From Lysobacter stagni (GTDB lineage Bacteria > Pseudomonadota > Gammaproteobacteria > Xanthomonadales > Xanthomonadaceae), in the NCBI RefSeq assembly GCF_030053425.1, contig NZ_JASGBI010000001.1, positions 938,001 through 1,002,000 on the forward strand: a DNA stretch of 64,000 nt, read 5' to 3'. The translations under genes and the position numbers were made by a program. Shown one piece after another: positions 1 through 64,000 of the stretch. A model generated the notes under the pieces. It searched no databases, was not told the origin of the DNA, and was given only the letters and a program-made list of their open reading frames with translations. The first letter of the stretch is position 1; each line of letters opens with the position of its first letter.

Positions 1-175
1 CCTTGGCCGCGCCGCCGCCCAGGGCCACGCCGATGCGCGCCTTCGGCGGAGCCGGAAGCGGCGATACCACGGTGGTGGAAGGCGGTGTCGGTTTGACGGC
101 CTCGCCGCCGCAGGCGCCGAGCAGAACCGCCAGGGAAGCCAGGAGCACGGGGCGCAGCGAACGGAGCGGGGTCAT
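1..175 (-). CDS. patatin-like phospholipase lipoprotein (partial, 5' end)
   Basis: Only the first 58 codons are inside the window; the gene runs off the left edge. The ATG reads into a signal peptide ending in a lipobox (LLGAC, Cys about residue 21), so the protein should be a lipoprotein. After a Pro/Thr-rich spacer the sequence IGVALGGGAAKG starts, which matches the oxyanion-hole glycine motif at the start of patatin-like phospholipases. Patatin-type enzymes are acyl hydrolases with a Ser-Asp dyad; the GXSXG serine lies outside the window and cannot be seen. Family assignment therefore rests on one motif plus the lipoprotein leader. Confidence 0.72.
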   Translation of the reverse strand, partial: MTPLRSLRPVLLASLAVLLGACGGEAVKPTPPSTTVVSPLPAPPKARIGVALGGGAAK

Positions 176-291
176 GGTCGGGAATGGTGGCGATCAGCGG
201 CGCAGCATACACGCGCCCGCACGGCCGGTTGCGGCAGGCGATCGCGGAAAAGGACGCCGCGCTTCGTCCGCGTTCATGCGCCGCCTTTGCC

Positions 292-696
292 TCAGCGCAG
301 CGCCTTGCGAACCACCAGTTTCAGGCCGGACCAGACCTCGTCCACGGCACACACCTTCACGTCGACGAACCCCAGCGGCAGCGCGACCGCGCGGATGACG
401 TCCTCGGTGATGTCCGTGGGCACCTTCGAGGCCTTCTTCGGCCAGGACACCCACACCATGACGTCGGCGGCGAGGACGTCGCGGCACGTCGCCAGCGCGA
501 TCTCCAGCGCCGCTCGTTCGCGGCAGAACAGGTGTGCGAGCGCCACGCCCGCCGCCGGGCGCGAGACGAATCGCACGCCCGGCGACAATGGTCCGAGCAG
601 GTCGGCGTAATGGGCGGGCGCGTCGTGCGCCCACACGGTCATGCCCTCGCGCAGGCCCAGCTTCTTCGCCAGCGGCGTGCCCGAGTACCCGCCCAT
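292..696 (-). CDS. DUF3052 family protein
   Basis: 134 residues beginning MGGYSGTPLAKKLGL, the typical start of DUF3052 proteins, followed by 'REGMTVWAHDAP' and a C-terminal part with VMVWVSWPKKASK and DITEDVIRAVALP. The function of the family is unknown; this is a small soluble protein with no signal peptide. I chose the ATG at 696 because the family begins there. The longer frame upstream overlaps the next gene antisense-style and has no homology-like content. It starts 10 bases after the stop of the AIM24-like gene, so the two are probably co-transcribed. Confidence 0.8.
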   Translation of the reverse strand: MGGYSGTPLAKKLGLREGMTVWAHDAPAHYADLLGPLSPGVRFVSRPAAGVALAHLFCRERAALEIALATCRDVLAADVMVWVSWPKKASKVPTDITEDVIRAVALPLGFVDVKVCAVDEVWSGLKLVVRKALR

Positions 697-706
697 GGGC
701 GCTCCA

Positions 707-1723
707 TCAGAAGTTGTTGTCGCCGTCGAGGATGCGACCCAGACCGCCGAGCACGGAACCCTCGCCACGGTTCTGTCCGCCGCCCTGCGGTGCCGCGGCC
801 AGCATACGGCCGGCCATGCGCGAGAACGGCAGCGATTGCAGCCACACCTTGCCGGGGCCGGTGAGCGTGGCCAGGAACATGCCCTCGCCGGCGAACAGCA
901 TGCTCTTGATGCCACCCACCGAACGCACGTCCATCTGCACGGTGTGGTGGTAGGCCATGACGCAGCCGGTGTCGACGTCCAGGCGTTCGCCCGCGCGCAG
1001 TTCGCGTTCGACCACCGTGCCACCGGCGTGCACGAACACCCAGCCGTCGCCTTCCAGCTTCTGCATGATGAAACCCTCGCCGCCGAACAGGCCGGTGAGG
1101 ATGCGCTTCTGGAATGCGATGCCGACCGATACGCCACGCGCGCCGGCCAGGAAGCTGTCCTTCTGGCAGATCAGGCGACCGCCGTGTTCGTCCAGTTTCA
1201 TCGCCAGCACCGTGCCGGGGTACGGCGCGGCGAACGCAACACGGGCCTTGCCGCTGCCGGTCTGCGTGAACACGGTGGTGAACAGGCTCTCGCCGCTGAG
1301 CACGCGCTTACCGGCGGAGAAGATCTTGTCGAGCACGCCGCTGCCCGCCCCCGGGCCACCGTCGCCGAACACCGTGTCCATCTGCACGGAGGCGTCCTTG
1401 TACATCATGGCGCCGGCCTCGGCGATGGCGCTTTCGCCCGGGTCGAGCTCCACTTCCACGAACTGCATGTCGTTGCCGACGATGCGGTAATCGATGTCGT
1501 CGCTGCGACCGCGCGACGACGGCGCCGGAGGCGGCAGGTGCATCGGCGCGACACCGCTGGCCTCGGCGAACTCGGGCATCGACTTCACCGCCTGCCAGCC
1601 GGACAGGCCCTCGCGCCAGCACAGATCGTCGGGATGCTGGCGCGCATGCGCGCGCGCGGCGTCGGGATCGAGCGGACCGATGCGCTGCGAGTTGCCTGAC
1701 GAGACGAAGTACCACTGGGTCAT
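707..1723 (-). CDS. GYF_2 plus AIM24 (TIGR00266-type) domain protein
   Basis: 338 residues. The first ~50 (MTQWYFVSSG ... GLSGWQAVKSMPEF) look like a GYF_2 domain, a Trp-rich module often attached to membrane or stress proteins. After a Pro/Ser-rich linker the rest (DIDYRIVGNDMQFVEVELDPG ... GGEGFIMQKLEGDG) matches the AIM24/TIGR00266 beta-sandwich family, whose biochemical role is unsettled. The tail is Gly-rich and ends GDGDNNF-like. No signal peptide or membrane segment is seen. Start chosen at the ATG that opens the GYF domain. Likely the first gene of a pair with the DUF3052 gene. Confidence 0.82.
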   Translation of the reverse strand: MTQWYFVSSGNSQRIGPLDPDAARAHARQHPDDLCWREGLSGWQAVKSMPEFAEASGVAPMHLPPPAPSSRGRSDDIDYRIVGNDMQFVEVELDPGESAIAEAGAMMYKDASVQMDTVFGDGGPGAGSGVLDKIFSAGKRVLSGESLFTTVFTQTGSGKARVAFAAPYPGTVLAMKLDEHGGRLICQKDSFLAGARGVSVGIAFQKRILTGLFGGEGFIMQKLEGDGWVFVHAGGTVVERELRAGERLDVDTGCVMAYHHTVQMDVRSVGGIKSMLFAGEGMFLATLTGPGKVWLQSLPFSRMAGRMLAAAPQGGGQNRGEGSVLGGLGRILDGDNNF

Positions 1724-1829
1724 GAAGGTGTCCTGCGTGGGCGGAAGCGGCGAGTGTAGCGGCGCCGCGCGGCGGCGCATCGGCCTGTGGTCATGGGCCC
1801 GCGCGTCGCCGGACCGCGCCGGCGCAACG

Positions 1830-2522
1830 TCAGGCGAGCGCCGCCAGTGCGGCGTGTCGCGCGTGCAGCGCGGTGGTATCGAACAGTGGCACCTGCGCAT
1901 CGTCCGCGCCGACGAGCAGGCCGATCTCGGTGCAACCCAGGATCACACCCTGCGCTCCGCGCGCCACCAGCCGTTCGATGATTGCGCGGTACTGCGCGCG
2001 CGACTCCGCGCGGATCGTGCCCAGGCACAGCTCTTCGTAGATCACGCGGTGCACGGTGTCGCGGTCGTCGGCCTCGGGCACGAGTACTTCCAGTCCGTGG
2101 CGTTCGACCAGCCGCTGGCGGTAGAAGTCCTGCTCCATCGTGAAGCGCGTACCGAGCAGACCGATGCGCTGCAGTCCCGCGCGCCGGATCTCCTCGCCCG
2201 TCGGATCGGCGATGTGCAGCAGCGGCAGGCCGCTGGCGGACTCCACCGCGTCGGCGACCTTGTGCATGGTGTTGGTGCAGATCACCAGCAGCTCAGCGCC
2301 GCCGGCGCGCAGCGCGCGGCCGGCATCGGCGAGCACGGCGCCCGCCGCGTCCCAGTCGCCGGCATGCTGCAGGCGCTCGATCTGCGCGAAGTCCACGCTG
2401 TACAGCAGCAACCGCGCCGAATGCAGCCCGCCGAGCTGCTCCTTCACCGTCTGATTGATCAGGCGGTAGTAGGGAACCGTCGACTCCCAGCTCATCCCGC
2501 CGATCAGGCCCAGCGTCTTCAT
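1830..2522 (-). CDS. aspartate/glutamate racemase family protein
   Basis: 230 residues. It opens with MKTLGLIGGMSWEST, the standard start of the Asp/Glu racemase family (amino acid racemase/hydantoin racemase superfamily). Two cysteines sit in the expected places: VICTNTMHK near residue 85 and ILGCTEIGLL near residue 193. Pairs of Cys act as the two proton acid/bases in PLP-independent racemases. The substrate cannot be read from sequence. The ATG at 2522 was chosen over a longer frame because the family starts there. It lies 10 bases downstream of the ABC ATPase stop, so it probably belongs to the same transcript. Confidence 0.85.
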   Translation of the reverse strand: MKTLGLIGGMSWESTVPYYRLINQTVKEQLGGLHSARLLLYSVDFAQIERLQHAGDWDAAGAVLADAGRALRAGGAELLVICTNTMHKVADAVESASGLPLLHIADPTGEEIRRAGLQRIGLLGTRFTMEQDFYRQRLVERHGLEVLVPEADDRDTVHRVIYEELCLGTIRAESRAQYRAIIERLVARGAQGVILGCTEIGLLVGADDAQVPLFDTTALHARHAALAALA

Positions 2523-2532
2523 GGCGATCTCC

Positions 2533-3255
2533 TCAGGCCATCGCCTCGACCATCTCCCGCTCCAGCGAGCGATCCGGATGTGCGCGGATCGCATCCAGTT
2601 GCTGGCGCGACCAGTCGCGATGGAGGCGGCCGTCCACCATCAGCATCGCACGGTTGATGAAGCGCTCGGCGATGTCCAGCGAATGCGTCGCCAGCAGCAC
2701 CGTCGTACCGTGTTCACCGCACAGGTGGCGCAGATGCTCCTTCAACGCATACGCGCTGGGTGGATCCAGACCGTTGAGCGGCTCGTCCAGGACGAGCAGC
2801 GACGGCTCACCGAGCAGTCCCAGCGCGATGCCGACCTTCTGCCGCGTCCCCAGCGAACACTGGCCCAGCCAGCGATCCAGCACCGGTGTCAGCGCCAGCG
2901 CTTCGCAAAGCGCGAGCGTGGACGGCGGAATCGCCGGCAGGCCGCGCGCATCGGCGAACAGCTTCAGGCACTCGCGAACGCTGAGCACCGGCGGCAGGCG
3001 CGATGGATCGATGGACAGGCCGAGACCGCGCTTGGCTTGCAGCGGCTCGCTCTGCAGGTCCGCACCGCCGATGCGGATGTAACCGCTGTCGGGCGAGACC
3101 ACGCCGGCGATGCAATGCAGCAGCGTGGTCTTGCCCGCGCCGTTGGGGCCGATCAGCGCTGCGAATTCGCCCGGCGCCAGCGAAAGATCGATGCCGCGCA
3201 GGATCGGCTGGCCATCCACGCCGTAATGCAGGCTTTCGATATGCAGCGCATTCAT
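2533..3255 (-). CDS. ABC transporter ATP-binding protein
   Basis: 240 residues, a single ATPase domain. Visible are Walker A GPNGAGKTTL (about residues 36-45), a Walker B LLVLDEPLNGLD and an H-loop LLATHSLD. The signature motif is CSLGTRQK instead of LSGGQ, a divergence seen in some ABC-2-type exporters. It acts in the cytoplasm on the membrane partner encoded just upstream; the start codon overlaps that gene's stop (ATGA at 3252-3255), so the two are translationally coupled. Substrate unknown. Export rather than import is inferred from the absence of a binding protein. Confidence 0.86.
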   Translation of the reverse strand: MNALHIESLHYGVDGQPILRGIDLSLAPGEFAALIGPNGAGKTTLLHCIAGVVSPDSGYIRIGGADLQSEPLQAKRGLGLSIDPSRLPPVLSVRECLKLFADARGLPAIPPSTLALCEALALTPVLDRWLGQCSLGTRQKVGIALGLLGEPSLLVLDEPLNGLDPPSAYALKEHLRHLCGEHGTTVLLATHSLDIAERFINRAMLMVDGRLHRDWSRQQLDAIRAHPDRSLEREMVEAMA

Positions 3256-4235
3256 GCGTGTGTGTTCCTCATCGCGTGTGCCATCCGCCACGCCGCCGGT
3301 GCGCACACGACCGCCAGCGCGGTCGCCCATTCCAGCATGCGAATCCATGAGAACCCCAGCAGGAGATTGCCCAACAACGCAGTCGTCGTCGCGCAGGTGA
3401 GCGCGATCAACGGATAGCGCGCCATCGCTTTCCGAGCCGCCGCGGCATCCACCGGCGTCGCACGCAGGAGTTCCAGCGCCTCGACCACGGTGCGCAGGCT
3501 GACGCGCAACGCGAGGCTGGCCCACAGCCACGGCACGACCATCAGCAGCACGCCTGCCGCGAGCGTCAGCCCCATCCGGTCCGGCAGCAGCACCAGCATG
3601 GCGCCGACCAGCCAGAAGTGACCGCCCTGCCCCAGCCGCCATTGCAGGACGACGGCGCGGCGTTGCCAGTGCAGCACCGCGCCGAGGGGCATCGGGGTCG
3701 TCAGCACAAAGGTCGGCTCGCGCCGCCCCGCGCGCGGCACGGCAAGCGCGCGTTCCCGGCGCGTCGCACGCCAAAGCGCGATACCGAGCCCGGCGACGAG
3801 TCCTGTCGCATACGGTGCAAACGAAGCGGGTACGAAGTCGCGCGCATCGATCCACGCGCATGCCGCCAGCGCGCACCACGTGCCGAGGCCGATCAGCAGA
3901 TGAGCGATCGCCACGACGAAGATCGCGCCACGCGTGCGCGTCGAGGAGATCGGCAGCGCCGCCAACCAGCCCGTGCGCAGTTCCATCGCCAGCAACGACA
4001 GCTGTCGCGATGCGAGCGTGGCGACGATCAGCGTGGCGAAGATCGCCCCCGGGACGGGAAGCGCGGCCAACAGGCGAAGGATCGCGGAGGACGCGCCGGT
4101 CAGCGCCAGCACGGCGACCGCGGCCACCAGCGCCGCCGTCCACGCCACGCCTTCGCCCACGGATGGTCGCGTGCGCAGCAGTGTGCGGCGGTACTGGTCG
4201 AACCACGGATGCAGCGTGGGCAGTCCCATGCGCAT
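3252..4235 (-). CDS. ABC transporter membrane (permease) protein
   Basis: About 327 residues, largely hydrophobic, with roughly six to eight membrane segments (for example VAWTAALVAAVAVLALTG, GAIFATLIVATLA, WLVGAMLVLLP, ALLGNLLLGFSW). It has no recognisable catalytic motif. Its role is inferred from the four-base overlap with the ATP-binding gene downstream. The start could be the ATG at 4235 or at 4229, or a TTG at 4238; I used 4235. The preceding peptidase gene ends only 14 bases upstream, so peptidase, permease, ATPase and racemase-like protein may form one operon. Confidence 0.7.
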   Translation of the reverse strand: MRMGLPTLHPWFDQYRRTLLRTRPSVGEGVAWTAALVAAVAVLALTGASSAILRLLAALPVPGAIFATLIVATLASRQLSLLAMELRTGWLAALPISSTRTRGAIFVVAIAHLLIGLGTWCALAACAWIDARDFVPASFAPYATGLVAGLGIALWRATRRERALAVPRAGRREPTFVLTTPMPLGAVLHWQRRAVVLQWRLGQGGHFWLVGAMLVLLPDRMGLTLAAGVLLMVVPWLWASLALRVSLRTVVEALELLRATPVDAAAARKAMARYPLIALTCATTTALLGNLLLGFSWIRMLEWATALAVVCAPAAWRMAHAMRNTHA

Positions 4236-4248
4236 CAAACCGCTCCGG

Positions 4249-5913
4249 TCACGGGTTGGCCGGTTTGCGCCCGAACTTCTCTCCGAAGAAATCGCCCGCG
4301 TTCCATACCGGACGCTGTGGCGCGTCGGCGATCAGGCGGCCGATGCGCGCGTTGAGCTTCGCCAGTCGAGCGGCGTCGCCGTACTGGATCGGCTGCGAGA
4401 GGTCGTCGCCGGGCTGGTGGTAGCGCTCGCGCAGGAAGGCCTCCAGGATCTTCTTCGCGTCGCCATCCACGCCCTCGTAGCCACCGTCCAGGTACACCGC
4501 CGGAATGCCCGCGCGGATGAAGGCGTACTGGTCGCTGCGAACGAACACCACTTCCTCCGGCGACGGATCCGGCGACAGCGACACCCCGATCTCCTTCGCC
4601 GCCTGTTGCACCAGCGGCTGCAGCGTGGAGTGCTCCAGGCCGATCGGCACCACGTCCTTCGTCGGCGCCAGCAGAATCGGCATGTCCATGTTGACGTTGG
4701 CGACCATCGATTCCTGCGGCACCGTGGGGTGACGGGCGAACCACTCCGCGCCCAGCAGGCCTTTCTCTTCCGCCGTCACCGCGACGAACAGCAGCGAACG
4801 CTGCGTGGCCGGGGCTTCGTGCGCGAGGCGATTGGCCGCCTCCAGCATCACCGCGATGCCCAGCGCGTTGTCGAGCGCGCCGTTGTAGATGGCATCGCCA
4901 TCCACGGGCGCACCGATGCCGACGTGGTCGAGGTGCGCGCTGAACACGACGTGCTCGTTCTTCTTCGATGCGTCGGCGCCGTCCACCCGCGCCACCACGT
5001 TGCGCGAATCGATCGGCGTGATCTGCGTGTGCGCATTCATGCGAACGGTGCCGGGCAGGTCGAACGCCTGCAGCTTGCCGTCGCGCAGCGCCTGGAACAG
5101 GCCCTTGGCGTCATGGCCGGATCCTGCCAGCAAGGCATCGGCGGCCGCCGCGCTGACACTGGCGCTGACGCGCAACTGCGGGAAGGTATCGATGCCCTTG
5201 CCGTCGTCGCCGCGCAGGCGCATGGCCGGGCGGTCCCAGTTGCGCGCACCGCGTTCCCACGGCGAACGCGTCTGCTCGTCATCGGTCTGCACGACGATCA
5301 CCCCGACCGCGCCACGACGCGCCAGCTCCTCGGCCTTGGTGCGGCGCGAGGAATAGAACGCGCGACGGTCGTTGTCGAAACGCGCCGGTGCGCTGCCGAA
5401 CATCACCGCGATCTTGCCCTTCACATCGACGCCGGCGAAATCGTCGTGCTTCAGTTCCGGCGCATGGACGCCCTGGCCCACGAACACCGCCGGGGCCTCC
5501 ACGCTGGCCTGCGCCTCATTGAAATTGACGCCGGGCAGGAACTCGTCGCGGAACACCAGCGCGCGCTCCTTGCCGTCGCGCGCGATCACCAGCGCATTGC
5601 CGTCGGCCTGCGTCACGCCGCGCAGCATGGGCACGCGCTGGTAGTACGAACCGTCGTCGCCCGCCGGCGCCAGACCCAGCGCGCGGAAGCGCTGCGCGAC
5701 GTACAGCGACGCCACGTCGTAGCCGCGGGTGCCGGCCTCGCGACCTTCCAGCAGGTCGTCGGCCAGGAAACGCACGTCCGCCTCGATGCGACGTGCATCG
5801 GCACTGGCGCTGGCGTCGTAGGTTTCCTTCACCGGCACGGCGGCGGTGGGCGGGGCCTCGCGCTGGCAGGCGGCGAGAGCGAGGGCAAGGCTCAACAGCG
5901 TGATGCGGCGCAT
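4249..5913 (-). CDS. M28 family zinc peptidase, lipoprotein
   Basis: 554 residues. The leader MRRITLLSLALALAACQRE has a lipobox (LAAC), so it is a probable lipoprotein in the periplasm or outer membrane. The middle region (VFVGQGV ... GKIAVMFG ... GAVGVIVVQ) is the PA-type inserted domain often found in M28 proteins. The catalytic part has zinc-ligand motifs HLDHVG (His, Asp), GALDNALG (bridging Asp), AEEKGLLG (general base and ligand Glu), NVNMDM (Asp) and YHQPGDD (His). M28 enzymes are aminopeptidases or carboxypeptidases on exported peptides. All expected metal ligands appear present. The substrate is unknown. Confidence 0.9.
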   Translation of the reverse strand: MRRITLLSLALALAACQREAPPTAAVPVKETYDASASADARRIEADVRFLADDLLEGREAGTRGYDVASLYVAQRFRALGLAPAGDDGSYYQRVPMLRGVTQADGNALVIARDGKERALVFRDEFLPGVNFNEAQASVEAPAVFVGQGVHAPELKHDDFAGVDVKGKIAVMFGSAPARFDNDRRAFYSSRRTKAEELARRGAVGVIVVQTDDEQTRSPWERGARNWDRPAMRLRGDDGKGIDTFPQLRVSASVSAAAADALLAGSGHDAKGLFQALRDGKLQAFDLPGTVRMNAHTQITPIDSRNVVARVDGADASKKNEHVVFSAHLDHVGIGAPVDGDAIYNGALDNALGIAVMLEAANRLAHEAPATQRSLLFVAVTAEEKGLLGAEWFARHPTVPQESMVANVNMDMPILLAPTKDVVPIGLEHSTLQPLVQQAAKEIGVSLSPDPSPEEVVFVRSDQYAFIRAGIPAVYLDGGYEGVDGDAKKILEAFLRERYHQPGDDLSQPIQYGDAARLAKLNARIGRLIADAPQRPVWNAGDFFGEKFGRKPANP

Positions 5914-5987
5914 GGGCGGTCCGGCGATCAGGTGAAGCGGGGACGCTATCACCCGACCATCGGGCCGCCAAATGCCGGAAGCGCGGA

Positions 5988-6566
5988 TCAGGGCACCGGC
6001 AGGAACGTCCCGATCAGCACCATGGTCCACAGGAAACCGCCGGCCACCAGCCAGAGCCAGTTCGCCCACGTCAGGCGGCGGTTCGATGCGCCATCGGGCT
6101 GCCCGCAGGCCGCATTCGCCGCGCGCTGCATGTTGACCATCGTCCACGCGATGGGCGCCAGCAGGATCACCGGAAGCAGGTCGGCGATCCGGGAGACCCC
6201 TTCGGGAACACGGCTGGCGATCGTGCTGACGATGGTGAGCACGACGAATGCGGTCGCGGTGAGGCTCGGCGACCACGCATACCGGATACCGGAACGATGC
6301 AGTCGTTCGTCGATCTCGCCCGCGAGTTCGTGGGTGAAGAAGATCGCGAACAAGGCACGCGCCGCCGGCCACATGTCCTGCCGGCGGAAGCGCTTGTAGC
6401 GCGCCCAATGCATGTAGAACCAGAAGACCGGATACAGGCCGAAGGTGGCCAGGTACAGCAGTACGAGCTTGGTCGTGCCGACAACGAAGAATTCGGTGCC
6501 GGTGGCTGCTTCATCCGCGGCATCGGCCACCGCTGCGGCCGGCGGTGCGTACAGGTTCTCGCTCAT
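5988..6566 (-). CDS. hypothetical multi-pass membrane protein
   Basis: 192 residues with about five hydrophobic segments: KLVLLYLATFGLYPVFWFYM (about 32-51), LFAIFFTHELAG, ATAFVVLTIVSTIAS, LLPVILLAPIAWTMV and WLWLVAGGFLWTMVLIGTF. The N-terminus is short and cytoplasmic-looking (MSENLYAPPAAAVAD). I do not recognise a named family, though the aromatic WFYMHWARYKRFR stretch after the first segment is distinctive and recalls DUF4234-like membrane proteins. It stands alone between the rhomboid gene and the M28 peptidase on the same strand. Confidence 0.7.
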   Translation of the reverse strand: MSENLYAPPAAAVADAADEAATGTEFFVVGTTKLVLLYLATFGLYPVFWFYMHWARYKRFRRQDMWPAARALFAIFFTHELAGEIDERLHRSGIRYAWSPSLTATAFVVLTIVSTIASRVPEGVSRIADLLPVILLAPIAWTMVNMQRAANAACGQPDGASNRRLTWANWLWLVAGGFLWTMVLIGTFLPVP

Positions 6567-6616
6567 TGTGGTTCCCCCCCAGGAGAATCCACTCTAACCA
6601 GCGGGTACGCGTGTGG

Positions 6617-7381
6617 CTACGGCTCGCGCCTGGGAGGAAAACGGACGACCACGCCGCGTGTGCGCTCCGGGCGATTCCACAGCACCGGAACGTCGCGCGG
6701 CGGCGGCGGCTCCAGTTCGTCCGACAGCGGCACGATGCTTTCTTCCTCGTCTTCCCAGCTGTAGCGCTTGCGCGGCGGAAGCGGGTCGGCCCCGCGAAAC
6801 AGCCAGGCGGCAATGACGCCCGCGATGGCGCCGCCCAGGTGCGCCTGCCAGGACACGCCCGGCTCGCGCGGGAGGATCGTCAGCAGCATGCCGCCATAGA
6901 ACATGAAGGCCAGCATCGCCGCGGCGATGGAGGCGCGGTCGCGGCGCAGCACGCCGAGAACGAAGATCAGGAACATCAGCCCATGGGTGACGCCGCTGGC
7001 CCCCAGGTGGCGGGTGCCAGGGTCGCCCAGCAGCCAGGCGCCCAGCCCTGAGCCCAGCCACAGCAGCGGCAGCGCGCGGAGCGTCGCGCTCGGGTAGAGG
7101 CCGCCGGCCAGCGTGCCCAGCATCAGCAGCGCGATCGCATTGGCCGCCACGTGTTCGAACGAGCCGTGCAGCAGCGGCGCCGTCAGCAGGCCCACCAGCC
7201 CTTCCGCCGACCACGGCTGCACCGTCCAGGCGCCCACGTCGAAGTGGCCCTGGGCGCTGAACACGATCGCCAGCAGCAGCACGAAGGCCAGGCTCAGGTT
7301 GAAGGCCCGCAGCCAGCGGCGTTTGTCGGCCGCGCGCTGGGCGGGGGTGTCGGGTACCGGCTCGGGTGTGGGCAGGTGCAT
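6617..7381 (-). CDS. rhomboid family intramembrane serine protease
   Basis: 254 residues with six to seven membrane segments. The rhomboid signature is visible: HGSFEHVAANAIALLMLG in the early helices, GASGVTHG with the nucleophile serine (GxSG), and the His of WQAHLGGAIAG in the last helix, giving a Ser-His dyad. Rhomboids cleave transmembrane helices of other proteins in the inner membrane. The C-terminal ~55 residues form a charged Pro-rich cytoplasmic tail (SWEDEEESIVPLSDELEPPPP). The start ATG at 7381 precedes a short cytoplasmic arm. Divergent from rlmI. Confidence 0.9.
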   Translation of the reverse strand: MHLPTPEPVPDTPAQRAADKRRWLRAFNLSLAFVLLLAIVFSAQGHFDVGAWTVQPWSAEGLVGLLTAPLLHGSFEHVAANAIALLMLGTLAGGLYPSATLRALPLLWLGSGLGAWLLGDPGTRHLGASGVTHGLMFLIFVLGVLRRDRASIAAAMLAFMFYGGMLLTILPREPGVSWQAHLGGAIAGVIAAWLFRGADPLPPRKRYSWEDEEESIVPLSDELEPPPPRDVPVLWNRPERTRGVVVRFPPRREP

Positions 7382-7483
7382 GCAGAGCACATTGCGCCCG
7401 GGGCCGGCGATTGCAACCCGCGTCGCGCGGGCTGAACCGTCCCGCCCGTGGGCCATGCGACGCAGCGCACGTAAAATGCCCGG

Positions 7484-8653
7484 ATGAACGCCCCCCTCCC
7501 CGCCGTACGCCTCAAGAACGCCTGGAAATCCACCCACCCTTGGATCTTCCAGCGCCTGGTCGAAAAGCCCGCCCAACGCCCCAAGCCCGGGTCCATCGTC
7601 GACGTGCTCGGCGTGGACGGCGACTGGATCGGCCGCGGCTTCTACAACGGCCATTCGCGCATCGCCGTGCGCATCCTGGAAGCCAACCCGGACATCGAGG
7701 TCGACGCCGGCTGGTTCGCGCGCAAGATCGGCGAAGCCGTCTCGCTGCGCCGCGACGTGCTGAAGCTGGACGCGGTCAGCGACGCCTGGCGCGTGGTGCA
7801 CAGCGAGGGCGATGGCCTGTCCGGTCTGGTCGTGGACCGCTACGGCGACCTGCTGGTGGTGGAGTTCTTCAGCGCCGGCATGTTCCGCCACCGCGAGTGG
7901 GTCTACGACGCGCTGAAGGCGCAGTTCCCGGGTTGCCGCTTCTACAGCTTCGCCGACGAGCACGTGCAGAAGCAGGAGAGCTTCGACTTCCGCGGCAGCG
8001 AACCGGTGCCGCCGTCGGTCATCACCGAGTACGGCGTGAAGTTCCGCGCCGATCCGGCCGGCGCGCACAAGACCGGCTTCTTCGCCGACCAGCGCGAGAA
8101 CCGGGAATGGCTGTCGCAGCAGGTCGAAGGCAAGACCGTGCTGGACCTGTGCTGCAACACCGGTGGCTTCGCGGTGTACTCGTCCGTGCGTGGCGCGGCC
8201 GAGGTGACCGGCGTGGACATCGACGCCGACGTGATCGAGATCGCCAAGGGCAACGCCAAACTCAACAACGTGCGCCCGCGCTTCGTGCAGGCCGACATCT
8301 TTCCCTGGCTGCGCGATGCCGGTATCCGTGGCGACCAGTACGACGTCGTGATCCTCGACCCGGCCAAGATGACGCGCGACCGCGAGCAGGTCATCCCCGC
8401 GCTGAAGAAGTACCTGGACATGAACAAGCTCGCGCTCGGCGTGGTCAAGCCGGGCGGGTTGTTCGCCACGTTCTCCTGCACGGGTCTGGTGAGCGAGGAG
8501 CAGTTCCTCGACATGCTGCGCCGCGCCGCCTACTACGCCGGCCGCACCGTGCAGGTGCTGAAGGTGTCCGGGGCCGGCGCCGACCACCCGTGGCTGGCGC
8601 AGGTGCAGGAATCGCGTTACCTCAAGGCGGTGTTCTGCCGCGTGCTGGATTGA
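7484..8653 (+). CDS. rlmI: 23S rRNA (cytosine-C5)-methyltransferase RlmI family
   Basis: 389 residues, close to E. coli RlmI (396). The N-terminal ~80 residues form a PUA-like RNA-binding domain (LKNAWKSTHPWIFQRLVEKP). The Rossmann methyltransferase part shows VLDLCCNTGGFAVYSS (SAM-binding motif I), GVDIDADVIEIAKGNA and VILDPAKMT, then FSCTGLVSEEQF. RlmI methylates C1962 of 23S rRNA in E. coli. The start ATG lies 103 bases from the divergent rhomboid start. The site specificity is inferred from family membership only. Confidence 0.88.
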   Translation: MNAPLPAVRLKNAWKSTHPWIFQRLVEKPAQRPKPGSIVDVLGVDGDWIGRGFYNGHSRIAVRILEANPDIEVDAGWFARKIGEAVSLRRDVLKLDAVSDAWRVVHSEGDGLSGLVVDRYGDLLVVEFFSAGMFRHREWVYDALKAQFPGCRFYSFADEHVQKQESFDFRGSEPVPPSVITEYGVKFRADPAGAHKTGFFADQRENREWLSQQVEGKTVLDLCCNTGGFAVYSSVRGAAEVTGVDIDADVIEIAKGNAKLNNVRPRFVQADIFPWLRDAGIRGDQYDVVILDPAKMTRDREQVIPALKKYLDMNKLALGVVKPGGLFATFSCTGLVSEEQFLDMLRRAAYYAGRTVQVLKVSGAGADHPWLAQVQESRYLKAVFCRVLD

Positions 8654-8691
8654 TGGCGTTCTCCCCGCGGAGGCAGCCGGCCTCGCATCGC

Positions 8692-8720
8692 GTGTGCGTC
8701 TCACCGCCTGAGACGCACAC
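8692..8720. repeat. perfect 12-bp hairpin between rlmI and rmuC
   Basis: GTGTGCGTCTCA (8692-8703) pairs without mismatch with TGAGACGCACAC (8709-8720) around a CCGCC loop. There is no T-run after either arm, so it is not a classic intrinsic terminator; it may be an attenuating terminator, a processing site or a binding site. It lies 39 bases after the rlmI stop and 42 bases before rmuC. Confidence 0.7.
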
Positions 8721-8762
8721 CGATACACTGCAGGCTGCATCGAACCGCAAGAGGCTGCACCC

Positions 8763-10193
8763 ATGACCACGCTGATCTACGTGGCCTGCGCCGCCATCGT
8801 GCTCATGCTGCTCTACGTGGCCTGGCTGCTCACCCGCCTGGCACGCGGCCAGGGGAATTCGGCACAGACCGCCGAGCTGGCCACGCTGCGCGACGCCGAA
8901 CGCGCCAAGGCCATCGATCTGTCCGCTCTGCAGGCGCGCCTGGGTGAGCGCGATGCCGAACTGGTCGAGTTGCGCGCACGCCTGGACGGCGAGCGCGGCG
9001 AGGTGTCGCGCCTGCGCGAGGCACTGCAGCACCTGCACCAGCAACAGGCGCAGACCCAGGCCAATCTTGCCCACGCCGAGCAGGCCAAGGCCGAGATCAA
9101 GGGTTTCCTCGAGTCCGCCCAGTCGAAGCTGTCGGCGACCTTCGCCGAGCTGGCCGGCAAGACCTTCGAGGAACGCGGCGCGCAGTTCGAGCACAACGTG
9201 CGCACGGCGACGCAACAGTCCAAGTCCGACATCGAAACGCTGCTCAAGCCGTTCGCGGACCAGCTCAACACGTTCCGCAGCCGGGTGGACACCGTCTACG
9301 GCGAGGAAGCGAAGGAGCGCGCCGCGCTGGCCGGTGCGGTGAACGAGCTCAAGACGCTCAACCAGGACATGGCCGTACAGGCCTCGGCACTGACGCGCGC
9401 GCTGAAGGGAAGCGCCAAGGTCCGTGGCGACTGGGGCGAATTGATGCTGGAGAGCGTGCTGCGTGGTTCGGGCCTGGAGGAAGGCGCGCATTACGAGCGG
9501 CAGGCGACGAGCGAGGACGACGAGGGCCGCAAGCTGCGGCCGGACGTGATCGTGCGCCTGCCCGGCGACCGCCGCATCGTGGTGGACAGCAAGGTCAACC
9601 TGGTCGACTGGCAGCAGGCGATGAACGCCGAAACGCCGGAAGCGCAGGAAGACGCACTGCGTCGCCATGCCGTCGCGCTCCGCCAGCACATGAAGGACCT
9701 GGCCGAGAAGAACTACCCGCGCGCTGTGGGCGATTCCGCGCTGGAAGTCACCGTGCTGTTCGTGCCGATCGAAGGCGCGCTGTCGGCCGCGCTGGGTACG
9801 GACGCCGCGCTGCAGACCGACGCGTTCGCGCGCGGCGTCGTGTTCGCCTCGCCCAACACGCTGATGGCGGTGCTGCGCGTGATCGAGCGGCTGTGGACGC
9901 GCGACAAGATCCAGCGCGAGGCGATCGAGATCAGCAAGTCCGGTGGCCTGCTGCTGGATGCGCTGCAGAACTTCATGGCCGAATTCGACCAGGTCGGACG
10001 CAAGCTCACCGACGCGCACACCGCGTTCACCGATGCCCGCAGCAAGCTGTCCGAATCGAGCCACGCGGTCATTCCGCGCGCGCGGCGCCTGGTCGAGCTG
10101 GGCGTGAAGGGCAAGAAGGCGCTGTCGGCGGAACTGGAACCCGAAGAGCCGGTCCTGCCGCTGGCGCTGGAGCGTTCCGGTTCGGACGACTGA
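8763..10193 (+). CDS. rmuC: DNA recombination protein RmuC
   Basis: 476 residues. An N-terminal membrane anchor (LIYVACAAIVLMLLYVAWLL) is followed by a long coiled coil (about residues 30-125, rich in Glu/Arg/Gln) and the RmuC core with GSAKVRGDWGELMLESVLRGSGLEEGAHYERQ and LRPDVIVRLPGDRRIVVDSKVNL. The D..DSK pattern resembles a PD-(D/E)XK nuclease core. In E. coli rmuC mutants show more inversions between repeats; the exact activity is not settled. Length and domain order match the family. Confidence 0.93.
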   Translation: MTTLIYVACAAIVLMLLYVAWLLTRLARGQGNSAQTAELATLRDAERAKAIDLSALQARLGERDAELVELRARLDGERGEVSRLREALQHLHQQQAQTQANLAHAEQAKAEIKGFLESAQSKLSATFAELAGKTFEERGAQFEHNVRTATQQSKSDIETLLKPFADQLNTFRSRVDTVYGEEAKERAALAGAVNELKTLNQDMAVQASALTRALKGSAKVRGDWGELMLESVLRGSGLEEGAHYERQATSEDDEGRKLRPDVIVRLPGDRRIVVDSKVNLVDWQQAMNAETPEAQEDALRRHAVALRQHMKDLAEKNYPRAVGDSALEVTVLFVPIEGALSAALGTDAALQTDAFARGVVFASPNTLMAVLRVIERLWTRDKIQREAIEISKSGGLLLDALQNFMAEFDQVGRKLTDAHTAFTDARSKLSESSHAVIPRARRLVELGVKGKKALSAELEPEEPVLPLALERSGSDD

Positions 10194-10247
10194 ATCGTTT
10201 GGACGAAGGCCCTTCGATCGGGCGCGTCCGCAACGACCGGAACAGAA

Positions 10248-10275
10248 AAAGCCCCGATGGCGACATCGGGGCTTT
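10248..10275. terminator. bidirectional intrinsic terminator after rmuC and mlaA
   Basis: AAAGCCCCGATG pairs perfectly with CATCGGGGCTTT around a GCGA tetraloop (GNRA type). It is preceded by A-rich sequence and followed by CTTCGTTTG, so it can end transcripts from rmuC (plus) and from the convergent mlaA gene (minus). Confidence 0.92.
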
Positions 10276-10304
10276 CTTCGTTTGCACCGCCTGGTTCCGT
10301 GCGG

Positions 10305-11474
10305 TCAGCTGCCGTCGGTCGGCATCACCGGCATCGCATCGACCGGCACCTGCGGGTTGGTGTCGTCGCGCAGGTAGTCCGGCAGGCTGTCGGCGTCGTC
10401 GCGGTTCATCCGGTCGCCGAAGATCTGGTAGTCGCGACGCTGCATCCACGCGTCGCGCACGAGCGTGTAGTCGTCCTCGGCACCTTCACGGAAGCTGTCG
10501 GTGGCCAGCAGCTGCGCGCGGACGTCGACCAGCTGCAGGCCCTGCAGCGGAATGCGGATGCGGTCTTCCTCGACCTGGCGCAGCGGGCTGAGCGGCGCGT
10601 CGCCGACCATGCCGAAGGTGTCGCGCAGCGTGCGCGGGCCGAACAGCGGCAACTCGACGAAGCGGGACTTCTTCCAGCCCCACACGCCGAGCGTCTGGCC
10701 GAAGTCCTCGCTCTTGTTCGGCAGCTTGGCATCCGACGCCGGATCGAAGATGCCGGCGATGCCCAGCGTGCTGTTGAGCAGGAAGCGCCCCAACGACTGT
10801 CCGGCCTGCTTGGGCTTGCCCTGCAGCAGCGCGTTGATCGCCGAGACCGGCTGGCCGAGGTTGTTGAAGAAGTTGCTGACGCCCAGACGGAACGGACGCG
10901 GCACCACCTTCACGTAACCACGCGCGAGCGGCCGCGCGACCGTGCGGTCCACCGCGTTGTTGAAGCGGTGCATCTGCCGGTTGTAACGCTCCCACGGATC
11001 GAACGTGCTGGGCGTGTTCGCCGGCGCAGGCAGGTTGGGGTCGCCGTACTGGCCGTAGATCGCCTCGTAGTCGCGCTCGGCCTCGGTGGGCGCCTGCGCG
11101 GCGGGCTCGGTGCCGGGCGGGATTTCGGTCGGCGGCTCCACCGGCGGTTCGACCGGCGTGGGCGCGATCTCCGTCGGCGGGGTCGTGTCGGTCGGCGGCA
11201 CCGGCTGGGCCGGTGGCGTCGGAGTTTGCGGAGCGGGCGTGACCGGAGCTGGCTCGGTCGGCGGTGCCGGCTCCGTGGGACGCTGCACCGGTTCGCCTTC
11301 CTGCGCAGCCTTCACGCATTCACGCGCCTTGGCGGCGTCCTGGCCGGCTTCCTTCATGCAGCGCTCGAACGCCTCGCTCTGCTGCCCCGACAACGGGCGC
11401 ACGAGAATCTGTGCGTCGCCGATCAACGGGACGCTGGCGAGCACGAACGCGAGTAGTGGTGCGTGAGGGCGCAT
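10305..11474 (-). CDS. mlaA: MlaA/VacJ outer-membrane phospholipid transport protein, no lipobox
   Basis: 389 residues, longer than E. coli MlaA (251). The C-terminal ~230 residues are a typical MlaA domain: DPWERYNRQMHRFNNAVDR, a GVSNFFNNLGQP segment, DFGQTLGVWGW and a LPLFGPRTLRDTFG motif. MlaA removes misplaced phospholipid from the outer leaflet of the outer membrane. Two oddities: the leader (LLAFVLASVPLIGDAQ) ends in a signal-peptidase-I-like site without a lipobox Cys, and a Pro/Thr-rich linker of ~60 residues separates a short helical N-terminal piece from the MlaA domain. It is the last gene of the mla cluster, about 75 bases after mlaB. Confidence 0.9.
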   Translation of the reverse strand: MRPHAPLLAFVLASVPLIGDAQILVRPLSGQQSEAFERCMKEAGQDAAKARECVKAAQEGEPVQRPTEPAPPTEPAPVTPAPQTPTPPAQPVPPTDTTPPTEIAPTPVEPPVEPPTEIPPGTEPAAQAPTEAERDYEAIYGQYGDPNLPAPANTPSTFDPWERYNRQMHRFNNAVDRTVARPLARGYVKVVPRPFRLGVSNFFNNLGQPVSAINALLQGKPKQAGQSLGRFLLNSTLGIAGIFDPASDAKLPNKSEDFGQTLGVWGWKKSRFVELPLFGPRTLRDTFGMVGDAPLSPLRQVEEDRIRIPLQGLQLVDVRAQLLATDSFREGAEDDYTLVRDAWMQRRDYQIFGDRMNRDDADSLPDYLRDDTNPQVPVDAMPVMPTDGS

Positions 11475-11548
11475 GGTCGAAGTGTAAGGGGCTCGGGAAA
11501 TTCCAGCCGACCGCAAGCGCGGTCATGGCCGGAACGGAGTGTCGCGGC

Positions 11549-11824
11549 TCAGCTGCCGAAGGCGAGCGTGCGGTCGAGGCGATACGCCGCGCGCAGCTCC
11601 GCCAGGCCCGTCGGTTCGCCGATCACCTCGACGATGCCAAGGCGTTCGCACAGCTCGGCGAGCAGGGCCAGGCCCGCGCTGTCGACCGACTGCACCGCGC
11701 GCAGGTCGAGAATGCGTGCCGACGCATTGCGCACCTGCGGCCAGAGCGTGGCGACGGCGGTGCGCTCGAGCGCACCGCCGAAAGCGAGGGTGTCACCGTC
11801 CTGGCGGACCGTCGCGGTGGCCAT
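11549..11824 (-). CDS. mlaB: MlaB, STAS-domain protein
   Basis: 91 residues, a single STAS domain. It shows the beta-strand/serine pattern ILDLRAVQSVDSAGLALLAEL, where the DSAG serine is the conserved STAS site. MlaB binds the ATPase MlaF in the inner-membrane MlaFEDB complex and is needed for its assembly and activity. The start ATG is two bases beyond the mlaC stop (no overlap), so it is in the same operon. Confidence 0.9.
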   Translation of the reverse strand: MATATVRQDGDTLAFGGALERTAVATLWPQVRNASARILDLRAVQSVDSAGLALLAELCERLGIVEVIGEPTGLAELRAAYRLDRTLAFGS

Positions 11825-11826
11825 GG

Positions 11827-12507
11827 TCAGTTCGCGGCGGCCTGTGCCTGCAGCTTGCCGGCCTTGATGTCGGCAGCGACCTGCGGGATCGGCTTCTGCT
11901 TGAGCGGGGCATCGAACTGGTTGCGGAAGGTCTGCACGAAGCTGACGCCTTCCACCATCACGTCGAACACCTTCCACTGCGTGCCGACCTTGCGCATCAG
12001 ATAGTCGACCGGCACCGCCTCGTTGCCCTGGCGCAGGTACTCGCTGGACACCTTGACGATGGCGCCGCCGCGCAGCGGGGTTTCCGACTTCACGCGCACC
12101 TTGAGCTTGCTGTTGAGGTCCAGCAGCGAGGAGCCGTAACGCTGCATCAGGCTGTCGGCCAGTGCATCGGCGAAGACCTTCACGTCGGCATCGGAGGCGC
12201 CGCGCGCATGCACGCCCAGCACCAGGCGGGCGGAGTAGTCGCGGTCGAACATGTTGTCGAACTCGCTGGCGATGAACGTGCGCAGCGCGGCCCGGTTCTG
12301 GGTGAACTCGGCGCGGCGCGATTCCAGCGTGGCGAGGATGCGGGTGCTGTTGCTCAGCACCAGCTGGCTCGGCGAGGCGGCCGCGGCGGCGGTCGCCGCC
12401 GGAGCGGGTGCGGCCGGGGCGGCCTGGGCCAGCACGGCGGCCGGCGCGGCCACGGCCAGGGCCGCGGTGATCAGAAGGGTCAGCGAACGGTGGGGGGTGC
12501 GCGTCAT
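11827..12507 (-). CDS. mlaC: MlaC, periplasmic phospholipid-binding protein
   Basis: 226 residues with an Ala-rich Sec signal peptide (SLTLLITAALAVAAPAAVLAQ) and a low-complexity Ala/Pro spacer. The mature part contains FIASEFDNMFDRDYSARLVLG and KVFDVMVEGVSFVQTFRNQF, which match the Ttg2/MlaC family. MlaC shuttles phospholipid between outer-membrane MlaA and inner-membrane MlaFEDB. Its start overlaps the mlaD stop by four bases. Confidence 0.92.
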   Translation of the reverse strand: MTRTPHRSLTLLITAALAVAAPAAVLAQAAPAAPAPAATAAAAASPSQLVLSNSTRILATLESRRAEFTQNRAALRTFIASEFDNMFDRDYSARLVLGVHARGASDADVKVFADALADSLMQRYGSSLLDLNSKLKVRVKSETPLRGGAIVKVSSEYLRQGNEAVPVDYLMRKVGTQWKVFDVMVEGVSFVQTFRNQFDAPLKQKPIPQVAADIKAGKLQAQAAAN

Positions 12508-13067
12508 GGGGTCTTGGTCTCGTCCGTGGGGGCGGCTTCGCCCTTGAGATAGTCGGGAACAGCGGCCTCCTGGCCGGCGTTCTGGGCGGCATTGTCGGCA
12601 GGCTTGGCGCCACCTCCGCTGAACATGTACTTGCCGACCAGCTGGATCAGGTCGACGGCCGACTGCGTCAGGTAGATCTCGTCCCCGGGCTTGAGGTTCT
12701 CCGGGTCGCCGCCCGGGGCCAGGTTGACGTAGCTCTCGCCCAGCAGGCCGCTGGTCAGGATGCTCGCCGCGGTGTCGGCCGGCAGCTTGTCGTACCGCCT
12801 GTTCACCGCGAGGGTGACAACGGTGTCGAACTTGACGGGATCGACGTCGATCTTGGCGACATGTCCGATGGCGACGCCACCGATCTTGATCGGGGCGTTG
12901 GGGCGAAGTGCGCCGATCGTCGAGAAACGTGCCGTCAACTCGTAGGTGTCGCCACCGACGCCCCAGCGACCGTTGGTGGAGGCCAGGGCCAGCACCAGCA
13001 GCGAGGCGAGCGCCAGCAGTAGGAAGGCGCCGACGGCGAATTCGATTCGGGGAGCGCGGATGCTCAT
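12504..13067 (-). CDS. mlaD: MlaD, MCE-domain protein
   Basis: 187 residues. One N-terminal membrane helix (VGAFLLLALASLLVLALA) is followed by an MCE domain (GDTYELTARFSTIGALRPNAPIKIGGVAIG and LLGESYVNLAPGG). MlaD anchors in the inner membrane and forms a hexameric lipid-conducting ring in the periplasm. The tail is Ala/Pro-rich and ends in DETKTP. Lies 24 bases after the mlaE stop and overlaps mlaC. Confidence 0.93.
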   Translation of the reverse strand: MSIRAPRIEFAVGAFLLLALASLLVLALASTNGRWGVGGDTYELTARFSTIGALRPNAPIKIGGVAIGHVAKIDVDPVKFDTVVTLAVNRRYDKLPADTAASILTSGLLGESYVNLAPGGDPENLKPGDEIYLTQSAVDLIQLVGKYMFSGGGAKPADNAAQNAGQEAAVPDYLKGEAAPTDETKTP

Positions 13068-13091
13068 AGGCGGGTTCGGTAGGGGCTCGGC

Positions 13092-13841
13092 TTACTGGAA
13101 CAGGAAGGCGGACATCACGAAGTTGAACATCAGCACCAGCAGCGAGGCATTCACCACGGCGCGGGTGGTGGCCACCGAGGTGCCCTCGATGGTCGGCTCG
13201 GCATGGAAGCCCACGTAGGCCGCCACCAGCGCCGAAACGCCGCCGAACACCGCCGCCTTGACGAAGGCCATCAGGAAATCGTCGGAGAAATCGACGCTGT
13301 CCTTGAGGACCTGCCAGAAGGTGCCGTTGTCCAGGCCGATCACATGGACCGACTCGAAGTAGCTGGCGGCGATCGCGAAGCTGATGAAGAACGCGGTCAG
13401 CAGCGGCACGCAGATCACGGCCGCCCAGAAGCGTGGCGCCACTGCCTTGCCCACCGGATCGATGGCCATCAGGCCCAGTGCGGTGATCTGGTCGGTGGCG
13501 CGCATCAGGCCCAGTTCGGCGGCGATCGAGCTGCCGGCGCGGCCAACGAAGAGCAGGGCGGTCAGCACGGGGCCGAGTTCACGGTACAGGCCAAGGCCCA
13601 GCAGGGCGCTGACCTGCGCGGTGGCGCCATAGGTCTCGAGCGCGCGGTAACCCAGCAGCGTCACCGAAAGACCGACGAACGCACCGCCAACGGCAATGAT
13701 CGGCAGCGAACGTGCGCCGATCTTGTAGATCTCACGAACCAGTTCCCGCCAGAAATCGGCCGTGGGCTTGGAGGCCCGGAACACCGACAGCGAAAACAGG
13801 CCGGCGCGGCCCAGCGAACGGGTGGCGGCAACGAAAGGCAT
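13092..13841 (-). CDS. mlaE: MlaE, lipid ABC transporter permease
   Basis: 249 residues with about five membrane helices. It has family motifs GGAFVGLSVTLLGYRALE, GLYRELGPVLTALLFVGRAGSSIAAELG and MATDQ-like RATDQITALGLMAIDP. MlaE is the inner-membrane subunit of the MlaFEDB retrograde phospholipid transporter. Its start codon shares one base with the mlaF stop (TGATG), so translation is coupled. Confidence 0.93.
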   Translation of the reverse strand: MPFVAATRSLGRAGLFSLSVFRASKPTADFWRELVREIYKIGARSLPIIAVGGAFVGLSVTLLGYRALETYGATAQVSALLGLGLYRELGPVLTALLFVGRAGSSIAAELGLMRATDQITALGLMAIDPVGKAVAPRFWAAVICVPLLTAFFISFAIAASYFESVHVIGLDNGTFWQVLKDSVDFSDDFLMAFVKAAVFGGVSALVAAYVGFHAEPTIEGTSVATTRAVVNASLLVLMFNFVMSAFLFQ

Positions 13842-14629
13842 CAGGCGGCCTCCGGGGTACGCGGGGCGGCGTCGAACGCGATGGGGCCGTCCGGCTCGCC
13901 GTTGAGGAACTGGCGCACGAACGGATCGTCGCTGGCTTCCAGCGCTGCCGGGGTACCGGAGAAGACGATGCCGCCATTGGCGATCACGATGGCGTGGTCG
14001 GCCACCGGCAGGGTTTCGTGCACGTGGTGGGTGACCACGATGCTGGTCAGGCCCAGGGTGTCGTTGAGTCGGCGCACCAGGTCCATGACCACGCCGGAGG
14101 CGATCGGGTCCAGACCGGTGAGCGGTTCGTCGTAGACCATCAGCGGCGGGTCCAGCGCCAGCGCGCGGGCCAGCGCCACACGACGGGCCATGCCGCCGGA
14201 CAGTTCGCGCGGGAACGCGTCGGCGGCCGCGCGCAGGCCCACCGCATGCAACTTCATCAGCACCAGCCGGCGGATCACCTCGTCGGGCAGGTTGGTGTGC
14301 GCGCGCAGCGGCAGCGCGACGTTCTCCGCGGCGGTGAGGTCGGTCAGCAGGCCGTTGCCCTGCAACAGCACGCCGATGCCCTTGCGCAGTTCCAGCAACG
14401 CACGCCGACCCTGAGGCACGATCTGACCGAACACCTCGACGCGGCCACCGGCCGGCGCGAGCTCGCCCGTCAGTGCGGAGAGCAGCGTGGACTTGCCGCT
14501 GCCCGACGGACCCAGCACCGCGACGATGCTTCCGCGCGGCACATCCAGGTGGATGTCGCGCAGCACGGTGCGTCCGCCACGATCGAGGCGGAGATGGTCG
14601 AGCCGGACGATGGGACCTTCTTGGGTCAT
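13841..14629 (-). CDS. mlaF: MlaF, lipid ABC transporter ATPase
   Basis: 262 residues. Walker A is GPSGSGKSTL, the signature is LSGGMARRVALARAL, Walker B is LMVYDEPLTGLD and the H-loop is VVTHHVHE. All ATPase motifs are intact. It powers MlaE in the inner membrane. The start at 14629 was chosen because the domain begins MTQEGPIVRLDHLRL; the longer frame upstream reads into the divergent intergenic region. It heads the mlaFEDCB-A operon; the promoter should lie in the 233-base gap shared with recC. Confidence 0.92.
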   Translation of the reverse strand: MTQEGPIVRLDHLRLDRGGRTVLRDIHLDVPRGSIVAVLGPSGSGKSTLLSALTGELAPAGGRVEVFGQIVPQGRRALLELRKGIGVLLQGNGLLTDLTAAENVALPLRAHTNLPDEVIRRLVLMKLHAVGLRAAADAFPRELSGGMARRVALARALALDPPLMVYDEPLTGLDPIASGVVMDLVRRLNDTLGLTSIVVTHHVHETLPVADHAIVIANGGIVFSGTPAALEASDDPFVRQFLNGEPDGPIAFDAAPRTPEAA

Positions 14630-14862
14630 GCGCGGGCGTGGTCGGTCGGCTGCCGAGGGAGACGGCAGCTTGGGCGAAGAGGGCTGAACGGGAACCTGAG
14701 CGTTGCATTGTGGCAGGTTCGGCGAAGTTGCTCGACCATCCCTGCCGTCGCGACCGAAGATCGCCGACGCTCGCATTCTCCGGCGCGTTTTTTGGGGTCG
14801 CCTTAAAACCCCGCCGGGCGCCGTCTCGTCGTCGGAGACGTCGCTCCGGCAAGATAGCCGCG
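14630..14862. promoter_or_regulatory. divergent intergenic region between mlaF and recC
   Basis: 233 bases with no gene. It must hold the promoters of both operons, but I cannot pick a convincing -35/-10 pair. A short hairpin CGTCTC/GAGACG (14822-14827 and 14835-14840) lies just upstream of recC, and a TTTTTT run followed by a GGGGT/ACCCC pair lies near 14790-14812. Confidence 0.4.
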
Positions 14863-17800
14863 ATGCCCGGCCGCTCCGACTTCCGTCTTTATCACTCCAA
14901 CGCACTGGACGTGCTGGCGGAGCTGCTTGCCAGGCAACTGCGCGAGCCCGTGCCCGGGCGTGCGTTGCTGGTGCCCGACGTGGTGCTGATCCCGCAGGTG
15001 GCGATGCGCCGCTGGCTGCAGTCCACGCTGGCGCAGCGGCACGGTGTCGCCGCCAATCTGCGCTTCCTCACGCCCGGCGAGTTCGTGCGCGATGTCCTCG
15101 ACGCCAACGTGCCCGGCGCCAGCGAGGACCTGGACGCCGCCGCGCTGCAGTGGCGCCTGTACGCGCAGCTCTCGGACCGGGCCGCGTTGTCTGGCCGTGC
15201 GTTCGCGCCGCTGCGCGAGTACCTCGGCGGCGACGATGCACTGAAGCCGTGGGCACTTTCGGGCGAGCTGGCCTCCATCTTCGAGAAGTACCAGGCCTGG
15301 CGCCGCGACTGGCTACTGGAATGGGAGGCCGGCCGCGAGCCGCAGGATCCCCAGGCCGAACTGTGGCGCCGCGTGGCGTCGGGCAGTCGCCATCGCGCAC
15401 GTCGCATCGACGACTACTTGGCGCGTTTCGGCGCCGACAATGCCCCGCTGCCGGCCAGCATGCCCGCGCGGATGTTCGCCTTCGGCACGCTCAACATCTC
15501 GCCCGACGTGCTGCGGGTGATCGCCACGCAGGCGCGGGTGGGCACGCTGCACTTCCACGTGCCCACGCCATCGCGTCGCTACTGGGGCGACCTGCCCAGC
15601 TACGCGCAGCGCCTGCGCGAGGACCCCGCCGAACACGACGACGAGAACCCGCTGCTGGCCAACTGGGGCGGCGCCGGGCGCGACTTCATGGCGGTGCTGG
15701 GCGGCTACGAGGTGGTGCACCCCTCGCAGGAAATCGAACGCTACGCCGATCCCGAGGCGCTGCCCGACGATGCGCCCGAGCGCGACAGCCTGCTCGGTCG
15801 CATGCAGCGCGACCTGCTGCACCGGCGCGGGCCGCGGCCGTGGCGCCGCGCCCTCGACCGCGACGACCCCAGCCTGCAGGTCCACGCCTGTCACACGCGA
15901 CTGCGCGAAGTGCAGGTACTGCACGACCGCCTGCGCGCGCTGCTGGACGACGATCGCTTCGATCCACCCCTGCAGGCGCGCGACATCGCCGTGCTCGCGC
16001 CGGACATCGATCCCTATCGTCCGCACATCGAAGCGGTCTTCGGCGGCGCGGGCGGGACGCGCGACTACATTCCCTATGCACTCGCGGACCTGAGCCCGCT
16101 GGCCGGCGAACCGCTGGCCGAAGTGTTCCTGCGGCTGCTTGCGTTGCCGGACTCGCGCTTCGGCGTGAGCGAGGTGCTCGACCTGCTCGCCACGCCCGCG
16201 TTGTCGCAGGCGGCAGGACTCGATGCCGCCGGCCTGGAGCGCCTTCGCGAATGGCTGCACGAGTCGGGCGCGCGCTGGGGCCTGGACCCGGATCACCGCC
16301 AACGCCACGACGCACCCGCCGACGACGCCTACACGTGGCGCTTCGCGCTGGACCGCCTGCTGCTGGGTCACGCGAGCGGCGACGACGGCGACATCGCCGG
16401 GGTCGCGCCGTGGACGGAACTGGAAGGCAGCGCGCTCGACGCGCTCGACGCACTGGTCCGCGTGCTGCGCGTGCTGGCGCGGCACGAACGCCTGCTGGGC
16501 CGCGCGATGCCGCCGGCGCAATGGCGCGACGTGCTGTTCTCGCTGCTCGAGGCCCTGCTGCCCGAACATCCGCGCGAGGCCGCCGACCAGCGCGCCATCG
16601 ATCGACTGCGTCGCCATGTCGATGCGTTCGCCCTGTCCGCACAGGACGCGGGATTCGATCGCCCCGTACCGCCGGACGTGGCCCGTGCGTATTTCCAGCA
16701 GGCGCTGTCGGAGACCGACACGCGTGCCCCGCTGCTGACCGGCGGCGTGAGCTTCGCGCGCATGGTGCCGATGCGCCTGATTCCGTTCCGCGTGATCTGC
16801 GTGCTGGGCATGAACGACGGCGACTACCCGCGCCGCGATCCGGTCGGCGGGCTCAACCGCATGGCCATGGAGCTGACCACGCCGCAGCGTCGCCACGGCG
16901 ATCGCTCCCTGCGCGAGGACGACCGGTTCCTGTTCCTGCAGTTGTTCGCGTCGGCCGGCGAGGTCTTCTACGCGAGCTGGCTGGGTGCCGACCCGCGCGA
17001 CGGCAGCGCCCGCGAACCGTCCGTGCTGGTGTCGGAGCTGCTCGACGTGGCCGGCCACTACCACCATGCCGTCGACGCACGCGATGCACTGGTGCTGCAC
17101 CACCCGCTGCAACCGTTCTCGCCGCGCACCTTCGGTATCCGCGACGAGCCTCGGCACTTCAGCTATCAGGCGACCTGGCATCCCGCGGCGGATGCGCTGG
17201 CCGCGCCGCGCATCGATCCCGCACCGTGGTTCAGCGATGTGCTGCCGGCCGAACCGTCGCCGACGGAACTGCCGCTGATCGCGCTGCGACGCTTCCTGGT
17301 GGATCCGGCGGGACAGTTCCTGCGCCAGCGCATGCGGATGCGCCTGCCGGACGAGATCGAGTCGCTCGACGATCTCGATCCGCTCGCGCCGTCGGACAGT
17401 GGGCTGGAACGCTGGAAGCTCGACCAGGCCGTGTTCGACGCCTGCGCGGAAGGCGACGTGGATGATCTGGCCGCGCACCTGCGCGCGCGCGCGATGCTGC
17501 CCTCGGGCCCGCTGGGCGAACGCCAGCTGGCGGCAGTGCGCGCGCGCCTGCAACCCTTTGCGGCCGCGCTGCGCGAATGGCGCCAGGGTGATGCGCACAC
17601 CCGGGCATTCGAACTCGATATCGACGGCGTGCGCTTGTACGGCCACCTCGACCGTCTGTATCCGCACGGCGCACTGCGCGTGCGCCTGAATCCGCTGCAC
17701 GGCCCGGCGCAAGTGGCGCATGGCCTCGACTGGCTGGTGCTGTCCGCCCTCGGCGATGCGCGCCCGCTGGCGCAACTCGCGCAATGGGATGGCCGGCCGG

Positions 17801-18171
17801 AGGTCCGCTCGCGCCCGGCCATCGGCACGGTGCAGGCACGCGCGGCGCTGCGCGATCTGCTCGCGCTGTACCGCGATGGCCTGCGTGCGCCGCTGCCCTT
17901 CCATGCGCGCTCGGGATGGGTCTGGTACGAGGCGCCGCGCGGCGACGAGGTGGCCGACCAGGCGGCGTGGAAGGCCGCGCGCGGCAAATGGCAGGGCGAC
18001 TTCCAGCAGAAGGTGCGCGGCGACGCGGACAACCCCGGCATCCAGCTCGCGCTGCGCGGTCGCGATCCCTTCGCCGGCGAGTTCGACGACGCCGACGGCG
18101 CGCGCTTTCGCGACATCGCGGCGCGCCTGTTCGACGCACTCGTGCATGGGCGGACGGAGGCGGCGGCATGA
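14863..18171 (+). CDS. recC: exodeoxyribonuclease V subunit gamma RecC
   Basis: 1102 residues, close to E. coli RecC (1122). The start FRLYHSNALDVLAELLARQL and the segment LLVPDVVLIPQVAMRRWLQ are typical RecC. Also seen are ALSGELASIFEKYQAWR, FGTLNISPDVLRV, GGVSFARMVPMRLIPFRVICVLGMNDGDYPRRD and PLIALRRFLVDPAGQFLRQRM. RecC is a helicase-like scaffold without ATPase activity; it holds RecB and RecD and in E. coli recognises Chi. ATG at 14863 chosen over the longer frame because the family begins there. Its stop overlaps the recB start (ATGA). Confidence 0.95.
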   Translation: MPGRSDFRLYHSNALDVLAELLARQLREPVPGRALLVPDVVLIPQVAMRRWLQSTLAQRHGVAANLRFLTPGEFVRDVLDANVPGASEDLDAAALQWRLYAQLSDRAALSGRAFAPLREYLGGDDALKPWALSGELASIFEKYQAWRRDWLLEWEAGREPQDPQAELWRRVASGSRHRARRIDDYLARFGADNAPLPASMPARMFAFGTLNISPDVLRVIATQARVGTLHFHVPTPSRRYWGDLPSYAQRLREDPAEHDDENPLLANWGGAGRDFMAVLGGYEVVHPSQEIERYADPEALPDDAPERDSLLGRMQRDLLHRRGPRPWRRALDRDDPSLQVHACHTRLREVQVLHDRLRALLDDDRFDPPLQARDIAVLAPDIDPYRPHIEAVFGGAGGTRDYIPYALADLSPLAGEPLAEVFLRLLALPDSRFGVSEVLDLLATPALSQAAGLDAAGLERLREWLHESGARWGLDPDHRQRHDAPADDAYTWRFALDRLLLGHASGDDGDIAGVAPWTELEGSALDALDALVRVLRVLARHERLLGRAMPPAQWRDVLFSLLEALLPEHPREAADQRAIDRLRRHVDAFALSAQDAGFDRPVPPDVARAYFQQALSETDTRAPLLTGGVSFARMVPMRLIPFRVICVLGMNDGDYPRRDPVGGLNRMAMELTTPQRRHGDRSLREDDRFLFLQLFASAGEVFYASWLGADPRDGSAREPSVLVSELLDVAGHYHHAVDARDALVLHHPLQPFSPRTFGIRDEPRHFSYQATWHPAADALAAPRIDPAPWFSDVLPAEPSPTELPLIALRRFLVDPAGQFLRQRMRMRLPDEIESLDDLDPLAPSDSGLERWKLDQAVFDACAEGDVDDLAAHLRARAMLPSGPLGERQLAAVRARLQPFAAALREWRQGDAHTRAFELDIDGVRLYGHLDRLYPHGALRVRLNPLHGPAQVAHGLDWLVLSALGDARPLAQLAQWDGRPEVRSRPAIGTVQARAALRDLLALYRDGLRAPLPFHARSGWVWYEAPRGDEVADQAAWKAARGKWQGDFQQKVRGDADNPGIQLALRGRDPFAGEFDDADGARFRDIAARLFDALVHGRTEAAA

Positions 18172-21100
18172 ACGCCCACCACGACCCCTTCCTCGACCTG
18201 CCGCTGGACGGCGTGCGCCTGATCGAGGCCAGCGCCGGCACCGGCAAGACCTTCACCCTGGCCACGCTGGTCACGCGTCTGGTGATCGAACGCGGCCTTC
18301 GCGTGGGCCGCATCCTCGCCGTCACGTACACAGAGGCGGCCACCCAGGAACTGCGCGAACGTTTGCGCCTGCGCTTCGAGCTGGCCGCGCGCCTGGCCAA
18401 CGAAGTCGCGCTGATGCCCACCACGCTGGCCGACGACAGCGAGGCCGCGGTGACGCGCGCGCTGATCGAACGCCAGGCGCGCGTGGAGGATCCGCTTGCA
18501 CTGGCGCGTCGCCTGCGCGAGGCCGCGCGCGAGATGGACCTGGCCGCGGTGTTCACCATCCATGGCTTCTGCGCGCGCGCCCTGGCCGAACACGCGGTCG
18601 AAGCCGGACAACCGCTGATCGCACCGGAACTGACCGGGAGTGAACGCGACCTCATCGATGCGGTCGCCATCGACCTGTGGCGTGCACTCAGTGCGGATCG
18701 CAGTCACGCCGAACTGCTGCAGGCGCAATGGCGCACGCCGCAGGGGCTGGCCGCCGATCTGGGTCGATTGCTGTACGCGCCACGCCTGCTGCCCGCGCCG
18801 GGTGCCGACTCGCCGGACCCTTACCCACGCCTGCAAACGGCAGCGCAGGCGCTGCGCGCCGCTTTCGCGACGCACGGCGACGAAGCCTGTGCGTTGCTGC
18901 ATGCGGCGATCGAAGGCAAGGTCCTCAACGGCACCTCCTACAAGCCGGCGCTGGTGTCGGAACTGCACCGCGCATTGTCCGACTGGTCCAGCCAGGACGA
19001 TGCCGCCGCCGAGATCCACGAGCGGCTGGATCGCCTGACGCCGCGCATGCTGGCCGACAAGACCAACAAGCCGAAGAAGGGCGCGCCGTTGCAGGCGCCT
19101 TCTTCGCCACTGTTCGACGCCGTAGCGGCGTATCTCGATGCGTCACGCGAGCGCGCGGCATGGCTGGCGGGTCGTCGCATCGCCCTGGTGCACCGCGTCC
19201 GCGAAGAGGCCGCGCGCCGTCTGTCCGCGCTCAAGCGCCTGCGTCGCGAGCAGACTTTCGACGATCTCATCGCCAACCTGGCCGACGCACTCGACGGTCC
19301 GCACGGCGCGCGTCTGGTCGAGCGCCTGCGCGGGCAGTACGCGTTCGCGCTGGTGGACGAATTCCAGGACACCGACCCGCGACAGTGGGCCATCTTCGAC
19401 CGCGTCTTCGGTGGCGATGACGCCGGCCTGTTCCTGATCGGCGACCCGAAGCAGGCGATCTACCGCTTCCGCGGTGGCGACGTGCACACCTACCTCGCCG
19501 CTGCCGAACGCGCCGATCGCGCACCGCCGCTCGATCGCAATTTCCGTTCGCGCCCCGCGCTGCTGCGCGCGGTGTCCGCGCTGTACGAACGCGCGGGCGA
19601 GTACGCCTTCGTCGACGCGCGTATCCGCTTCCACGACGTCGCCGCTGGCGGCACCGTCGCCGATGCCGACTTCCGTCGCGACGGGCGCACCGCTCCGGCA
19701 CTGACCGTATGCGCCTTGCCCGCGCCGGATGACGGCCGGCGCAAGCCGCAATGGCTGGTCGGCGAAGCGCGGCAGTTGGCCGCCCTGGCCTGCGTATCGG
19801 CCATCCACGCATTGCTCATCGATGCGCGCGAAGGACGTGCGACGCTCGCGGGCAAGGACGGTGAACGCCCGCCACAACCTGGCGACATCGCCGTGCTGGT
19901 GCGCAGCCACGTCGAGGCCACGCTGATGCGCGAAGCGCTCGCCGCATCGGGCATTCCCGCGGTGTCGGCCGGCCGGCGCAGCCTGTTCTCGACCACGGAG
20001 GCCGGCGACGTGCTCGCGCTGCTGGACGCATTGCTGCGTCCGGACGACGACGCGCGCCTGCGCGGTGCACTGGCGACGATGCTGGTCGGCCTGGACGCCG
20101 CCACGCTGGCGCGCTTCGACGACGATCCCGAGCTGCACCGCCGCTGGCAGTTGCGGGCGCTCGCATGGCGCGACCGCTGGCAGCGGCACGGGCCGTTGGC
20201 GATGCTGGGCGAGGTGTGTGCCGCGCAGGCACCGCGCCTGCTTGCGCTGCGCGATGGCGAACGCCGCCTCACCAACACGCTGCAGCTGGCCGAAGCGCTG
20301 CAGGAAGCCGACACGCGTGCGGTGGGTGAACACGGACTGGTCGATTGGCTGCGCGCACAGATCGCCGAGGCCGACGACAACGACGAGACGCAACAGCTGC
20401 GCCTGGAATCGGACGCGCACTGCGTGCAGATCCTCACCCTGCACAAGAGCAAGGGCCTGGAGTTCCCGTTCGTGTTCCTGCCGTTCGCGGGCATCGGGCG
20501 CAAGCCGGGCAACGGCAGCCTGTGCGAGTTCCACGACGGTGCAGGCCGACTGCTGCAACTGCGCAGCGAGGCCACACCGGAAGAGATCGCCGCCTGGAAC
20601 AGCGCCCGCGCGCAACAGGACGAGGAAGAACGCGGCGAGGACGCACGCCTGCTGTACGTCGGCCTGACCCGCGCGCGCCATGCGATGTGGCTGGCCACCG
20701 TGCCCAACGAACGCGCCGATCTGAGTCCATTGGCGCCCCTGCTGGGCGACGACGCCGAAGCGCTTGCCGCCACGCTGGACGACGCGATGGACCTGCAGCG
20801 CCCCGCGCTTCCGCTGCGCCTGCCGCGCTCGCTGCCACCCGAACATACCGCCGCCGTCCCTGCGGCTCGAACGGTGCGCCGCGTGGTGCCTCGCGACTGG
20901 TGGGTGTACAGCTTCACGCAGCTGGCCAACGAATCCCCCGGCGCGGTGGAAGCCGCGCCGCGCGCCGTCGCCGAGGAAGGCGGCGCGCAGGACGAACCGG
21001 CCGTGGCGAGTTTCGATGGCGACATCCGCTTCTCCGGAAGCCGCTTCGGCAACGTGCTGCACGACGCGCTGGAGCGCGTGGACTTCGCGGCGTGGTCCGA

Positions 21101-21779
21101 CTGGCCGCAGCAGGTGCCGACCGACGCAGAGCTCGCGCACCTGCGGGCCGCGCTGCACGCCGGAGGCTACGGCGAGGACGACATCGCCGACGGCATAGAG
21201 GTGCTGGTCCCGCTCATCGGCCAGACCCTCACCGTGCGGCTGCCGGAAGGCGCACGCCTGTGCGACGTGCCGCGCGAAGAGCGCCTGGCCGAAATGGAAT
21301 TCCATTTCGCGCTGCGCCCCACGCTGGTCGCCGATCTGCTATCACTGCTGCATGCACACGGCCTGCTGCTCGATCGCCACGCCTTCGGTTCGCGCCAGCG
21401 GCTGGAAGGGCTGATGACCGGAAAGATCGACCTGCTGTACGTGCACGATGGCCGCTTCCACGTGCTCGACTACAAGTCCAACCGCCTGCCCGCCTACGAC
21501 GCCACGACTCTGGGCCACGCCATGGACGAGAGCGAGTACACGTTGCAGGCGCTGCTGTACGCGTTGGCACTGCACCGCTGGTTGCGGTTCCGCCTGGGGT
21601 CGGACTACGCCTACGACACGCACGCCGGTGGCATCCGCTATCTGTTCTGCCGTGGCCTCGATGTGGAGGATCCGGCCGCGCCGGGCGTGCATGCCTGGCA
21701 CCCGCCGCGCGCGCTGATCGATGCGCTCGACGCGCTGCTCGGCCATGACGTGCGCGAAACCGAGGCGGTGCCCGCATGA
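18168..21779 (+). CDS. recB: exodeoxyribonuclease V subunit beta RecB
   Basis: 1203 residues. Superfamily 1 helicase motifs are intact: Walker A EASAGTGKTFTLA (about 20-32), AVTYTEAATQEL, VFTIHGFC, DEFQDTDPRQW (Walker B), LIGDPKQAIYRFRGGD, LTLHKSKGLEFP and LLYVGLTRARHA. The C-terminal nuclease domain has GKIDLLYVHDGRFHVLDYKSN, where the Asp-Asp-Lys residues form the cutting site. RecB unwinds 3'-5' and cuts both strands in the RecBCD complex at DNA ends. Coupled to recC and recD by four-base overlaps. Confidence 0.96.
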   Translation: MNAHHDPFLDLPLDGVRLIEASAGTGKTFTLATLVTRLVIERGLRVGRILAVTYTEAATQELRERLRLRFELAARLANEVALMPTTLADDSEAAVTRALIERQARVEDPLALARRLREAAREMDLAAVFTIHGFCARALAEHAVEAGQPLIAPELTGSERDLIDAVAIDLWRALSADRSHAELLQAQWRTPQGLAADLGRLLYAPRLLPAPGADSPDPYPRLQTAAQALRAAFATHGDEACALLHAAIEGKVLNGTSYKPALVSELHRALSDWSSQDDAAAEIHERLDRLTPRMLADKTNKPKKGAPLQAPSSPLFDAVAAYLDASRERAAWLAGRRIALVHRVREEAARRLSALKRLRREQTFDDLIANLADALDGPHGARLVERLRGQYAFALVDEFQDTDPRQWAIFDRVFGGDDAGLFLIGDPKQAIYRFRGGDVHTYLAAAERADRAPPLDRNFRSRPALLRAVSALYERAGEYAFVDARIRFHDVAAGGTVADADFRRDGRTAPALTVCALPAPDDGRRKPQWLVGEARQLAALACVSAIHALLIDAREGRATLAGKDGERPPQPGDIAVLVRSHVEATLMREALAASGIPAVSAGRRSLFSTTEAGDVLALLDALLRPDDDARLRGALATMLVGLDAATLARFDDDPELHRRWQLRALAWRDRWQRHGPLAMLGEVCAAQAPRLLALRDGERRLTNTLQLAEALQEADTRAVGEHGLVDWLRAQIAEADDNDETQQLRLESDAHCVQILTLHKSKGLEFPFVFLPFAGIGRKPGNGSLCEFHDGAGRLLQLRSEATPEEIAAWNSARAQQDEEERGEDARLLYVGLTRARHAMWLATVPNERADLSPLAPLLGDDAEALAATLDDAMDLQRPALPLRLPRSLPPEHTAAVPAARTVRRVVPRDWWVYSFTQLANESPGAVEAAPRAVAEEGGAQDEPAVASFDGDIRFSGSRFGNVLHDALERVDFAAWSDWPQQVPTDAELAHLRAALHAGGYGEDDIADGIEVLVPLIGQTLTVRLPEGARLCDVPREERLAEMEFHFALRPTLVADLLSLLHAHGLLLDRHAFGSRQRLEGLMTGKIDLLYVHDGRFHVLDYKSNRLPAYDATTLGHAMDESEYTLQALLYALALHRWLRFRLGSDYAYDTHAGGIRYLFCRGLDVEDPAAPGVHAWHPPRALIDALDALLGHDVRETEAVPA

Positions 21780-23599
21780 GCCTGCTCGACACACTGCTGC
21801 GACAGGGCGCGCTGCGTCCGATCGACCACGCGCTCGCGCAGAGCCTGCGTCGGCTCGGGCGCGAACAGGGCGACGATGACGACCGCGTACTGGTGGCCGC
21901 CGCGCTGGCGTCGTCGGCCGTGGCGCAAGGGCACGCGGGCCTTGACCTGTCGCGGCCGCACTGGGTCTGCGAGGCCGCCGTGGAATGGCCGACCGCTGAC
22001 GAATGGCGCGATGCGTTGAACGCGTCGCGCTGGGTGTCGCAGGGCGAGGCCGACTCGGCCAGCGCGCAGGCACCGCTGGTGCTGGAGCAGGGCATGCTCT
22101 ACCTGCGCCGCTACCGCGAGTACGAGCGCCGGCTCGCCGCCGGGTTGCGCCGCATCGCCGCGGCCACGCCAGAGGCGGGCGATCTGAAACCGCTTGCGCC
22201 GCTGTTCGCCTCGCTGTTCCCGGGCGCGCGTGATGGCGATCGCCAGGCACGCGCCGCCGCGCTGGCGCTGGTGCGTGCCCTGCTGCTCGTCACGGGCGGC
22301 CCCGGCACCGGCAAGACCACCACCATCACCCGTGTGCTGTTGCTGCTGATCGAACAGGCGCACCGCGCGGGCCGCGCGACGCCGCGCATCGCACTGGCCG
22401 CACCGACAGGCCGCGCGGCCGAGCGCATGGCCGAGAGCCTGCGCGCCGCGACGGCACAGCTACGCCGGATCGACGGCGTCGACACCGCGCTGTGCGATGC
22501 GCTGCCCCAGGCCGGCAGCACGCTGCACCGCCTGCTCGGCACGATTCCGGGCAGCCCGCGTTTCCGCCACGACGCCGATCATCCGTTGCCGTTCGACGTG
22601 ATCGTGGTCGACGAAGCATCGATGGTCGATCTGCCGCTGATGTGCAAACTGGTGGAAGCCGTGCCAGAAGGCGCGCGCCTGATCCTGCTGGGCGATCGCG
22701 ACCAGCTGCCGTCGGTGGAGGCCGGCGACGTGCTCGCGGCCATCACCGATGCTGCCGGTGAGGGCGACGCCTTTCCTTCGAATCTCGCCACGATGCTGGC
22801 GCCGTTGCTGGGCGAAGTGCCTGCGAGCGATGCACCGGGCACGGCGTTGTCCGGCCATCGCGTGCAACTGCAGCGCGGCTATCGCCAGTCCGAGGCGTTG
22901 CAGCTGGCGCCGCTGGCCGACGCGATGCGGGCCGGCGATGCGGACAGCGCGCTCGCATTGCTGCACGAAGGCGTGCGCGGCGTGACCTTCCACGAGGACA
23001 TGACCGATCCGCTCTCCGGAGCGGTGCGCGAGCGGCTCATCGCCGCGTGGCGCGCGCTGGCCGCGATGGACGATCCCGTCCAGGCGCTGCGGCAGGCGCA
23101 GCGGTTGCGTCTGCTCACCGCGTTGCGCGACGGCGCACAGGGCGCGGGTGCGCTCAACCAGCGCATCGAGGACGCACTGGCCGGAACGCAGCGCGACCCA
23201 TACTTCCAGGGGCGCCTGCTGCTCATCACCGAGAACAGTTACCGCCATGGTCTGTTCAACGGAGACATCGGTGTGTGCCAACACGATGCCTCCGGCGTGC
23301 CGGTGGCGTGGTTCGCTGGCGGCAGCGAGGGCGTGCGCGGTTTCCATCCCGCCTCGCTGCCGGCGCACACGGGCGCGTTCGCGATGACCGTGCACAAGTC
23401 GCAGGGTTCGGAATTCGACACGGTCTGGCTGCTGCTTCCGCGCCAGGACGCACGCACGCTCTCGCGTGAGCTGCTCTACACCGGTATCACGCGCGCACGC
23501 GCCGAACTGCATCTGTGCGCCGGCGAGGCCGTGCTGCGCGCAGGGCTGTCGCGGCACTCGGCGCGGTTGTCGGGTCTTGGCTGGAGACTGGCGCGATAA
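21776..23599 (+). CDS. recD: exodeoxyribonuclease V subunit alpha RecD
   Basis: 607 residues, the same length as E. coli RecD (608). Walker A GGPGTGKTTTITR (about 177-189), VDEASMVDLPLM (Walker B), LLGDRDQLPSVEAGDV, FNGDIGVCQH and MTVHKSQGSEFD followed by LLYTGITRARAEL are all present. RecD is the 5'-3' helicase of RecBCD. Start overlaps recB by four bases. After the stop there is a short GC-rich palindrome (23605-23620, CGGCAG/CTGCCG) that may contribute to transcript ending. Confidence 0.95.
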   Translation: MSLLDTLLRQGALRPIDHALAQSLRRLGREQGDDDDRVLVAAALASSAVAQGHAGLDLSRPHWVCEAAVEWPTADEWRDALNASRWVSQGEADSASAQAPLVLEQGMLYLRRYREYERRLAAGLRRIAAATPEAGDLKPLAPLFASLFPGARDGDRQARAAALALVRALLLVTGGPGTGKTTTITRVLLLLIEQAHRAGRATPRIALAAPTGRAAERMAESLRAATAQLRRIDGVDTALCDALPQAGSTLHRLLGTIPGSPRFRHDADHPLPFDVIVVDEASMVDLPLMCKLVEAVPEGARLILLGDRDQLPSVEAGDVLAAITDAAGEGDAFPSNLATMLAPLLGEVPASDAPGTALSGHRVQLQRGYRQSEALQLAPLADAMRAGDADSALALLHEGVRGVTFHEDMTDPLSGAVRERLIAAWRALAAMDDPVQALRQAQRLRLLTALRDGAQGAGALNQRIEDALAGTQRDPYFQGRLLLITENSYRHGLFNGDIGVCQHDASGVPVAWFAGGSEGVRGFHPASLPAHTGAFAMTVHKSQGSEFDTVWLLLPRQDARTLSRELLYTGITRARAELHLCAGEAVLRAGLSRHSARLSGLGWRLAR

Positions 23600-23708
23600 C
23601 GTTTCGGCAGGTGCCTGCCGGGGTCACGCTGACTTCACGGCTCGGGGGGAAGATGACGCCACCTCGGCGCGCTCGGGGCCGGGTGACCCCCCATAAGGAG
23701 AGGCGGTG

Positions 23709-24179
23709 ATGAAGTGGATCATCGTGTTGACGGCAGTGCTGACCGTCGCGGCATGTGCATCGGACCCCGCAACACGGACGGAGCAGAAACAGGGTGCGTC
23801 CGTGGTGGCCGGTGCCGTGATCGGTGGCCTGGTCGGCAACCAGTTCGGTGGCGGAACCGGTCGCGCATTGCTGACCGCGGCTGGCGCGGTCGCCGGCGGC
23901 TTCCTCGGCAACCACATCTTCAAGCGCACGGCCAAGTCGGAATTCGAGAAGGACGCCGCGCAGCGCGCTCTCAACCAGGGTGCATCGGGACAGCGGGTCG
24001 CCTGGTCCGATCCCAAGACGCACGAGTCCGGCTATTTCACGGCGCTCAACACAAAGCGCATGTCCGACGGGCGCGTTTGCCGCGACTTCCGCCGTGGCCT
24101 GACCGTCGATGGAAAGGAAGTCGACGAAACCACCGGCACGGCATGCAAGAAAGACAACGGGCAGTGGGACATCGGCTGA
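23709..24179 (+). CDS. glycine-zipper surface lipoprotein (RT0821/Lpp0805-like)
   Basis: 156 residues. The leader WIIVLTAVLTVAACAS has a lipobox, so it is a lipoprotein. Residues ~28-65 form a glycine zipper (GAVIGGLVGNQFGGGTG and GAVAGGFLGNHIF), as in the 17-kDa surface antigen/2TM glycine-zipper family. The C-terminal half (SGYFTALNTKRMSDGRVCRDFRRG) is the usual RT0821/Lpp0805 beta domain, including two Cys that could pair. Role unknown, probably envelope structural. I chose ATG 23709 over GTG 23706 because AAGGAG at 23695-23700 gives better spacing. Confidence 0.82.
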   Translation: MKWIIVLTAVLTVAACASDPATRTEQKQGASVVAGAVIGGLVGNQFGGGTGRALLTAAGAVAGGFLGNHIFKRTAKSEFEKDAAQRALNQGASGQRVAWSDPKTHESGYFTALNTKRMSDGRVCRDFRRGLTVDGKEVDETTGTACKKDNGQWDIG

Positions 24180-24196
24180 GACACGGAGAGGCCATC

Positions 24197-24571
24197 ATGA
24201 TCAAGCTTGTGCTGGGTGCATCCCTGTTGCTTGCCGTGGCCCTGCCGGCCGCGGCCCAGGTGAAACCTGATACGGCGCCGCAACGCTTCGACGCGGCCGA
24301 CAGCAACAAGGACGGCAAGGTCGACCGTGGCGAGTACGACGGTTTCGTCGAGGAACTCGTGCTGTTGCACGACAGCGACCACGATGGCCGCCTGGCGCGC
24401 GCCGAAACGGCCAATGCACGCGACCCGTCGAAGTTCGACCGGATCGACACGAACAAGGACGGCTTCCTGACGGCGCTGGAGATCGCGGCGTTCAGCACGG
24501 GCGATTTCGCCGTCATGGACGCCAACCAGGACGGCTTCATCGACCGCGACGAGGCGGCGAAACACAAGTAG
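24197..24571 (+). CDS. exported protein with four EF-hand calcium loops
   Basis: 124 residues. A Sec signal peptide (LVLGASLLLAVALPAAAQ) is followed by four EF-hand loops at residues 35-46 (DSNKDGKVDRGE), 59-70 (DSDHDGRLARAE), 84-95 (DTNKDGFLTALE) and 108-119 (DANQDGFIDRDE). All four have the canonical D-x-[DN]-x-D-G and a closing Glu, so calcium binding is very likely. It should act in the periplasm or outside the cell. It follows the glycine-zipper lipoprotein by 17 bases with its own GGAGAG ribosome site, so the pair is probably one transcript. Confidence 0.85.
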   Translation: MIKLVLGASLLLAVALPAAAQVKPDTAPQRFDAADSNKDGKVDRGEYDGFVEELVLLHDSDHDGRLARAETANARDPSKFDRIDTNKDGFLTALEIAAFSTGDFAVMDANQDGFIDRDEAAKHK

Positions 24572-24582
24572 CCGTGCTGTTC

Positions 24583-24607
24583 CACGCGCCGGTGACACCG
24601 GCGCGTG
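24583..24607. terminator. GC-rich hairpin between EF-hand gene and LysR gene (possible terminator)
   Basis: CACGCGCCGG pairs with CCGGCGCGTG around TGACA. It lies between two convergent genes, 11 bases after the EF-hand gene stop. There is no T-run, so terminator activity is only inferred from position and stability. Confidence 0.45.
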
Positions 24608-24689
24608 TGGGGCGAATGGACCTTTCGCGCACGGCGTGCGGCCGTGCGAAGTGCGCGCGCTCAACCGGATGGATTGAGGGCGCGCAGGA

Positions 24690-25775
24690 TCACACCAGTG
24701 CCGGGTCCTCGCCCTCGTTCGCGGCAACCGGTTCCTCGACCGTCTTTCCCTTGCGCTTGGCCTTGGCTTCCGTCTGCTTGGCCACCTTCGCCAGTTCGGC
24801 GTTGATGGCATCGGCGGAGGCCTGTTCGGCGGCCTTGTAGCGGGCGCGCACGTTGGGGCAGAGCACCTGCATGTAGTCGGCGTCGAAGTTGAGGCGTTCG
24901 ACCAGGAAGTCGACGAACGCGCGCACCTTCGGAGACTGCACCCGGCCACGCGGGAACACCGCGTTGAACTCGTACTCCGGACCGGTCCAACCGGCCAGCA
25001 CGCGCTGCACGTAACCCTGCTCGGCGTAGGCCTTCACCGTGACGTCGGCGGCCAGCATCAGGCCTTCGCCGCACAGCAGTGCGCCGCACAGCGGGCCCGG
25101 ATCGTTGGCCACCAGCACCGGATCGATGCGGTAGTCGACGCTGCGCTGGCCATCGTTGAGCGACCAGTAGAACTGGCCGTTGCGACGCTGCTTGGCCATC
25201 GCCACGGTGCGGTGGTGTTGCAGGTCGTCCGGATGCAGCGGTTCGCCGTGGCGCGCGATGTAGTTGGGGCTCGCGTAGACCTGCGTGCGGAACGTGGCCA
25301 GGCGTCGCGCGACCAGGTTGGAGTCGGGCAGGTTGCCCACGCGCAGTGCGACATCGAGCTCCTTGTCGATGATGTCCAGCGGCTCGTTGGTCAACAGCAT
25401 TTCCACGTGCACTTCCGGATGGCGCGCGTGGAACTCGCCCAGCAATGGCGCGATCCAGGTGATGCCCACCGAATACGGCGCGGTGAAGCGCAGCCAGCCG
25501 CGCGGTCCACCCTGCAGCTGGCCGACGGCGCTTTCGGCTTCGTCGAGCTCGCGTGCAATGCGCTGGCAATGTTCGAAGTAGATATTCCCGGCTTCGGTCA
25601 GGCCCAGCTTGCGCGTCGTGCGATGCAGCAGCTGTGCGCCGAGGCGGGATTCGAGTTCCTGCACCTTGCGGCTCACGGTGGTCTTGGGCAGCTGCAGAGC
25701 ACGGGCGGCGGAGATGAAGCTGCCGTGCTCGACCACCTTCACGAAGATCAGGGTGTCGTTCAGATCGCGGGCCAT
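24690..25775 (-). CDS. LysR family transcriptional regulator with extended C-terminus
   Basis: 361 residues; the family is usually ~300. Residues ~1-60 are the winged helix-turn-helix (LNDTLIFVKVVEHGSFISAARALQ, PKTTVSRKVQELESRLG), then the effector-binding domain (LRFTAPYSVGITWIAPLL ... GLMLAADVTVKAYAEQG). After about residue 300 comes an unusual charged tail rich in Lys/Ala/Glu (KQTEAKAKRKGKTVEEPVAA). It is divergent from the efflux operon with 141 bases between starts, the usual arrangement for a LysR activator and its target, as with MexT and mexEF-oprN. The inducer is unknown. Confidence 0.92.
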   Translation of the reverse strand: MARDLNDTLIFVKVVEHGSFISAARALQLPKTTVSRKVQELESRLGAQLLHRTTRKLGLTEAGNIYFEHCQRIARELDEAESAVGQLQGGPRGWLRFTAPYSVGITWIAPLLGEFHARHPEVHVEMLLTNEPLDIIDKELDVALRVGNLPDSNLVARRLATFRTQVYASPNYIARHGEPLHPDDLQHHRTVAMAKQRRNGQFYWSLNDGQRSVDYRIDPVLVANDPGPLCGALLCGEGLMLAADVTVKAYAEQGYVQRVLAGWTGPEYEFNAVFPRGRVQSPKVRAFVDFLVERLNFDADYMQVLCPNVRARYKAAEQASADAINAELAKVAKQTEAKAKRKGKTVEEPVAANEGEDPALV

Positions 25776-25916
25776 GGCGTGGGGGGCTCCTGTTGGCTCG
25801 GCGGGAGGGAATCGGCTTTTGGACCGATGACGGGACAATTATTCCCTCGAAATCGGACTAATCAAGTGCCGATTGGAGGCCTAACCTTTGCCGCAACCTC
25901 CCCCAAGGTCCCGGCC
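25776..25916. promoter_or_regulatory. divergent LysR / efflux-operon control region with AATCGG dyads
   Basis: 141 bases between the two divergent starts. AATCGG (25851-25856) and CCGATT (25869-25874) form a perfect 6-bp dyad spaced by 12 bases. A second, weaker pair lies next to it: AATCGG (25810-25815) and CCGATg (25824-25829). Four similar half-sites in one LysR-controlled region are good operator candidates, since LysR tetramers contact two dyads. A clear -35/-10 pair is not seen. Confidence 0.5.
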
Positions 25917-26195
25917 ATGCTCACCCCCCGCCAAGCCCGTTACGTCTTCCTCCCGGTGATGCTGGTCGCCATGGCGGTGCTCGTGGGCATCGCGCTGGTG
26001 GTGGTCCAGCAGGGCCTGGCAGCCGGCCCGGACGAATTCTGGATGCTGGCCTGGGTGCTGGCCTTCGTTCTCGCCCTGCCCGGCGCGATGCTGCTCCTGC
26101 CAGTGGTGAGCGTCCTGATGCATTCCCTCACTCGCCGCGAAACCGTCCCGCTGGCGGGAGAAACCATCCCGAATTCGGGACGGTGGAGCCGGTAA
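25917..26195 (+). CDS. DUF2798 family small membrane protein
   Basis: 92 residues with two membrane helices (VFLPVMLVAMAVLVGIALVV and MLAWVLAFVLALPGAMLLLP). The start MLTPRQARYVFLP is typical of DUF2798. Function is unknown, and it probably sits in the inner membrane. It is the first gene of the operon divergent from the LysR gene; its stop overlaps the SDR start (TAATG). I chose ATG 25917 because the family begins there. Confidence 0.85.
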   Translation: MLTPRQARYVFLPVMLVAMAVLVGIALVVVQQGLAAGPDEFWMLAWVLAFVLALPGAMLLLPVVSVLMHSLTRRETVPLAGETIPNSGRWSR

Positions 26196-27187
26196 TGAAA
26201 TCCCCTGTCGCCAAGGCATCGGCCCAGAACGCCGCCGCCCGCCGCATCGCGCGTACCGCCGTGGTCGTGCTGGGCGCGACCGGTGGCGTGGGTCGCGGGG
26301 TCGTGGAAGCGGCCCTGGCCAGTGGCCGGCCCGTGATCGCGGTGGCCCGCGACAAGGCCGGCCTGCAATGCCTGCGCGGCAAGCACGCGGACGCGGACCT
26401 GAGCATCGTCCCCGGCTCGGTGAGCAGCGACGCCGACGGCGCACGACTGGCCAAGGCACTGCAGAAGCTCGGTCGTCCCATCGGCGCCGTGGTGGCCGCG
26501 GTGTCGGGCGGTACCAGCCGCGGGCGCCTGCTCGATCATCCCGCCGCCTACCTGCGCCAGCGCCTCGACGAAGACCTGCTGCCGCACCTGGCCGCGGCGC
26601 GCCATCTGCTGCCGCTGCTGGCCGAGGCCGATCGTGGCGGTACGTATGTGCTGATCGGTGGCCCCGGTGCGGACCGGCCGTGGGCGGGTTACGGCCACCG
26701 TTCGATCGCCACCGCCGCGCTGCGCATGCTCGCGCGCGTGCTGCACGAAGAAGCCCGCACGCTCGGTGTGCGCGTACAGCTGCTGGCGATCGAGAGCCCC
26801 GTGTGCACCGAGCTCAATCGCGCGCATGCGTGCGAACAGTGGCCCAGTGCGCTCGCCGTGGGCCAGCGCGCGCTGGCGCTGCTGGAGCCGCGCGGCACGC
26901 AGCCCGCGGAGGCGGTCGTGCGTTATGCCGATATCGACCTGTCCGCAGGCGATGTCGATTCCGATGTCGTCCGTTCGACATCACTACAGGAGCCCCGGCA
27001 AGACGACGACGCGTCGAGCGATGACAACCCCATGACACACGGCGAAGCCGACACGGTGCAGGAACGCACCCACGGCACGGCCGACGCATCGGGACTACTG
27101 CCATCACGCTGTCTGCAGGACGCGCGCACGCTGCTCAGGAGCCTGATCCCCTCCGATAACCACAACAAACAGGAACGCTCGTCATGA
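26195..27187 (+). CDS. atypical short-chain dehydrogenase/reductase-like protein
   Basis: 330 residues, longer than a classical SDR (~250). Residues ~22-45 form the dinucleotide-binding start (VVVLGATGGVGRGVVEAALA, then VIAVARD). At the usual YxxxK site the sequence reads YGHRS, so the catalytic Lys is replaced by Ser; NNAG is also missing (AAVSGGTSRG instead). A ~75-residue polar tail (from about residue 255) follows with no recognisable domain. It is inside the efflux operon, overlapping DUF2798 upstream and the RND adaptor downstream (ATGA). It may bind NAD(P) without classic oxidoreductase chemistry. Confidence 0.78.
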   Translation: MKSPVAKASAQNAAARRIARTAVVVLGATGGVGRGVVEAALASGRPVIAVARDKAGLQCLRGKHADADLSIVPGSVSSDADGARLAKALQKLGRPIGAVVAAVSGGTSRGRLLDHPAAYLRQRLDEDLLPHLAAARHLLPLLAEADRGGTYVLIGGPGADRPWAGYGHRSIATAALRMLARVLHEEARTLGVRVQLLAIESPVCTELNRAHACEQWPSALAVGQRALALLEPRGTQPAEAVVRYADIDLSAGDVDSDVVRSTSLQEPRQDDDASSDDNPMTHGEADTVQERTHGTADASGLLPSRCLQDARTLLRSLIPSDNHNKQERSS

Positions 27188-28377
27188 TCCCCCGCAAAGC
27201 ATTGGCCCGGTCCGGTACCGGGATCCCTTACCTGGCGCTCGCGACGAGCCTGGTGGTGGCTTTCGCCATCAGCGCATGCAGCAGCCAGGCCGAGCCGGGC
27301 ACCGGCATGCCGCCGCCGCCCGAAGTCAGCGTCGCGCAGGTGCTCAGCAAGGACGTCAACCGCTGGGATGAGTTCACCGGTCGCGTCAGTGCGATCGAAA
27401 CGGTCGAGCTGCGTCCGCGCGTGTCCGGCTATGTGCAGGACGTCGCGTACCAGGAAGGTGAGGAAGTGAAGAAGGGCGACCTGCTCTTCGTCATCGACCC
27501 GCGTCCCTACCGCGCGCACCTCGCGCAGGCCGAAGCCGACCTGGAACGCGCCCGTGCCGAGGCCCGCCTCGCGCAGATGCAGGACAAGCGAGCGGAAACG
27601 CTGGTCGAAGCCAAGGCGATCTCGCGCGAGGAGTTCGAAACGCGTCGCGCCGCGAGCACGCAGGGCAACGCCGCCGTGCGCGCCGCCGAAGCCGCGCTCG
27701 ACAACGCGCGTCTGGACCTGCAGTTCACCCAGGTGCGCTCGCCGATCAACGGCCGCGCCGGCCGCGCGATGGTCACCGAAGGCAACCTCGCTTCGGCCGA
27801 CACCACGCTGCTGACCACCGTCGTCTCGCAGGATCCGGTGTTCGTCTACTTCGAGAGCGACGAGCAGAGCTTCCTGCGTTACCAGGAACTGGCCCGCAAG
27901 GGCGAGCGCGCCGAGACGAAGAATCCGGTGCGCGTGGGCCTGGCCAGCGAGCAGGGCTATCCGCATGAGGGCACGGTCGATTTCGTCGACAACCAGGTCG
28001 ATGCCAGCACCGGCACCATCCGTGCGCGCGCCGTGCTGCGCAACCCGGACCGCATCTTCACCCCGGGCCTGTATGCCCGTGTGCAGCTGGAAGGCAGCGG
28101 CCGCTTCAAGGCGATGCTGATCGACGACAAGGCCGTGCTGACCGACCAGGACCGCAAGTACGTGTACGTGCTGGGTCCGAAGAACGCCGCGACCCGCAAG
28201 GACGTGGTGCTGGGTCCGGTCGTCGACGGACTGCGCGTGGTGAACTCCGGCCTGGCCGCCAACGACAAGGTGATCGTCCATGGCGTGCAGAAGGTGTTCT
28301 TCCCGGGCATGCCGGTGGCACCGAAGGTGATCGCGATGGGTGCACCGGCGCCCTCGCCGCAGGTGGCGATGAAGTAA
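27184..28377 (+). CDS. RND efflux periplasmic adaptor (MexE/AcrA-like) lipoprotein
   Basis: 397 residues. The leader LVVAFAISACSSQ has a lipobox, so it is anchored to the inner membrane by lipid. The adaptor domains are visible in order: lipoyl half-motifs (VELRPRVSGYVQDVAYQEGEEVKKGD), an alpha-helical hairpin (about 115-190), the second lipoyl half (LQFTQVRSPINGRAGRAMVTEG) and beta-barrel and membrane-proximal parts (VDFVDNQVDASTGTIRARAV). It links the RND pump to the outer-membrane channel. Start overlaps the SDR stop. Confidence 0.93.
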   Translation: MIPRKALARSGTGIPYLALATSLVVAFAISACSSQAEPGTGMPPPPEVSVAQVLSKDVNRWDEFTGRVSAIETVELRPRVSGYVQDVAYQEGEEVKKGDLLFVIDPRPYRAHLAQAEADLERARAEARLAQMQDKRAETLVEAKAISREEFETRRAASTQGNAAVRAAEAALDNARLDLQFTQVRSPINGRAGRAMVTEGNLASADTTLLTTVVSQDPVFVYFESDEQSFLRYQELARKGERAETKNPVRVGLASEQGYPHEGTVDFVDNQVDASTGTIRARAVLRNPDRIFTPGLYARVQLEGSGRFKAMLIDDKAVLTDQDRKYVYVLGPKNAATRKDVVLGPVVDGLRVVNSGLAANDKVIVHGVQKVFFPGMPVAPKVIAMGAPAPSPQVAMK

Positions 28378-28386
28378 GCGATGTCT

Positions 28387-28510
28387 CCCTCCCCTGCGTG
28401 CAGGGGAGGGTTGGGGAGGGGTGGCGCGGCGGGGGTGGGTGGGGGGGGGGGCGCGCGCCTGCGGCGCGCTTCCTGCCCCCTCCTAACCTCCCCCTGCCAG
28501 CAGGGGGAGG
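28387..28510. repeat. paired palindromes with G11 tract between RND adaptor and pump genes
   Basis: Two hairpins flank a low-complexity core. Left arm CCCTCCCCTGC/GCAGGGGAGGG (28387-28410), right arm CCTCCCCCTG-CCAG-CAGGGGGAGG (28487-28510). The inner flanks (near 28409-28421 and 28477-28488) are also imperfectly complementary, so the whole may fold as a cloverleaf. Between them lies a run of 11 G (28441-28451). It resembles the CCCTCTCCC repeat family seen elsewhere in this window. Confidence 0.8.
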
Positions 28511-28588
28511 AACCAGAAATCAAAGCAGGCGATGCCTTACCGCATCGCCCTGGACCGTTGCGGCTTCGTGCCGCACAAGGAACCCCAC

Positions 28589-31500
28589 ATGGACTTTTCA
28601 AAGTTCTTCATCGACCGGCCGATCTTCGCCGCGGTGCTGTCGATCGTGATCTTCGCCGCCGGCCTGATCTCGATCCCGCTGCTGCCGATCGGCGAATACC
28701 CCGAGGTGGTGCCGCCGTCGGTGGTCGTGCGCACCGTGTATCCCGGCGCGAACCCCAAGGTCATCGCCGAGACCGTCGCCACGCCGCTGGAGGAATCCAT
28801 CCGCGGCGTGGAAGGCCTGATGTACATGAAGTCGGTCGCCAGCTCCGACGGCGTGCTGTCCACCACGGTGACGTTCCAGCCCGAGGTGGACGCCGACGAA
28901 GCGACCGTGCGCGTGCAGAACCGCGTCAGCCAGGCGCTGGCGCGCCTGCCCGAGGACGTGCGCCGGCAGGGCGTGACCACGCAGAAGCAGTCGCCTGTGT
29001 TCCTGATGGTGGTGCACCTGACCTCGCCCGACGGCAAGTACGACACGCTCTACCTGCGCAACTACCTGCGCCTGCACATCAAGGACCAGCTGGCCAGCAT
29101 TCCCGGCGTCGGCGACGCGCAGGCGTTCGGCGGTGGCGACTACGCCATGCGCATCTGGCTGGATCCGGACAAGATCTCCGCGCGCGGCATGACCGCCGGT
29201 GATGTGCTGCGCGCCGTGCGCGAGCAGAACATCCAGGTGTCCGCCGGCCAGCTCGGCGCCGAGCCGATGCCCAACGGCAGCGACTTCCTCACGCTGATCA
29301 ACGCGCGTGGCCGTCTGGAAACGCCGCAGGAGTTCGGCAACATCGTGCTCAAGGGCGGGCAGAGCGGTGAAGTGGTGCGCCTGTCCGACGTGGCACGCAT
29401 CGAACTGGCCGCCGGCGACTACACCATGCGCGCGCGCCTGGACGGCCAGAACGCCGCGGCGATCGGCATCTTCCAGGCGCCGGGCGCCAACGCACTGCAG
29501 ATCCGCGACGAAGTCATCCGCCGCATGGACGAGGCCGCCAAGCGCTTCCCGCCGGGCATCGAGTACAAGTCGATCTACGACACCACCATCTTCGTGCGCG
29601 ACTCGATCAAGTCGGTCGTGACCACGCTGCTGGAAGCCACGCTGCTGGTGGTGCTGGTGGTGATCCTGTTCCTGCAGACCTGGCGCGCGTCGATCATTCC
29701 GCTGATCGCGGTGCCGGTGTCGGTGGTGGGTACCTTCGCCGCGCTGCACCTGCTTGGGTTCTCGATCAACACGCTGACATTGTTTGGACTGGTGCTGGCC
29801 ATCGGCATCGTGGTGGACGACGCCATCGTCGTTGTTGAGAACGTCGAGCGGCACATCGAGGACGGCGCCACGCCGCTGGAAGCGGCGCACCTGGCGATGA
29901 AGGAAGTCTCCGGCCCGATCATCGCCATCGCGCTGGTGCTGTGCGCGGTGTTCGTGCCGATGGCATTCCTGTCGGGCGTGACCGGCCAGTTCTACAAGCA
30001 GTTCGCAGTGACCATCGCCATCTCGACGGTGATCTCGGCCATCAACTCGCTGACGCTGTCGCCGGCGCTGGCCGCGCGCCTGCTCAAGCCGCACGGTGCG
30101 CCCAAGGATGGCCTCACCCGTCTGATCGACGGTGCGTTCGGTTGGGTCTTCCGTCCGTTCAACCGCTTCTTCGGCACCGCCGCGCAGCGTTACCAGAACA
30201 GCGTGGGCAAGGTGCTGGGCCGTCGCGGCGCGGTGTTCGTGGTGTATGCCGGCCTGCTGCTGGCCACCGGCCTGATGTTCCAGCTCGTGCCGCGCGGCTT
30301 CGTGCCGGTGCAGGACAAGAGCTACCTCATCGCCGGCATCAAGATGCCGGAAGGCTCGTCCATCGAACGCACCGACGCGGCGCTGAAGAAGATCGGCCAG
30401 ATCGCCATGTCCATCGAGGGCGTGCAGAACGACGTCGCCTTCCCGGGCCTGAATCCGCTGCAGTTCAGCAACACGCCCAACTACGGCGTCAGCTTCATCA
30501 ACCTCAAGCCCTTCGGCCAGCGTTCGCGCAGCGCCGAGGAAATCAACGCCGAGCTCAGCGCCAAGATTTCCGGCATCCAGGAAGGCTTCGCGTTCTCGCT
30601 GCAGCCGCCGCCGATCCAGGGCCTGGGCAACGGTTCGGGCTACTCGCTGTACATCGAGGACCGCGGCAACCTGGGCTACGGCGCGCTGCAGAGCGCGGTG
30701 CAGGCCTTCCAGGGCGCCGGTGCACAGACGCCGGGACTGGGCTTCCCCAACTCCAGCTACCAGGCCAACGTGCCGCAGCTGGACGCCGAAGTCGACCGCG
30801 TGAAGGCGAAGGCGCAGGGCGTGCCGCTGACGGAGCTGTTCGACACGCTGCAGACCTATCTGGGTTCGGCGTACGTCAACGACTTCAACCTGTTCGGCCG
30901 TACCTGGCAGGTCGTGGCGCAGGCCGACGGCCCGTTCCGCGACAGCGTCGAGGACATCGCCAACCTGCGCACCCGCAACGACCGCGGCGAGATGGTGCCG
31001 ATCGGCTCGATGGTGAAGGTGACCGAAACCTTCGGCCCCGATCCGGTGATCCGTTACAACGGCCATCCGGCCGCCGACATCCTCGGCGAGGCGGACCCGA
31101 CGCAGCTGTCGTCCGCGCAGGCGATGGAGAAGCTGGAAGCACTGGCGCAGCAGGTGCTGCCCAACGGCATGGACATCGAGTGGACGGACCTGAGCTACCA
31201 GCAGGCCACGCAGGGCAAGGCGGCGCTGATCATCTTCCCGCTGGCCGTGCTGCTCGCCTTCCTGGTGCTGGCCGCGCTGTACGAAAGCTGGACGCTGCCG
31301 CTGGCGGTGATCCTGATCGTGCCGATGTGCATGCTCTCCGCATTGCTCGGCGTGTACATGACCGGTGACAACAACGTGTTCGTGCAGGTGGGCCTGGTGG
31401 TGCTGATGGGCCTGGCGTGCAAGAACGCGATCCTGATCGTCGAGTTCGCCCGCGAGCTGGAAATGCAGGGCAAGGGCATCGTCGAAGCCGCCCTGGAAGC

Positions 31501-31765
31501 CTGCCGCCTGCGTCTTCGCCCGATCGTGATGACGTCCATCGCGTTCATCGCCGGCACCGTGCCGCTGGTGCTCTCGCACGGCGCAGGCGCCGAAGTCCGC
31601 CAGGCCACGGGCATCACCGTGTTCTCCGGAATGATCGGCGTGACGCTGTTCGGTCTGTTCCTGACGCCGGTGTTCTACGTCGCGCTGCGCAAGCTGGCCA
31701 ACCGCCCGCTGGTCAACCACGGCAAGGCGACCGTGCACGCCGCACACGCCACGACCGAAGCCTGA
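28589..31765 (+). CDS. RND efflux pump inner-membrane transporter (MexF/AcrB-type, HAE1)
   Basis: 1058 residues, the usual HAE1 size. It starts MDFSKFFIDRPIFAAVLSI with the first helix, and has the large periplasmic loops and twelve helices expected. The transmembrane proton-relay segment GIVVDDAIVVVENVERHIEDG in helix 4 carries the paired Asp. The second half has GLVVLMGLACKNAILIVEFARE, the usual helix 10 Lys. It exports hydrophobic compounds using the proton gradient. ATG 28589 was chosen over an upstream frame because the family begins there. Together with its adaptor it most resembles MexEF-type pumps; substrate is not readable. Confidence 0.95.
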   Translation: MDFSKFFIDRPIFAAVLSIVIFAAGLISIPLLPIGEYPEVVPPSVVVRTVYPGANPKVIAETVATPLEESIRGVEGLMYMKSVASSDGVLSTTVTFQPEVDADEATVRVQNRVSQALARLPEDVRRQGVTTQKQSPVFLMVVHLTSPDGKYDTLYLRNYLRLHIKDQLASIPGVGDAQAFGGGDYAMRIWLDPDKISARGMTAGDVLRAVREQNIQVSAGQLGAEPMPNGSDFLTLINARGRLETPQEFGNIVLKGGQSGEVVRLSDVARIELAAGDYTMRARLDGQNAAAIGIFQAPGANALQIRDEVIRRMDEAAKRFPPGIEYKSIYDTTIFVRDSIKSVVTTLLEATLLVVLVVILFLQTWRASIIPLIAVPVSVVGTFAALHLLGFSINTLTLFGLVLAIGIVVDDAIVVVENVERHIEDGATPLEAAHLAMKEVSGPIIAIALVLCAVFVPMAFLSGVTGQFYKQFAVTIAISTVISAINSLTLSPALAARLLKPHGAPKDGLTRLIDGAFGWVFRPFNRFFGTAAQRYQNSVGKVLGRRGAVFVVYAGLLLATGLMFQLVPRGFVPVQDKSYLIAGIKMPEGSSIERTDAALKKIGQIAMSIEGVQNDVAFPGLNPLQFSNTPNYGVSFINLKPFGQRSRSAEEINAELSAKISGIQEGFAFSLQPPPIQGLGNGSGYSLYIEDRGNLGYGALQSAVQAFQGAGAQTPGLGFPNSSYQANVPQLDAEVDRVKAKAQGVPLTELFDTLQTYLGSAYVNDFNLFGRTWQVVAQADGPFRDSVEDIANLRTRNDRGEMVPIGSMVKVTETFGPDPVIRYNGHPAADILGEADPTQLSSAQAMEKLEALAQQVLPNGMDIEWTDLSYQQATQGKAALIIFPLAVLLAFLVLAALYESWTLPLAVILIVPMCMLSALLGVYMTGDNNVFVQVGLVVLMGLACKNAILIVEFARELEMQGKGIVEAALEACRLRLRPIVMTSIAFIAGTVPLVLSHGAGAEVRQATGITVFSGMIGVTLFGLFLTPVFYVALRKLANRPLVNHGKATVHAAHATTEA

Positions 31766-31855
31766 TCCCAACCGCCGATCCGGTCCGTTCCCCCGCGGAC
31801 CGGATCGGCACTGAAATCTCCGCGCAGTCCGCTGCGCTCCCCCACAGGAGTTCCC

Positions 31856-32604
<749 letters not shown>

Positions 32605-32611
<7 letters not shown>

Positions 32612-34107
32612 TCCGTGCCCTTACCCTTGGCGTCGCCGCGGCCCTGCTGGCCGCGTGCGCCGTCGGGCCCGACTACGTGCGCCCAACCATCGCGACGCCC
32701 GACGAGTTCGCGCGCGCCAGCGATGCGCAGGCGGTGGACATCGCCACCGGCGTGGAAGCGGCACAGGCCGCCGCGCCGACCGATGCACCCACGCAGGCGC
32801 CCACGCCACAGGCCGATGCCGAGTTCTGGCGCAGCTTCAACGACCCGCTGCTGACGCGACTGGTCGAGGATGCGCTGTCGGCCAACCACGATCTGCGCAT
32901 CGCGCTGTCGCATTACGACCGCGCCAATGCGTTGCTGCGCAACGCAAAGCTCGACCGTTTCCCGACGGTCACGGCCAGCGCGACCGCGAGCGATTCGCGC
33001 GCCAGTGCCGACCAGGCTCCGGGTGTGGCACGTCGCGATCGCGACGGCGAAAGCTACAGCGTGCAGGCCGACGTGAGCTGGGAACTGGACCTGTTCGGCC
33101 GCGTGCGCCGCAACGTGGAATCGCAGCGTGCCGAAGCCTGGGCCACGGCGTCCGACCTGGATGCGCTGCAGGTGGCCATCGTCGGCGAGGTCGCGCGCAG
33201 CTATGTCGAACTGCGCGGCTTGCAGGAACGCCTGCGCGTGGCGCGCGACAACGCCGAGAACCAGCGTGAGACCCTGCGCCTGGTGCAGGCGCGCTTCGAT
33301 GCCGGTCGCGGCACCGAGTTCGATACCTCGCGTGCACGTGCGCAGCTGGAGTCCACGCAGGCACGCGTGCCGGCGCTGGAGGCGCAGGTCGCGGTGACCA
33401 TGCATCGCCTCGCGGTGCTGACCGGACAGACGCCCGACGCGCTGATCGCCGAGCTCACGCCGCAGAAGGCGCTGCCCGCGCTGCCGTCGCGACTGGATCC
33501 GGGTTCGCCGGGCGAACTGCTGCGTCATCGTCCGGACGTCATTGCCGCCGAACACCGGTTGCACGCGGCCACCGCGCGGATAGGAGTAGCCACCGCCGAC
33601 CTGTTCCCGCGATTCACGCTGGGTGGGCTGATCGGCAGTCAGGCCGTGGATGCCAGCGCACTGTTCGAACGCGACAGCGAAACGCGGTTGGCCTTCCTCG
33701 GCATCGACTGGTCGTTCCTCGACATCGGCCGGGTGCGTGCCCGCATGGCCGCAGCGAACGCCGACGCCGAAGGCGAGCTCGCGCGCTATCAGCAATCCGT
33801 GCTGCTCGCGCTGGAAGACACCGAGAACGCGTTGATCCGCTATGGGCGGGCACGCGTCGAGGACCAGCACCTGGAGCAGGCCGCGCTGGACAGCGCCACC
33901 GCCGCGCGCCTTGCCCGCGTGCGTTACGACGCCGGCGCGGTGGACCTGTTCGAAGTGCTGGATGCCGAGCGCAACCAGCTCATCGCGCAGGAAGCCTTCG
34001 CCGATGGCCGCACGCGCAGCGCCAGTTCCGCCGTCGCCCTGTACAAGGCGCTGGCCGGCGGCTGGCCGACGCGCGTACCGGTGCGCGAGGACGTCGCTTC
34101 GCGCTGA
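32605..34107 (+). CDS. outer-membrane efflux channel (OprM/NodT family) lipoprotein
   Basis: 500 residues. Leader ALTLGVAAALLAACAVGPDY has a lipobox followed by the family's GPDYVRP. Two OEP repeats are visible, each with long helices and beta strands (around 105-290 and 310-490; e.g. SWELDLFGRVRRNVESQRAE and DLFEVLDAERNQL). It forms the trimeric TolC-like exit duct for the MexEF-like pump. The length and the proline-rich insert after residue 50 (APTDAPTQAPTPQADAEF) are within family range. Confidence 0.95.
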
Positions 34108-34212
34108 CGCAACGCTCCCCCACCGACGCCGGCGACGACACGCGACTCCCCTCCCTCACGTGTGCCGTCGCCGGCAGTCGGTCCTCTCGTGATGGCTGCC
34201 TGCGCAGCCTTT

Positions 34213-34251
34213 GGTGCCGCCCGGACCATCCCGCCGGTCGGCACCTTTTTT
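34213..34251 (+). terminator. intrinsic terminator after the efflux operon
   Basis: GGTGCCG (34213-34219) pairs with CGGCACC (34239-34245); inside, CCGG pairs with CCGG across one C/T mismatch. TTTTTT follows directly. It lies about 105 bases after the outer-membrane channel gene. An additional 10-bp stem GCCGGCGACG/CGTCGCCGGC is at 34128-34175. A CCACCCGG/CCGGGTGG hairpin (34252-34269) follows immediately, between the T-run and folE. Confidence 0.88.
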
Positions 34252-34305
34252 CCACCCGGGGCCGGGTGGAGTAGCATTCCCGTCCCCCACAGGAGGCCTC
34301 GCGCC

Positions 34306-34896
34306 ATGGCCCACGACGACAAGCCCACCCGCGACCAGGCCGAAGCCGCCGTGCGCACGCTGCTGCGCTGGGCCGGCGACGACCCGAAGCGCGAAGGCCT
34401 GCTCGACACGCCCAAGCGCGTGGCCAAGGCCTACCAGGACTGGTTCAGCGGCTACGCCGAAGACCCGGCCGACTACCTCAAGCGCACCTTCGAGGAAGTC
34501 GAGGGCTACGACGAAATGATCGTGCTGCGCGACATCGAGTTCGAAAGCCATTGCGAACACCACATGGCGCCGATCATCGGCAAGGCGCACGTGGGCTACC
34601 TGCCCGACGGCAAGGTGGTTGGCATCAGCAAGCTCGCGCGCGTGGTGGAAACCTATGCACGCCGGTTGCAGGTGCAGGAGAAGATGACCGCGCAGATCGC
34701 GCAGGTGATCCAGGACGTGCTGCAGCCGCGCGGCGTGGGCGTGGTGATCGAAGGCTCGCACGAGTGCATGACCACGCGCGGCGTGCACAAGCGCGGCGTG
34801 AGCATGATCACCTCGAAGATGCTCGGCAGCTTCCGCGAGGACGCGCGTACGCGTGCGGAGTTCCTGCAGTTCATCGATGTGGGGCCGGGGCGCTGA
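34306..34896 (+). CDS. folE: GTP cyclohydrolase I
   Basis: 196 residues. It converts GTP to 7,8-dihydroneopterin triphosphate, the first step of folate synthesis. Zinc ligands are visible: C83 and H86 in [10 protein letters not shown], and the third Cys in [11 protein letters not shown]. Also [16 protein letters not shown] near the start and [22 protein letters not shown]. It is a homodecamer in other bacteria. ATG at 34306 has a perfect AGGAGG at 34291-34296. It stands alone, after the efflux terminator. Confidence 0.96.
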
Positions 34897-34918
34897 GACG
34901 ACTCGCACCCCTCTCCCC

Positions 34919-35044
34919 GGTCGCCGTTGGCGACCGACCCTCTCCCGCAAGGGGAGAGGGTAAGCCAGCCAGTGCGCCGCGTCGGGGCCATCCTCCCTCT
35001 CCCCTTGTGGGAGAGGGACAGGCGCAAAGCGCCAGGGAGAGGGG
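34919..35044. repeat. cluster of CCCTCTCCC-type palindromes downstream of folE
   Basis: Contains GGTCGCC/GGCGACC (34919-34935), CCCTCTCCC/GGGAGAGGG (34938-34960), a second CCCTCTCCC/GGGAGAGGG (34995-35017) and GGCGC-AAA-GCGCC (35021-35033). These are REP-like hairpins of the same family as those at 35402-35550 and 43300-43322. They flank the DUF559 gene on its 3' side. Confidence 0.82.
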
Positions 35045-35386
35045 TTACCGCTCGTGAAGAGCGAAGCAGATGGCGTCCAGCACCAGTGAAGTCTTCAGTA
35101 GCACCTCGTCGTTCCAGAACCGCAGCACCATGAAGCCCTGCGTCGCCAACCACCTCGTGCGGCGCTCGTCATAAGCGACGGCGTCACCATGTTGTCCGCC
35201 ATCCACCTCGATCACCACGCGACTGGCGAAGCAGACGAAATCAGCGATGAAAGGTTCGAGCGGTTGCTGCCGCTTGAACTTGAAGCCGGCAAAGCGGTGC
35301 GCGCGCAGTTGGCGCCACAACAGCGCTTCCGCGTCGGTGGCCATGTGGCGCATGCGCTTGGCACGCGGTAGCAGACGTTGATACAT
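35045..35386 (-). CDS. DUF559 endonuclease-domain protein
   Basis: 113 residues. The DUF559 pattern is clear: MATDAEALLWRQLRAHRFAG, FKFKRQQPLEPFIADFVCF, VIEVDGGQHGD and FMVLRFWNDEVL. The D/E residues resemble the Vsr/PD-(D/E)XK nuclease core (IADF ... IEVDGGQH). Activity is not proved for most of the family. It is alone, with repeat hairpins on both sides; it may be part of, or hitchhiking with, those repeats. Confidence 0.88.
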   Translation of the reverse strand: MYQRLLPRAKRMRHMATDAEALLWRQLRAHRFAGFKFKRQQPLEPFIADFVCFASRVVIEVDGGQHGDAVAYDERRTRWLATQGFMVLRFWNDEVLLKTSLVLDAICFALHER

Positions 35387-35394
35387 CGGCCCCC

Positions 35395-35550
35395 CTCTCC
35401 CGACGCGCTTCGCGCGTCGACCTCTCCCGCAAGGGGAGAGGTGGAAAGTAAGGGCGCCTGAGGGACCGACGCCGTAGGTCGAGGCCTCGTCCGTGCTCGG
35501 GATTCTTCTCTCTTCCCTTGCGGGAGAGAGACAGGCCGCCGAAGGCGGCC
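35395..35550. repeat. cluster of CCCTCTCCC-type palindromes between DUF559 and gltD
   Basis: Contains GACGCGC-TTC-GCGCGTC (35402-35418), ACCTCTCCC/GGGAGAGGT (35420-35442), an imperfect CTCTCTTCCC/GGGAGAGAG (about 35508-35530) and GGCCGCC-GAA-GGCGGCC (35534-35550). Same family as the folE-side cluster. The gap holds no gene. It sits between gltD and the DUF559 gene. Confidence 0.82.
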
Positions 35551-35569
35551 AGAGAGAGGGCCTGGGCGA

Positions 35570-41526
<5,957 letters not shown>

Positions 41527-41663
41527 CGTTACTCCGTCGCGGATTCACCGCTGGGTTGTCGTGCGCAAAGACAAAACGAACCTGGCTTTTCCAGGGATTT
41601 GCGGCGATGCCAAAGGCGGTCCGCTTGCGCGGTCCGGCCTGCCTCACCACCCTGGTTCAACCG

Positions 41664-41692
41664 AATAAATCACACTTTGTGCGCTGCGGCAA
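41664..41692 (-). promoter_or_regulatory. candidate gltBD promoter
   Basis: On the minus strand TTGCCG (41692-41687), a 17-base spacer and TTTATT (41669-41664) make a plausible sigma-70 promoter. It would give a leader of about 130 bases before gltB. The AT-rich stretch is unusual here, which favours it. This is pattern-based only. Confidence 0.35.
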
Positions 41693-41853
41693 TTTGCGAG
41701 CCAACGCGACGGCTCCGCGTCAAGTGCCATCATCCAAGTCATTGATGACATTGGGACATTCGTCCGACATTCGGGGGCGTTTGGTAACGATTGAAACCAT
41801 CGGCGTTTCCGATGCGCGGTGGCCACCTGGTTCGTCTCCAGCTGCCGCCTGTC

Positions 41854-41952
41854 GTCATCACCGCGAAGGCGGGAATCCATCCATCCAAGGCCTCACGGCT
41901 ACCGGAGGGCGTGACGCAGCCAACGCCGGATTCCCGCCTTCGCGGGAATGAC
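41854..41952. repeat. inverted pair of REP-like 25-mers upstream of gltB
   Basis: Two 25-base copies face each other (41854-41878 and 41928-41952), identical except for two bases near the outer end. Each contains the hairpin ATTCCCGC-GAAG-GCGGGAAT (the left copy has CA for TT at the edge). A third exact copy lies at 44749-44773. The remaining part of the 495-base gap 41527-42021 holds no gene; apart from this and the candidate promoter I see nothing in it. Confidence 0.88.
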
Positions 41953-42021
41953 GGCAATGAAGCAAAGCGTGTCGGCACGCGGCGCTAAACTTGCCGTCTC
42001 TTCGAACCTCCTCGGCCTTCC

Positions 42022-43293
42022 GTGACCGACACCGCTCCCGTCCCGGGCGCGCGCCGCCGCGCCGCGCTCGTCTTCATCTTCGTCACGATCCTGATCGACG
42101 TGCTGTCGTTCGGTCTGATCATTCCAGTGCTGCCGCACCTGATCGAACAGTTCGCCGGGGGCGACACCGCGCATGCGGCGTACTGGGTGGCGGCCTTCGG
42201 TTTCCTGTTCGCCGGCATCCAGTTCGTGACCTCGCCGATCCAGGGCGCGCTGTCGGACCGTTTCGGCCGGCGCCCGGTGATCCTGCTCTCCTGCCTGGGC
42301 CTGGGCCTGGACTTCGTGTTCATGGCGTTGGCGCCGTCGCTGGCGTGGCTGCTGGTGGGCCGCATCATCTCGGGCATCACCTCCGCCAGCTTCACCACGG
42401 CCAACGCGTACGTCGCCGACGTGACGCCGCCGGAGAAGCGTGCGAAGAGCTACGGCATGCTCGGCGCCGCGTTCGGCGTGGGCTTCATCATCGGTCCGCT
42501 GATCGGCGGCGCGCTGGGCGAAGTCGACCTGCGGTTGCCGTTCTGGTTCGCCGCCGGACTGGCGCTCGTGAACTTCTGCTATGGCTTGTTCGTGCTGCCC
42601 GAGTCGCTGCCGAAGGAACGCCGCAGTGCGCGCTTCGACTGGTCGCACGCCAACCCGGTGGGCTCGCTCGCGCTGCTCAAGCGCTATCCGCAGGTGTTCG
42701 GCCTGGCCGCCGTGGTGTTCATCGCCAACCTGGCGCACTACGTGTATCCCAGCGTCTTCGTGCTGTTCGCCGACTACCAGTACCAGTGGGGCCCGCGCGA
42801 GGTGAGCTACGTGCTGGCGATCGTCGGCGTGCTGAACGTGATCGTGCAGGCAGGGCTGGTGGGCAAGGTGGTGCATGCGATGGGCGAACGCCGCGCGCTG
42901 ATCCTTGGCCTGACGTGCGGCGCGATCGGCTTCGGCATCTACGGCTTCGCCGACGTTGGCTGGGTGTTCCTGATCGGCCTGCCGGTGTCGGCCATCTGGG
43001 GCCTGGCCGCACCGTCCACGCAGGCGCTGATCACGCGCCAGGTGGGACCGGAAGTGCAGGGCCGCATCCAGGGTGCGCTGATGAGCCTGGTGAGTCTGGC
43101 CGGCATCATCGGCCCGGTCCTGTTCGCCGGCAGCTTCGGCTACTTCATCGACGATGCCGCACCGGTGCACCTGCCGGGTGCGCCGTTCCTCATCGCCGGC
43201 GTTCTGCTGGCGGTGGCGGTGGGGATCGCCTGGCGCTACGCACGCGTACCGGCGGCGACGCCGGTGACCGCGGTGGAAGCCGAGGCGCAGTGA
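42022..43293 (+). CDS. MFS transporter of the TCR/Tet family
   Basis: 423 residues with twelve membrane helices. Helix 1 LVFIFVTILIDVLSFGLIIPVLP and the loop 2-3 motif GALSDRFGRRPVILLS are typical of TetA-like drug/proton antiporters, as is GRIISGITSASFTTANAYVADVTPPEKRAKSYGM. Substrate is unknown. The start is GTG at 42022; no strong ribosome site is visible, so a few residues are uncertain. The gene is separate from its neighbours and convergent with the barstar gene. Confidence 0.88.
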   Translation: MTDTAPVPGARRRAALVFIFVTILIDVLSFGLIIPVLPHLIEQFAGGDTAHAAYWVAAFGFLFAGIQFVTSPIQGALSDRFGRRPVILLSCLGLGLDFVFMALAPSLAWLLVGRIISGITSASFTTANAYVADVTPPEKRAKSYGMLGAAFGVGFIIGPLIGGALGEVDLRLPFWFAAGLALVNFCYGLFVLPESLPKERRSARFDWSHANPVGSLALLKRYPQVFGLAAVVFIANLAHYVYPSVFVLFADYQYQWGPREVSYVLAIVGVLNVIVQAGLVGKVVHAMGERRALILGLTCGAIGFGIYGFADVGWVFLIGLPVSAIWGLAAPSTQALITRQVGPEVQGRIQGALMSLVSLAGIIGPVLFAGSFGYFIDDAAPVHLPGAPFLIAGVLLAVAVGIAWRYARVPAATPVTAVEAEAQ

Positions 43294-43299
43294 CGAAAG

Positions 43300-43322
43300 C
43301 CCCTCTCCCGACGGGAGAGGGG
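43300..43322. repeat. CCCCTCTCCC palindrome, possible terminator
   Basis: CCCCTCTCCC (43300-43309) pairs with GGGAGAGGGG (43313-43322) around GAC, starting seven bases after the MFS stop. It is followed by GTTGGGGTGAGGGG. It is one of the window's CCCTCTCCC repeat family and lies between two convergent genes, so it may double as a transcript end. Confidence 0.8.
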
Positions 43323-43415
43323 TTGGGGTGAGGGGTAACGGAGCGGAGGCGTTCAACCCTCCGGCAAGTTCGAAGGCTGCGCGCACCGCGCATCGACAAC
43401 CGAATCCGGGCGTGG

Positions 43416-43853
43416 TCAGTCTTCCAGCGACGTGAGCAGCTCGCCCGGGAACGGCAGCAGCGCCCAGAACGCGATGTCCTCGCGCGCCCATTCGAACGCC
43501 GCTTCATTGAAGACTTCCAGCAGCGTGTCGAACTCCTGCAGGTTCGCCGCGCGCCAGGTCGAGGCGTTCTCGACCAGCAGCACGTAGCCCGGTGCCGGTC
43601 GCCAGGACAGATCGCGCAGGGCGTCCGACAGCGCATCCCAGTTGGCGCCGACCCACTCCGGGAACCCGCCCGCCTTCGCCAGCCGTTCCATCAAGCCCGC
43701 CTTGTCGGTGCAACCGGCCAGGTCCACGCGCATCACCGCGTAGTCCAGCCCCGCGCCCGCCTGCGCCATCACTTCGGCATCGCGTTCGTCGATGAAGTAG
43801 GCGCCGCTGTGCTCGGCGTCGGCAAGGATCGAACGCAGGTCCACGGCGTTCAT
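43416..43853 (-). CDS. barstar family RNase inhibitor
   Basis: 145 residues, with the C-terminal ~95 matching barstar: LAKAGGFPEWVGANWDALSDALRDL corresponds to barstar's region that plugs barnase, and both interface Asp are kept (WDA and SDA). There is an N-terminal extension of ~45 residues. It should be cytoplasmic and neutralise the RNase made by the upstream gene before export. The start overlaps the RNase stop (ATGA at 43850-43853), so both are made together. Confidence 0.9.
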   Translation of the reverse strand: MNAVDLRSILADAEHSGAYFIDERDAEVMAQAGAGLDYAVMRVDLAGCTDKAGLMERLAKAGGFPEWVGANWDALSDALRDLSWRPAPGYVLLVENASTWRAANLQEFDTLLEVFNEAAFEWAREDIAFWALLPFPGELLTSLED

Positions 43854-44275
43854 CGACGCACCTGCGGCGAGGACCATTCAAAGCGGCGGAAACTGCCGTA
43901 GTGATCGTCGGTGTACCAGTACTCCACCGGTGGATCGCCTCCGGCAACGATGCGGCGTGGGCCGCGGTCGTTCGACCCGGGTGTGGGCACGGTGTACTCG
44001 CGGTAGTAACCCGAAGCCTGCGGCGGCAGCCGGCCTTCGCGATTCTGGAACACGCTGCCGTCCTGGCGGAACGGATGCGCCTGGCCGCTCGCGATGCGAT
44101 CGAGCACCGCATGCGCCTCCACCGGCAGGAACGCGGGATAGACCGTGCCCTGCGCACTCTGTGTAAGCGCCGGCCCGGGTGGCGTACGCAACTCGCCGTC
44201 GCCGGAGCGCTTGCTCCACAGCCACAGTCCCAGCAGCGCGACGATGGCGACCAGCCAGATGTGTCGACGGCGCAC
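43850..44275 (-). CDS. guanyl-specific ribonuclease (Sa/barnase family), exported or membrane-anchored
   Basis: 141 residues. An N-terminal hydrophobic segment (IWLVAIVALLGLWLW) serves as signal or anchor. Residues ~46-133 closely match RNase Sa: PAFLPVEAHAVLDRIASG, GSVFQNREGRLP, SGYYREYTVPTPG, PRRIV and DDHYGSFRRF. The catalytic triad is Glu93, Arg108 and His125 by alignment. It has no Cys, so lacks the Sa disulfide. GTG at 44275 was chosen because GGAGG (44283-44287) is 7 bases upstream; a TTG at 44299 is less likely. Its inhibitor follows with a four-base overlap. Confidence 0.9.
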   Translation of the reverse strand: MRRRHIWLVAIVALLGLWLWSKRSGDGELRTPPGPALTQSAQGTVYPAFLPVEAHAVLDRIASGQAHPFRQDGSVFQNREGRLPPQASGYYREYTVPTPGSNDRGPRRIVAGGDPPVEYWYTDDHYGSFRRFEWSSPQVRR

Positions 44276-44295
44276 GGTCGTGCCTCCGGATGGAA

Positions 44296-44592
44296 TCAAC
44301 CGCAGCGGATGCCGGTGATCGCGCCGCGGTCGTTGAGGTCGACGTTCACGCGATCCTCGCGGAAGTCCATCGTCGCCGGCTGGCCCGGACGCAGCACGCG
44401 TGCATCGCGGCTGCCGGTGTCGTGCAGGATGCGGTTGACCACGTCGTCATTCACGGCCGAGCCGATCGCCCAGCGCGCACCTTCGGCATTGCACACGCCG
44501 GTGGGCGGCTGGGCAGTTCCTGCGGCCGGAGGCGTCGACGCGCATGCGCAAAGCGAGGCGATGGTGGCGGCGAGCAGGAAGCTGCGGAACAT
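44296..44592 (-). CDS. I78 family peptidase inhibitor, lipoprotein
   Basis: 98 residues. The leader SFLLAATIASLCACAS has a lipobox. The mature part has the I78 pattern: GVCNAEGARWAIG, RVLRPGQPATMDFREDRVNV and GAITGIRCG, with two Cys (first in GVCNAEG, last in RCG) that may pair. I78 proteins inhibit serine proteases from bacteria and fungi. It lies 20 bases upstream of the RNase gene on the same strand, so the three genes are likely one transcript. Confidence 0.88.
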   Translation of the reverse strand: MFRSFLLAATIASLCACASTPPAAGTAQPPTGVCNAEGARWAIGSAVNDDVVNRILHDTGSRDARVLRPGQPATMDFREDRVNVDLNDRGAITGIRCG

Positions 44593-44748
44593 GGGGGTTC
44601 TCCGTATCCGGGTGACGGGCGAAACGTGCGCCCGTGGCTGTGTGCGGGGTGTAAAGGGGAGGATACCGGAATGAGGTTGGTGGCCATGTGGGGGATGGGG
44701 ATGACTCGGCATGCCGGGCAGTTGCTGACTGTCGGGCAGTTATTGGCT

Positions 44749-44773
44749 GTCATTCCCGCGAAGGCGGGAATCC
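44749..44773 (+). repeat. third copy of the REP-like 25-mer
   Basis: Identical to the reverse complement of 41928-41952, with hairpin ATTCCCGC-GAAG-GCGGGAAT. Sequence after it (GAAGGGCGTGATGCAG near 44800) also resembles the piece between the two copies at 41854-41952 (GGAGGGCGTGACGCAG), so a longer composite repeat may be shared. Confidence 0.88.
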
Positions 44774-44831
44774 AACCTTCAGTCGTCGCACGCTTTGCGA
44801 AGGGCGTGATGCAGAGCAAAGGCAAAGGCTT

Positions 44832-44875
44832 CCGCCCGAAAACGGGCGGGTTACTTTTGTCTTGGCAAAAGTAAC
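44832..44875. repeat. double hairpin in a dispersed-repeat-like block
   Basis: CCGCCCG-AAAA-CGGGCGG (44832-44849) abuts GTTACTTTTG-TCTTGG-CAAAAGTAAC (44850-44875). Sequences of the form CAAAAGTAACCAAAA recur in many gamma- and betaproteobacterial genomes. The 566-base gap 44593-45158 has no gene; besides this it holds the 25-mer copy, further GC-rich palindromes (44900-44980) and the hexamer array at 45047. Confidence 0.75.
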
Positions 44876-45046
44876 CAAAACCGTTGGCTCCCTACGCGAT
44901 CCGCCGCTGCGCGGCGGTTCCCTGCGCTCCTCGCCGGAAAAGGGACGTCGCCCAAACTCGCGCCGCTTCGCGGCACTCAAACAATGGGCGACTCTTCGCC
45001 CTTCTCCGGCTCCGGTGCTCGGCTCGCTCCGAAGTCGCAAGATCAA

Positions 45047-45124
<78 letters not shown>

Positions 45125-45158
45125 CACCGAAACACCACCGTCGCGCTAAAGTCACACC

Positions 45159-45782
45159 ATGCCGGATCTTCCCAACGCCCCCGCCTGCGAGCGCAACCGC
45201 GATCCCATCCTCGCCGTGTTGCAGCGTCACTTCGCCGATCGCCGCGAGGTGCTCGAGGTCGGCAGCGGCACGGGGCAGCATGCGGTGTACTTCGCCGCGG
45301 CCATGCCATGGCTGCGCTGGCAATGCAGCGATCGTGCAGACGCATTGCACGGCATCGGACTGTGGATCGATGAGGCCGCATTGCCCAACACGCCGGTGCC
45401 GGTGGAACTGGACGTCGCCAACGGCCCCTGGCCACGTGCGGGTACTGCGGGCGGTCGCTTCGATTCCGTGTTCAGCGCGAACACGCTGCACATCATGGGC
45501 TGGCCGGAGGTGGAGTCGTTCTTCGCCGGGCTGGGTGATGTGCTCGCGGACGATGCGACCCTGGTGGTCTACGGCCCCTTCAACTACGACGGCAGTTACA
45601 CCAGCGATAGCAACCGCGATTTCGATGGCTGGTTGAAGGCGCGCGATCCCCGCTCCGGCATTCGCGGGTTCGAGGCGGTCGACGCGCTCGCGCGCGCCAT
45701 CGGTCTGGAGCTCGCCGAGGACGTGGCGATGCCGGCCAACAACCGCTGCCTGGTGTGGCGCAGGAGCGCGACGTCGCGTTGA
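45159..45782 (+). CDS. DUF938 family SAM-dependent methyltransferase
   Basis: 207 residues. The start NAPACERNRDPILAVLQ and VLEVGSGTGQHAVYFA (SAM motif I) are typical DUF938, as are FSANTLHIMGW and VYGPFNYDGSYTSDSN. The substrate is unknown. It lies just downstream of the hexamer repeat; this suggests its upstream region changes length between strains. Confidence 0.88.
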   Translation: MPDLPNAPACERNRDPILAVLQRHFADRREVLEVGSGTGQHAVYFAAAMPWLRWQCSDRADALHGIGLWIDEAALPNTPVPVELDVANGPWPRAGTAGGRFDSVFSANTLHIMGWPEVESFFAGLGDVLADDATLVVYGPFNYDGSYTSDSNRDFDGWLKARDPRSGIRGFEAVDALARAIGLELAEDVAMPANNRCLVWRRSATSR

Positions 45783-45828
45783 CGCCGCAGCGCTAGAGTC
45801 GCCGTCACACCGTCCGGAGGCGAGGCGC

Positions 45829-46038
45829 ATGGCACACAAGGTCATCTTCAACCTGCCGCGGCGCGAGCTGGGCCGGGAGGACGTCGAATTCGTGGTCGAG
45901 CGCGACGGAAAGCGTTTCGGAACGCTGCTGGTGTCGAAGGGCGCCATCGAATGGCGGCCCACCAACAAGGTCTACCGGCGCAAGCTCAACTGGGATCGCT
46001 TCGACCTGCTGATGCGTACGCTCGGCAAGCCGGTCTGA
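45829..46038 (+). CDS. small conserved hypothetical protein
   Basis: 69 residues: MAHKVIFNLPRRELGREDVE then FGTLLVSKGAIEWRP and NWDRFDLLMRTLGK. I recognise no named family, but the composition and a good GGAGGCG site upstream suggest a real gene. Soluble and charged, with no signal. It ends 4 bases from the convergent HAD gene stop. Confidence 0.7.
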   Translation: MAHKVIFNLPRRELGREDVEFVVERDGKRFGTLLVSKGAIEWRPTNKVYRRKLNWDRFDLLMRTLGKPV

Positions 46039-46042
46039 CCAC

Positions 46043-46633
46043 TCAGGCTTCCTGCCAGCGATACCAGCGGCGGTGTGCCAAGGCCAGCAGTTCACGGTCT
46101 TCGGGCGTGTCACCGTACGCGTGGATCACCGGATGGTCCGACAGGTCGTACTGCGCGCGAACGCGACGCGCCTTCTCCTCGCCCACGCATTGCGCACCGT
46201 GGTAACGGCCGGTCGCCACGCCGTCACGCATCTCCAGCGATGAGCACAGCAGCGCCAGTCCATGCAGTGCGCACCAGTGCTTCAGGTACAGATCGAAGCC
46301 GCCCGACACCACGACGACGGTGTCGCCCTGCTCGCGGTGCCATTGCAGTCGTTCCATGGCGTGCGGCCGCAGCGAAGCGGGGATGATCTCGCGTGCGAAG
46401 CGCTCGCCGAAGGCCTCGAGCTCTTCTTGCCTGCGACCCCGGAAGGCGAAGTCGGTGACGCGTTCGCGAATCGTGTTACCGCTAACCACGCCCAGCTTGT
46501 AGCCGACCACCAGCGGCGCCAACGTGATCCCGCCGACCGCGCGCTGGCGCGGGCTGGCGGCGAAACGCACGAATTCAGGGTAAAGCTCGCGGTTGGTCAG
46601 GGTGCCGTCGAAGTCGAACAGGGCCAGGTTCAT
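46043..46633 (-). CDS. HAD-IB family phosphatase
   Basis: 196 residues. Motif I is FDFDGTLTN (residues 5-13), motif II VVVSGGF, motif III Lys in EEKARR and motif IV YGDTPEDREL. These match the HAD-IB (phosphoserine phosphatase-like) group. The substrate is unknown. ATG at 46633 chosen because motif I must be near the N-terminus; it is divergent from the permease gene. Confidence 0.88.
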   Translation of the reverse strand: MNLALFDFDGTLTNRELYPEFVRFAASPRQRAVGGITLAPLVVGYKLGVVSGNTIRERVTDFAFRGRRQEELEAFGERFAREIIPASLRPHAMERLQWHREQGDTVVVVSGGFDLYLKHWCALHGLALLCSSLEMRDGVATGRYHGAQCVGEEKARRVRAQYDLSDHPVIHAYGDTPEDRELLALAHRRWYRWQEA

Positions 46634-46719
46634 GGGCGGGTCTGCGGAAAGCGACCAGCTTAGACAGCCGCACGCCCGATGTGCGACGCTCGTTGCCGAC
46701 GCCGACCCGACGATCCCGC

Positions 46720-48069
46720 ATGACGGACGAGAGCCCCGCGCCATCCAAGGCCACCCTGCGCGGCGAGGCCGCGTTGGTTCGAGCGCTGGGGCCGTTCCAG
46801 CTCGGGGCGTCCATCATCAACATCATCGTCGGCGCCGGCATCTTCATGCTGCCGGCACTGCTCGCCGCGCGCCTGGGCGCAGTCGCGCCGCTGGCGTTCG
46901 TCGCCGGTGCCGCGGCCATCGTGCCGATCGCGCTGTGCTTCGCCGCCGTCGGCAGCCGCGCCGTGGCGACAGGCGGCCCGTACACGTACGTCGGCGCCGC
47001 CTTCGGCCCGTTCGCGGGATTCCTGGTCGGCGCGCTGATGTGGATCTGCAATGTGACGTCCAGCGCCGGCGTGGCCGCCGCGCTGGCCACCCAGCTGCAG
47101 CAGGTCGCGCCCGTGCTGACGCAGCCAACGCCGCGCGCGATCCTGATCGCGGGCGTCTACTCCGCGCTGTTCGCGCTCAATGCGTTCGGCGTGAAGCTGG
47201 GCGCACGGATGATCGTGGGCCTTGCGGCGCTGAAGCTGACGCCGCTGTTCCTGCTGGCCTCGGTGGGCCTGTTCTTCATCGACTGGTCGCACGTGAGTTT
47301 CGATTGGCGTGCGGTGCCGTCGTGGGAAGCGCTGGGTTCATCGCTGGTGCTGGTCGTATTCGCCTACGCCGGCATGGAAACCGCGCTGGTGCCGACGGGC
47401 GAGGTGCGCGATCCGTCGCGCCACGTGCCACGTGCGACGCTGACCGCGATCCTCATCGTCGTGTTGCTCTACATCGGCATCCAGGCCGCCTGCCAGGGTG
47501 CGTTGGGCACTGGCCTGACGGGCAGGGCCGCGCCGGTCGCCGACGCCGCCGGTGCGCTGTGGCAGCCGGCGCGCACGCTGTTGCTGGTCACAGCGGGCGT
47601 GTCGATGCTCGGTTTCCTGATGGGCAATCTGTTCTCGTCCTCGCGCCTGCTGTTCGCGCTGGGCCGCGACGGCTTCCTGCCGCGCGCGTTCGGCATCGTC
47701 GATGCGCGTCACCGCGTGCCGATGCTGGGTCTGTTCGCGCATGCGGGCATCGCGGTCGCATTGGCGGTGGTGGGCACGTTCGAAACCATGGCGCTGATCT
47801 CCGGCGGCGCCATCTGCCTCGTGTTCGCTGCGGTCGCCGCGGCGGCGTGGCGCGCGCAACGCATGGGCCTGCGCGGTCACGGCGAACCGATGGTGCTGCC
47901 GCTCGGCGGCTTCGTGCCGGTGCTGGCGATGCTCACCATGGCCGCGATCCTCGCGACGCTGAGCGCGCAGGAGTGGCTGGCGATCGCGCTGTCGCTGACC
48001 GCGCTGGTGATCGTCTATGCGGTGCTCGCAGCGCTGCGCGGACGGTCCGCCCGCACCAGCCGGATCTGA
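46720..48069 (+). CDS. APC family amino acid permease
   Basis: 449 residues with about twelve helices. Helix 1 has the APC substrate loop IIVGAGIFMLPALLA (GAGIF), and helix 6 has FAYAGMETALVPTGEVRDPSR, both conserved in amino-acid permeases. It resembles the basic/neutral amino-acid transporter group; the solute is unknown. ATG 46720 chosen over an upstream frame as the family begins with a short polar arm. Confidence 0.9.
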   Translation: MTDESPAPSKATLRGEAALVRALGPFQLGASIINIIVGAGIFMLPALLAARLGAVAPLAFVAGAAAIVPIALCFAAVGSRAVATGGPYTYVGAAFGPFAGFLVGALMWICNVTSSAGVAAALATQLQQVAPVLTQPTPRAILIAGVYSALFALNAFGVKLGARMIVGLAALKLTPLFLLASVGLFFIDWSHVSFDWRAVPSWEALGSSLVLVVFAYAGMETALVPTGEVRDPSRHVPRATLTAILIVVLLYIGIQAACQGALGTGLTGRAAPVADAAGALWQPARTLLLVTAGVSMLGFLMGNLFSSSRLLFALGRDGFLPRAFGIVDARHRVPMLGLFAHAGIAVALAVVGTFETMALISGGAICLVFAAVAAAAWRAQRMGLRGHGEPMVLPLGGFVPVLAMLTMAAILATLSAQEWLAIALSLTALVIVYAVLAALRGRSARTSRI

Positions 48070-48118
48070 TCGCGCCTGTTCTCCCGAGCCGGCGCACGTG
48101 ACGCCGTGTGTGCCGCTG

Positions 48119-49240
48119 TCAGCCCCGATGCTCCAACGCCAGGTACTCGGCCGACTGCATCTCGATCAGGCGCGAGGCGGTGCGCTCGAACGCGTGCGCG
48201 AGCTTCGTGCCCGTGTATAGCGCCGTCGGCGCGGCGGCGGCCGTGCAGACCAGGTTGACGTGGCGGTCGTACAGTTCGTCGATCAGGTGCACGAAGCGGC
48301 GCGCGGGATCGTCGTTGCGGCCGTCGAACAACGGAATGCCGCCGACCAGCACCGTGTGGTACTCGGTGGCGATCTCGATGTAGTCGCTGGCCGCGCGCGG
48401 ACCCTCGCACAAGGCGGCGAAGTGTAGCCATGCATGCCCTTCGGCCAGCGCGCGTACCGGGATCTGCCGGCCCTCGATCACCAGCGGTCCCTGCTCGCGC
48501 GGACAAGCGGCGGCCAGTTCGTGCCAGCGTTCGCCCAGCCAGGTGTCCGAGGCCGCATCGAGCGGCGCGCGATACACGGGCGATCGCGTGAGCGCACGCA
48601 GGCGGTAGTCCTGCGCACTGTCCAGGTACAGCACCTTGCAATGTTTCTGGATCAGCGCGATCGCGGGCAGGAAGCTGTCGCGCTGCAGGCCGTCCTTGTA
48701 GAGGTGCTTGGGCTCGGTGTTGGAGGTGGTGACCAGTGCCACGCCCTCGGCGAACAGGCGTTCAAGCAGGCGGCCCAGCAACATCGCGTCGCCGATGTCG
48801 TTGACGAAGAACTCGTCCAGCACCAGCACGCGCAGCGTGCGCCCCCACTCGCGGGCGATGCTGGCCAGCGGATCGCTCTGCCCGGCGTGCGCACGCAACT
48901 GCGCATGCACTTCGCGCATGAAGCGGTGGAAGTGCGTGCGACGCTTCCCTTCGAACGGGAGCGCGTCGTAGAACAGGTCGATCAGGAACGTCTTGCCGCG
49001 TCCCACGCCGCCCCACAGGTACAGGCCCAGCGGCGGCTCGGGCTTCTTGCCGAACAGGCCGTCGAGCAGACCGCGCCGGGGTGGATCCAGCAGCGCGGCG
49101 TGCAGGCGGTCCAGCTCGCGCAGCGCGGGACGTTGCGCGGGATCTTCATTCCAGTCGCCGCGCGCCACGCCGGCGTCGTAGCTCGCCGACGGCGCGGCGG
49201 TCGAAGGTGCGGCGTTCGCGGCCGCGTGCGTTGCGTTCAT
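48119..49240 (-). CDS. zapE: cell division protein ZapE (AFG1-like ATPase)
   Basis: 373 residues. Walker A LWGGVGRGKTFLID and Walker B VLVLDEFFVND, with the FHRFMREVHAQLR segment and LVTTSNTEPKHLYKDGLQRDSFLPAI (sensor region) characteristic of the family. In E. coli ZapE associates with FtsZ at the constricting ring. Its last bases lie beyond a downstream gap. Start chosen at ATG 49240, which overlaps the upstream hydrolase stop by four bases. Confidence 0.93.
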   Translation of the reverse strand: MNATHAAANAAPSTAAPSASYDAGVARGDWNEDPAQRPALRELDRLHAALLDPPRRGLLDGLFGKKPEPPLGLYLWGGVGRGKTFLIDLFYDALPFEGKRRTHFHRFMREVHAQLRAHAGQSDPLASIAREWGRTLRVLVLDEFFVNDIGDAMLLGRLLERLFAEGVALVTTSNTEPKHLYKDGLQRDSFLPAIALIQKHCKVLYLDSAQDYRLRALTRSPVYRAPLDAASDTWLGERWHELAAACPREQGPLVIEGRQIPVRALAEGHAWLHFAALCEGPRAASDYIEIATEYHTVLVGGIPLFDGRNDDPARRFVHLIDELYDRHVNLVCTAAAAPTALYTGTKLAHAFERTASRLIEMQSAEYLALEHRG

Positions 49241-49926
49241 GCGCCCTGCGGGAGTTCCGGCGGAAGGTACGGCTTCACGCCATGCTTGATCGCGCCGCGC
49301 AGGTCGATGAGGCGGCGATGGAAGAAGTGGCTGGTGTCGGGCATCTTCACCAGCTCCGGCGGTTGGCGTAGGCCCTTGAGGCTGTCGATCCACGCATACA
49401 CCGCCTGCGGGTCGACGATCTCGTCGGCTTCGCCCTGGATCACCAGCCACGGGCATTCCGGCGGTGCGATCGTGCTGAAGTCCCAGTTGCGGCCGGCGGC
49501 CGGCGGCGCGATCGAGATCAACATCGACGGATGCAGCTCCGCCGCGCACTTGAGGGTGATGTAGGAACCGAAGCTGAAACCGGCCAGCCACAGCTTCGCG
49601 CCCGGACGCTGCGCGCGCACCCACGCGACGACGGCGCGCAGGTCCTCTGCCTCGCCACGGCCCTGGTCGAAGCTGCCGCTGGAGGCGCCCGTGCCGCGGA
49701 AGTTGAAGCGCACCGTGGCGATGCCCGACTCGCGCAGCGCGCGCGCGGTCATCGTCACCACCTTGTTGTGCATCGTGCCGCCGTCGGTGGGCAGCGGATG
49801 GCAGACGACGGCCACGGCATTGCGCGGCGGCGCCTCTGCGGCCTCGACGATGGTTTCGAGCACGCCGGCCGGGCCGTCGAGCATCAGCGTCGCGGTGGCC
49901 TCGTTCGGGAAGGCGGGGCTGGTCAT
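49237..49926 (-). CDS. alpha/beta hydrolase
   Basis: 229 residues. VAVVCHPLPTDGGTMHNKVV, NFRGTGASSGSFDQGRGE and AGFSFGSYITLK (nucleophile Ser) mark a dienelactone-hydrolase-like/YbbA-type group. The acid and base are probably Asp in GEADEIVDP and His in DTSHFFHRRL. The substrate is unknown; no signal, so cytoplasmic. It overlaps zapE (ATGA). Confidence 0.87.
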   Translation of the reverse strand: MTSPAFPNEATATLMLDGPAGVLETIVEAAEAPPRNAVAVVCHPLPTDGGTMHNKVVTMTARALRESGIATVRFNFRGTGASSGSFDQGRGEAEDLRAVVAWVRAQRPGAKLWLAGFSFGSYITLKCAAELHPSMLISIAPPAAGRNWDFSTIAPPECPWLVIQGEADEIVDPQAVYAWIDSLKGLRQPPELVKMPDTSHFFHRRLIDLRGAIKHGVKPYLPPELPQGA

Positions 49927-49972
49927 GGCGTCATGATACGGGCGGGCGGATTCAGACCGCGTTCGGCCCCTC

Positions 49973-51685
<1,713 letters not shown>

Positions 51686-51776
51686 CGCGCGATCGCCGGA
51701 GGAAAGGCGCGCATTATCGCGGTGACTGATGGCAGGCGCCTGTCGCGACGCGGCGAAGCGGGGGGTGGAAACGACA

Positions 51777-51796
51777 ACGCCGCCCGGAGGCGGCGT
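51777..51796 (-). terminator. terminator after the cytochrome c5 gene
   Basis: ACGCCGCC (51777-51784) pairs with GGCGGCGT (51789-51796) around CGGA. Read on the minus strand it is followed by TGTCGTTTCC, a weak T-tract. It lies 26 bases past the cytochrome stop. Confidence 0.7.
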
Positions 51797-51822
51797 CGTG
51801 CGGGGCCTTGGGAGGCGCCGGT

Positions 51823-52338
51823 TTACTTCAGGTTGGCCAGCATCCAGTCGACGGTCGCGATGACCTGCTCGTTGGTGAGGGCCGGGTTGCCGCCCTTGGC
51901 AGGCATCACGCCGGCGGTGCCGGTGAAGCCTTCGATGGCGTGCTTGTGCAGCGTGTCGGCACCCTTGGTGATGCGGTCGGCCCAATGGGCCTTGTCCAGC
52001 GTCGGAGCGCCGCCGGCGCCGGAGGTGTGGCAGCCGGTGCACAGGTTGTTGAAGATCACCGAACCGTCGGTCGTGCCGCCGTAGGCAACCTGCGAAGCGG
52101 CCTGCGCGGCGGCAGCCGCGGCGGCGGCCTGCTGGGCAGCGGCGCCGGTGCTGCCGGCGTACACCGCGCCGACCGGCTGGATGCGCTGCTGCGTGCGCTT
52201 GGCGACGTCGGGGTTCACTTCAGCCGGAATCTGGCTGTGAACGATCATCGCCGTGATGATCAGCCCGACGGTGACCACCATCAGGAACACGATCACCATC
52301 GAGAATTTCTTCAGGAATTCAAGGTCGTAGTTGCGCAC
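51823..52338 (-). CDS. membrane-anchored cytochrome c5-type protein
   Basis: 171 residues. One N-terminal membrane helix (SMVIVFLMVVTVGLIITAMI) is followed by an Ala-rich linker (QQAAAAAAAAQAASQ) and a class I cytochrome c domain with CTGCH (heme attachment) and a candidate Met ligand in VMPAKGG. It transfers electrons in the periplasm. The start is GTG at 52338; the GGTGG just upstream is a weak ribosome site. c5-type cytochromes in Xanthomonadaceae commonly have this layout. Confidence 0.85.
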   Translation of the reverse strand: MRNYDLEFLKKFSMVIVFLMVVTVGLIITAMIVHSQIPAEVNPDVAKRTQQRIQPVGAVYAGSTGAAAQQAAAAAAAAQAASQVAYGGTTDGSVIFNNLCTGCHTSGAGGAPTLDKAHWADRITKGADTLHKHAIEGFTGTAGVMPAKGGNPALTNEQVIATVDWMLANLK

Positions 52339-52390
52339 AAACCCACCTATTGCGCGCGCCCGGCATGGGCACGCGAAGCCATCGACAAAT

Positions 52391-52409
52391 GGCCGCACCG
52401 GGTGCGGCC
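52391..52409 (-). terminator. hairpin downstream of tRNA-Arg (possible terminator)
   Basis: GGCCGCACC and GGTGCGGCC pair around a single G (in practice an 8-bp stem with a 3-base loop). On the minus strand ATTTGTCG follows. It lies between the tRNA and cytochrome genes; position suggests a tRNA transcript end, but the T-run is short. Confidence 0.4.
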
Positions 52410-52451
52410 GCGCGCCAGTATACGACCGGCTCCCGCACCTTCGTACGGGAG

Positions 52452-52528
52452 TGGCGCGCCCGGAGGGATTCGAACCCCCGACCAATGGCTTCGGAAGCCA
52501 CTACTCTATCCGGCTGAGCTACGGGCGC
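52452..52528 (-). tRNA. tRNA-Arg (anticodon CCG)
   Basis: 77 bases with an encoded CCA end. Acceptor stem GCGCCCG/CGGGCGC is perfect. The anticodon arm GTGGC-TTCCGAA-GCCAT presents CCG, and the T-arm has GGTTCGAATCC. It decodes the CGG arginine codon, which is well suited to this GC-rich genome. Confidence 0.97.
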
Positions 52529-52679
52529 CTGGCTGAGATCCCGCGCAAGAGGCCTGATCGGACGATCACGCCACGTCGCGCGGGGCTGGCATTCTAGCGG
52601 CAAAGCGCGGTGGCGTGCTGCCGCGCACCCGTCGATTCCCCCACGGCGCTGGCGCCGATCGAGCTTTTTTCCGCCGGAC

Positions 52680-53594
52680 ATGAGCTACGAACGCTTTCAA
52701 ATCCCCCTGGCCCCGTCATTGCGCTCGCGCCTGGCGCTGTACTGGCAGCTGGTCCGTGGCGACCGTCCCATCGGCTGGCTGCTGCTGCTGTGGCCGACCT
52801 GGTGGGGCCTGTGGCTGGCCGCCGGGGGCGTGCCGCCGCTGTGGACGCTGTTCGTCTTCAGCGCGGGCGTGTGGCTGACCCGTTCGGCCGGCTGCGTGAT
52901 CAACGACTACGCCGACCGCTGGCTGGATCCGCACGTGGAGCGCACCAAGGGCCGGCCGCTGGCCACCGGTGCGGTGCGTGGCCGCGAGGCGCTGGCGCTG
53001 TTCGCTGTGCTGATGCTGGCGGCTTTCGGGCTGGTGCTCACGCTCAACCGGCTGACGATCCTGATGAGCTTCGTGGGCGTCGCCCTGGCGGCCAGCTATC
53101 CGTACCTGAAGCGCTACACCCATCTGCCGCAGGTGTACCTGGGGCTCTCGTTCGGCTGGGGCATCCCGATGGCGTTCGCGGCGGTGCGCGGTGAAGTGCC
53201 CGCGCTGGCCTGGCTGCTGTACGCAGCCAACATCGTGTGGTCCACCGCCTACGACACCTGGTACGCGATGGTCGACCGCGAGGACGACCTGCGCATGGGC
53301 AGCAAGTCCACTGCGATCCTGTTCGGCGAGATGGACCTCATCGCGCAGGGCGTGCTGTACGCGTTGTTCTTCGTGGCCCTGGTGCTGGTGGGGCAGCGCG
53401 CGCAGATGGGCGTGTACTACTGGGCCGGCCTGGCCACCGCGCTGGCGTTGGTGGCCTATGAGTTCGCGATCGCGCGCGGCCGCGACCGCGCGGCATGTTT
53501 CCGCGCGTTCCTGCACAACCACTGGGTCGGGCTGGTGGTGTTCGCCGGTATCGCGGTCGATCTGGCGATGCGACCCGTGGTGGTGGCGGCCTGA
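52680..53594 (+). CDS. ubiA: 4-hydroxybenzoate polyprenyltransferase
   Basis: 304 residues with about eight membrane helices. The two Asp-rich Mg-diphosphate sites are visible: NDYADRWLD (about 75-83) and [10 protein letters not shown] (about 195-204). UbiA adds the polyprenyl tail to 4-hydroxybenzoate in ubiquinone synthesis at the inner membrane. Start ATG at 52680 and length match the family. Its stop is one base from the convergent HdeD-like gene. Confidence 0.95.
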
Positions 53595-53595
53595 C

Positions 53596-54147
53596 TTACA
53601 GCACCGTTCCCAGCGTGCGCAGGCGGAAGCCCGCCATGATCTGCAGCACGCCGTAGACGATCGCGCCCAGTCCCATCCACAGCGCCACGGTGATCAGCCC
53701 GGCGGCGGGCGAGGCGACGAACATCCCGCCGAGGATGATCGCCAGCACGCCGCTGAGCGCGATCATCCATTCGCCCGTGATTTCCTTGCGGATGCGGATG
53801 GCCAGCACGATGCGGTACACACCCGCGACGATCAGCCATGCGGCTACGAACAACAGCAGCACGCCCGCGGTGGCGACCGGGTGGATCACGCCCAGCAGCC
53901 CGAACACGATCGACGCCAGTGCGTACAGCGCCAGCCACCCGCGCGACACCGTGACCTCGCGCCGGAACAGCGCGAACACGCTGAGGATGCCCTCGGCCAG
54001 CGCCATCACACCGAAGGCCCAGGCCATCGCGACAGCGGTTTTCGCGGGCCATACGAAGGCGAAGATGCCGAACAGCACGGCGATCACGCCGTACAGCACC
54101 AGCACCCACCAGCTGCGCCCCAGACCGGCGAACAGACCTGCGCTCAT
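53596..54147 (-). CDS. HdeD-like membrane protein
   Basis: 183 residues with six membrane helices (WWVLVLYGVIAVLFGIFAFV, AMAWAFGVMALAEGILSVFAL and others), in the repeated arrangement of the HdeD/DUF308 family, whose members include an E. coli acid-resistance protein. Function in this organism is unknown. GGGAGG ribosome site precedes the ATG at 54147. Confidence 0.85.
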   Translation of the reverse strand: MSAGLFAGLGRSWWVLVLYGVIAVLFGIFAFVWPAKTAVAMAWAFGVMALAEGILSVFALFRREVTVSRGWLALYALASIVFGLLGVIHPVATAGVLLLFVAAWLIVAGVYRIVLAIRIRKEITGEWMIALSGVLAIILGGMFVASPAAGLITVALWMGLGAIVYGVLQIMAGFRLRTLGTVL

Positions 54148-54335
54148 GGCGACCTCCCTGGCACGATGACCGCGATGCCGCGGCCTGCGCAGCGTGGGCA
54201 GCCGCTCGTCGCAGCCGCGTGAAGGGGGTGTGGATGTGCTCCGGTGCGCAACTGGCGCGTACCCCGACGGATTGCACAGGGCCGCCACGCGGAGGCGTGC
54301 TGCAATCGGTGCTTCGCCCGCACCGGAGTTGCGCC

Positions 54336-54839
54336 ATGCGTCGTCTGTGCCTGTCGATCGTGTTGTTGTGTTTCGTCAATGCCGTCCACGCCCAGTCGGC
54401 CACGCGCGAACACTTCGCGCCCAAGGGCTGGGAGGGGTCCTACCACGGCCTGCATTACACGCCGGTCGTGCGCATCGGCGACCGCGTGATCGTGTCCGGC
54501 ATTCCGGCGGCGGAAGGCGATACCGAAGAGGCGAAGATCCGCTGGGCCTTCCAGCAGATGCAGGCGCACCTTGAAGCGGCGGGCGCCAGCATGGCCGACG
54601 TGGTGGAGCTGCAGAGCTTCCATGTCGCGAAGGACCACGATGAGTTTCGTCGCCGCATCGAGCCGGTGCTGAAGGTGCATCGCGAATTCTTCAAGGACCA
54701 CTACCCGGCATGGACCGCGGTGGGAACCACCGCGCTGTACTCGAGCGACGCACCGATGGAGATCCGGGCCGAGGCGGTCATCGGTTCGGGTGCGCGGGCG
54801 CGCGCGGATATCCCGAAGCCGCCGGCGGGCGCGCCGTAG
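54336..54839 (+). CDS. exported Rid (YjgF/RidA) family protein
   Basis: 167 residues. Sec signal peptide (CLSIVLLCFVNAVHAQ) then a Rid-like fold: YTPVVRIGDRVIVSGIPA, IRWAFQQMQAHLEAAGASMADVVELQSF and APMEIRAEAVIG. RidA enzymes use an Arg at the site that here reads AVGTTALYS, so that Arg seems missing; the export signal is also unusual for a cytoplasmic imine deaminase family. Function unclear. Confidence 0.78.
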   Translation: MRRLCLSIVLLCFVNAVHAQSATREHFAPKGWEGSYHGLHYTPVVRIGDRVIVSGIPAAEGDTEEAKIRWAFQQMQAHLEAAGASMADVVELQSFHVAKDHDEFRRRIEPVLKVHREFFKDHYPAWTAVGTTALYSSDAPMEIRAEAVIGSGARARADIPKPPAGAP

Positions 54840-54845
54840 CCGTGA

Positions 54846-55550
54846 TCACGGCACGCGCGCGCAAACCCACACGTCCACCCGCGACACGCCAGCGCGCAGA
54901 AGTGCGTGCGCCGCCGAACGCACGGTGGCGCCGGTGGTCATGACGTCGTCCACCAGGGCCACGTGCGACGGCAACGCAGCGCGCGGGCGAACCGCGAACG
55001 CCTGGCGCAGGTTGCGCTGCCGTGCGGTGGCGTCCAGTCGCGATTGCGGCGAGGTGGCGCGCACACGAAGCAGCACATCGTCGCGCAGCGGCAGATGCAG
55101 CCAACGGGAGAGCGGGCGCGCGAGTTCCAGGGCCTGGTCGTAGCCGCGCTGGCGCAGCCGCCCGGCATGCAGCGGCAACGGCACCAGGGCCTGTGGCCGG
55201 TCCGCATCGGCCAGCGCCTGGGCCGTCAGCCGACCGAGCAACGCGATCGCGGCAAGGTCGCCATGGAATTTTGCCCGGGGCAGCAGCCGGTCGAGCGGAG
55301 CGCAGTAGACGAACGCGGCGTGGGCCCGGGTTTGAGGGGGCGGTCGCCGCAGGCAGCGTCCGCAGGCGGGGCTGGGCTGGGGTAGGGGCATCGCGCAACG
55401 GCCACAGGCCGCGTGCATGTACGGCAGTTTTTCACGGCAATTTGTGCAGAGATCAAGGCCGTTGGAACCACGTTCGCTGCAGATCAGGCAGCGCGTGGGC
55501 AGCCATCGGTGCCACGCGAAGCGGTCGCGGCTGTCAACTCCGTGCGCCAT
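54846..55550 (-). CDS. ComF family phosphoribosyltransferase-like protein
   Basis: 234 residues. N-terminal zinc-finger-like cysteines ([18 protein letters not shown], then [18 protein letters not shown]) are followed by a phosphoribosyltransferase-type domain with the PRPP loop [14 protein letters not shown]. ComF/GntX proteins take part in DNA uptake in competent bacteria. The start is uncertain: ATG 55550 or ATG 55574; neither has a clear ribosome site. The bio operator palindrome covers codons 1-7 of the 55550 start. Confidence 0.87.
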
Positions 55551-55564
55551 GGTTCGGTTGACAG
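55531..55564. promoter_or_regulatory. BirA-type bio operator candidate
   Basis: CTGTCAACT (55531-55539) and GGTTGACAG (55556-55564) form a dyad (8 of 9 pairs) separated by 16 bases. This is the geometry of the E. coli BirA site (TTGTAAACC-N16-GGTTTACAA), with a related half-site. It lies upstream of bioB and across the comF start. Binding is inferred from spacing and position only. Confidence 0.6.
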
Positions 55565-55586
55565 GCTTCGGCATGGTTTCCAGACT
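55558..55586 (+). promoter_or_regulatory. candidate bioB promoter
   Basis: A perfect -35 TTGACA (55558-55563), a 17-base spacer and a weak -10 CAGACT (55581-55586). A start near 55592 would give a leader of ~32 bases to bioB. The -35 lies inside the BirA-like half-site, so a bound repressor would block it. Confidence 0.5.
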
Positions 55587-55623
55587 GCCGGGCCTGTCCC
55601 GCCGCAACTGTCGGAAAGCCCCC

Positions 55624-56670
55624 ATGACTGCTGTCAGCCAGACCCCCGCCGCCGAGCCGCGCCACGACTGGTCCCGCGCCGAGGTCCGCGCGCTGTTCGA
55701 CCTGCCGTTCCCGGAGCTGCTCCATCGCGCCGGCAGCGTCCATCGCCAGCACTTCGATCCCGCGCAGGTCCAGGTCAGCACGCTGCTGTCGATCAAGACC
55801 GGCGGCTGCCCGGAGGATTGCGGCTACTGCCCGCAGGCCGCGCGCTATCACACCGGCGTGGAAGCCACGAAGCTGATGAGCACCGAGGCCGTGCTGGAGA
55901 AGGCGCGCCAGGCCAAGGCCGCCGGCGCCTCACGCTTCTGCATGGGCGCGGCCTGGCGCTCGCCGAAGGACCGCGACATCCCGAAGGTGGCGGCCATGAT
56001 CTCGGAAGTGAAGGCGCTGGGCCTGGAGACCTGCGCCACGCTGGGCATGCTCTCGGGCGACCAGGCGCGCGCCCTGCGCGAGGCCGGGCTGGACTACTAC
56101 AACCACAACCTGGACACCGCGCCGGAGTTCTACAACCAGGTCATCCACACCCGCGAGGTGCAGGACCGGCTGGACACCCTCGGCCACGTCCGCGACGCCG
56201 GCATGAAGACCTGCTGCGGCGGCATCGTCGGCATGGGCGAGAGCCGGGACCAGCGCGCCGGGCTACTGCAGACGCTGGCCAACCTGCCGGCGCATCCGGA
56301 TTCGGTTCCGATCAACCGGCTGGTCCAGGTAGAAGGCACGCCGCTGGCTGGAACGGCCGAGCTGGACCCCTTCGAATTTGTGCGCACCATCGCAGTTGCA
56401 CGCCTGCTGATGCCCCGTTCGATGGTCCGGCTCTCGGCCGGCCGCGAGTCGATGAACGACGAGTTGCAGGCCCTTTGCTTCCTCGCCGGTGCGAATTCCA
56501 TCTTCTACGGCGAGAAATTGCTGACGACCGGTAATCCCGACACCGAGCGCGATATGGCATTGTTTGCCCGACTGGGGCTGCATCCGATGCCCCTGGTCCA
56601 AGAGCAGGATTCCGGGGGGAAAACCGTCCATGCCGACATCGTCGAATCGCAGCGCTGCTGCGCTGCGTAA
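55624..56670 (+). CDS. bioB: biotin synthase
   Basis: 348 residues. The radical-SAM cluster motif [10 protein letters not shown] (CxxxCxxC) is present, and later Cys and Arg residues ([28 protein letters not shown]) bind the auxiliary 2Fe-2S cluster, with NHNLDT and VPINRL typical. BioB inserts sulfur into dethiobiotin to make biotin. ATG 55624 chosen over an upstream frame. First gene of the bio cluster. Confidence 0.97.
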
Positions 56671-56715
56671 GGCTTCGCCGTCGCGGAGCGCTTGCCCGTG
56701 GATCACGGTGCGCCC

Positions 56716-57939
56716 ATGAGCCGCCCGGCATGGCGTGACCGCATCGCCGAAGCCCGCGCCCAGCGCGAGGCGGACTCGCGCGTACGCGTGCGCCGCATCG
56801 TCAGCCATCGCGACGGCGCCCGCTGCATCGTCGAAGGCCGTTCCCTGCTGAACTTCTGCGGCAACGACTACCTCGGCCTGTCTCAGCATTTCGCCGTGGT
56901 CGGCGCCCTTCAGGACGCCGCCTCGCGCGAAGGCGCCGGCGGCGTCGGCTCGCACCTGGTGTGCGGCCACCACCAGCTTCACGACACGCTGGAACGCGAA
57001 CTGGCCGACTGGCTGGGCGCGCCCCGCGCGCTGCTGTTCGGGTCGGGATACCTGGCCAACCTCGCCGTGCTCCAGTCGCTGCTGGGCGACGAGGACGTGT
57101 GCGTGGAAGACCGGCTCAACCACGCCAGCCTGATCGACGCCGCACGCATGGCCGGCTGCCGCCTGCGTCGCTACCCGCACGGCGATGCCGAGGGGGCGAT
57201 CCGCCAGCTGCGCAGCATGCCCGAGGGCATGGCGCTGCTGGCCACCGACGGCGTTTTCAGCATGGACGGCGACATCGCGCCGCTGCGCGAGCTGGCCCTG
57301 GTGGCGCGCGTGCAGAAGGCGCTGCTGTACGTGGACGACGCCCATGGCGTCGGCGTGGTCGGCCCGGACGGGCGCGGCAGCGTCGCGGCCTCGAAGCTGG
57401 GCGTCAACGATGTCCCGCTGCAGCTGGCCACGCTGGGCAAGGCGCTGGGCGGTTACGGCGCGGCCGTGCTGGGCGAGGCGGACCTGATCGGCCACCTGGC
57501 CGAAACCGCGCGCCCGTACCTCTACACCACCGCGCTGCCGCCGGCCCAGGCCGCGGCGACGCTGGCGGCGGTCAAGCTCGCCCGCACCGAACACTGGCGC
57601 CGCAACAAGCTCGACGAACTCGTTGGCCGTTTCCGCGAGCGCGCCCAGCGCGCCGGTCTGGCGCTGATGGATTCGCAGACCCCCATCCAGCCCGTGCTGT
57701 GCGGCGACGATGCCAGTGCGCTGGCCTTGGCGGGTGCGCTGGAGCAGGCCGGCTACTGGGTCGCAGCCATCCGTCCGCCGACGGTGCCGGAAGGCCGCGC
57801 ACGCCTGCGCGTGACGCTGTCCGCGCTGCATGGCGTGGCCGACGTGGACGGCCTGGTCGATGCGATGGCCAAGGCCCGCGATCGCGCGCGGCTGGGCCTG
57901 CCCGCCGCCGGATCGCGGGAAACCGTCGTGACGCGATGA
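56716..57939 (+). CDS. bioF: 8-amino-7-oxononanoate synthase
   Basis: 407 residues. [61 protein letters not shown] and [12 protein letters not shown] (PLP lysine) are typical. BioF condenses pimeloyl-ACP with alanine. ATG 56716 was chosen; an in-frame TTG at 56692 is unlikely. About 45 bases after bioB, so same operon. Confidence 0.95.
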
Positions 57940-58340
57940 GCGGCGAGCGCGACCTCGCGCGCCTGCTTGCCGCCCTGTCGGTGAGTTCGCGCGACGGCGA
58001 GTTCGCCTTCGTGACCCGCGCCACCGCCGATCCCGGCCTGGCCGTCACCGCCTCGGCCAGCGTCCGCGAAACGGAGGGTTTCACCTACGTGGTGCCCTGC
58101 GCGGTCGCCGACGCACACGGCCTGCCGTACGATTTCCGCGCCGCCTGGCTCACGCTGGACGTGCACTCGGCACTGGATTCGGTCGGCCTGACGGCCGCCG
58201 TGTCCGGCGCGCTGGCCCGACACGGCATACCGTGCAATGTCCTGGCCGGCTTCCACCACGATCATCTCCTGGTCGCGGCCGACCGCCGCGACGACGCACT
58301 CGCGGTGCTGGCGGCCCTGGCGCAGGACGGCCACACCTGA
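57936..58340 (+). CDS. ACT-domain (ACT_3/DUF2241-like) protein in the bio operon
   Basis: 134 residues. The family form is recognisable: [67 protein letters not shown] and [19 protein letters not shown] domains bind small ligands, commonly amino acids. No biotin role is known to me. It overlaps bioF (ATGA), so it is co-translated. bioH follows after 55 bases. Confidence 0.8.
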
Positions 58341-58395
58341 CATTCCCCCGGCCGGTCCGCACGCGGATCGGCGACGCAAGAGCCATCGACGCACC

Positions 58396-59169
58396 ATGTA
58401 CATCCAGACGCGCGGGCAGGGTCCCGCGCTGGCACTGATCCACGGCTGGGCCATGCACGGCGGGCTGTTCGCACCGCTGGTCGAACGCCTGTCCGATCGC
58501 TACACGCTGCACCTGGTCGACCTGCCCGGCCATGGCCACGCACGCGAGGACACCGCCCCGCTGGTCCCCGACGTGCTCGCCGCCGAGCTGGTCGCGCGCG
58601 TGCCCGACGCGGTCTGGCTGGGCTGGTCGCTGGGTGGGCAGTTCGCCCTGCGCGCCGCACTGGATTTTCCGGAGGAGGTGCGCGGACTGATCATGGTCGC
58701 GTCCTCGCCGCGCTTCGTGATCGACGAAGGCTGGCCGCACGGTGTGAAGCCGCAGTTGTTCCGCGACTTCGGTGAAGCGCTGGGCCGCGATTTCCGCGGC
58801 ACGCTGGAAGGCTTCCTCGCGCTGGAAGCGCTGGGTTCCAGCTACGCACAGGAAGAACTGCGCAGCCTCAAGGCACAGGCCTTCGAACGCGGCGAGCCCG
58901 CACCGCGCGCCCTGCAGGAGGGCCTGGTGCTGCTGGACCGGCTGGACCTGCGCGCCGAACTGGCACAGCTGCGCGTGCCGAGTCTGTGGATTTCCGGTCG
59001 CCGTGACCGCCTCATCCCCGCCGGCGCCATGCCCGCGGCGGCGGCGATGGCGCACGACGCACGCAGCGTGGTGATCGCCAACGCCGGACACGCCCCGTTC
59101 CTGGGTGCAGCCGACGAAGTCGCCGCGCAGATCGACGCCTTCATGCGCGCGGTGACCGCGCCCGCCTGA
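58396..59169 (+). CDS. bioH: pimeloyl-[ACP] methyl ester esterase
   Basis: 257 residues, matching E. coli BioH (256). Oxyanion segment LIHGWAMHG, nucleophile Ser78 in GWSLGG, acid Asp in ISGRRDRLIP and base His in NAGHAPF are all visible. BioH removes the methyl group added by BioC, ending the pimeloyl arm. ATG 58396 chosen because the family starts with MYIQTRGQG. Confidence 0.93.
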   Translation: MYIQTRGQGPALALIHGWAMHGGLFAPLVERLSDRYTLHLVDLPGHGHAREDTAPLVPDVLAAELVARVPDAVWLGWSLGGQFALRAALDFPEEVRGLIMVASSPRFVIDEGWPHGVKPQLFRDFGEALGRDFRGTLEGFLALEALGSSYAQEELRSLKAQAFERGEPAPRALQEGLVLLDRLDLRAELAQLRVPSLWISGRRDRLIPAGAMPAAAAMAHDARSVVIANAGHAPFLGAADEVAAQIDAFMRAVTAPA

Positions 59170-59247
59170 GCGGAACCTCGGCGACTTCCCATCCCCCGTG
59201 CCCTGGCTTGATCGCGAGGGCGAAGCGCATCACCGTTGCTGGCCCCC

Positions 59248-60153
59248 ATGACCGACACCTTCGACCACCGCCAGGTCCGCCGCGCCTTCTCGCGTGCCGC
59301 ACACGGCTATGACGATGCCGCCGCGCTGCAGCGCGAAGTGGCCTCGCGCCTGATGGAACAGCTGGACTACCTCGACGATCCCGCACTCGATCGCGCGCCG
59401 CCGCAGGTCGTGCTGGATATCGGTTGCGGTCCCGGCCACGCCAGCGTCGCGATGCAGAAACGCTGGCCCAAGGCGCAGGTGCTCGCGCTGGACCTGGCGC
59501 TGCCCATGCTGCGCGAAACGCGCCATAACGCCGGCGGCTGGCGGCCTTTCGCGCGTCGTCCCGACGCGTTGTGCGCCGATGCGCGCGCGCTGCCGTTGCG
59601 CGACGCCAGCGTCGACATCCTGTTCTCCAACCTGTGCCTGCAGTGGGTCGAAGACCTGCCTGCCGTGTTCGCCGGCTTCCGTCGCGTGCTCAAGCCCGAC
59701 GGCCTGCTGCTGGTGTCCACCTTCGGCCTGGATACGCTGCACGAACTGCGCGGCGCGTTCGCGCAGGCCGACAACGCGCCGCATGTGAGCCCGTTCGTGT
59801 CGATCGCGCAGTTCGGCGATGCGCTGATCGCGGCGGGCTTCAAGAACCCCGTGCTGGACCGAGACGAGTTCGTGATGGGCCACGACGACCTGCCCGGCCT
59901 GATGCGCGAACTGCGCACGCTGGGCGCGACGAACGCGATGAGCGAGCGCCGCCGCAGCCTTACCGGCCGCGCGCGTTTCGCCCGCGCCGCCGATGCCTAC
60001 GAACCGTGGCGCCGGGACGGCCGCCTGCCGGCGACGTGGGAAGTGATCTACGCGCACGCGTGGGGCCCGCAACCGGGCCAGCCGATCCGCGTGGGCGGCG
60101 TCGACGAAGTGCACGTCCCGGTCAGCGGCATCCGCATCCGGAAACGCCCATGA
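59248..60153 (+). CDS. bioC: malonyl-ACP O-methyltransferase
   Basis: 301 residues. FSRAAHGYDDAAALQREVASRL at the start and SAM motif DIGCGPGHASVAM are typical, as are LFSNLCLQWVEDLP and FGLDTLHELRGAFA. BioC methylates malonyl-ACP so fatty-acid synthesis can build pimelate. ATG 59248 was chosen over TTG 59236. It overlaps the next gene (ATGA). Confidence 0.94.
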   Translation: MTDTFDHRQVRRAFSRAAHGYDDAAALQREVASRLMEQLDYLDDPALDRAPPQVVLDIGCGPGHASVAMQKRWPKAQVLALDLALPMLRETRHNAGGWRPFARRPDALCADARALPLRDASVDILFSNLCLQWVEDLPAVFAGFRRVLKPDGLLLVSTFGLDTLHELRGAFAQADNAPHVSPFVSIAQFGDALIAAGFKNPVLDRDEFVMGHDDLPGLMRELRTLGATNAMSERRRSLTGRARFARAADAYEPWRRDGRLPATWEVIYAHAWGPQPGQPIRVGGVDEVHVPVSGIRIRKRP

Positions 60154-61142
60154 ACGCGCGCCGCACCGCGCTGGCGGCCGTCGCCATCGCGCTGGCATCG
60201 GCGTTCTTCTTCACCTGTACCTATGTGCTCAACCGCGCCGCGGCCGTCGAAGGCGGCCACTGGGCGTGGACCGCGTGCCTGCGCTACCTGATCACGTTGC
60301 CGCTGCTGTTGCCGGTGATGCCGTGGCAGGGCGGCATTGCGCCGGTGTGGCGCGCGATCCGTGCGCATCCCGGCCCGTGGCTGTTGTGGAGCGGCATCGG
60401 CTTCGTGCTGTTCTACGTGTGCCTGAGCTACGCCGCATCAAGCGGGCCTTCATGGCTGATCGCCGGCACGTTCCAGCTCACCGTGATCGCCGGCATGCTG
60501 TGTGCGCCGTTCCTCTACAAGGACGCACGCGCGCGCATCCCGCGCGCCGCGCTGGCCACGGGCCTGCTGGTGGTGGCGGGCGTGCTGACGCTGCAGTTCG
60601 GCCATCGCGGCGGCGCACTCGATCGCGATGCCTGGGTGGCGCTGGCGCTGGTTGCGGTGTCGGCCTTCGCCTATCCGCTGGGCAACCGTGGCCTGCTGCT
60701 GCACCTGGAGCGCGCCGGCGTCGAACTCAACGCCACGCAGCGCGTGTTCGGCATGACCCTGGCCAGCCAGCCGATGTGGTGGGCCATCGCCGCACTCACC
60801 TTCGCCCAGGTGGGAGCGCCGTCGCTGGGGCAGGTATCGCTGGCCGCCGGCGTTGCGTTGGGCGCGGGCGTGATCGCCACGGTGCTGTTCTTCCAGGCCA
60901 CCGGCATGGTGCGTCACAACCCGACCGCGTTGGCGGCCGCCGAGGCGATGCAGGCGGCGGAGATCCTGTTCGCCACCGTGATCGGCGTGTTGTGGCTGGG
61001 CGAAGCCTGGCCGCAGGGCCGCGCGCTCGCGGGTGCGGTGATCGTGGTGGTCGGCATCGTGGTGTTCAGCCTCGTCGCGGCGCGCGCGTCTGCGGGCGAC
61101 CGTCGCGCGGTGCAGGAGATGCGCGGCGATCGCGGGGCGTGA
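60150..61142 (+). CDS. EmrE/DMT-type multidrug resistance efflux transporter family protein
   Basis: 330 residues with about ten membrane helices (AAVAIALASAFFFTCTYVLN, LWSGIGFVLFYVCLSYAA, GLLVVAGVLTLQFG, FATVIGVLWLGEAWPQG). It belongs to the DMT superfamily. Solute unknown. Start overlaps bioC by four bases, so it may move a biotin-related compound, but this is only context. A 67-base gap follows. Confidence 0.8.
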   Translation: MNARRTALAAVAIALASAFFFTCTYVLNRAAAVEGGHWAWTACLRYLITLPLLLPVMPWQGGIAPVWRAIRAHPGPWLLWSGIGFVLFYVCLSYAASSGPSWLIAGTFQLTVIAGMLCAPFLYKDARARIPRAALATGLLVVAGVLTLQFGHRGGALDRDAWVALALVAVSAFAYPLGNRGLLLHLERAGVELNATQRVFGMTLASQPMWWAIAALTFAQVGAPSLGQVSLAAGVALGAGVIATVLFFQATGMVRHNPTALAAAEAMQAAEILFATVIGVLWLGEAWPQGRALAGAVIVVVGIVVFSLVAARASAGDRRAVQEMRGDRGA

Positions 61143-61209
61143 CGGTTCGAGGAAAGCGTTCAGCGGCGCGCTCGTAGAGTCGCCGCATCGCTCCGATGTG
61201 CATGCGCCG

Positions 61210-61812
61210 ATGACCCGACACGCCCCCATCCGATTCGCACTCCTGCTGCTGGCCTGCGCCGCGGCATCGCCGACGATGGCGCAGTCCTTGCCGGAGGAGT
61301 GGGGTTTCGACCCGTCCGCACTGGTCGCCGACGGCCGTGAACTGCTGCTGCGCGCCCCCGACGCCAGCGTCGATGGCCTGTTCCAGGCGGTGCACGCGAG
61401 CGCCCGGTTGCCGCAGGATGCCGATGCGTTGTGCGCGCTGTTCGACCCCGATGCCGAGCGCAGTCTGGACGGTTACAACACCATCGCCTCGCGCCTGAGC
61501 CAGGACAGCCGCGTGCGTTTCGCCGATGCGGTCACGGCGTTTTTCGTGGCCGCGGCGCAAAGCCCAAGGCAACCCTTCGACGCCACACGCGCGGCGCAGT
61601 CGCTCAAGGTCGCCGGCGTGCGTGCGGCCATCCTCAACGATGGCTTCCTTGCCGGTCTCAACGGCACTGACCACACCGCACGTTGTCGTTCGGTAGGCTG
61701 GCTGCTGGATGCCCTGCAGGCGCAACCGGCGGCCGAGCGCGCATCGGTCATGCGCCTGCTGTTGAGCCAGGGCCTGGACCATGTCGCGCTGGCCGGAGCG
61801 GCGCAGCGCTGA
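61210..61812 (+). CDS. exported hypothetical protein
   Basis: 200 residues with a Sec signal peptide (FALLLLACAAASPTMAQ). The mature part has two Cys (ALCALFDP and TARCRSVG) and is helical. I do not recognise a family. ATG 61210 was chosen over the upstream GTG at 61198. Ends four bases before the convergent glycosyltransferase stop. Confidence 0.7.
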   Translation: MTRHAPIRFALLLLACAAASPTMAQSLPEEWGFDPSALVADGRELLLRAPDASVDGLFQAVHASARLPQDADALCALFDPDAERSLDGYNTIASRLSQDSRVRFADAVTAFFVAAAQSPRQPFDATRAAQSLKVAGVRAAILNDGFLAGLNGTDHTARCRSVGWLLDALQAQPAAERASVMRLLLSQGLDHVALAGAAQR

Positions 61813-61815
61813 GGT

Positions 61816-63300
61816 TCAGCGCACCGCCTCCACGCGGAACATGACGCGTCCGCGCCAGGGGGTTCCCAGCGTCACGGCGCGATAGCCGCGTTCGACGATG
61901 CGCTCGTGCACCCGCGGCCAGTCGCCTTCCTTGCAGATCCACACCACGCCGCTCTCGCGTTCGTCCAGCTCCACCGCGAGTGGTTCGTCGTAGGCGGGGT
62001 TGAAGCGCGGCTGGCGCAGTTCGTCGATGGAGAGCTTCTCGATCTGCGTGCCGCGCCCCAGGTGCAGGTGCAGGCCGTAGCGCGCCATGTCCTCGACGAA
62101 CACCACTTCGTTGATGGGTGCCGGCGCGCGTGCGCGGATCGCGTCGGCCCAGTCGGCCGCATTCTTGTGTGTCGGCCAGGCCGCGGCGGCGAGCGCCAGC
62201 CCCGCCAGCAGTGCGGACCATGCCGCCAGCCACGGCCATCGCGGCAGGCCGCGGCCTTCGCGCTGGCGCTGCAAGGCCACCGTCACCGCCAGTGGCACGA
62301 ACAACGGCAACACGTACAGCGGAAGCCGCGAGCGCGCCAGGCAGAACACTGTCAGCGGCAGCAGCACCCACAGCACGAGCAGCAACCACGGCGCGTCGTG
62401 CTCGCGACGCTGGGCATCGGTGAACCACGGACGCACCAGACCGGGCAGTGAGCGCGCCCAGCGCAGCAGCGCCGGTGTCCATGGCAACGTGCCCAGCAGC
62501 AGCGTCGGCACGTAGATCTGCAGCCAGCCATACCACTGCCCGTGGCGGCCGAACTCGTTGGTCAACACGCGGTTGACCACTTCATCGCCGACGAAATAGC
62601 CGAACAGCCCCGGATTGTTGGCGAACACCGCCAGGTACCAAGGTGCGGCAAGCAGCACGAACAGCAACACGCCGGACCACTGCAGCACGCGCGAGCCGCG
62701 TTGTCCGGGCAGCAGGAAATCGAACAGCAGCACCACCGGCAGCGTGACCAGCCCCGGTGGCCCCTTGGTCACGAACGCCAGCGCGAAGCCCACCCACATC
62801 AGCGCCAGCCAGCCGCGCGGAGACCGGGAGTGGCCGAAACGCGCTTCGACGAACGCCCACATCGCCAGGTTCACCATCGCCGCCAGCACGTAATCGGTGG
62901 TGATGAACTGCGAAGCCCCGAAGGCGAACAGCATCGAGGCATAGACCGCGGCGGCGGTGACGCCGCTGCCGGGCGACAGACGCGTGGCGATGCGCCCGGC
63001 GAACCACACGCACAGCAGGTACGACAGCGCGGCCGGCAAACGTGCGGCCCACGGGTTCGCGCCGAACACGGCGACGCTGCTCGCGATGGCCCAGTAGGTC
63101 AGCGGGGGCTTGGTCCAGTGGCCGACCTCGTGGCTGCGGCGCGGACTGAGCCAGTCGCCGCTGTCGAGCATGTTCAGCGCGACATTGGTGTAACGGCCCT
63201 CGTCGGGATCCCAGATGCCGCGCACGCCGAGGAAGGCCAGCGCCAGCACGGCCGAGAGCAGGGCGACCCACAACACGGGCGAGCGCAGGACAGACGGCAT
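61816..63300 (-). CDS. ArnT-like membrane glycosyltransferase (GT39/GT83 PMT family)
   Basis: 494 residues with about eleven helices. The first periplasmic loop has GIWDPDEGRYTNVALNML with the acidic DPDE catalytic motif, then HWTKPPLTYW and FITTDYVLAAMVNLAMWAF, all typical of ArnT/PMT enzymes. These transfer a sugar from a polyprenyl phosphate lipid in the periplasm, in ArnT to lipid A. Length is short of ArnT's ~550. The acceptor is unknown. An exported protein gene is convergent. Confidence 0.85.
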   Translation of the reverse strand: MPSVLRSPVLWVALLSAVLALAFLGVRGIWDPDEGRYTNVALNMLDSGDWLSPRRSHEVGHWTKPPLTYWAIASSVAVFGANPWAARLPAALSYLLCVWFAGRIATRLSPGSGVTAAAVYASMLFAFGASQFITTDYVLAAMVNLAMWAFVEARFGHSRSPRGWLALMWVGFALAFVTKGPPGLVTLPVVLLFDFLLPGQRGSRVLQWSGVLLFVLLAAPWYLAVFANNPGLFGYFVGDEVVNRVLTNEFGRHGQWYGWLQIYVPTLLLGTLPWTPALLRWARSLPGLVRPWFTDAQRREHDAPWLLLVLWVLLPLTVFCLARSRLPLYVLPLFVPLAVTVALQRQREGRGLPRWPWLAAWSALLAGLALAAAAWPTHKNAADWADAIRARAPAPINEVVFVEDMARYGLHLHLGRGTQIEKLSIDELRQPRFNPAYDEPLAVELDERESGVVWICKEGDWPRVHERIVERGYRAVTLGTPWRGRVMFRVEAVR

Positions 63301-63375
63301 GCCGGCTCCGCCGGGAAGGTCCGGGCGGAGTGTGTCGCAGGGAAGGTTAGAGAAGCGTCGGAACGCGGGGGGCGG

Positions 63376-63804
63376 TCAGCCGCCGACCTGCGCGATCCAG
63401 TCCTCGAGGTTGTAGTAGTTGGTCACGCGGCGGATGCGGCCGTCGCGCACCTCGAAGAACGCGCCGCCGGGCAGCACGTACTTCTGCCCGTGTGCCGCCG
63501 GCAGGCCGGCATCGTCGGCCAGGTACTCGCCGTGCACGATGTACTCCGCCGCCGCGCGCGCGCCGTCGGGCGAGACCATCACCACGATGTCGTGGAGCTG
63601 CTCGCGATAGCTGCGGGCCATGCGCTGCAGGAATGCCGAGAATGCTTCGTGGCCGATCTCCCGCGGACCCTGGTTGAGGTCGTGCTGGATGTCCTCGCCC
63701 AGCAGCGCGAGCATGCCGTCCCAGTCGCCTCGGTTGAACGCCGCGTAGTAGGCCAGGATCAGTTCGGTGGCGCGGTCGTTGGAGCGGGTTCCGTCGATCT
63801 TCAT
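63376..63804 (-). CDS. NTF2-like/SnoaL-like (ketosteroid isomerase-related) protein
   Basis: 142 residues in one NTF2-like domain: ATELILAYYAAFNRGDWDGMLALLGEDIQHDLNQG, AFLQRMARSY, VHGEYLADDAGL and VRDGRIRRVTNYYNLEDW. Enzyme activity, if any, is not evident. ATG 63804. The last 196 bases of the window (63805-64000) hold no supportable gene. Confidence 0.8.
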   Translation of the reverse strand: MKIDGTRSNDRATELILAYYAAFNRGDWDGMLALLGEDIQHDLNQGPREIGHEAFSAFLQRMARSYREQLHDIVVMVSPDGARAAAEYIVHGEYLADDAGLPAAHGQKYVLPGGAFFEVRDGRIRRVTNYYNLEDWIAQVGG

Positions 63805-64000
63805 CGCGAGTCCTTGCGGAGCCGGACGGGGGTGCCGGCAGACCCCGATGATAGCGGCGCGCCGCCCGGCCTGGACCGTGATCGCATCCGTGAAAAAGCA
63901 CAGGCCGGGACCGCGCGCAGGGGGCGTTCCGTTTGACACCGGTGGCCTCGTCGGAGCCGCCGCGCGCCCCGGATCCGCGCGGCGGTCCGGCCACCCGCAT

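What the first reader, a model, noticed from the sequence alone, without database searches (positions are those of the whole stretch)
43416..44592. RNase Sa-like enzyme, barstar and I78 protease inhibitor in one minus-strand cluster
The sequence shows a guanyl-specific RNase with all catalytic residues (Glu93, Arg108, His125), an overlapping barstar that keeps the two interface Asp, and a lipoprotein I78 inhibitor 20 bases upstream. Barnase/barstar pairs are established, but coupling with an I78 inhibitor, a membrane-anchored RNase without Cys and a 45-residue barstar extension is unusual. Inference: a defence or predation unit in which the enzyme reaches the envelope, barstar protects the cytoplasm and I78 guards against proteases.
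Basis: partly seen in the sequence, partly recalled or inferred. Interest (0 to 1): 0.72.

Follow-up and report, generated by a model that had tools for sequence, protein, structure and literature searches.

The report
Membrane-tethered RNase with its antidote
This bacterium encodes an RNA-cutting enzyme that appears to be tethered to its inner membrane, with a matching antidote protein made from the next, overlapping gene; the pair is a known kind of system, the tether is the unusual part, and the protease-inhibitor gene beside it belongs to one branch of the bacterial family only.

Summary
In detail: on the minus strand lie an I78-type lipoprotein, an RNase Sa-like enzyme with its catalytic residues, and a barstar whose ATG overlaps the RNase stop.

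In a sample of 149 genomes of the family, 91 have the RNase (93 places); 90 of the 93 places have barstar directly downstream. Of the other three, one is cut by a contig end and two are divergent, Cys-rich extra copies. The 91 main copies carry an N-terminal hydrophobic anchor, a Pro/Ala-rich linker and the RNase domain; 90 have no Cys. Both interface Asp of barstar are present in 90 of 90 paired copies; three unpaired barstars of this type have lost one or both.

The I78 neighbour is clade-specific: 36 of 93 places, always upstream on the same strand; on the tree it fits one gain and two losses.

Best reading: an exported, membrane-tethered periplasmic RNase with a translationally coupled cytoplasmic safety inhibitor. 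Defence or predation, and I78 as bodyguard, have no direct support. Simple barnase-barstar pairs are already described; the tethered form is a new variant as far as the searched papers show. Topology rests on sequence rules only; no structure could be predicted.

The parts
44296..44592 (-). I78-type peptidase inhibitor gene, predicted lipoprotein (98 aa)
   Evidence: PF11720 E 3e-14, residues 34-98; coordinates
44542..44553 (-). Lipobox-like residues 14-17 (Leu-Cys-Ala-Cys) of the I78 protein
   Evidence: read from the translation; a loose lipobox pattern is found in all 47 I78 copies near the RNase
44283..44287 (-). GGAGG, ribosome-binding-site-like, before the RNase GTG
   Evidence: sequence
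43850..44275 (-). RNase Sa-like gene, GTG start to TGA stop (141 aa)
   Evidence: PF00545 E 5.9e-21; RNase Sa3 E 4.5e-26
44216..44263 (-). Hydrophobic anchor, residues 5-20 of the RNase
   Evidence: sequence and hydropathy; no strict A-x-A site after it
44141..44215 (-). Linker, residues 21-45 of the RNase
   Evidence: between the anchor and the Pfam/Sa3 match
43880..44140 (-). Catalytic domain, residues 46-132, with Glu93 (43997-43999), Arg108 (43952-43954), His125 (43901-43903)
   Evidence: Pfam and RNase Sa3 alignment; conservation
43850..43853 (-). ATGA overlap of RNase stop and barstar start
   Evidence: sequence; the same 4-nt overlap in 86 of 90 family pairs
43416..43853 (-). Barstar gene (145 aa)
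   Evidence: PF01337 E 3.4e-29, residues 39-133
43740..43853 (-). N-terminal extension of barstar, residues 1-38
   Evidence: before the Pfam match; 35-53 residues in 90 of 90 paired copies
43623..43637 (-). Stretch with the interface Asp: D73 (43635-43637) and D77 (43623-43625)
   Evidence: align with Asp35 and Asp39 of barstar (the role of these two is recalled); 90 of 90 in paired copies

Best explanation
A chromosomal enzyme-inhibitor pair. The RNase is inserted in the inner membrane by an uncleaved N-terminal signal-anchor, and its Cys-free catalytic domain is held in the periplasm on a flexible linker, where it cuts RNA after guanine, most likely RNA that arrives in or passes through the envelope (scavenging or clearance). 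Because the domain needs no disulfide it could fold in the cytoplasm when export is slow or fails; barstar, made from the overlapping ATG, plugs the active site there as a safety. I78 is a periplasm-facing lipoprotein that joined the locus once, in one clade, and may protect envelope proteins from serine proteases. Shown: gene order, catalytic and interface residues, overlap, conservation, tree pattern. Inferred: membrane topology, activity, binding, translational coupling, substrate and biological role.
For: 90 of 93 RNase places have barstar directly downstream on the same strand; all 91 RNase genomes of the sample also have a barstar match, and 3 genomes have barstar without RNase, one of them at a contig start. 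Four-nt overlap in 86 of 90 pairs, D73 and D77 in 90 of 90 and invariant in a 63-sequence wider alignment. Catalytic residues conserved. No strict A-x-A in 91 of 91 main copies against 13 of 13 Streptomyces with one, and N-flank charge above C-flank in 91 of 91 rows. No Cys in 90 of 91 main RNases, while 80 of 90 barstars have one or more, as expected for different compartments. Unpaired barstars of this type: G031 D77E beside an RNase gene left with anchor and linker only, G107 D73E, second copy in G121 both lost. PMC3482391 (passages) links toxin-then-inhibitor order with outward traffic of the toxin; PMC8403359 (passages) states that barnase in the E. coli cytoplasm is toxic without its inhibitor.
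Against: Topology rests on simple sequence rules; a first, looser rule called 69 of the 91 main copies cleavable, with the cut inside the hydrophobic core. No activity, binding or localisation data. Barstar pairing does not need a tether: 6 of 10 Rhodocyclales copies have an A-x-A site and all 10 have barstar. Five of six solitary barstars of other types keep both Asp without an adjacent RNase of this kind, so the Asp pair is not a mark of this RNase alone. No evidence for RNA in the periplasm.
Confidence: 0.55

Rival explanations
1. The signal is cleaved and the RNase is released into periplasm or medium, as for classical barnase and RNase Sa; there is no tether.
For: The looser signal-peptide rule called 69 of 91 main copies cleavable. 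Related RNases in Rhodocyclales (6 of 10) and Streptomyces (13 of 13) have A-x-A sites. Dedicated predictors were not available.
Against: No strict A-x-A in 91 of 91 main copies; in 83 of 91 a Trp stands at or just after the end of the hydrophobic stretch; the looser rule cut inside the hydrophobic core.
Confidence: 0.25
2. A weapon or defence unit: the RNase kills competitors, prey or infected cells and barstar is immunity.
For: Barstar is a known immunity protein of polymorphic toxins (PMC3482391, passages). Lysobacter relatives are lytic predators (recalled).
Against: 141 aa with one Pfam domain and about nine residues after it, so no room for a delivery domain; PADLOC gave only barstar to JetD at E 0.038; no phage match; one main copy per genome in 91 genomes, low polymorphism of the interface.
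Confidence: 0.1
3. A regulated cytoplasmic toxin-antitoxin pair at the membrane (RNase domain inside the cell).
For: Tight coupling and strict pairing; charged residues also follow the anchor in many copies.
Against: Charge bias favours N-in/C-out in 91 of 91 rows (one of these rows, L064, was read from an internal start); toxin-first order fits exported toxins (PMC3482391); Cys-free RNase against Cys-containing barstar.
Confidence: 0.1
4. The I78 gene is only a passenger: the linkage reflects inherited gene order in one clade and not joint function.
For: Single origin on the tree (3 changes); an MFS gene is kept beside the pair in 31 of 37 of the same clade; I78-RNase gaps range from 3 to 2259 nt and only 19 of 36 are 120 nt or less; two clade members lost I78 and kept the pair.
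Against: I78 is kept in 35 of 37, always upstream on the same strand; all six clade loci without the MFS gene within about 10 kb (four branches) still have it; the other upstream gene DUF938 is within 4.5 kb in only 8 of 37.
Confidence: 0.5

Closest known systems
Barnase-barstar of Bacillus and the 'simple barnase-barstar gene pairs' of PMC3482391
   Same: Guanyl-RNase followed by a barstar; two interface Asp; Cys-free enzyme (for barnase recalled)
   Different: Enzyme domain is RNase Sa-like and looks membrane-anchored on a linker; barstar has a 38-residue N-terminal extension and overlaps the RNase gene by 4 nt
RNase Sa / Sa3 of Streptomyces
   Same: Closest solved sequence (E 4.5e-26); same catalytic and base-recognition residues
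   Different: Streptomyces copies here have A-x-A signals, two Cys and no barstar found beside them (13 of 13 read); the window enzyme has an anchor, no Cys and an adjacent barstar
Rhodocyclales RNase-barstar pairs (Zoogloea, Sulfuritalea, Thauera, Aromatoleum)
   Same: Cys-poor Sa-like RNase with adjacent barstar, 10 of 10
   Different: A-x-A signal (6 of 10) or lipobox-like motif (5 of 10, one with both) in place of a membrane anchor
I78 peptidase inhibitor family (PF11720)
   Same: Family match over the cut-off, predicted lipoprotein
   Different: Placed upstream of an RNase-barstar pair, in one clade only
Polymorphic toxin systems with Imm-Barstar (PMC3482391)
   Same: Barnase-like toxin then barstar gene order
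   Different: No trafficking or repeat domain, small single-domain protein, no toxin polymorphism seen

Membership tests
Guanyl-specific microbial RNase (PF00545, RNase Sa-like) | Family profile match over the curated cut-off | tested here: met
   75.3 bits, cut-off 24
Guanyl-specific microbial RNase (PF00545, RNase Sa-like) | Catalytic Glu, Arg, His | tested here: met
   E93, R108, H125; 92/93, 93/93, 93/93 in the sample
Guanyl-specific microbial RNase (PF00545, RNase Sa-like) | Disulfide of RNase Sa (recalled) | tested here: not met
   no Cys in the window enzyme; absent in barnase too (recalled), so not defining for the wider family
Guanyl-specific microbial RNase (PF00545, RNase Sa-like) | Cleavage of RNA after G | not testable with these tools
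   needs an assay
Barstar (PF01337) | Family profile match over the curated cut-off | tested here: met
   101.1 bits, cut-off 23.4
Barstar (PF01337) | Two interface Asp (DxxxD) | tested here: met
   D73 and D77, 90 of 90 paired copies
Barstar (PF01337) | Binds and inhibits the neighbouring RNase | not testable with these tools
   complex prediction not available; monomer prediction failed because the machine was busy
I78 peptidase inhibitor (PF11720) | Family profile match over the curated cut-off | tested here: met
   53.3 bits, cut-off 23.6
I78 peptidase inhibitor (PF11720) | Inhibits serine peptidases | not testable with these tools
   needs an assay
Secreted (released) barnase or RNase Sa type | Cleavable export signal | tested here: inconclusive
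   strict A-x-A 0 of 91 main copies, but a looser rule called 69 of 91 cleavable; no dedicated predictor
Polymorphic toxin system | N-terminal trafficking or repeat domains on the toxin | tested here: not met
   only PF00545 found in a 141-aa protein
Known anti-phage defence system (PADLOC-DB 2.0.0) | Match to a defence protein model | tested here: not met
   RNase and I78 none at E up to 1; barstar only JetD at E 0.038 over 24 residues

The most novel reading that the evidence does not exclude
Xanthomonadales keep a standing, membrane-tethered RNA-degrading layer in the periplasm: a separate, long-lived branch of the barnase-barstar kind in which the enzyme is retained on the cell instead of secreted, and in which dependence on barstar goes with having given up the disulfide. 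Lipobox-bearing copies with barstar in Thauera and Aromatoleum hint that retention evolved more than once.
Probability: 0.35. Interest if true: 0.6.

Novelty: new variant of a known kind. Interest (0 to 1): 0.42.

Why it matters
If right, a textbook secreted enzyme-inhibitor pair has a widespread retained form in Gram-negative bacteria, including Xanthomonas and Stenotrophomonas, whose periplasmic RNA substrate is unknown. It makes two questions testable: which RNA is met in the periplasm, and whether losing the disulfide is what ties an RNase to a cytoplasmic inhibitor. The natural loss cases (RNase gone, barstar interface Asp changed) are a ready test of what keeps the interface conserved.

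Tried and rejected
Looser signal-peptide rule: it placed the cut inside the hydrophobic core in most rows, so I replaced it by a strict A-x-A rule plus charge bias. The stricter rule was written after seeing the first one fail, and neither is a trained predictor. Linker length by a QDG motif: 81 of 91 rows gave 22-75 residues, the other ten gave negative or odd values and were not used. The start picker took an internal start in one locus (L064/G050), where an upstream ATG gives the anchor. The gene caller recovered barstar in only 41 loci because an antisense frame competed, so barstar was extracted from the Pfam places instead. The lipobox pattern is loose and was run on stop-to-stop frames.

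Disulfide idea: in the named loci, two or more Cys goes with no barstar in 13 and with barstar in 2; fewer than two Cys goes with barstar in 64 and without in 0. It is confounded, because all 13 are Streptomyces, and two further loci of other families have two Cys and a barstar (L131, L132). Kept as an idea only.

Solitary barstars: of 11 barstar places away from an RNase, two are at contig ends (G030, G066; both Asp kept), three are of this type and altered (G031, G107, second copy in G121), and six look like other barstar types. Five of these six keep both Asp and one (G090) has Asn at the first, so Asp loss is not general to solitary barstars.

Polymorphic toxin, defence and mobile-element readings were considered and set aside. 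Barstar structure (A3) was requested and RNase structure (A4); the machine was busy each time, so there is no model, fold search or complex. Paper searches: in the listings I saw no study of this locus or of a membrane-tethered RNase-barstar pair; several listings were capped (517, 1,057 and 501 papers, of which 25, 20 and 8 were listed) and the library holds open-licence papers only.

Full report
What is there. The three genes lie at the stated coordinates and all three proteins pass Pfam's curated cut-offs. The RNase is closest to Streptomyces RNase Sa3 among solved proteins; barstar is only weakly similar to solved barstars by sequence (E 0.14). The RNase starts at a GTG 20 nt after the I78 stop, behind a GGAGG, and its stop overlaps the barstar ATG as ATGA. 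The barstar extension is about 38 residues, not 45.

Distribution. In a sample of 149 genomes of the family, RNase is in 91, barstar in 94 and I78 in 118. Joining the tables by position, 90 of 93 RNase places have barstar directly downstream on the same strand. The three exceptions: in G066 the contig ends 56 bases after the RNase match, and a barstar sits at the end of another contig; G085:C2 and the second G101 copy are divergent forms with A-x-A signals and 4-5 Cys. In the class, 15 of 369 genomes have the RNase family, 11 of them outside the family, and 10 of those 11 loci hold a barstar match (two of them weak). In the order, 57 of 200, 31 of these in the family. No phage record matches the RNase at E 1e-5; 15 plasmid records do.

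Anatomy of the pair. I took 93 loci and aligned the proteins. Catalytic Glu is 92/93, Arg 93/93, His 93/93. Each of the 91 main copies has a start giving an N-terminal hydrophobic stretch, followed by a Pro/Ala-rich linker. Strict A-x-A sites: 0 of 91 family copies, 0 of 28 and 0 of 11 loci named Xanthomonadaceae/Lysobacterales and Rhodanobacteraceae, 6 of 10 Rhodocyclales, 4 of 17 others, 13 of 13 Streptomyces. N-flank charge (counting the N-terminus) exceeds C-flank charge in 91 of 91 rows, one of them (L064) read from an internal start; by the positive-inside rule (general knowledge) this puts the RNase domain outside the cytoplasm. RNase is Cys-free in 90 of 91 main copies, while 80 of 90 barstars have at least one Cys. 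The overlap is 4 nt in 86 of 90 pairs.

The named sample. In the 79 loci where a start could be read, barstar was found adjacent in 28/28 Xanthomonadaceae or Lysobacterales, 11/11 Rhodanobacteraceae, 10/10 Rhodocyclales, 17/17 others and 0/13 Streptomyces, with a profile built from family barstars. One more Streptomyces locus, at a contig edge, could not be read. I78 was adjacent in 8 of the 28 and in none of the other 51. Five of ten Rhodocyclales copies have a lipobox-like motif, one of them also A-x-A.

What keeps the interface. D73 and D77 are in 90 of 90 paired family barstars and invariant in a 63-sequence alignment of the window and named loci. Of 11 barstar places away from an RNase, two are at contig ends and keep both Asp (G030, G066). 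Three are of this type and altered: G031 has D77E, its RNase gene reduced to anchor and linker and no RNase match in the genome; G107 has D73E and no RNase; a second copy in G121 has lost both, while that genome keeps a normal pair elsewhere. The other six are other barstar types; five keep both Asp. The three cases are few but all fit the idea that the RNase holds the two Asp in this type.

The I78 neighbour. A local profile found I78 in 36 of 93 loci, 47 copies, all upstream on the same strand and all with a loose lipobox pattern; the nearest copy is 120 nt or less from the RNase start in 19 of 36, and gaps reach 2259 nt. The 36 genomes span 16 of the 34 genera with RNase. On a tree of RNase plus barstar (90 loci, 252 columns, FastTree, midpoint root) the trait needs 3 changes; 500 shuffles gave a mean of 27.9 and a minimum of 21. 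The clade has 37 members (support 0.865), 35 with I78; the other 53 loci have none. G066, with I78, is not in the tree because its barstar is on another contig. In the same clade the pair sits beside an MFS gene in 31 of 37 and gltB in 22 of 37, and in 0 of 53 elsewhere, so part of the linkage is regional gene order. Yet the six clade loci without the MFS gene, checked to about 10 kb, all keep I78. I read this as one ancient joining with some tendency to stay, not as proof of joint function.

Mechanism. The best reading is an exported, tethered RNase with a cytoplasmic safety inhibitor. PMC3482391 (passages read) argues that toxin-then-inhibitor order is possible when the toxin is trafficked outward, and mentions widely distributed simple barnase-barstar pairs. 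PMC8403359 (passages read) states that barnase expression in the cytoplasm is toxic without the inhibitor. Both fit. What the enzyme does in the periplasm is not shown; scavenging or clearing RNA is my guess.

Known or new. The kind is known. A tethered, Cys-free, Sa-like form with an extended, overlapping barstar across a bacterial family was not seen in the listings of seven searches of the held library, some of them capped. I call it a new variant of a known kind.

Noticed in passing
L218 (G031:C1:41000-51000), about 4287-5246: An RNase gene reduced to anchor and linker, its catalytic domain absent, still overlapping an intact barstar frame whose second interface Asp has become Glu.
   Followed up: partly
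L235 (plasmid NZ_AP019818.1, 107664-113897): An RNase of this family with an annotated barstar directly downstream, between IS elements and near a metallo-beta-lactamase gene on an IncC conjugative plasmid of Enterobacter hormaechei.
   Followed up: no
L123 (G085:C2) and L124 (second copy in G101): Divergent RNases with an A-x-A signal, 4-5 Cys and no barstar beside them, in genomes that also hold the anchored Cys-free form.
   Followed up: partly
L107 (G021), L114 (G066), L139, L155: Two or three I78 genes in a row upstream of the RNase.
   Followed up: no
window 42022-43293: MFS gene downstream of barstar on the opposite strand, resembling Tet(A)/(B)/(C)-type efflux proteins but far below the curated cut-off (307 of 475 bits).
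   Followed up: no
window 45044-45123: Short hexamer-based tandem repeats (CAGCGC and CAGCAA units) just upstream of the DUF938 methyltransferase gene.
   Followed up: no
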